In this document: positions 1-32,858 of the stretch, piece after piece
How the letters are laid out: each line of letters opens with the position of its first letter
How positions within the stretch are numbered: position 1 is the first letter of the stretch
Assembly: GCA_007133195.1 (NCBI GenBank)
Contig: SLNH01000178.1
Location: 1 to 32,858 of the forward strand
Length of the DNA: 32,858 nt
DNA from: Nannocystineae bacterium
GTDB taxonomy: Bacteria; Myxococcota_A; Polyangia; Haliangiales; Haliangiaceae
Reading direction: 5' to 3'
The notes under the pieces: generated by a model
Told to the model about the DNA's origin: nothing
The model's input: the letters and a program-made list of their open reading frames with translations, nothing else
Database searches by the model: none
Translations under genes and position numbers: made by a program

Positions 1-90
1 ATCGCCACCGTTATCGCCACCGTTATCGCCACCGTTATCGCCACCGTTATCGCCACCGTTATCGCCACCGTTATCGCCACCGTCACCGTC
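1..90 (-). repeat. 12-bp in-frame tandem repeat encoding (NGGD)n
   Basis: Six perfect copies of a 12-bp unit (atcgccaccgtt on the plus strand) occupy 1-72. A seventh copy at 73-84 differs only in its last base, and a half copy follows to 90. The array sits in frame inside the minus-strand lipoprotein gene, where each unit reads Asn-Gly-Gly-Asp. It continues past the left edge, so the copy number is unknown. Such an array can change length without breaking the reading frame. Confidence 0.95.
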
Positions 91-858
91 TTGCTCACCG
101 TCCTGCGCCGGGCCGAACTCCGTCGGCTGGAAATTCACGATCTCGCCCGGCTCCGCCTCGAGGAGCGCCGGGTGGAGGATGCCGCGCCTGTCGCGCACGC
201 GCACGCTGTACTCGAGCACCATGCGGCGGTCGGCGGAAAGCTCGGTGGAAAACCCCACCAACCCGGCGAACGCCTCCTCGGGGATCTCCGGGCCGCCGCC
301 AGCGGGTTCGAAGGCCTCCAAATGGACCTCACGGCTCAGGATCGCGGCGAACGCGTGCAGGCCGCCGCGGCTCATGCGCTCGAGCGCGAGGGCGCCTTGG
401 GCGGTGGCTGCCTCGCGAATCACACCCGAGATGCTCTCGCCGCCCGGGACATCGATCGGCGAGCCGCCGAGCAGGGGAGGGGGCTCCTCGTCTTCGTCGG
501 GATCGATGACGAAGTTGTCCGGCACGTACGTGTACCATTCGTTGCTCGCGTCGATGTGGACGTACGCCGTGCCCGGCTGCTCGGTGAGGTTCGTGAGTGT
601 GTAGTGGATCGAGACGTCGAGGTCGTCGCGCCGAACATACGGAACGTCCACGCCGAGCTCCGCCGCGAGCTCCGCGCGCTCCTCGGCGTCCTCGGCAGAC
701 TCCGGCTCGATCGGCAAGACGATGTCGTGCGTCGACAGGCTCGGCTCCACGTCGTCGCCCGCCTCGATCGCGACGGGCGGAGCGATGTACTGCGGATCGG
801 AGCTGCAGGCGGGGATGGCGAATAGGATCGCCAGCATCATGGCGCGGCGGGAGGTCAT
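1..858 (-). CDS. Exported lipoprotein of the Glt/Nfs-like operon (C-terminus outside window)
   Basis: This is an open frame of 286 codons with no stop before the window edge, so it is partial. It starts at ATG 858, which overlaps the stop of the upstream AgmX/PglI-type gene in an ATGA junction, making translational coupling likely. The N-terminus is a lipoprotein signal: basic MTSRR, a hydrophobic core, and a lipobox-like IPAC with Cys at residue 18. Residue +2 is Ser, which favours the outer membrane by the usual rule. The body is acidic and rich in beta-type segments with aromatic residues (about residues 50-250) and shows no family motif I recognise. The tail from about residue 257 is acidic and turns into NGGD repeats, probably flexible and perhaps Ca2+-binding. 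By position it matches the eighth gene (H) of the Nfs operon or the lipoprotein GltK of the gliding system, but I cannot confirm either from sequence. Confidence 0.8.
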   Translation of the reverse strand, partial: MTSRRAMMLAILFAIPACSSDPQYIAPPVAIEAGDDVEPSLSTHDIVLPIEPESAEDAEERAELAAELGVDVPYVRRDDLDVSIHYTLTNLTEQPGTAYVHIDASNEWYTYVPDNFVIDPDEDEEPPPLLGGSPIDVPGGESISGVIREAATAQGALALERMSRGGLHAFAAILSREVHLEAFEPAGGGPEIPEEAFAGLVGFSTELSADRRMVLEYSVRVRDRRGILHPALLEAEPGEIVNFQPTEFGPAQDGEQDGDGGDNGGDNGGDNGGDNGGDNGGDNGGD

Positions 859-2264
859 TGCTGGTTGAATATGAACGGGAATGAGTTTACGAGCGCCGTT
901 TGCCCGCCGCGCGGCGACGGAAACTGCATCTGCTGCACCTGGCGCACGATGCAGTCCTCCACGGGGCCGTGGTTAACGGAGCTCTGGCGCACTCGAGCCC
1001 CGGTCACGTTTCCGCCCGGCCCGATCTCCCACCGCATGACGATGCGACCGCCGAGATTCGGGTGGCGCTGGAGTTGGCGCTCGTAGCACGCGCGTATCGC
1101 GTTTTGGCGCGATCTGACCACGCGGTTTATCTCCTCCGCCGTGAGCCCGCCGAAATCGCCGCTCGGGTTTTCCGTCCGCACGTTGACCTCGACCTCCTCC
1201 TCTTCGCCGCCGCCGCCGGCGCCGCCGCGGGCCTGCCGCGGCTCCCCGGTGTCTAGGTCCCCGCGCGAGACGGTGTCGCCGTGGGCGCCGTCACCCGATT
1301 GGCCAGGATTTTGTCCGCGCGTCGTGCTCGCGCCGTCGCCCGGCTGGCCCGGGCCCGCCACCTCCATGTCGTCGAGCTGGTCGAGGGCGTCATCGAGCCG
1401 ATCGGTGGCCGTGGCGTCGGCCACGCGCGCCATCGTCTCGCGGCTCTCGTCGGTGAGAAGGCCGCGGCGCACCTCGGCCGGTACCTCTCGCTCCGGGGCC
1501 GCCTCCTCCGGCGGCGAGCGCGGCGCCCGTGCGCTGCGCGGCGGCGGCGAATCCGCGGGCTCGCTCGCCTCCGCGTCGTCCTCGGCCGCTTCCGCGCGCT
1601 CGGCGGCCTCGTCACTCTCGGCGTCTTCGTCGCCCGCCTCGGCGCTCGCGGCGATCGTGACGGGCTCTGGCTCGGGCCGATCGACCAGGTATTCGGCGAT
1701 GAGCTGCCGGCCGGTCGGCGGCCCCTCGTCGCCGCACATCTGCATCGGAAACAAGATGAGGAAAAAGCTCGCGAGCGTAATCGCGAACGCCGGCCACAAT
1801 AGCTCGGTGTCGCGCAGGCGGGCCCGCCCGAGCTTGGCGTCGGCCTCGGTGAAGTGGAAAAAAACGATGTGATTGCCGGCGCCGTCTACGTGGATCACAC
1901 CCCAGTCGCCCGGCCTGACATCGACGTAGCGCGTGTCTCCGGGGGTCGTGCCGGGCTCGGGATCCGAGGCCAAAAGTTCGGCCACATCGAGTGTCTCGCC
2001 CCGAGCGCACAGGGTGCCGGCCATGCCCGGCACGAGCGCGACCACGGCGCCCTCGCGCGTGGGCCGAACGAGCGGAAATTTGGGCTCGAGGTCGAAGTCG
2101 GGGGTTAGGAAGGTGGCGTCGTTGCGGGGGCCGATCGTGATCGGGCGTCTCCCTTTGACGAGGACGTCGGCCTGGACCGCGCCATCCCACACGTAGCTCG
2201 CCCGGAGCCTTCGCCTGCGCCGCCCGCCCCCGGCGGAGCCCGCGTCCCGCCCGCCTTTGCTCAC
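855..2264 (-). CDS. gltG: GltG/NfsG-like inner-membrane protein with AgmX/PglI C-terminal domain
   Basis: A 469-aa protein that starts at GTG 2264 (GTGA overlap with the preceding stop). Order of parts: basic N-terminus; a FHA-like beta domain at about 22-145 lacking the classical FHA Ser/His/Asn-Gly core; one transmembrane helix at about 157-176; and a long Ala/Glu/Pro/Ser periplasmic linker at 180-360. The C-terminal domain at about 375-469 has the AgmX/PglI pattern: a CYER block near 393, a GGRIVMRW strand, a second Cys at 438 and a FPSPRGG loop near the end. This TonB-like domain is found in GltG, GltJ and NfsG of Myxococcus xanthus, which link an inner-membrane motor to periplasmic and outer-membrane parts. 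The single FHA-like domain and the position after the small secreted gene favour GltG/NfsG over GltJ. The two conserved Cys could form a disulfide. Confidence 0.8.
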
Positions 2265-2635
2265 AGGCTCTCCTCGTCCACCGAGCGCATCATTTCGGGC
2301 AAAAACGACCGCCGCTCGAGAGACGCCTGCCGGAGCTCGTCCCGCGCGCGGTCGAGGAAATACAGAAGCTGAGGTGTGCGGAGCTGTCCGCCGATGTCGA
2401 TGGCATCGAAGTCGAAGACCTGGCGGTCCTGGTCGGCCGGGCCGCCGCCGTCGCCTGCCGCGCCAGCCCCGGGTTCGCCTCCCTCGTCCTCGGCCTGCGG
2501 ACCGTCCCCGGCGCTTGCGTCCTCGGCGTGCGCATGGGGGCTTCCCGCCGCGAGCGCGAGCGCGAGGGCGACGGCGGCGAGGAGGGCGAGGGCAAACCGA
2601 TAAGATGGCCGTGGCCCGGCGCGACCTTGCAGCAC
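2261..2635 (-). CDS. Small secreted acidic protein at the GltF/NfsF position
   Basis: The frame stays open further upstream, but that part would overlap the TPR lipoprotein gene. I therefore chose GTG 2635, which puts a clean signal peptide at the N-terminus: Arg residues, an Ala/Leu-rich core, and a probable cleavage after AHA near residue 37. The product is about 124 aa. The mature part begins with an acidic Gly/Ala/Asp linker and ends in a compact segment of about 50 residues ([20 protein letters not shown], then a charged helix). No catalytic motif is visible. Its stop overlaps the GTG of the AgmX/PglI gene (GTGA). In the Glt and Nfs clusters a small protein of unknown role sits between E and G, so this is the positional counterpart of GltF/NfsF. 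The start is uncertain because no clear ribosome site is seen. Confidence 0.65.
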
Positions 2636-2715
2636 ACCGGCGCGCTCGGCGTCCGTCGCGTGCGGGGCGCGGTGTTGGGGGCGCGAGCCCACAGTGGAAT
2701 GCGGAGGTCGGGGGC

Positions 2716-3828
2716 TCAAAACCTTAGCTCCTCGCGGCGGCTCTCGGCTTCCGCGCGCTTGGGGTGATCGCTGGGGGCGTCTTGCAGGTAGCGATCCAAG
2801 GCTTTCGAGCCGGCCTCCATGTCCATGTTGAAATCCAACTCGAGCACCGCGAGGTTGTAAAGGGCGTCGCTGCGGGCGGCGTGGGTGGGTGGCGCGTCTC
2901 TGACGACCTCCTCCCACACTTCGCGCGCGCCATCGAGATCTTGGCTGCCGCGCAGCCCGACTCCCAGAGCCACCCGGGCGTCGAAGTCGTCGGGGCTTTG
3001 GGCGAGGACCGCTTCGAGCTCGGCGGCGCCGGCCTCGTAGTCGCCCGCGTCGAGCAGCACGCCGGCCTTGTTGAAGCGGGCGTCTAGGTCGTCGGGGTCC
3101 AGGGCGCTCGCGCGATCGAACAGGTCGAAGGCGCGCTGATCGTCGCCGCGCCGGAGGTGGACGAGGGCCAGGGCGTTGTGCGCGGCGGCGCTGCCTTCGT
3201 CGAGCTCGATCGCCTGCTCGAGGACGAGCTCGGCGAGCTCGCTCCGCTCTTGCGCGTGATAGACCAGGCCGAGCTGGACGTAGATCTCGGCGTCGGCGCC
3301 CGCTTCGCGGAGGTAGCGGCGTATGGCGGCGATCGCGTCTTCGTAGCGCCGCGCTTCCCGGAGGAGCGAGACGAGCCTGGTAGCGGCCCGAAGGTCGTCC
3401 GGCCTCCTGTCGAACAGTGCCTCATAGTCGGCGAGCGCGCCGCGCACATCGCCGCCGCGGCGGCGAGCCTCGGCGCGTCCCAGGCGCGAGGGGCCGTGGC
3501 TGGAGCGGATGTCCAAGGCCTCGGTGAACGCGCGCTCGGCGGCGGCCGGCTGGCCGCGGCGAAGCTCGAGCGATGCCAAATTGTGCCAACCCTCCCAAAA
3601 CATCGGATCGATCGCCACGGCGGCTTCGAAGCGCTGCGCCGCGCGCTCGGGAGCGTCTTCGCCTCCGCTCTCCAGGATGCCGAGGGCCGCTTCGTGCTCG
3701 GCGCGCGCAGCGGGGTCGACCTCGGGCAAATCGCGGGCATCCTCGGGAGCCACGTCGCGGCCGCCGCACGCGACCGCGGTGACGATGGCCGCGGTGAACA
3801 GGTAGCCAGGTAGGCGGCTCATGCCCAT
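2716..3828 (-). CDS. gltE: GltE/NfsE-like TPR lipoprotein
   Basis: ATG 3828 gives a 370-aa product with a lipoprotein signal peptide (basic start, hydrophobic core, A-V-A-C with Cys at 21). The longer frame from 3954 would place coding sequence before the signal and overlap the preceding gene, so it is not used. From about residue 45 to 350 the protein is a run of about eight to ten TPR-type helix pairs, shown by repeated Ala-rich helices and DP/DD turns at roughly 34-residue spacing. Myxococcus GltE/AglT and NfsE are TPR proteins of this kind that bridge the periplasm. The gene lies 91 bp after the large TPR gene and 80 bp before the small secreted gene, so unlike its neighbours it is not translationally coupled. 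Confidence 0.8.
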
Positions 3829-3919
3829 CTTCGAAGCCCCGCCACCCAAGCGAAGCGGGAGGACGCCGCCGGCGGTGATGGATCGCGCGTCGGGCGATGG
3901 GAGATTTTTGAGATCGGCT

Positions 3920-6900
3920 CTACTCATGGCCACGGCGGTGCACCTCGTGCACAAGCTCGATTTCTGGCGTCCTGTCGCCGACCCGCTCGCGGGCCCTGGC
4001 TTCGTTTTCGGGGGGGAACTGGCTCGGCGCCATCCGGCCGAGCGCCTCTCGGAGCCGGGAGGTGAACTCGTTGTAGACCCCCATGTCGATCGCGCGGCGA
4101 TAACCCCGCGAGTAGAGCTCGATGGCTCGCTCTTCGATATCGATGACGTAGACGTCGAGCTCCTGGCGATAGACCTCGGCCTGTTCCTCGCTCAGCCCCT
4201 CGGGGGCCGACGCGTCTCGGAGCGAGCCGGCGTACTCGTCGAACACGCTGCCGATGCGAAACAGCGCGGCGGTGGCCCAGCTCGGCTCGCCGTATTCGAC
4301 GACGTCCAGGTAAATGTCCTGCGCCTGCTCGAGCAGGGCGGTCTTCCGATCGAGCGTGCGCCGCAGCGCGCCGGGCTCGACGTCCAGGCCGATGGCCTCG
4401 TACTCGCGGTACAGAAGCTCTCCCTGCAAGTAGCGCGCTTCGGCGGCGAAGCGGCGCTCCTCCTCCGGCTCGCCGCCCCGCTCATAGGCGCGGAGCGCGC
4501 CCCGCAGATTGCGCTCGGCGCGGGCCTCTCGGCCGTGCTCGAGGGCCGCGCGGGCGGCGCGGACGCGGGCTTCCACCGCGTGCGCGCCGCGCGGGAAGCG
4601 ATCGATATACGACCGAAACGCGCGGAACGCCTGCCCGGCATCGCCGGCCTGTTCGTGGACGACGCCGACGCGGAAGGCCACCTCCTCGGCGTCGCTGCGC
4701 CGCCGGTAGCGCTCCGCGTAGGTCTCGTAGTGCTCGATGGCTCGCTCGGTCTGGCCGAGCGCCTGCCGGAGCACCCCGGCGTTGAACAGGGCATCGGCGC
4801 CTTGCTCTCCCTGGGGAAACGCCTCGGCGACGCGCTCGTACGTCGCCGCCGACCTATCGAAGTAGGCGAACGTCTCGTAGACCTGAGCCGCTGAGAATCC
4901 AGCCTCCTCGGCGAGCTCGGACGATGGGTAGTCTTCGAGCACCTGTGCGTAGACCGCGGCCGCCTCCTCTGGCTCCCTGGCGCGCTCGAGCATGACGGCG
5001 GCGTTTTGAAGCGCCTCGGGTGCCGCGTCGTGCTCGGGGAACTCGGCCGGCACCCGCAGGTAGCGGTGAGCGGCGCGCTCATAGAATCCGCCCTCGCCGT
5101 AGGCCTCGCCATTTCGAAACATCGCCTCGACGATGAGGCCGCCCAGCCGCTCCTTTTGCGCCGGCTCCGCGAACGCCTCGGCCCCCTTGAGCCGGCGGGC
5201 CCAGGACTCGATGTTTTCGTAGTCCTCCGAGCGCCTGAGCGCCTCGAGGATGCGATCGCCGGCCGGGCCGGCGTTTTCGTCGTCGGGGTGCTCGGTGACG
5301 ATGACGCCGAAGCGCTTCACGGCCTCGTCGTAGTCGCCGTAGTCGTAAAACAACATCCCGTTTCGGAACACCACCTCCACGATGTCGGGATCGTCGGGAA
5401 ACAGCGTGGCGTACAAATCCGTGGCCGCCGCGAACTTGCGGTCGGCCGGCAAAAGGTCGCGCTCCCCTGGCTCGGGGAGGTCGTCCGGCCGCAGGCGCTC
5501 GAAGGCGTTCATGGCCCGAAGGAGCGCGTCGCGGTGGTAGTCGCCCACCGGCGTCGAGCGGCCCACGGCCAGGTACTGGTCTCCCGCGCGCTCGTAGTCC
5601 TCCATCTTGAAGTAGAGGATCTCGGCGCGCAGAAACCGGATCTCCGCGGCGTTTTCGTGCTCGCCAAACCGCTCGAGGTAGCCTTCGTAGGCGCGGGCGG
5701 CGAGCTGGTAGCGCGACTCGTCGGGGCGTCCGGCGCGCTCTTCGTGATCCTGCGCCTCGGCGTGCAGCGTCTTGCCGAGGGTGCGAAGGAGATCTTCGCT
5801 CTCCTCCAGCTCGCGCTCGCGGACGGCCGGATCGCGCTGGGCCTCGTCCCACCTCGAGCCCGGCCCGTAGTCGCGCGAGAGCGTCTCGGCGGCGGTGACG
5901 GCGTCGCTGAAGCTGAGCGCGGCGACATGGTTATCGATGACCTTTCGCTGATAGCCCGCCGCGTCTCGATGGCTGGGATCGAGCTCGATCAAAAAACGAT
6001 AGGCCTCGACCGACCGCTCGTAGCTCGCCTGATCGTAAAACATTTCCGCGAGGCGGATGAGGACCTCGCGCGAGTACTGACGGCCCCCGATCGAAGCCAT
6101 GAACTCGTAGGCGTCGCGAGCAGTAACCGCTTCGTCCTCCGTGAACACGAGCGCGAGGTAATCCAGCGCCTCGTCGCGCAGGCGCGTGGCACGCGCGCGC
6201 TGGCGCTGGGATTCGGCCTGCGCGCGGTCGGCCAAGGCGAGCACCTCCTTGAAGCGCTCCGCCGCGCGCTCGCTGTCGCCGAGCTGCCAGTCGCACCAGG
6301 CGGCCTTGAACAGCGCGAGGTCGTAGGTGCCGCTTTGTGGGTAGTCGAGGACTCGTTCGTAGGCGCCGCGCGCGGGCTCCCAGTCGCCGCCGGCAAACGC
6401 TGCTTCCCCGATCATCATCCACGCGTCGGGGACGAGCGGCGAGCGCGGGAAGTCCGCAATGAGCGCGTCGAGCCGGTCTCGCGCCACCTGTTGTCGCCCC
6501 CCCTCCTGGGCCGCGAACGCGGCGAGGTACAAGACGAGGTCCGTTCGGCGGAAGTCGGGATGGTCCTCGAGGAGCGTGGCGAAAAGCTCCTCCGCCTCGC
6601 GCAGATCGAGCTCCGGCTCGGCCGGCTCGTCGCGGCACGAGTCGGGCTCGTGGCGGCATCGTTCGAGCGCGCGGTCGCGCTCGGCCATGGCTTCGAGGTA
6701 GGTGTGGCGCGCTTGCTCCCAGACGAGCTCGCCGAGCTTGAACAAGGCCTCGGCGCGGCCGTCGCCGGTCGGCTCACCATCCAAAAAGGAGCGGAGCAGG
6801 CCGATGGCTCGGCTGCGCTTTCCCTCGACGCGCGCTTCCGTCGACTCGAGGCGCTCCTTTAAAACCTCGGGCAACTCGGGCCGCTCGGGCGCGGGCGGCC

Positions 6901-7045
6901 GGCCCCGGACGTACAGATCGCGCGCGGCCCCGCGATCGATTTCGACCTCTCGCTCGCGAATCTCCCCGCGCGCCTCCCCCGCGAGCGCGAGCGCGAGCGC
7001 GACGGGCGCGATGAGCAGCGACGAGAGCGCGCGCTTGGGCCTCAC
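3920..7045 (-). CDS. gltD: Large periplasmic TPR protein, GltD/NfsD-like
   Basis: A 1041-aa protein starting at GTG 7045, which overlaps the previous stop (GTGA). It carries a Sec-type signal peptide ([11 protein letters not shown] start, long Ala/Leu core, cleavage near residue 27) and no lipobox Cys. Nearly the whole mature chain consists of TPR and TPR-like repeats of the type seen in the outer-membrane assembly protein BamD/YbgF (A..EA...Y..V...YP patterns). Two short acidic Cys pairs occur near 145-155 (RCRHEPDSC). The C-terminal 150 residues are helical and charged. In Glt/Nfs the D protein is a very long TPR protein thought to act as a periplasmic scaffold. The frame stays open upstream into the neighbour, but that part is a shadow. 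Confidence 0.8.
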   Translation of the reverse strand: MRPKRALSSLLIAPVALALALAGEARGEIREREVEIDRGAARDLYVRGRPPAPERPELPEVLKERLESTEARVEGKRSRAIGLLRSFLDGEPTGDGRAEALFKLGELVWEQARHTYLEAMAERDRALERCRHEPDSCRDEPAEPELDLREAEELFATLLEDHPDFRRTDLVLYLAAFAAQEGGRQQVARDRLDALIADFPRSPLVPDAWMMIGEAAFAGGDWEPARGAYERVLDYPQSGTYDLALFKAAWCDWQLGDSERAAERFKEVLALADRAQAESQRQRARATRLRDEALDYLALVFTEDEAVTARDAYEFMASIGGRQYSREVLIRLAEMFYDQASYERSVEAYRFLIELDPSHRDAAGYQRKVIDNHVAALSFSDAVTAAETLSRDYGPGSRWDEAQRDPAVRERELEESEDLLRTLGKTLHAEAQDHEERAGRPDESRYQLAARAYEGYLERFGEHENAAEIRFLRAEILYFKMEDYERAGDQYLAVGRSTPVGDYHRDALLRAMNAFERLRPDDLPEPGERDLLPADRKFAAATDLYATLFPDDPDIVEVVFRNGMLFYDYGDYDEAVKRFGVIVTEHPDDENAGPAGDRILEALRRSEDYENIESWARRLKGAEAFAEPAQKERLGGLIVEAMFRNGEAYGEGGFYERAAHRYLRVPAEFPEHDAAPEALQNAAVMLERAREPEEAAAVYAQVLEDYPSSELAEEAGFSAAQVYETFAYFDRSAATYERVAEAFPQGEQGADALFNAGVLRQALGQTERAIEHYETYAERYRRRSDAEEVAFRVGVVHEQAGDAGQAFRAFRSYIDRFPRGAHAVEARVRAARAALEHGREARAERNLRGALRAYERGGEPEEERRFAAEARYLQGELLYREYEAIGLDVEPGALRRTLDRKTALLEQAQDIYLDVVEYGEPSWATAALFRIGSVFDEYAGSLRDASAPEGLSEEQAEVYRQELDVYVIDIEERAIELYSRGYRRAIDMGVYNEFTSRLREALGRMAPSQFPPENEARARERVGDRTPEIELVHEVHRRGHE

Positions 7046-9087
7046 CGCCACCCCTCGTACTCGTCGGCCCAGTACTCGCCCTCGAAGGGCCAGTACTCCT
7101 CGTCTTCGCCTATGTAGCCCTGTTCCCACATCTTGCCGTGGAGCTCGGGTGGAAACCGCCCCGCGGCGAGATCCTGGACCTCGATCTCGAGCTCGCGCTT
7201 TTGCCCGATCACCGTGTCGATGCGGCCGAGCTCTGCGCGATCGAGGATCCGGCGGACATCGGCGTAAAGCGACGCCACCGACGCGCGGGCCGACTCGTCG
7301 GCGGCCTGTTCGAGCTCCTCGAGGAGCTCGGCGCTCTCGGTCTCGAGATCGCGGGACCGCGCGATGTCGGCGCGCAAAAGCGGGGCGAGGCCCGGCGCAT
7401 TCGCCTCGTCGTCGATGCTCTCGTCCGCCGCGCGCGCCGCGCCCTCCGCGCGCTCGATCAGCTCCTTTACGTCGGCCTCGAGCGCGGCCAGATGCTCGGC
7501 CTCGGCCCTGGCCTCGTCGTCGCCGACGGTGCCGTCTCGGGTGGCGCGGCGGAGCTCGGCGCGCGCTGACTCGACCTGGTCGCCGAGTCGGCGGGCGTCT
7601 TCGAGGAGGTCGCCGGCGCGAGCCAGCTCCGCCTCGGCGAAGCTCGGCTCCTTTGCGACACGAGCCACGTCCGTCTCGGCGCTCTGATGGGCGAGGGCGC
7701 GCCAGGTGCGCGTGACGGACGACGAGGTCATCGCCGCCGCGCGCAGGCCGGTCATCGCGCCGTGCAGCCTGACGAACCCCGGGTCGAGGCGGAGCAGGGC
7801 CAGCGCGCGATCCGTGGCGTCCTCTGGGTCCCGCGCGATGGGCCGAGGCGGATCGTCGTCGCCCGCCGGCCCGCGGCCGGCGTCCCAGCGCGCGAGCGCT
7901 CGCGACAGCAGAACGCGCCGCCTGTCTGGATTCTCGCGCAGGGTGGAGAGCTCTTCGGCCACCGGCTCCAGCTCGGCGATGAGGTCCTCGAAGATCGCCT
8001 CGGCGCCCTCGAACTCGCAGCTCGCCAGCGCGATGTAACCCGACAGGAGCATGGCCTCCGGGACGAGCGAGGACCCGGGGAAGACGTCTAGGAACTCGTC
8101 GATGAGCCAGCGCGCCGTCGCGAGCTCGCGCTTTTGGTACATCGACCAAGCGGCCTCGAACAGCGCGTCCTCGAGGCTGGCGGCGTCTTGGGGAACTTGG
8201 AAATAGTGGTAGTAGGCGTCGTCGTATTCGCCGAGCTCGTGGGCGATTCTGCCGAGCCCTAGCCGCGCTAGATCGCGGATCTCGAAGTAGCGCTCGTCGA
8301 CGGCGAACGTGACGACATCGTCGCTGGGACTGTCGGCTACCTCGCACAGTGACTCGGCCGCGGTCTCAAGCCGGCCCTGGCGCACGTGCAATACGCCCCG
8401 CAAGTACAGCGCGGCGGCGCGAAGCCGGCTTTCGCGCCCCACGCGCTCCAGCGCGCGCTCGGCCTCGGCGAGCTCGCCCGCGGCGTAGTGGGCGCGCCCG
8501 CGCAGGTAGTCGCGCTCGCCCGCGACGAGCGGGGAGGGCGCCTGCTCGCCGGCCGCCTGTTCGATGCGCGCCAAGACGTCGTGGTAGGCGCGCGTCTCGA
8601 GCGCGATGTTCACCGCCGTGCGATGCGCCGGGGCGTAGTAGAGCGAATCCGGCCCGCGCTCGATGGCGCGCATCATGTAGTCCAGCGCCGATTCGTAAGC
8701 GCCGGCTGCCTCCAGCGCGACGCCGAGCGTATACTCGGCGTTTTTGTATTCCACCATGTCGTCGAAGATCTCGAAGGCCGGGGACTCGACCACGTTGTAG
8801 AGCACGACGGCAGACGACATGGGATCGCCCTGCCGAAGCAGGGTCTCGGCGCGGGAGAGCTCGGCCGACAGCTGATCGCGGCTGCCCTCGGCCACGTCGA
8901 TGAGGCCCGCGCCCTCGAGCGCGCGCAGGTATTCACCGATGTCACCGCCCGCCGCGCGTGCCTCGCCGGTATCCGGCGGGGCGCCCTCGGCCTTCTCGGC
9001 GCGGGCGGCCGCGGGCAAAGCGAGCGCGAGCGCCAAGGTGACCGCCCAGACCCGCGTTCGGCTCTCCGTCGGCGTCGACGTGCTCAC
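7042..9087 (-). CDS. gltC: Periplasmic TPR protein, GltC/NfsC-like
   Basis: A 681-aa protein starting at GTG 9087, in a GTGA overlap with the gene upstream. The first 30 residues form a clear signal peptide with cleavage at ARA-EK. Residues about 45-400 are TPR-like helix pairs. Residues about 470-630 are long Glu/Ala/Arg helices likely to form coiled coil. The C-terminus is unusual: a short acidic and aromatic tail with five Trp in the last 35 residues. Myxococcus GltC is a soluble periplasmic TPR protein of about the same length (recalled as about 670 aa) that binds the barrels GltA and GltB. Position behind the two barrel genes agrees with this. Confidence 0.78.
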
Positions 9088-9881
9088 GTTCCCCCGTCCG
9101 TGTGGCCGGCCTGGGTCGCCTCACGGGGCTCGCTGTCGACCTCCACGTCGAGGGCGAGCTCGTAGGAGCCCGATTGCGATCGATCCCACTCGTAGCCGAT
9201 GTCGCCGTCGTCGCCTGCCTCGGCGCGCACCGTCACCCGCTTGCCCCGAGGCGCCACCACCGTGAACGTGTGCTCGCTCGCGGTCTCGAACCGCGGATCG
9301 TCGTCGTGGGTCGCTTTTACCGCCACGGTGAGGCGATGCGGCCCGGGCGCGACGAACCCCTCGAAGCGGGGCGCCCGATCGTCCGCGATGTCGCCCGTGG
9401 AGTCCTCGTAAATCGTGGCGCCGTTTAGCCGAATCGTCGCGCCGGTCGGGGACACGAAGCGATCGCTCGGAAAGTCTAGGTGGACGCGGAGCTCCGTCGA
9501 ATACAGCGCGCTCGCGACCGCCTGCGCCCGCGCCTGGGACTCGAACAGCCGATCGCGGAGCTCGAGGTAGCGCTCGCGAAGCTCGTCGATGTCGACGTCG
9601 TCCGCGCCCTCCGCGTCGCCTGCCGGGTCGGCTGAATCCGGCGCGGTAGCCTCTGGTTCGGTGGTGGCCTCGTCGTCGCCCCTGGTGTCACCCTCGTCGT
9701 CGCCTCCGGGGGCTTCGCCCGGGGCCGCGCCCGGATCCTCCCTGGGGTCGCCGTCGTCCGCCTCGCCGGGCTGTTGGCCGGTCACCGGCGACAGCGGCCA
9801 GAAAACGAGCCCGATGGCGAGCGCTGGGGCCAGATTTCGCGCGAGGATGCGGAATCGTCGTTTGGTCGATCGTCGTGTCAT
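9084..9881 (-). CDS. Secreted or anchored 265-aa protein with acidic linker, coiled coil and beta domain
   Basis: ATG 9881 shares one base with the stop of the preceding barrel gene (TGATG), so reinitiation is likely. Layout of the 265 aa: very basic N-terminus (residues 1-15, seven Arg/Lys), a hydrophobic segment at about 16-34 that may be an uncleaved anchor, an acidic low-complexity linker at 38-97, a short helix or coiled coil at 98-130, then an all-beta domain at 131-247. The beta domain reads like a PEGA/Ig-type sandwich (RLNGATIYED, FVAPGPHRLTVAV, PRGKRVTVRA). I do not recognise a named family. It sits between the barrel pair and the GltC-like gene, where I know of no Glt or Nfs counterpart, although nfsC could be compared. 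A role linking barrels to the periplasmic TPR rods is inference. Confidence 0.75.
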   Translation of the reverse strand: MTRRSTKRRFRILARNLAPALAIGLVFWPLSPVTGQQPGEADDGDPREDPGAAPGEAPGGDDEGDTRGDDEATTEPEATAPDSADPAGDAEGADDVDIDELRERYLELRDRLFESQARAQAVASALYSTELRVHLDFPSDRFVSPTGATIRLNGATIYEDSTGDIADDRAPRFEGFVAPGPHRLTVAVKATHDDDPRFETASEHTFTVVAPRGKRVTVRAEAGDDGDIGYEWDRSQSGSYELALDVEVDSEPREATQAGHTDGGT

Positions 9882-10747
9882 CAGTTTCGAAAGGGCAGAA
9901 ACGTCGAGAGCCCGAGCGTGAGCGAAACGTCGTTGACCCAGAAGCTCGACTCGAGGAGCTGCTGGCGGTGGATGTGATCGCGCGCGTCGAAACGCAGCGC
10001 GAAGGCCTCGGAGAGAAACAGCTTCACCCCGGCGCCTGCGACGCCGGTGAGGCCGCGGGCGGTGGGCGCGTCGATCACCCCGAACCCGGCGCCGAGGTTT
10101 ATGTCGAACCGCATGACCTCGCCGCCGAGGCGAAACTTGCCGTACACCGGGGACCACACGAGGAGAGACTCGCCGAAAACCACGCGCTCTCGCTCGCCGC
10201 CCACGACGTCCGCGCGTCCGTCCTGCGCGGCGCTGAGCAGGCTCGCGTCGGCGTAGGTGAGGCCGCCGGTGATCTCCAGCGCCGTGGTCTCCGTCATGTG
10301 ATAGGTGTAGGCAGCGTTTGCGAGGTAGGTCCCCGCGTACAGGTCAGAGACGTAGTAGCCGCCGCCGGCGCTCAGCTCGTGCCGCGCCTGTTTGACGTAC
10401 AGGCGCGGCGTGGCGCCCCGCCGCCTTCGCTCGGCGGCGAGCCGATCGGCGATGACGGCGTCGATGCAAGCGCCCGTCGTCCCGAACGCGTGTTCCTCCT
10501 CGTCGTCTGCGGCGTCACTTCGGGTGCCGTGATCCCGACCGGGCTGGGGGGCAGTGGCTGTGGGGCCTTCCGCCGGCTCGCCGACCGCGGCCTGCGCCTC
10601 GGGCGCGCGCTCCGCTCGCGCGTCGGCGGGCTCATCGGAGGCAGCGCACGGGTTTTGCGCCCTGTCTGCCTCGCCGCGGGCCGCGTCCGGCAGCGCAGCC
10701 AGCGCGATCGCGGCGCACACGAGCCCTACCAGGCGCTGGGAAACCAA
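9881..10747 (-). CDS. gltB: Outer-membrane beta-barrel protein, GltB/NfsB-like
   Basis: I place the start at TTG 10747 because a perfect AGGAGG lies 9 nt upstream and the result is a tidy signal peptide (VSQRLVGLV, cleavage near ARG-EA). The frame extends upstream to 10852 without a better start. The 288-aa product has a disordered Ala/Glu/Pro region to about residue 95, then amphipathic beta strands (GGGYYVSDLYAG, NAAYTYHMTE, RLGGEVMRFD, GVKLFLSEAFALRFDARDH) to the end. The final strand ends STFLPFRN, typical of barrels of the myxobacterial OMP family. Together with the upstream gene it resembles the GltA/GltB barrel pair that anchors the gliding or spore-coat machine in the outer membrane. 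Its start lies inside the end of the upstream gene (22-bp overlap). Confidence 0.8.
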   Translation of the reverse strand: MVSQRLVGLVCAAIALAALPDAARGEADRAQNPCAASDEPADARAERAPEAQAAVGEPAEGPTATAPQPGRDHGTRSDAADDEEEHAFGTTGACIDAVIADRLAAERRRRGATPRLYVKQARHELSAGGGYYVSDLYAGTYLANAAYTYHMTETTALEITGGLTYADASLLSAAQDGRADVVGGERERVVFGESLLVWSPVYGKFRLGGEVMRFDINLGAGFGVIDAPTARGLTGVAGAGVKLFLSEAFALRFDARDHIHRQQLLESSFWVNDVSLTLGLSTFLPFRN

Positions 10748-11448
10748 AGCGACATCCCTCCTGTGGCGACGATGTTGTGACTGAGCGCAGTCTGCCCGGC
10801 CGCGCCTTGCAGCGCCGCGACATCGCGAAGGTCGAACCGCAGTGTGAGCCACGAGGTGGTAAACAGCTCGAGCGCGGCGCCAGCGGCGATCGCCGCGCCC
10901 TGGCTCGTGTCGTGAACGAGCCTACCGGCCCCCGCGAGGAGGTGGAGGTCTGCGTGCACGATGCGCTCGCTACCCATGCGGAGCTTCGCGTGAATCGGCG
11001 AAAAGCTCACCCCGCCCAAGACCAGCACGCCGAGGTCGTCGCCGACGGCATCGTCCCCGAAGAACGTGCCGAGGGGCTCCTCCAGGTCGAGCGTTATCGG
11101 CATCACGTCGACGCTCGACCAAAGCCCCAAACGCTCCGTCGCATACACGGTGAGCTCGCCGCCGTACGTGTAGGACGAGGACATGAGATCGCCGGCGAAC
11201 AGGCCGCCTCGAGGCGCGAGGGCGACGCGTCCGCGCTTTTGGAACTCGCGCACTTGCACCCCACGACGCTCGGGGCGCTCGCCGAGCTGCTCGGCGATTC
11301 CGGCTTCTTCGCACGACGGCGGCGGGCGATCGGAGGGTCTTTCTGCCGCGGCGCCCGCCGGCGAAAGCGCGACTGCGCCGGCGACGACGAGCGCTAAGAG
11401 ACACTGGGGCGCTTTGGCCGCACGGAAGCGGCGCGACGAGCGGGACAC
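10726..11448 (-). CDS. gltA: Outer-membrane beta-barrel protein, GltA/NfsA-like; first gene of the operon
   Basis: A 240-aa protein starting at GTG 11448. The N-terminus is a Sec signal peptide ([12 protein letters not shown], hydrophobic core, cleavage near AAA-ER at about 35). A polar stretch with one Cys follows, then beta strands from about residue 72 onward. The closing block ([12 protein letters not shown]) is typical of the myxobacterial outer-membrane beta-barrel family that includes GltA/GltB and NfsA/NfsB, and the terminal aromatic residue suits recognition by the BAM machinery. It is the promoter-proximal gene of the nine-gene operon and is divergent from the FHA-type activator. 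Confidence 0.8.
10757..10762 (-). promoter_or_regulatory. Shine-Dalgarno that fixes the TTG start of the gltB-like gene
   Basis: The minus strand reads AGGAGG here, a perfect match to the anti-SD, 9 nt before TTG 10747. It lies inside the coding end of the gltA-like gene. The ATG just downstream of it (10755) is in the gltA frame and reaches that gene's stop after only nine codons, so it is not the start used. Confidence 0.7.
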
Positions 11449-11455
11449 GACCCAA

Positions 11456-11485
11456 AGGCTACTTCGCCCGCAGACAAGCGGTCAA
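11456..11485 (-). promoter_or_regulatory. Predicted sigma-70-like promoter of the Glt/Nfs-like operon
   Basis: On the minus strand TTGACC (11485-11480) and TAGCCT (11461-11456) are separated by 18 bp. The -10 ends only 7 nt before GTG 11448, so the leader would be very short. No sigma-54 GG-N10-GC element with correct spacing was found in this 78-bp gap. Confidence 0.45.
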
Positions 11486-11513
11486 TTCGCACCTGCTCGG
11501 TCCCCGGTATATT
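11486..11513 (+). promoter_or_regulatory. Predicted promoter of the FHA-sigma-54 activator gene
   Basis: TTCGCA (11486-11491) and TATATT (11508-11513) are 16 bp apart, and the ATG follows 13 nt later. It lies back to back with the predicted minus-strand promoter, so one bound regulator could control both directions. Confidence 0.45.
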
Positions 11514-11526
11514 CTGGCTGGCAGGC

Positions 11527-12882
<1,356 letters not shown>

Positions 12883-12971
12883 TGCCTCCTGGGTAAGTGC
12901 ATCGAATGTCGGGTGGAGTACGAGCGGCGCGTCTTTGGCGCGCGCCGCTTTACGCCGATGGGTGGGGCCCG

Positions 12972-12977
12972 TATTCT
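12972..12977 (+). promoter_or_regulatory. -10-like hexamer upstream of the phosphatase-like gene
   Basis: TATTCT lies 6 nt before the GTG chosen as start. No matching -35 is evident. It resembles the short-leader arrangement seen at several genes in this window. Confidence 0.3.
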
Positions 12978-12983
12978 CGCGCC

Positions 12984-14318
12984 GTGCGGCTCGCCCCGGC
13001 GATCGCTCTCATCGCGGTCTTCCCAATGCTTTGGTCCGCCGCGGCGTCCGCGGAGGGCAGCGCCTGGTTTCGGACGGGTCCGTATCTGCAGCGGCCGGCC
13101 CCGGGGACGGTCGAGATCCGGTGGGAGGGACGGCGCGCGCGGGATGCCGAGGTGCGCCTCGAAGGCCGCGAAGACGTCCGGCGCGTAAAGGCCGCGCCGC
13201 GCCAGGCGATCCGGCTGGATGACCTCGAGCCGGGCGAGCGCTACGGCTACGAGGTGAGGACCGACGACGCCGTCGCGCGCGGCGAGATCCGCACGGCGCC
13301 GCCGCCCGAAGGCACGATCTCGTTCGCGGTCATGGGCAACACGCGGAGCGACGCGCGGGTGCAAGCCCTGTTGGCCGCGAGCCTGCGCACCGAGGATCCT
13401 GACTTCCTCCTCGGCACGGGCAATCTGGTGAGCGACGGGCTGAGCGCGCACGAATGGACGCGGTTTTTCGACCTCGGTCGCGAGGTCCTCGCCTCGGCGC
13501 CCATCTTCCCCGCCATCGGAACGAACGACCGGCAGGGCGAGCGGCGGAGCGCCGATCACTTCGACGGTTTTTTCTCCCTACCCGGCGAGCCCGGAGACGA
13601 ATCGGTATCGCGCCACTACGCGTTTTCCTACGGCCCCGCGCGGATCGTGGTGCTCGACTCGACCACCGACGCCGCCGGGATCGAGGCGCAGACGAGTTGG
13701 CTAGAAAACGAGCTCAGCGAGGCGCGCGCGGACGAGGCCGCGCGTCACATCTTCGTGGCCACCCACCACGCGCCGCTGTCGGTGGGGCTCGGGGGCGGCG
13801 ATGAGCGCGTCCGAAACGCGTGGATGCCTCTGTTCGAGGAGTTCGAGGTAGACGCGGTGTTCTCCGGCCACGATCACGCCTACGCCCGCGCCGAGTCCGG
13901 GGGCGTGCGTTACTTCGTCACCGGTGGCGGAGGCGCGCCCCTGTATTCGCGTAGCTCGGACCCGGACGAAAAGTCGGCGGAGACGACGGCCCACTTCGAG
14001 TCGGTCCATCATTACCTGCGCGTGGATGTGGCGGCGGGGCTTGCCCAGGTCACGGCCCGCCGCTTGGACGGCACGCTCATCGAGTCCGTTCGCTGGGGCG
14101 AAAACGAGCCGCCGGGGCCAGACCTCGCGGCTGCCATGGACAGGTTTTCCGAGCCGCCGCCAGCCGGCGCTCCGCCGGCCGACGATCTGGCCGTGACCGA
14201 CGAGAGCGAGGTCCCGAAAGGCCCGCTCCGCCTCGAGTTCCTCGGCCTCGCGCTCGCCGTCGTCGGCGGCGGTGTGTTCGCTTGGTCGTTGCGCCGGGGC
14301 GGGGCCACGGCGCCTTGA
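12984..14318 (+). CDS. Exported calcineurin-like phosphoesterase-fold protein with degenerate metal site
   Basis: The frame is open from GTG 12897, but GTG 12984 gives a proper signal peptide (VRLAPAIALI core, cleavage ASA-EG at about 23) and a 444-aa product. Residues about 29-105 look like the fibronectin-III-like domain of purple acid phosphatases. Residues about 112-375 have the metallophosphatase fold, and a transmembrane helix lies near residues 415-435, so it is probably membrane-anchored outside the cytoplasm. The usual ligands are partly lost: motif I has Asn119 where Asp is expected (MGNTRSD), motif II has Asn147 (GTGNLVSDG), and the GNHE motif reads GTND (179-182). The last two motifs are intact (THHAP at 260-264 and GHDHAY at 295-300). 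It may be a pseudoenzyme or may use a different metal arrangement. It is cotranscribed or nearly so with the activator gene 101 bp upstream. Confidence 0.82.
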   Translation: MRLAPAIALIAVFPMLWSAAASAEGSAWFRTGPYLQRPAPGTVEIRWEGRRARDAEVRLEGREDVRRVKAAPRQAIRLDDLEPGERYGYEVRTDDAVARGEIRTAPPPEGTISFAVMGNTRSDARVQALLAASLRTEDPDFLLGTGNLVSDGLSAHEWTRFFDLGREVLASAPIFPAIGTNDRQGERRSADHFDGFFSLPGEPGDESVSRHYAFSYGPARIVVLDSTTDAAGIEAQTSWLENELSEARADEAARHIFVATHHAPLSVGLGGGDERVRNAWMPLFEEFEVDAVFSGHDHAYARAESGGVRYFVTGGGGAPLYSRSSDPDEKSAETTAHFESVHHYLRVDVAAGLAQVTARRLDGTLIESVRWGENEPPGPDLAAAMDRFSEPPPAGAPPADDLAVTDESEVPKGPLRLEFLGLALAVVGGGVFAWSLRRGGATAP

Positions 14319-14343
14319 CCGGCGAAAAAACCGAGCCGCCGGT
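14318..14343. terminator. Inverted repeat between convergent genes, possible terminator
   Basis: ACCGGCG (14318-14324) and CGCCGGT (14337-14343) are perfect complements around a 12-nt loop that contains six A. It lies in the 27-bp gap between convergent genes, where a bidirectional terminator would be expected. No T-run follows on either side, so the call is weak. Confidence 0.35.
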
Positions 14344-14345
14344 AT

Positions 14346-15089
14346 TTACACCACCGGAGCTGGGGGCTCGTCGTCGACGAGCACGTGCTCGAGCCGCGCC
14401 TTGAGCTCCGCGAACGCGTCTCGCGCACGTGCCTCGTCGAGGCTCTCCACGGTGACGATCACCTTGAAGTCGCGAGCGTCCTCGCGCGGGTAGCTGCCGA
14501 GCTTGACCTCGGGAAAGCGCTCCACCACCTCGCTCAGGTGGCGCGCCAAGTCGCTCTCGTCGCCGCTGCAGTAAAGCCGGCCGAGCGAAAACGGCTCGCC
14601 GCGAAACTGCTGGCGGATGGCGAGGAACTTTCTTTGAAAGATCGAGGGTACGCCCGGCAGGATGTAGACGTTTTCGAACGCCACCACGGGCCAGGTCGCT
14701 CCGTCGCCGAACACGAGCCTCGCGCCGTCGGGCACCTCGGCGAACCGCAGGTGGGCCTCGGTCAGGCTTTCGCCCATGTAGTCCCGGAGGGTCGCCTCGA
14801 GCTCTGGGTGGCGGACGACGCGCGTCGCGAATCCGCGGGCGATGCCGGCCATGGTGATATCATCGTGGGTGGGCCCCACGCCGCCGGAGGTGAACACGTA
14901 GTCGAACCGCTCGGCGAAGTCGCGCACGGTGCCCGCGATGTCGGCCACCTCGTCAGGGATGATCGCGACCCGACGCAGGCTCACGCCGAGCGGCCGAAGC
15001 TGGCCGATCAGAAACGGTGCGTTTTCGTCGGCAAACTTCCCCGAGAGAATCTCGTCGCCAATGATCACGATACCCGCCGACTTCGCCAT
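14346..15089 (-). CDS. CinA-type molybdopterin-binding (MoCF) domain protein, short form
   Basis: A 247-aa protein from ATG 15089. The first 170 residues form a MoCF_biosynth domain with the family's hallmark blocks: GDEILSGKFADENAPFL near 11, FTSGGVGPTHDD near 86 and LPGVPSIF near 168. This is the N-terminal half of CinA (competence/damage-inducible protein A; in CinA it acts in pyridine-nucleotide repair as a pyrophosphatase). The C-terminal nicotinamide-nucleotide amidase domain of full-length CinA (about 410 aa) is absent. The last 80 residues match the small middle domain. Short forms like this are widespread, and some resemble the N-terminal domain of eukaryotic FAD synthase. The exact substrate is not known from sequence. 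It stands alone, convergent with the phosphatase-like gene and divergent from pyrC. Confidence 0.85.
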   Translation of the reverse strand: MAKSAGIVIIGDEILSGKFADENAPFLIGQLRPLGVSLRRVAIIPDEVADIAGTVRDFAERFDYVFTSGGVGPTHDDITMAGIARGFATRVVRHPELEATLRDYMGESLTEAHLRFAEVPDGARLVFGDGATWPVVAFENVYILPGVPSIFQRKFLAIRQQFRGEPFSLGRLYCSGDESDLARHLSEVVERFPEVKLGSYPREDARDFKVIVTVESLDEARARDAFAELKARLEHVLVDDEPPAPVV

Positions 15090-15241
15090 CGCCGAGCGAC
15101 TTTAGCACCGCTCCGGTCGCCGCGCCGCGCCCGCGGGCGCCCGAAGCAGGCCTGCCCGGGAGCGCGAGGCGCCCTCTCACCGGGCGAGCGCGGCAGCCAT
15201 GGTTGGTGGCGGCGCATGCCTGCGAGGGCCCTTCGCCGCGC

Positions 15242-15270
15242 TTTACAACCGCGGCCCGGTGGACTAGAAA
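15242..15270 (+). promoter_or_regulatory. Predicted sigma-70-like promoter of the pyrC-carA operon
   Basis: TTTACA (15242-15247) and TAGAAA (15265-15270) are separated by exactly 17 bp, and the pyrC ATG follows 11 nt later. The rest of the 192-bp gap between the CinA-type gene and pyrC shows no attenuator-like hairpin that I can support. Confidence 0.5.
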
Positions 15271-15281
15271 GGCGGCGGCTC

Positions 15282-16588
<1,307 letters not shown>

Positions 16589-16592
<4 letters not shown>

Positions 16593-17749
16593 GTCATCGC
16601 GACGCGGTGCCCGACGCGGTAATCGTTCTCGAGTCCGGCCGCGTGCTGCCTGGCCGCGCGTTCGGCGCGCGCGACGAGCGGGTGGGGGAGGTGGTGTTCA
16701 ACACCGCGATGGTGGGCTATCAGGAGGTGGTCAGCGATCCCTCTTACGCCGGGCAGATCGTGGTGATGACCGCGCCGCAGATCGGCAACACCGGGGTCAA
16801 CGAAGATGACGACGAGGCCGGGATACCAGCCTGCGCGGGCCTCGTGGTCAAAGAGCTTTCGCCGCTGGCGTCGAATTGGCGCTCGCGGGGCGAGCTCGAC
16901 GCGTACTTGCGCGAGCGGGGCGTCGCCGGCATCGAGGGCGTGGACACCCGCGCGCTCACCCGCGCGATCCGCGAGGGGGGCGCCCAGCGCGGGATCATCG
17001 CGACCGGTCGCGCCGGGGAGGGCGCCGCGGCCGAGCTCGCCGAGCGTGTGCGGAGCTCGCCGGCGATGGAGGGCCGAGATCTCGTCCGGGACGTGACGTG
17101 CGCCGAGCCCTACGGCTGGGACCGCCCCGGGTGGCGGGGCCCCGGGCAGGCAGGTGATCCTTTGCCGGCCGACTTGCACGTGGTCGCCTACGACTTCGGC
17201 ATCAAGCGCAATATTCTCCGCGAGCTCCGCGATGCCGGCTGCCGGGTGACGGTCTTGCCCGCCCACGTGCCCGCGCGCGAGGCGCTCGCCATGGACGCCG
17301 ACGGCTTCTTCCTCTCGAACGGCCCGGGCGATCCCGCAGCCGTGAGCTACGGCGTCGAGGCGGTCAAGGCGCTCATCGATTCGCGCCGGCCGGTCTTCGG
17401 GATCTGCCTCGGCCACCAGATTCTCGCGCTCGCGGCGGGGGCCGAGACGTTCAAGCTGCCGTTCGGTCACCACGGCGCCAACCATCCGGTCCAAGATCTC
17501 ACCACCGGGAAGGTGGAGATCACGTCGCAAAACCACGGCTTTTCCGTGGCCGCGGGCTCGCTGCCGCGCGGGGTGACCTGCACCCACAAAAACCTTTACG
17601 ACGACACGGTCGAGGGCATCCGGTTCGAGGACCGCCCGGTGTTCGGCGTGCAGTACCACCCGGAGGCGAGGCCGGGGCCGCGTGACGCGGGCTATCTTTT
17701 CGGTCGCTTTGTTCGCGCGATGCGCGAGCACAAAAGAGGCATCGGGTGA
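16589..17749 (+). CDS. carA: Carbamoyl-phosphate synthase small subunit
   Basis: A 386-aa glutaminase subunit that supplies ammonia to CarB for carbamoyl phosphate, feeding pyrimidine and arginine synthesis. The N-terminal CPSase domain is followed by a class I glutamine amidotransferase domain with the triad Cys273 (FGICLGHQ), His357 and Glu359 (GVQYHPEA). The interface block HHGANHPV is present. Length is normal. It overlaps pyrC upstream (ATGA) and the next gene downstream (GTGA). carB is not in the window. Confidence 0.97.
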
Positions 17750-18435
17750 TCGGCGGCGGCGAGGAAGATGATCTGGACGAGGCGCCGCACGGGGGGCGCG
17801 CCGTCCTCGCGCGGGTCATCGATGGGCTGATCGAACGTCACGGCCACGGCGACCGCGCCGCCGACGTGGCGCGGGCGCGGCGCGCCTTCGAGGACAGGCG
17901 AGGTCGGGTGACCGAGGACGCCGAGCTGTGGGAGCCGTGGACCCAGGCGTTTTTGGAGTGGTACGTGCTCGAGTATGTGCCTCCCGGGGCGGATGTGCCG
18001 CTCGCGGCTGGAGATCTGGCCTCCGAGCCGGACCCGCGGCGCGCGGCCGCCGTTCGAGCGTGGCTCACCTCCCACCGCAGCCTCGTCGAGATCAAGGCGC
18101 TCCGCGACGGGCGCGCCTGGGTGGTCGACGTGCTGGCCGGCGGCGCGTTCGCGGTGGCGGAACAGCGCCGCATGCACGGCGTATCGGCCGGTGACTTGGC
18201 CGAGGTGAGGCTCATCGGGTTCGAGGGCGACGTCTATTTCGGGCGGACTTTCTGCTACCACCCGGGCGCCGCCAAGGACGCGATCCACCGCCGGGCGGAG
18301 GCCATCTACGCGCAAGGGGGCGATCGCTTGAGCGTGCTCGACGCCTGCGCAGCGGCCCGACTGCGGAGCGAGCACTACCGCCACGTCGATCCCGCTCGGC
18401 TTTACGCGCGCGCGAGGGGGGCTACCGAGTCGTAG
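17746..18435 (+). CDS. Conserved-looking unknown protein coupled to carA
   Basis: A 229-aa cytoplasmic-looking protein starting at GTG 17746, in a GTGA overlap with the carA stop, so it is almost certainly the third gene of the pyrimidine operon. It has no signal peptide or membrane helix. An acidic N-terminus leads into a helical part with an aromatic block (WTQAFLEWYVLEYVP near 65-80), then a mixed beta region (RSLVEIKALRDGRAWVVDVLAGG, about 110-135) and a C-terminal helical part. I do not recognise a family or active-site motif. The strict coupling suggests a role linked to CarA or pyrimidine supply, which is inference only. Confidence 0.8.
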   Translation: MIGGGEEDDLDEAPHGGRAVLARVIDGLIERHGHGDRAADVARARRAFEDRRGRVTEDAELWEPWTQAFLEWYVLEYVPPGADVPLAAGDLASEPDPRRAAAVRAWLTSHRSLVEIKALRDGRAWVVDVLAGGAFAVAEQRRMHGVSAGDLAEVRLIGFEGDVYFGRTFCYHPGAAKDAIHRRAEAIYAQGGDRLSVLDACAAARLRSEHYRHVDPARLYARARGATES

Positions 18436-18525
18436 CGCCGCCTCGCCATGCCGCGCTGACCGCGAGCACCCGCGAACGGGCGAGGGCGGGGCCGTCGTTT
18501 ACAGCCTGACGGGGCTCGGGCACGA

Positions 18526-18531
18526 TAGAAC
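18526..18531 (+). promoter_or_regulatory. -10-like hexamer upstream of the LysR gene
   Basis: TAGAAC ends 5 nt before ATG 18537. A TTTACA lies at 18498-18503 but 22 bp away, too far for a standard -35, so only the -10 element is proposed. Confidence 0.3.
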
Positions 18532-18536
18532 TCGCG

Positions 18537-19439
18537 ATGCAGGTGTCGCTGGATCCTCAGCTCGTTCGCGCGTTCGTCACCGTGGCGGAGGTGGGCAGCT
18601 TTACGCGCGCCGCGAGGCTCCTCGCGCTCACCCAGTCGGCGACCAGCCTGCAGGTCCAGCGTCTCGAGGAGCTCCTCGAGGCCGAGCTGCTCGTCCGCAG
18701 CCCGCGCGGCGCGCAGCTCACCGCGGCGGGCGAGGCGTTCATGGTCTACGCAAGGCGCATGCTCGCCCTGCAGGACGAGGCGGTCCGCAGCGTCCGGCAG
18801 GTCCCCGAGACCGACCGCATCCGCGTGGGGATGCCGGATGTCTATGCGATGCGCTATTTGCCGGACGTTTTGTCCCAGTTTGCCCAGCGCCACCCCGATG
18901 TGCATCCCGAGGTTCGCTGCGAGGTGAGCACCCGCCTGTTCGACGCCTTCGACGACGGGGCCCTCGACCTTTGCCTGGGCGTGCGGCACGAGCGGGTCGC
19001 GGCGGGCGCGGTGCTCGGCGAAGACGACATCGCGTGGGTGAGCGGGCCCGGGCTTTCGCTCGGGCCGAAGGATGCGGTCCCGCTCGCCCTGTATCCGGAC
19101 TATTGCATCTTCCGGGCCCGCGGCCTGCGCGCCCTCGCCGACGCCGGTCGTTCTTGGCGCCTCGCGTACACGAGCGAGTCGAGCTCGGCCATCGACATCG
19201 CCGTGACCGAGGGATTCGCGGTGGCCATCAAGTCGCGGCGCACCATCCGCCCCGAATGGCGCGAGCTCGGCGACAAGGAGGGTATGCCGCCGCTTTCGCC
19301 CGTGGAAATCGAGCTCCGCCGGTCCCCGGCCACGGAGTCGCCGGCGCATCGCGCGCTCGCCGATCTGCTCGAGACCCGGGTCCGCGACGACCTCGCCCGG
19401 CCCCCCTCATCGCAAGATCGCCCGTCATCGTCCGATTGA
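18537..19439 (+). CDS. LysR-family transcription regulator
   Basis: A 300-aa protein with the canonical LysR winged helix at residues 1-62 (LVRAFVTVAEVGSFTRAA, SATSLQVQRLEE, PRGAQLTAAGEAF) and a LysR substrate-binding domain from about 90 to 285. The effector is not predictable from sequence. It lies 45 bp upstream of the DddP-like M24 gene in the same direction and is probably cotranscribed with it, so it may respond to that enzyme's substrate or product. The ectoine genes 4 kb away are usually controlled by an AsnC/Lrp-type regulator (DoeX), which is not seen here, so this LysR could also serve them. Confidence 0.93.
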   Translation: MQVSLDPQLVRAFVTVAEVGSFTRAARLLALTQSATSLQVQRLEELLEAELLVRSPRGAQLTAAGEAFMVYARRMLALQDEAVRSVRQVPETDRIRVGMPDVYAMRYLPDVLSQFAQRHPDVHPEVRCEVSTRLFDAFDDGALDLCLGVRHERVAAGAVLGEDDIAWVSGPGLSLGPKDAVPLALYPDYCIFRARGLRALADAGRSWRLAYTSESSSAIDIAVTEGFAVAIKSRRTIRPEWRELGDKEGMPPLSPVEIELRRSPATESPAHRALADLLETRVRDDLARPPSSQDRPSSSD

Positions 19440-19484
19440 TAGATCTCATGGCCGGGCGAGCCCCGCGCTTGCTAAACACAGTGG

Positions 19485-20765
19485 ATGCCCGAGCGCGACG
19501 ATGTGATTGCTGGACTTCCCCGTGACGAAATTCTGGCCGGAAAGCGCCCCGGCGCGGGCCTCCCCGACACCGAGCCGCCGAGCGTCGATCCCCGCCGGCT
19601 TCGCGCCGAGCGCCTCTCGCGGGTGCGGGCGATGATGGCGGAGCAAGGCTACGCGGCGCTGCTTTTGTTCGATCCCAACAACCAGCGCTACGCCAGCGGC
19701 TCGCGCAACATGTTCGGGTACTTTTTGCGAAACTCCACCCGCTATCTGTACGTGCCCGCCGAGGGGCCGCTCATCCTGTTCGAATACCCGCAGAGCGCAC
19801 ACGTCTCCGAGGTCCTCGAGACCATCGGGGAGGTCCGAAGCTCCAAGGTCGTGTGGTCGTCGGTGCGCGGCGCCGACCGCGACACCGCGCGCCCGTTCGC
19901 CGAGGAGGTCGCCGACCTCGTGAAGGCCCACGCCGGCGGCGAGCGCCGCGTGGGGCTCGATCGCTGCTTTCACAGCCTCGCGCTCGCCCTGGGCGACGCG
20001 GGCCTCGAGGCGCTCGACTGCAACCAGGACATGATCCGAGCCCGGCGCGTGAAGACCGCGGACGAGATCGCGTGCCTCGAGCTCAGCATGGCCGCGTCCG
20101 AAGCGGCGGTGGCCGATCTCGCCGCCGCCATCCGCCCCGGGGTCACCGAACAGGAGCTGTTCGCCACCATGTACGGCCAGGTGATCGCGCGCGGCGGCGA
20201 GATGATCGAGACCAGGCTGTTGTCCTCGGGCCCGCGCACGAATCCGTGGTTCAACGAGGCCAGCGCCCGGCGGGTGCGCCCCGGCGAGCTCGTGGCCGTG
20301 GATACGGATACGATCGGCTGCTTCGGCTACTACTCGGACTTTTCGCGCACGTTTTTCTGCGGCCCCGGGCGGCCGACGGGCGAGCAAAAGACCCTCTACC
20401 GCATGGCCTTTGAGCAGGTCTCCCACAACGCGGCGCTCCTCGGCCCGGGCGTGGGCTTCCGAGAGGTGGCCGAGAAGGCGTGGACCATCCCCGATCGCTA
20501 CGCCGAGCGCCGCTACACCTCGGTGGTGCACGGCTGCGGAATGCACGGCGAGGCGCCCTTCATCCCGCACCTTCGCGACTTCGATCGCTACGGCACAGAG
20601 GGCGTCCTCGAGCCCGGTATGGTGCTTTGCGTCGAGAGCTACATCGGCGAGGTCGGGGGGCGCGAGGGCGTCAAGCTCGAGGACGAGCTCGTGATCACCG
20701 AACGCGGCGCCGAGCGGATTTCGCGGTTTCCGTTCGACGATGCGCTGCTCGACCCGTCGGTTTGA
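19485..20765 (+). CDS. M24-family pita-bread metalloenzyme, DddP-like
   Basis: A 426-aa protein with an N-terminal creatinase-like domain (about 40-190) and a C-terminal M24 catalytic domain. Six metal ligands are visible: Asp273 and Asp275 (VDTDT), Asp285 (YYSDFSR), His349 (VVHGCGMHGE), Glu384 (VLCVESY) and Glu399 (VKLEDE). Ordinary M24 enzymes have five, with two Asp 11 apart. Here the spacing 2/10/64/35/15 equals, from memory, that of the Ruegeria DMSP lyase DddP (Asp295, 297, 307, His371, Glu406, 421). The IETRLLSSGPRTNPWF block and the LEPGMVLCVE / PFD endings also resemble DddP. But the position of the proposed DddP catalytic base (Asp377) is Gly355 here, and two substrate-pocket Trp appear replaced by Tyr. 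So it belongs near DddP, but DMSP lyase activity is doubtful; Xaa-Pro peptidase or another betaine-like substrate is possible. Confidence 0.85.
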   Translation: MPERDDVIAGLPRDEILAGKRPGAGLPDTEPPSVDPRRLRAERLSRVRAMMAEQGYAALLLFDPNNQRYASGSRNMFGYFLRNSTRYLYVPAEGPLILFEYPQSAHVSEVLETIGEVRSSKVVWSSVRGADRDTARPFAEEVADLVKAHAGGERRVGLDRCFHSLALALGDAGLEALDCNQDMIRARRVKTADEIACLELSMAASEAAVADLAAAIRPGVTEQELFATMYGQVIARGGEMIETRLLSSGPRTNPWFNEASARRVRPGELVAVDTDTIGCFGYYSDFSRTFFCGPGRPTGEQKTLYRMAFEQVSHNAALLGPGVGFREVAEKAWTIPDRYAERRYTSVVHGCGMHGEAPFIPHLRDFDRYGTEGVLEPGMVLCVESYIGEVGGREGVKLEDELVITERGAERISRFPFDDALLDPSV

Positions 20766-20806
20766 GCGGCGCCCCGGCGTCCTGGCGACTTCGCCGGCTC
20801 GGGCCC

Positions 20807-20836
20807 GTGAAACGGCCACCGGTTACGGATTACAGT
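20807..20836 (+). promoter_or_regulatory. Predicted promoter of the ABC-2 exporter operon
   Basis: GTGAAA (20807-20812) and TACAGT (20831-20836) are 18 bp apart. The leader to ATG 20883 would be about 40 nt and would include a small hairpin. Confidence 0.4.
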
Positions 20837-20845
20837 GGAGCGCGG

Positions 20846-20862
20846 GCGGGGCGAGTCCCCGC
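20846..20862 (+). other. Leader hairpin before the ABC ATPase gene
   Basis: GCGGGG (20846-20851) pairs with CCCCGC (20857-20862) across a 5-nt loop, 20 nt before the chosen ATG. It is short, and GC-rich DNA makes such stems by chance, so a function is uncertain. Confidence 0.3.
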
Positions 20863-20882
20863 GAATCCCGCTTACCACGTCC

Positions 20883-21884
20883 ATGACCGCGACCGACCAC
20901 CCCCCGAAACTCGGCCCCCAGCGGGGCGCCGCCCGCCGCGGCGATGCGGCGGCGGACAAGGCGCCCGCCCTGTCCGCGCGCGGCGTAAGCAAGACCTACG
21001 CCTCGGGGCTCGTCGCCCTCGAGGGAATCGACCTAGACATCCAGCGCGGCGAGATCTTCGCTTTGCTCGGCCCCAACGGCGCGGGTAAGACCACCCTCAT
21101 CAACATCGTCTGCGGCCTGGTCAACAAGAGCTCGGGCACGGTGCGGGCGGCAGGGCATGACATCGTGGCCGAGTACCGCGCCGCTCGCTCGCTCATCGGA
21201 CTCGTCCCCCAGGAGCTCACCACGGACGCGTTCGAGACCGTGTTGGCCACGGTGAACTACAGCCGGGGGCTTTTCGGGCTGCCGAAAAACCGCGCTCACA
21301 TCGAGAAGGTGCTGCGCGATCTCGCCCTGTGGGATCGGCGCGGGAGCCGGCTTCGCAGCCTCTCGGGCGGGATGAAGCGGCGTGTCATGATCGCGAAGGC
21401 GCTGTCGCACGAGCCCTCCATCCTGTTTCTCGACGAGCCCACCGCGGGGGTGGACGTGGAGCTCCGCCGGGACATGTGGCAGCTCGTCCGCCGCCTGCGC
21501 GAAAGCGGCGTCACGATCATCCTCACCACCCATTACATCGAGGAGGCGGAGGAGATGGCCGACCGGGTCGGCGTCATAAGCAAGGGACGCCTGGTCGTGG
21601 TCGATGAGAAGACGGAGCTCATGCGAAAGCTCGGGCGCAAACAGCTGAGCGTCCAGCTCGAGACCCCGATCACCGCGATTCCCCGCGTGCTCGAGGGGCA
21701 CGGGCTCGAGCTCGGCGAGGGCGGCCGCAGCGTCCATTACGTCTACGAGGCGGCGCAAGACAGCCACAGCATCGACAGTTTGCTCCGCGACCTCGGCGCC
21801 GCCGGCCTGCGGGTGCGCGACATCGAAACGCGCCAGAGCACGCTCGAGGAGATCTTCGTGAGCCTCGTCAAGGAAGAGACATGA
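20883..21884 (+). CDS. ABC-2-type exporter, ATP-binding subunit
   Basis: The frame is open from GTG 20835, but ATG 20883 is preferred because it lies beyond the predicted promoter; the product is 333 aa. A 28-residue polar extension precedes the ABC domain. Walker A GPNGAGKT (63-70), the LSGGM signature (160-164), Walker B ILFLDEP (180-186) and the H-loop His217 are all intact. The last 90 residues form the regulatory tail common to the YadG/NodI-type (CcmA-like) subfamily. Its stop overlaps the permease start (ATGA), so the pair forms one transporter. Substrates of this subfamily include polysaccharides, lipids and drugs; none can be assigned here. Confidence 0.93.
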
Positions 21885-22642
21885 ACGTCTACGCGATCCG
21901 CGCGATCTACGCGTTCGAGATGGCGCGCGCCTTTCGTTCGTTCGGGCAGAGCCTCATCTCTCCCGTGCTGTCGACGTCGCTTTACTTCGTGGTGTTCGGG
22001 GCGGCGATCGGCGGCCGCATCGACGAGGTCGAGGGGGTGAGCTACGGCGCCTTCATCGTGCCGGGCCTCATCATGATGATGGTCCTCACCCAGAGCGTAT
22101 CCAACGGCTCGTTCGGCATCTACTTCCCCCGCTTCATGGGGACGATTTACGAGCTCTTGTCCGCCCCCGTGTCGTACGTCGAGGCCGTGATCGGTTACGT
22201 CGGCGCGGCGGCCACCAAGTCGATCATCATCGGCGTCATCATCCTCGCCACCGCAGGGCTGTTCGTGCCGCTCGAGATCGCCCACCCGCTTTGGATGGTG
22301 GCGTTCCTCGTCCTCGCGTCGGTCACCTTCAGCTTGCTCGGGTTCATCGTCGGCATCTGGGCAGAGAGTTTCGAGCAGCTCGGCTTTATCCCCACGCTGG
22401 TCGTCATGCCGCTCGCCTTCCTGGGCGGCACGTTTTACTCCGTGGATATGCTCCCCGGCGCGTGGCAGACCGTGGTGCTCTTCAACCCGGTGGTCTACCT
22501 CGTGAGCGGGTTTCGGTGGAGCTTTTACGGCGTGGCCGACGTGAGCCTGGGCGCGAGCCTCGGGGTGATCGGGCTGTTCCTCGCCGTCGCCCTCGCCCTC
22601 GTTTGGTGGATCTTTCGGACCGGGTATCGGCTCAAGGCGTGA
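21881..22642 (+). CDS. ABC-2-type exporter, membrane permease subunit
   Basis: A 253-aa protein with about six predicted transmembrane helices and the ABC-2 membrane fold (YadH/NodJ-like). Helices cluster near 22-42, 58-80, 103-130, 138-160, 165-190 and 222-245. The motifs [16 protein letters not shown] and [14 protein letters not shown] are typical for the family. Its start overlaps the ATPase stop. It converges on doeB, with a 51-bp gap that holds no clear terminator. Confidence 0.93.
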
Positions 22643-22693
22643 CGCGCTGCGCTGGGTCGATCGCGAGCCGCTCGGCCGCCGCCCCGTCCTCGC

Positions 22694-23707
22694 TTAGGGC
22701 GCGTACTCGTCGGCGATGACGGCGAGGCAGTCGCCGGCCTCGGTCTTCCCCGGAGAGCGCTCGGCGATGACGACCCCGCCGAGGCCCGCCGTCAGGGTCA
22801 CGGGCGCGCGGGTCGAGCTCGTGAGAATGTGAAGCTGGCCGACCTCCTGGCCGCGCTCCACGCTGTCGCCGATGCGGACATAGGGCTCGTAGACCCCCTC
22901 CTCGGGGGCGATCACGTAGGCGTCTGCGTGGGGCACCTCGACGAGGCGCCGCGTGCGCCCGTGTCCCGCCGCCGGGTGGTCGGCGGCGATGAGGCCGAAA
23001 TGGACGAGGAGGTTCCACAGGCCGCGCTCTCCAATCGAAAGCGCGTCGATATCCACCGTCGATCCGCCGGCCAGCTCGGTGGACAAGAACAGCTTGCCGC
23101 TTTGTTCGACGAAGGTGTCGAGCTGCCCGCTGTCGTCGAGCTCGCGGATCACGATGCCGAGCGGCGCGCCGAACGCCTTGAGCGCGTCCAACGTCTTTTC
23201 GTGACGAGCCTTATCCTCGAGGTGATGCATGATCACGCAGGGGGCGAAGTTCAGCGAGTAGCCGCCCGAGTGAAAGTCGACCACCGCGTCGGCCATGGGG
23301 ACGAGCACTCGGCTCACGTAGTGCGCGACCATCTCGGTGTAGCTGCCGCCCGCGCGCCCGGGGAAGCTGCGGTTTAGATCCTTGCCGTCGACCGGGCAGA
23401 TGCGCTGGCAGGCCTGCACCCCGGGCACGTTCATGGCCGGAATGATGATGAGCCTGCCTTTGAGCTCGGAGGGGTCGAGCGCGCGCGTAAGCTTCGCCAG
23501 CGCGATGGGGCCCTCGAACTCGTCGCCGTGCGCGCCGGCGGTGAGAAGCAGGGTGGGCCCCTCGCCGTTTTTCACGACGACGATGGGGACGAGGATCATG
23601 CCCCAGGCCGAGCTGTTTCGCGAGTGCGGCACGCGGAGAGTGCCGCGCTGGAGCCCCTCGCGCTCGAAATCGACGTCTGTGGTGATGCGCGTCTTTTCCT
23701 CAGCCAT
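22694..23707 (-). CDS. doeB: N2-acetyl-L-2,4-diaminobutanoate deacetylase
   Basis: A 337-aa zinc enzyme of the AstE/AspA (M14-like) family. Zinc ligands are seen as His and Glu in GAHGDEFEG (near 58-66) and His in VVDFHSGG (near 143-150). The block CPVDGKDLNRSFPG is also characteristic of DoeB. A C-terminal beta domain (about 250-337) covers the active site in this family. DoeB removes acetate from the product of ectoine ring opening to give diaminobutyrate. It lies 73 bp downstream of doeA in the same direction, which is the usual gene pairing and the main support for this specific name over a generic succinylglutamate-desuccinylase-like call. Confidence 0.87.
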   Translation of the reverse strand: MAEEKTRITTDVDFEREGLQRGTLRVPHSRNSSAWGMILVPIVVVKNGEGPTLLLTAGAHGDEFEGPIALAKLTRALDPSELKGRLIIIPAMNVPGVQACQRICPVDGKDLNRSFPGRAGGSYTEMVAHYVSRVLVPMADAVVDFHSGGYSLNFAPCVIMHHLEDKARHEKTLDALKAFGAPLGIVIRELDDSGQLDTFVEQSGKLFLSTELAGGSTVDIDALSIGERGLWNLLVHFGLIAADHPAAGHGRTRRLVEVPHADAYVIAPEEGVYEPYVRIGDSVERGQEVGQLHILTSSTRAPVTLTAGLGGVVIAERSPGKTEAGDCLAVIADEYAP

Positions 23708-23780
23708 GGTATCGACCCGGTTTCGGTAGGAGGGCGTCCCGCGGCCCGCGCGGCGGTGACGCCGGCGCCCCGCGCCGCGG

Positions 23781-24945
23781 TTACGCCTTCACGGTGAGCT
23801 TTCGCGGAACCTCGCAAAACGACTCGCAGCCGGTTTCGGTGACGTAGACCGTCTCCGAGGTTCCCATGACGTATTTGCCCTCGACGCCGTAGAGCCACGG
23901 GATCAGGTGAAAGGTCATCCCCTCGCGCAGGACGGTGCCCTCGCCGGCTTTGAGGCTTAGCATGTAGCCCTCGTCCCAGCTCGGGGCGAACGCGATCCCG
24001 ATCGCGTAACCGGAGCGGGTGACGAGCTGCCCGCCGCCCGTGTGCCTGGCGAGCACTTCGCGCGCCGCGTTGTCGGCGTCCGACGCGGTGAGGCCAGGGC
24101 GCATGGTCTCGATCATCTTGCCGACGGCCTCGGTGGTGAGCTCCTCCGCTTCGAGGAGCGCCTGTGGCGGGTCGCCGAGGTACACGGTGCGCATCATCGC
24201 GGTGTGGTAGCGGCGGAAGCAGCCGCCGACCTCCAAAAACACGCACTCGTCTTTGCCGATCGTCCGCCCCTCCCAGGTGGCGTGTCCGATGAGGCTGCGC
24301 GGGCCGGAGGTCACGTACGGCAGCACGGCGGGGTACTCGCCGCCGTTTTTGAACATCGCGTGGCAGACCTCCGCGGCCACCTCGTTCTCGGTCATCCCGA
24401 CTTCGGCAGCCTCGATGCCGGCTCGGATGCCGGCTTCCGTCGCCCGCGCGGCCTTCCGCATGGCGTCGATCTCGTACTTCGACTTGGTGATCCGCCCCTC
24501 CTCGACGATGCCGGAGCAGTCGAACAGCTGCGCGTCGAACAGCGTCGCCAGCATGCGCTCCTGCTGATAGGCGGGAAAGAAGTACGAGTTTTTCTCGTAC
24601 CCGATGATGCGGTTGGACAGCCCGTTTTGGTTGAGCGCGTTCCACGCCATTTGAATCGCGTCACCGGTGTCGGTGTAGGGGTAGGTCTTTTCGACCCACG
24701 TACGGGCGTGGACGTTGGAGTCCTCGAGGAGCCGCGTGATCATGAAGGGCTCGCTCTCGAGGGGAACGATGAGGGCCTGAAAATACGAGTACCCCGTGGT
24801 CTGGTAGCCCGTGAGGTAGGCCAGATTTTCGGGATCGGTGACGATGAGCGCGTGCATGCGCCGGTCGCGCATGCGGTGACGGAGCTCTTCAATGCGGCGC
24901 TTGTACTCCTCGATGGGGAACGTGAGTCCTTCGTGATCTCGCATG
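23781..24945 (-). CDS. doeA: Ectoine hydrolase, M24 pita-bread family
   Basis: ATG 24945 gives a 387-aa protein, close to the usual DoeA length (about 390-400). An open frame extends to 25748 but covers the promoter gap and the next gene, so it is rejected. The N-terminal creatinase-like domain contains NLAYLTGYQTTGYSY (40-54). In the catalytic domain the first Asp metal ligand is replaced by Glu238 (CVFLEVGGC) and the second ligand block reads RRYHTAMMRT with no Asp, as in DoeA and creatinase. From memory, DoeA/EutD is metal-free and uses a Glu at this place to bind ectoine covalently, so Glu238 is the candidate nucleophile. The GYAIGIAFAPSWDEG block also fits the family. Its partner doeB follows. 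The pathway's later genes (doeC, doeD) are not in the window. Confidence 0.85.
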
Positions 24946-25024
24946 TTACGTCTCTCGCTTGGCCACGGGCCGTCCTCGCGGGCGGGGCGATGAGGTGGGG
25001 GCGGCCGCCGCGCGCCGCCCCACC

Positions 25025-25049
25025 TTAACCAAAACAATATGAACAGTTC
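25025..25049 (-). promoter_or_regulatory. AT-rich island with GAACaGTTC dyad upstream of doeA
   Basis: In a 251-bp gap of otherwise very GC-rich sequence (24946-25196), these 25 bp are about 70% AT. They include a perfect 4+1+4 dyad (25041-25049) and, on the minus strand, TATTGT (25039-25034) as a possible -10. No convincing -35 was found. Its distance from doeA (about 80 bp) fits a promoter-operator for doeAB. Confidence 0.45.
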
Positions 25050-25103
25050 GAGCCACCATCGGGGCAAGTTTTGAACCGCGCGCGCGGCCCATCCGGCCCC
25101 GCG

Positions 25104-25115
25104 CCGACCGGTCGG
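25104..25115. repeat. 12-bp perfect palindrome CCGACCGGTCGG
   Basis: A perfect palindrome in the doeA / FAD-oxidoreductase divergent gap. It could be an operator half-site pair, but such GC-rich palindromes also occur by chance in this genome. Confidence 0.3.
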
Positions 25116-25182
25116 GCCGGGCGCGTCAACGTTTTCTGAGCGCGGTTCACTGCGCCTAGTTTCGGGGGCGCCCCAGGGGAGG

Positions 25183-25188
25183 CATACT
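25183..25188 (+). promoter_or_regulatory. -10-like hexamer upstream of the FAD oxidoreductase gene
   Basis: CATACT ends 8 nt before ATG 25197. No good -35 is seen at the expected distance. Confidence 0.3.
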
Positions 25189-25196
25189 CGCCGGGC

Positions 25197-26492
25197 ATGG
25201 AGACCGCGGAGTTTCTCGTCATCGGCGCAGGCGTGACTGGCCTGTCGTTCGCCAACTTCTTGCAAAACGAGGCCCGGGCCCGCGACCGCCGGGCGCCCGA
25301 GATCGCGATCCTCGAGGCGGACGACCAGCCCGGGGGCTACTGCAAGACGGTCGAGCAGGACGGCTTCGTGTGGGACTACTCGGGGCACTTTTTTCACTTC
25401 AAACACCCCGAGATCGAAGCGTGGCTGCGCGCCCGCATGCCCGGGCAAGACATCCGCACGGTCGAAAAGCGGTCGTACATCCGCTACCGCGGCGAGGACA
25501 TCGACTTCCCGTTTCAGAAAAACATCCACCAGCTGCCCCGCGAGGACTTCATCGACTGCCTGGTGGAGCTCTACTTTCGAGACGAGGGGCGGGATCCCGA
25601 CGCCGAGCCGCGCTCGTTTCAAGACATGCTCTACCGGCGGCTTGGCCGGGGCATCGCCGATCGATTCCTCATCCCCTACAACGAGAAGCTCTACGCCTGC
25701 GATCTCGACGCGCTCGACAAAGACGCCATGGGGCGGTTTTTCCCGCACGCCGATGTCGCCGACATCATCGGCAACATGCGGCGCGCCGACAACCAGAGCT
25801 ACAACGCGACGTTTTCCTATCCGCTCGGCGGCGCGATCCAGTACATAAACGCGCTGCTCTACGATCTCCCGGACTCGATGCTGTCGTACGGGGAGCGGCT
25901 CGTCGGTCTCGACTTGTCAAAGCGGGTGGCGGTGACGAGCCGCCGGCGCATCGGGTTTCGCCACCTCGTGGCGTCGGCGCCGTTCCCGCAGCTCGCGGCC
26001 ATGTCCGGGCTCGACTACGACGACCGCGCGTTTTCATGGAACAAGGTGCTCGTCTTCAACCTCGGCTTCGACAGGAAGGGCCCGCGCGATCCGCACTGGA
26101 TCTACGTGCCGGACCGCGAGCGCTGCTTTTACCGGGTGGGCTTTTACGACAACATCATGGACGGCGATCGCATGAGCCTGTACGTGGAGATCGGAGCGGA
26201 CCAAGGCGCCGCCCTGGACACAGGCGCGATGCGCGAGCGGGTGCTCGCCGACCTCCGGGCCGAGGGCATCGTGACCGACCATCAGCTCGTGAGCTGGCAT
26301 AGCGTGGTCCTCGATCCCGCCTACGTGCACATCACGCGCGCGTCGATGGCGGAGACCCGTCGCCTGTCCTCGGTGCTCGCGGCGGCCGGGGTCTACCCGG
26401 CTGGGCGCTACGGCGGGTGGACGTACTGCTCGATCGAAGACAACATGATCGAGGCGCGCGGCCTCGCCCGCACATTCGCCGAGCTCCTGTAA
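25197..26492 (+). CDS. FAD-dependent oxidoreductase, UDP-galactopyranose-mutase/HemY superfamily
   Basis: A 431-aa protein with an N-terminal dinucleotide-binding fold ([10 protein letters not shown], residues 8-17), an acidic end of the second strand ([13 protein letters not shown]) that binds the FAD ribose, and a C-terminal FAD block ([20 protein letters not shown]). The DYSGHFFHF and [11 protein letters not shown] blocks are shared with uncharacterised UDP-galactopyranose-mutase-like and protoporphyrinogen-oxidase-like proteins often found near surface-polysaccharide genes. The substrate is unknown. It has no signal peptide or membrane helix. It stands alone, convergent with ilvD. Confidence 0.8.
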
Positions 26493-26548
26493 CGGCCAGA
26501 GGCGCTCGGCAGGCGCCACGGCGGGCGAGCGCGGGCGCCGCCGATCGC

Positions 26549-28234
26549 TCAGTCGTCCGGGCGATCCGTGACGGCGCCCTCGGAGGCAGGGCCTACGAGC
26601 CGGGCGTACTTGGCGAGCACGCCGCGGCGCGCCCGGGGCGCGGGGGGCTCGAACTCGGCCCGGCGGCGACCTAGCTCCGCCTCGGACAGCTCTACGTCCA
26701 GCGTGCGCTGGTCGCCGTCGACCACGACCATGTCGCCGTCCTCGACGAGCGCCAGCGGGCCGCCCACGGCCGCCTCGGGGACCACGTGCCCCACGACCAG
26801 GCCGTAGGTGCCGCCGGAAAAGCGCCCGTCGGTGATGAGCGCCACGCTGTCGCCCAGGCCCGCGCCGATGATCGCCGAGGTGGGCGATAGCATCTCGCGC
26901 ATCCCCGGGCCCCCTTTCGGGCCCTCGTAGCGGATGATGACCACGTCCCCGGGCCGGATCGAGCCGCCTAGGATCGCCTCGAAGGCGTCCTCTTCGGAGT
27001 CGAACGGCCGCGCCGGCCCGCGCACGCGGCGCTCGGCGACGCCCGACAGCTTCGCGACCGCGCCCTCGGGCGCGAGGTTGCCGTGCAGCACCCCGAGGTG
27101 ACCCTGCCGGTAGATGGGACGAGAAAACGGACGAATCACCTCCTGTCCCGCGGGCGGCTCCGCGGGCACGTCGGCCAGGACTTCGGCCACGGTGCGGCCG
27201 CTCACCGTCGGGGCGTCGCCGTGCAGGAGATCGTGCTCGAGGAGGATCTTCATCACCTGCGGCGTGCCGCCCGCGCGGTGAAGCTCCGTGGTGATGAACC
27301 GTCCCGAGGGCTTCATGTCGCACAGCACGGGGACGCGCCGGCTCACCGCGTCGCAGTCGGCCAGCGTAAACTCCACCTCGGCGGCGTCGGCGATCGCCAG
27401 AAGGTGCAGGATCGCGTTCGTGGAGCCCCCGACCGCGATCACCACGCTCATCGCGTTTTCGAGCCCCTTTCGCGTGATCATGTGCCGCGCCGTGCGCCCG
27501 GCGGCGATGGCGTCCGCGAGCGCGCGCCCCGACGCGGCGGCGCTGTCGGCCTTGTCCGCGTCCTCGGCCGCCATCGTAGACGAATAGGGCAGGCTCATGC
27601 CCATGGCCTCGAACGCGGCGGACATCGTGTTGGCCGTGAACATGCCCCCGCACGCGCCGGCGCCCGGGCAGGCGCGCGCCTCCACCGCGCGGAGCTCGTC
27701 GCCGCCGATGGCCCCGGCGGCGTGCTTGCCCACGGCCTCGAACGCGCTGACGATCGTGAGGTCCTCCCCCTCGTAGTGCCCCGGCTTGATCGTGCCGCCG
27801 TACACGAAGATCGACGGCAGGTCGAGGCGGGCGAGCGCGATCATCGCCCCGGGCATGTTCTTGTCGCAGCCGCCCAGGGCCAAAATTCCGTCCATCGACT
27901 GGCCGTTTGCCACCGTCTCGATCGAATCGGCGATGACCTCGCGGGACACGAGCGAATAGCGCATCCCGGGCGTGCCCATGGAGATGCCGTCGGAGATGGT
28001 GATCGTGCCGAAAGTCTGCGCGACGGCTCCCGCCTCGCGGAGGGCCACCGAGGCGCGCTCGGCGAGCGGACCGATGCCCGCGTTGCAGGGCGTGATATCG
28101 CTGTGGGCGTTGGCGACGCCGACGACGGGCTTTTCGAAATCGGCGTCGGAAAACCCCACCGCCCGCAGCATGGCGCGGTTCGGTGTGCGCCTGGCTCCCT
28201 CGGTCACCACGCGGCTTCGATGCGGCTTGGACAT
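26549..28234 (-). CDS. ilvD: Dihydroxy-acid dehydratase
   Basis: A 561-aa iron-sulfur enzyme of branched-chain amino-acid synthesis that makes 2-oxoisovalerate and 2-oxo-3-methylvalerate from the dihydroxy acids. Cluster cysteines are Cys50 (DITPCN), Cys123 (GGCDKNMPG) and Cys195 ([12 protein letters not shown]). The Lys of CDKN is the residue carbamylated for magnesium binding in this family. [10 protein letters not shown] and [10 protein letters not shown] are the conserved C-terminal blocks. Length is standard. A good ribosome site (AGGGGA) lies 6 nt before ATG 28234. No other ilv genes are in the window. Confidence 0.97.
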
Positions 28235-28268
28235 GCTGATCCCCTAAGACTTCGCGTCAGTCTCGCGC

Positions 28269-28285
28269 GCTCGGCCGGACCGAGC
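28269..28285. repeat. Inverted repeat in the ilvD/coaBC divergent gap
   Basis: GCTCGG (28269-28274) and CCGAGC (28280-28285) form a 6-bp stem with a 5-nt loop, in the 5' leader or promoter region of ilvD. It may be an operator or a leader hairpin. No leader peptide rich in Leu/Ile/Val codons was seen. Confidence 0.3.
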
Positions 28286-28342
28286 GGCCCCGAAGCCTAT
28301 CAGAAATCGCCGGCGCCGGGCCGCGGCCACCGCCGCGCGCGG

Positions 28343-28348
28343 TAGACT
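28343..28348 (+). promoter_or_regulatory. -10-like hexamer upstream of coaBC
   Basis: TAGACT ends 6 nt before ATG 28355. There is no recognisable -35 and no ribosome site between it and the start. Confidence 0.35.
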
Positions 28349-28354
28349 CGGGGC

Positions 28355-29668
28355 ATGGCGGAAAGCGTCACCCGGCCGCTCGCCGGCAAAACGGTGGTGC
28401 TCGGCGTGTGCGGCGGCATCGCCGCCTACAAGGCAGCCGAGCTCGCGCGGCTCCTCGGCAAACAGGGGGCCGACGTGCGCGCGGTCATGACGGCGCACGC
28501 CACGGCGTTCATCGGCGAGCTCACCTTGCAGACGCTCACGGGCCGGCGCGTGTTCACCGATCCGTTTCAGCTCACTCAGGAATCCGAGATCGGGCACATC
28601 GAGCTCGCCGACGCGGCCGATCTCATCGTGGTCGCCCCGGCCACGGCAAACACGGTGGCGCGCCTGGCGGCGGGCGCGGCCGACGACGCGCTCGCCTCCG
28701 TGGTGCTCGCGAGCCGGGCGCCGCTCCTGCTCGCGCCGTCGATGAACGTCAACATGTGGGACAGCCCGCTTACGCGCGACAACCTGCGCCGGCTCGTGGA
28801 CGTGGCCGGGGCGCGGGTCGTCGGCCCCGGCGCCGGCTTTCTCGCGTGCCGCTGGGTCGGCCCCGGCCGCATGGCGGAGCCTGGCGACATCGTGGAGGCC
28901 GCGGCGCGCACGCTGTCGCCGCAAGACCTCGCCGGACGGCGCGTCGTGGTCACCGCCGGGCCCACATACGAGCCGGTGGATCCGGTCCGCTTCGTCGGCA
29001 ACCGCTCGAGCGGCAAGATGGGCTACGCCATCGCCGCCGCGGCGGCGCGCCGGGGCGCCTCCGTGCACCTCATCACCGGGCCGACGAGCCTCGAACCTCC
29101 GCCCGGCGTGGACGTGTCCCACGTGGGTGAAGCCCGCGAGATGCGAGACGAGACCACCGCCGCGGCCGGCTCCGCGGACGCGGTGGTGATGGCGGCGGCC
29201 GTAGCAGATTTTCGGCCCCGCGAGGTGCAGGCCAGCAAGCTCAAAAAGCGGGGAGGGGACGAGGGCGCGGCGACCATCGAGATGTCGGAAAACCCCGACA
29301 TCCTCGCGACGATCGGCGCCCGGCGGAGCGAGCGGGGCGACGCGTTGCCCATCCTCGTCGGGTTCGCGGCCGAAACGGAGGACGTGGTGGAAAACGCGCG
29401 CGCGAAGCTCGCGCGCAAGCGCTGCGACCTCGTCGTCGGAAACGACGTGTCTGCGGTCGACGCTGGCTTTTCCGTGGACACGAACCGGGTGGTGTTCGTC
29501 ACCGAGGACGGCGAAGAGGCCCGCGAGCTGGACGAAAAGGCGGGCGTCGCGCACGCGATCGTCGATCGCTTGGTCGATGGCCTCGCGCGCGCCGGGTCGG
29601 ACGCCCCCCACCTCGCGCGGCGGGCGAACACGCGGCGCGGTGACGGCGGAGGTGACGGCGATGGATGA
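28355..29668 (+). CDS. coaBC: Bifunctional phosphopantothenoylcysteine synthetase/decarboxylase
   Basis: A 437-aa fusion enzyme for two steps of coenzyme A synthesis in the cytoplasm. The N-terminal CoaC flavoprotein domain (1-190) has [11 protein letters not shown] (17-27), the active-site His81 (GHIELA), PSMN (128-131, usually PAMN) and Cys165 ([13 protein letters not shown]). The C-terminal CoaB domain has [19 protein letters not shown], the dimer block SSGKMG (218-223) and AAVADFRP (281-288) with Lys297 in SKLKK. A disordered basic and acidic tail follows residue 415. It overlaps the next gene by 8 bp. Confidence 0.96.
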
Positions 29669-30527
29669 GCCGACCGATCCGCGAGACGAGCTGCGCGAGC
29701 TGGTTAGCAAGCTCCGCGCAGAGCTTGCGCGGCGGGCGCGGGCCGGCGCGTTCGCGGCGCCGGCAGGGCCCACCCCGCGCCCCGTAGACGCCGGCGGTAG
29801 CGGTCGTGACGAACGGCCTCACCAAGATCGCCAGGCGCCGCCGGATCACAAAGGCGGCGCCGGAGACAGCCTCGCGCGCGACGCGGGCCCGGGCCACGCG
29901 AGTCTCGGTGACGAGCCCGAGATGGGCGCGACGCCCGGGCGGCCGCTCGCCGAGGTGCGCCGCGAGCTGGGAGACTGCACGCGCTGTAAGCTCGCGCCCA
30001 GCCGGCAAAACATCGTGTTCGGCGTGGGCGACGAGCGCGCGCCGCTCATGTTCATCGGCGAAGCGCCCGGGCGCGACGAGGATCGGCTCGGGGAGCCGTT
30101 CGTGGGCAAGGCCGGCGCGCTCCTCGATCGCATGATCGCCGCCATGGGCTGGTCCCGCGATCGGGTTTACATCGCCAACGTCCTCAAGTGCAGGCCACCG
30201 CAAAACCGCGACCCTGCGCCGGACGAGATCGAGGCGTGCAAGCCGTTTTTGGCCGCGCAGATCGACGCGGTCGCGCCCCGCGTGATCGTGACCCTCGGCA
30301 AACCCGCCGCGCACCTCATCTTGGACACGAGCGCACCGATCAGCGCGCTACGCGGCCGGTTTCATCAGATGCGCGGCGTTCCGGTCATGCCCACGTTTCA
30401 TCCGGCGTTCCTTCTGAGATCGCCCGACAAAAAGCGCGAGGCGTGGAGCGACCTCAAGCAGGTGATCGAACGGCTCGCCCAGATCGGCATCGATCCGCCG
30501 CACAGGCCCAAGACTTCATCGACGTGA
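29661..30527 (+). CDS. Uracil-DNA glycosylase, family 4 (iron-sulfur type)
   Basis: ATG 29661 has a GGAGG 8 nt upstream and overlaps the coaBC end by 8 bp, so the two are coupled. The frame extends further upstream inside coaBC without better support. The product is 288 aa. Residues 96-280 form the glycosylase domain with the four cluster cysteines Cys106, Cys109 (CTRCKL), Cys177 ([11 protein letters not shown]) and Cys193. Active-site motif A is [11 protein letters not shown] (131-141) and motif B is HPAFLLR (247-253). It removes uracil from DNA in base-excision repair. The first 95 residues are an extra disordered, charged extension with a short helix at 9-28, longer than in most family members. 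Confidence 0.94.
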
Positions 30528-30624
30528 CGGGACCTGCGTGACCGATGGTGTTACGCAGCGTCGATGGCTCGCAGCGCGCGGTTTTTCGGTGTCCCGTGCG
30601 CAGTCGCCCACAGAGCTGCGACGA

Positions 30625-30647
30625 GGCGCGCGTTACTCCCGCGCGCC
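30625..30647. repeat. GC-rich hairpin between the glycosylase and HU genes
   Basis: GGCGCGCG (30625-30632) and CGCGCGCC (30640-30647) form an 8-bp perfect stem with a 7-nt loop. No T-run follows, so it may slow or end upstream transcription or be a protein site. The rest of the 255-bp gap (30528-30782) holds the HU promoter and no gene that I can support. Confidence 0.4.
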
Positions 30648-30692
30648 GTTCGCAAGCGCCGCCCGTCACAGGGATCTCCGGAGCGAGCGGTC

Positions 30693-30721
30693 TTGACACT
30701 CGAAGGGCTGCTCCCTAATGT
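30693..30721 (+). promoter_or_regulatory. Sigma-70 promoter of the HU-family gene
   Basis: A perfect TTGACA (30693-30698) and TAATGT (30716-30721) with an ideal 17-bp spacer. This is the best promoter match in the window. The expected start is near 30728, giving a leader of about 55 nt with AGGGG about 10 nt before ATG 30783. Confidence 0.7.
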
Positions 30722-30782
30722 TTTGCGACGCTTTCGGGCGGCAGAGGGTTCGAAGCACGAAGCGTACAGGGGTTAGCAGCGC

Positions 30783-31094
30783 ATGACCAAGCAAGAGCTC
30801 ATCGATCGCATTTATAAAAAACGCGGCGCTCCGGCGGGGGTCACCAAGAAGGCGGTCGGCGAGATTATTGATGGCGTGTTTTCCGAGCTCGGCGATTACT
30901 TCGTGAAGGCCAAGGTCACCAAGCGCGCGAGCCCGAGATTCACCTACCCGGGTTTCGGAACCTTCCAAAAACGAAAGCGTCCGGCCCGCACCGGGCGGCA
31001 CCCGCAGACGGGTGACCCGATCGAGATCCCGTCGCAAAACACCGTGTCGTTCGCGCTGGGGCGGGACCTCAAGCACCTGCTAAACGGAGACTAG
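30783..31094 (+). CDS. HU/IHF-family DNA-binding protein
   Basis: A 103-aa nucleoid-type protein. The helical dimerisation half (MTKQELIDRIYKK to about 45) is followed by the beta-arm region with FGTFQKRKRPARTGRHPQTG (about 58-77), the stretch that inserts into the DNA minor groove, and the closing helix with GRDLKHLL. Residue choice does not settle HU versus IHF subunit. It probably acts as an abundant DNA-bending protein. It has its own strong promoter and is monocistronic or nearly so. Confidence 0.93.
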   Translation: MTKQELIDRIYKKRGAPAGVTKKAVGEIIDGVFSELGDYFVKAKVTKRASPRFTYPGFGTFQKRKRPARTGRHPQTGDPIEIPSQNTVSFALGRDLKHLLNGD

Positions 31095-31142
31095 CCGGCG
31101 CTCCCGGTCGCGCGCGGATTTCGTGATACGCTCCTCGGGGCG

Positions 31143-32858
31143 ATGCACGATCTCCCCCGGTGCGGGCTCGTCGCGTGGGTTCTCGCCGCGCTCACAGCCT
31201 GCGCGACCTCCGCCGAGCCCTGGTCGCCGCCCGCCGCGGGAACCGACGAGCTCGCCGAGCTCCGCTATCGGGTGGTGGAAAATCCGCGGAGCCGGGCCGC
31301 GCACGTCGAGCTCGCCCGCGCCGCGCACCGCGCCGATTTGCCCGGGGAGGCGCTTCGCCACTTCGAGATCGTCGCCGAGCGGGGGAGTCTCGGCAGCGAC
31401 CGGCCCGCGGTCGCCGAGCTCTACCTCGGCCGTGCCGAGGAGCGCCTGCGAGCGGGCGATCCGGGCGCGCACACCGACGTGGCGGCCGCCGAATCGCTAG
31501 GCGCCGATCTGAGGGCGCGCGCGACGCTCACCAAAGAGGCATACTTCGCGGCAGCGCTCGGCGCTCTGCGCCGCTATGACGACAAGGGAAAGCGCGACGC
31601 CGCGGCGTTTTTGGAAATGGCCTCGGCCTACGCCCCTCACGGTGATCCGAGGCTTTCGCTCCTCGATCCCGGGTCGGCCGATCGCGAAGCCCTGGGCGAG
31701 GCGGGGGCCTGGCTTTGGGCCGGCGGCGCGGTCGGCGCCGCGCGCGATGCACTCGAGCGCTACGTCGAGCGCGGCGGCCGGGCCGAGCGCGCCGCTCGCG
31801 CGTACGTCCGTGCGCACGCCGCGTGGTACGGCCGAACGCGGCGCATCCCGCTCCTCGTCAAAGACGAGCTCGTAGACGCCGGCGCGCCGCCGTGCGCGCT
31901 CGCCGAGACTCCGCGCGATAGCCGCTGCCGGCGGGCGCTGGCCGACATCGCGCGGGATCCAGACGAAAGCGCCCGTCTGTGGCGGCGCGCCGAGCTAAGC
32001 CACTGGCGGACCGATCGCCCCGAGCAGGTCGAGGCGTGGGCGATCATGGCGCTCCGCGCGTCGCAGTGGGGCGGGGCGCCATCCTATCTCGCTGGGCTCA
32101 CGCGCCGCGTGGAGGTCGCCGCCATCGCGGACTCGAGCGGCGTATCGAGTGTCGAATCTGGGGTCGAAGCTGGGGTCGAATCTGGGGTCGAAGCTGGGGT
32201 CGCCCCCGCCGCGTTGCCGGCGCTGTTGCGCGCCGCCGGGGAAAAAGACGGGGCCGCCCAGGCGCTCGAGCGCGCGGTGGCCGATGCCGGCGCCCTGGAT
32301 CCGTGGGGGCGCGCGCTCGTCGTCGCCGAGCTCGGCGCGCGGGGGGCAGACCCCGAGCGAATCGCCGGCGTTTTCGCGAGCGGCGACGTGGCGCCGGAGG
32401 GAATCAAGGCCGCCGCTTTGGCGGTGCGCGCCGCGGGCGGCGGCGCCGGGGGTGAGGCTGAAATTTTGGCCCATGCGCCAGCCTCCGCGCGGAGGGGGCA
32501 CTTGAGCCTGCACGGCGATCTGGGCGCGGTGGCGCTTGCCGATGACGCCGCGAGCGGCATCGCCCGGGAGGCGGTCGGCGCGTGGTGGCAGGCGGCCTCG
32601 CACCCCGCCCTGTGTGAGGCCCGTGAGGACGCGGCGGCGCGGTGGGCACAGCTCGCCCGCGGCGCGGGCGACGAAGGCGACGGGGGCGGGCGCGAGCTGG
32701 CGCGCGCCGACTTGGGCTGCGAGGGGCCGGGCGCGGACCCGGAGGACGTGCCGGACGCCCTGAGCGCCGCGCCGGGCGCCGGGACCGAAGCGGGCGGTCT
32801 GGCGGCGCGCTCCCTGGGCGAGCCCGGTTTGGCCGACATCGCCGCGGACAATCCGCTC
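31143..32858 (+). CDS. TPR-like lipoprotein (C-terminus outside window)
   Basis: An open frame of 572 codons from ATG 31143 to the window edge with no stop. A -10-like TACGCT (31127-31132) lies 10 nt upstream. The N-terminus is a lipoprotein signal with lipobox LTAC (Cys20). The mature part is Ala/Arg/Glu-rich alpha-helix, with TPR-like pairs best seen at about 40-180 (HVELARAAHRADLPGEALRH and similar). Residues about 337-352 are a VESG/VEAG tandem repeat. I see no enzymatic domain in the visible part. Long lipoproteins of this kind in related bacteria sometimes end in a lytic transglycosylase domain, but nothing here tests that. Confidence 0.8.
   Translation, partial: MHDLPRCGLVAWVLAALTACATSAEPWSPPAAGTDELAELRYRVVENPRSRAAHVELARAAHRADLPGEALRHFEIVAERGSLGSDRPAVAELYLGRAEERLRAGDPGAHTDVAAAESLGADLRARATLTKEAYFAAALGALRRYDDKGKRDAAAFLEMASAYAPHGDPRLSLLDPGSADREALGEAGAWLWAGGAVGAARDALERYVERGGRAERAARAYVRAHAAWYGRTRRIPLLVKDELVDAGAPPCALAETPRDSRCRRALADIARDPDESARLWRRAELSHWRTDRPEQVEAWAIMALRASQWGGAPSYLAGLTRRVEVAAIADSSGVSSVESGVEAGVESGVEAGVAPAALPALLRAAGEKDGAAQALERAVADAGALDPWGRALVVAELGARGADPERIAGVFASGDVAPEGIKAAALAVRAAGGGAGGEAEILAHAPASARRGHLSLHGDLGAVALADDAASGIAREAVGAWWQAASHPALCEAREDAAARWAQLARGAGDEGDGGGRELARADLGCEGPGADPEDVPDALSAAPGAGTEAGGLAARSLGEPGLADIAADNPL
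32151..32198 (+). repeat. In-frame 12-bp tandem repeat (VESG/VEAG)
   Basis: Four 12-bp units alternate gtcgaatctggg and gtcgaagctggg, so the array is also two exact 24-bp copies. It lies inside the TPR-like lipoprotein gene and encodes Val-Glu-Ser/Ala-Gly. Length changes would keep the frame. Confidence 0.9.

Follow-up and report, generated by a model that had tools for sequence, protein, structure and literature searches.

The DMSP lyase DddP, reported to account for about 65% of the ddd genes of bacteria in ocean metagenomes (PMC10686828), is an M24-fold enzyme whose homologues are called by similarity, for example at 40% identity or more, including in Halomonas (PMC6309047). It holds two irons with six residues (D295, D297, D307, H371, E406 and E421), of which D297 is not conserved with methionine aminopeptidases, and Asp377 is favoured as the catalytic base, with Tyr366 as an alternative (PMC4108388). 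A review of the structures describes how two histidines conserved in M24 peptidases are swapped in DddP for Asp and Phe, a change thought to abolish peptidase activity, records no activity of DddP on Val-Pro, and puts forward the six-ligand site as the reason that the enzyme acts on DMSP (PMC5395565). The same pita-bread fold is found in the Xaa-Pro dipeptidases and prolidases (M24B; 1pv9 and 3q6d), and in the ectoine hydrolase DoeA/EutD an M24 fold serves osmolyte catabolism through the opening of a ring.

Here we describe a relative of DddP encoded in a 32,858-nucleotide stretch of DNA from a Nannocystineae bacterium (the window), which a first-pass annotation made from the letters alone had called a DddP-like M24 enzyme with altered catalytic residues. 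It belongs to a subfamily, termed HGE, and we know of no HGE member with a known substrate or activity.

The window M24 protein and its active site

The gene lies at 19485-20765 on the forward strand, where an open reading frame with an ATG start, and with the boundaries given in the first-pass annotation, encodes 426 amino acids; open reading frame, domains, alignment and tree together assign the product to the HGE subfamily of DddP-like M24 metalloenzymes. Pfam recognises Creatinase_N and Peptidase_M24 (112 bits) domains, and the top four sequence matches in the PDB are all DddP entries (4s01, 4rzy from Ruegeria lacuscaerulensis, 4s00, and 4b28 from Roseobacter denitrificans); they score 234-244 bits and align over almost the whole chain with about 35% identity, and prolidases are the runners-up at 64 bits. 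An AlphaFold2 model of medium confidence (pLDDT 72) ranks the same four DddP structures first with Foldseek, and neither by similarity nor by fold rank is the protein among the Xaa-Pro peptidases. It is a pita-bread (M24-fold) enzyme and, like DddP, probably a homodimer. The score against the NCBIfam DddP equivalog NF043017 is 309 bits and thus below the cut-off of 600; the DddP copies above that cut-off score 609-903 bits.

Residues were mapped through the PDB-match alignment and MAFFT with the Ruegeria lacuscaerulensis enzyme (RlDddP) as reference, and all residue coordinates given here are on the forward strand. The six DddP ligands are all kept, as D273 and D275 in the D273-T-D275 motif (20301-20309; RlDddP D295 and D297), D285 (20337-20339; D307), H349 (20529-20531; H371), E384 (20634-20636; E406) and E399 (20679-20681; E421), and their spacing of 2, 10, 64, 35 and 15 is identical in the two proteins, as the first-pass annotation had held. 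At the sequence level the site therefore has six ligands and is not a five-ligand M24 site. Tyr366, the alternative base proposed for DddP, is also kept, as Y344 (20514-20516).

Other residues of the active site differ. The catalytic Asp377 of DddP corresponds to Gly355, an earlier assignment that the alignment confirms; it lies within the clade signature H354-G355-E356 (20544-20552), at a position that is one of the two conserved histidines in M24 peptidases. The position of the other histidine is taken by F256 (20250-20252; RlDddP F278), so that the protein lacks the peptidase histidines as well as the base of DddP. All 81 HGE sequences examined carry Gly355, and the loss of Asp377 is thus not a matter of chance. 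Trp95 of the DddP pocket is Tyr79, which together with R82 (RlDddP H98) is a clade-fixed substitution (19719-19730); the earlier statement that the pocket Trp residues are Tyr is correct for Trp95 but not for W379, beside Asp377, which is Ala357. The substitutions that accompany Gly355 among the relatives include Trp95 to Tyr or Phe, His98 to Arg, Tyr384 to His (His362 in the window protein) and Cys376 to His (in HGE) or Thr (in a second group, TGE), and the pocket of the Gly355 proteins is predicted to have lost an acidic base and a Trp and to have gained positive charge. Among 15 proteins taken as DddP both Asp377 and Trp95 are invariant, whereas both are lost across the HGE clade.

The window protein shares five of its six ligands with the prolidases, but is only about 22% identical to them, has the extra ligand D275 and carries neither of the conserved histidines. 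With DddP also the best match by sequence, the protein is DddP-like and not an ordinary M24 peptidase, in agreement with the first assignment. Identity to the solved DoeA is 18%.

Phylogeny of the DddP-like M24 superfamily

DddP-like proteins were gathered from named genomes, plasmids and whole-genome searches, and those with the DDDHEE ligands, Tyr366, and DddP as the best match among M24 families are treated as a working group, the DddP-like M24 superfamily; the window protein has all three characters. All six ligands are present in 112 of 117 aligned rows (the other five being three DGDHEE proteins and two DoeA2-type outgroups), Tyr366 is nearly universal, and Asp377 and Trp95 are variable. 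The six ligands and Tyr366 are thus common to nearly the whole superfamily and are not a signature of DMSP lyases. The ligand set that was first taken to fit DddP does match it exactly but is not diagnostic of that activity, and because the six-ligand site extends more widely than DMSP lysis, the published explanation of the switch of DddP to DMSP needs restating. Up to five DddP-like paralogues occur in one genome. We note that the DGDHEE form, without the extra ligand D297, is found in DddP-like proteins at loci L208, L211 and L217, and that L217 also holds a DoeB-like gene.

In a tree of 114 rows (LG+G4 model, quick search, with two long-branch DoeA2-type rows as the root) verified DddP is nested deep in an 88-row group (SH-aLRT 99), nearly all members of which have Asp or Asn at position 377. 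The window protein lies outside this group, in a clade of 11 rows (SH-aLRT 100) marked by the motif HGxG[ML]HGE; this motif, the tunnel motif RNMFGYFLRNS and monophyly define the HGE clade, and the window protein conforms in each respect. Forcing the window clade and the DddP equivalogues into one group lowers the log-likelihood by 176 and is rejected (p-AU 7e-13). TGE and NGE, two more groups with Gly355, also fall outside the 88-row group, and the constraint that places all Gly355 proteins in a single clade is not rejected by the AU test (p-AU 0.40).

These two groups, and the Asp377-bearing groups found by Rieske or MttB genes, consist of uncharacterised proteins annotated 'Xaa-Pro peptidase family protein' that share the superfamily and the six ligands with the window protein, and their neighbourhoods often contain betaine and methylamine genes. 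TGE further shares Gly355, Arg82 and His362 with the window clade. Unlike these groups, the window clade has His354 and the RNMFGYFLRNS motif, which are specific to it, and the partner genes differ.

In Pseudoruegeria a single genome encodes a true DddP (792 bits) alongside one HGE and one TGE copy, which argues that the DddP and HGE proteins have different jobs. Residues, score, tree and this coexistence with a true DddP rule out the window protein as a DddP orthologue. The suggestion in the first-pass annotation of an ancestral peptidase on the path to DddP is also a poor fit, because F256 and G355 have already replaced the histidines, the window clade is a separate branch and DddP is nested elsewhere.

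Gene neighbourhoods of HGE orthologues

HGE orthologues that are 60-68% identical to the window protein sit in conserved operons of two types. The first (type H) accounts for 43 of 80 orthologue loci, in Halomonadaceae, Rhodovibrionaceae, Rhodosalinus and Rhodovibrio, and here the M24 gene is directly preceded by one for a HalD/WelO5-type 2-oxoglutarate oxygenase with an HxD motif. The order is LysR / HalD-type hydroxylase / M24, with LysR beside the hydroxylase in nearly all 43 loci, and in a whole-genome search of eight type-H genomes each of the nine HalD-type genes immediately precedes an HGE M24 gene. Halogenases typically lack the acid of the HxD motif. The motif is present in all ten HalD-type partners examined, which speaks against halogenases and indicates that they are hydroxylases.

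In 20 of the 43 type-H loci, all 20 in Halomonadaceae, a (methyl)malonate-semialdehyde dehydrogenase gene lies 300 nt or less downstream of the M24 gene on the same strand, hinting at a three- or four-carbon semialdehyde. An OsmF/ProX-type betaine-binding protein is encoded in the flanks of 24 of the 43, usually beside a carbon-nitrogen hydrolase. A more distant relative, in Caballeronia, agrees with this pattern and is found in a run of hydroxylase, M24, OpuAC importer and permease genes.

Type R has the order GbdR-like regulator / M24 / isochorismatase-family amidohydrolase and is seen in rhizobia, Pseudoruegeria and Gluconacetobacter. Four of these loci (Sinorhizobium pSymA, Shinella, Labrys and Rhizobium Root482) are extended by MttB, a DMGDH-like demethylase and a mandelate-racemase-type enzyme, together with an ABC importer of the betaine type, the binding protein of which most closely resembles OsmF/ProX/OpuC/EgtU proteins; in Mesorhizobium some HGE orthologues are near an oligopeptide-type binding protein. 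The hydroxylase and GbdR/isochorismatase types may act on different substrates.

Across the superfamily, 12 of 60 loci have MttB at a distance of 5 kb or less, with 1.3 expected at random; the linkage to importers and MttB is a pathway context and not the reaction itself. No conserved operon was found for the TGE group, the neighbourhoods of which are not uniform. Tandem arrays of at least two DddP-like M24 genes near MttB occur in Alphaproteobacteria (loci L180, L190, L171 and L146; genomes G316, G490 and G264). On a Rhizobium anhuiense plasmid (L095, 4445-13953) another more distant relative, an Asp377-bearing DddP-like M24 gene, has as neighbours glycine-betaine-monooxygenase-like Rieske genes, a betaine/proline importer and a 4-hydroxyproline epimerase, a gene set that suggests hydroxyproline-betaine breakdown.

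The window locus and its genome

Directly upstream of the window M24 gene is a LysR-family regulator (LrhA-like; 18537-19439, forward strand), recognised by profile match and identity, which is about 39-45% identical to the LysR proteins of triads elsewhere (41% to that of Modicisalibacter). The hydroxylase is absent from its side. The genome has three HalD-type genes, two of them linked to DddP-like paralogues, each in a LysR / HalD-type hydroxylase / M24 triad, on contigs C206 (L011, L220) and C279 (L010, L221) of the window genome (G000); at the Asp377 position one paralogue has Asn (CNE) and the other Gly (NGE). The third HalD-type gene is unlinked, an orphan on contig C45 (L223; L226, 1909-2802) whose product shares about 50% identity with the partner enzymes of Halomonas, and it may be the partner of the window M24 gene despite lying on another contig. 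MttB was absent in a search of the window genome and is ruled out as a partner there.

Downstream, an ABC pair (20835-22642) is similar to exporters rather than to betaine importers. Beyond it, on the opposite strand and 2-4 kb downstream of the M24 gene, NCBIfam scores identify a second M24 gene at a distance of 3 kb, a DoeA2-type ectoine hydrolase, with a DoeB-like deacetylase (22694-24944, reverse strand). DoeA2 scores 610 bits, above its cut-off of 575, and the DoeB-like protein 347 bits, below its cut-off of 402.7; DoeA2 lacks all six metal ligands and reads EGASIS at those positions. A 229-residue open reading frame at 17746-18435 (forward strand), between carA and the LysR gene, has no Pfam or NCBIfam match. 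No RNA families were found in the window and no promoter-like sites between 18300 and 21100, a region with one terminator-like site (19686-19698), which is no more than chance.

Three DddP-like matches are present in the window genome, and no other genome among the 189 sampled from the phylum has any, so that the M24 genes were probably acquired horizontally. Contamination of the contig, as a reason that relatives lack the M24 gene, is ruled out by carA, which is present as a single copy and is 53-68% identical to the carA of relatives; the contig thus fits the genome with which it was binned.

Linkage to genes for the import or breakdown of quaternary-ammonium compounds is seen for many orthologues and for the Caballeronia relative, but not at the window locus. 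With neither an adjacent hydroxylase nor MttB among its own neighbours, the window copy would be connected with betaines through orthology. The sister activity on another osmolyte that the first-pass annotation had raised is consequently suggested, for a betaine type, by the orthologue neighbourhoods but not by the window locus.

Proposed function

On balance, and with moderate confidence, we favour a role for the window protein in osmolyte catabolism as neither a DMSP lyase nor a peptidase, through metal-dependent cleavage of a C-N (less likely a C-S) bond in a betaine-type osmolyte or its product. The HGE enzyme would hold a DddP-type two-metal site with six ligands, and the carboxylate or carbonyl of the substrate would bind the dinuclear metal. 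Gly355 and Tyr79 would stand where DddP has the Asp377 base and Trp95, with Arg82, His354 and His362 as further clade-specific residues, and catalysis may proceed via a metal-bound hydroxide and Tyr344, rather than by proton abstraction by Asp377. In the halophile relatives the hydroxylase directly upstream and the dehydrogenase often directly downstream suggest a pathway order of hydroxylation, metal-assisted cleavage, and an oxidative step that turns a small semialdehyde into an acyl-CoA. We infer by orthology that such a role would extend to the window's own genome.

A different outcome would follow if the enzyme were a lyase of DMSP (or DMSOP) in which Tyr344 (Tyr366 in DddP) or His354 serves as base instead of Asp377. 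The (methyl)malonate-semialdehyde dehydrogenase that adjoins the M24 gene in 20 Halomonadaceae loci would be in keeping with this, as that type of enzyme ends the acrylate/3-hydroxypropionate branch of DMSP breakdown. The six ligands and Tyr366, once proposed as the alternative base (PMC4108388), are all kept as well. We nevertheless regard a DMSP lyase as improbable, given that the two residues invariant in the 15 DddP proteins are lost in the whole HGE clade, which is phylogenetically separate, that the score is far under the equivalog cut-off, and that a true DddP is found alongside an HGE copy in one genome; moreover, it is not evident what a hydroxylase partner would do in the lysis of DMSP, and no acrylate genes were recognised among the annotated neighbours. 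An Xaa-Pro dipeptidase, or another M24 peptidase with an extra ligand, is most improbable. The Pfam domains and the oligopeptide-type binding protein near some Mesorhizobium orthologues speak for a peptidase, but both M24 histidines are replaced, a loss that in DddP accompanies a lack of Val-Pro cleavage (PMC5395565), the match to prolidases reaches about 64 bits where that to DddP reaches 244, and the orthologue neighbourhoods point to osmolyte catabolism; we reject identity as an Xaa-Pro peptidase on the missing histidines and the similarity.

Hydrolysis of a cyclic or amide-bearing osmolyte, with DoeA-like opening of a ring or amide followed by an amidase, is unlikely. It would account for the recurrent amidohydrolase at the orthologue loci, of the isochorismatase type in rhizobia and the carbon-nitrogen hydrolase type in halophiles, and the DoeA2/DoeB pair lies close to the M24 gene in the window. 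In the halophile loci, however, the amidase is on the other strand beside the importer genes, and since DoeA2 is without the metal ligands the chemistry would have to differ from that of DoeA2, which also counts against this reading.

Returning to cleavage of a betaine-type osmolyte, we advance a more specific version only tentatively. The HGE enzyme, the 2-oxoglutarate hydroxylase and the malonate-semialdehyde dehydrogenase might together constitute an aerobic pathway, as yet undescribed, that breaks down a quaternary-ammonium or sulfonium osmolyte such as beta-alanine betaine or a hydroxylated betaine, in which an Asp-less dinuclear site of the DddP type breaks a C-N or C-S bond.

Implications

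The fold and the metal site of these proteins are known. In open-access papers on DddP-like enzymes that do not act on DMSP, or on the breakdown of beta-alanine betaine, we found nothing describing the HGE clade; the Gly355-bearing subfamily, its fixed substitutions and the set of hydroxylase, M24 and dehydrogenase genes were not found described in the open-access literature. Judged from the sequences compared, the HGE subfamily appears to be a widespread sister family of DddP.

Some HGE members could be mistaken for DMSP lyases in gene surveys. Those compared are 34-43% identical to true DddP and thus straddle the 40% threshold, so that HGE genes could inflate estimates of DMS potential; in two Halomonadaceae genomes searched whole, the HGE gene is the only DddP-like gene (312-314 bits). 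The occurrence of the six-ligand site as a superfamily trait makes the origin of DMSP lysis testable via sister clades, and the orthologue loci point to a way in which halophiles and rhizobia might break down betaine-type osmolytes. If the route through hydroxylase, HGE enzyme and dehydrogenase should prove true, DMSP lysis would be one specialised offshoot of an older superfamily of betaine-cleaving enzymes.
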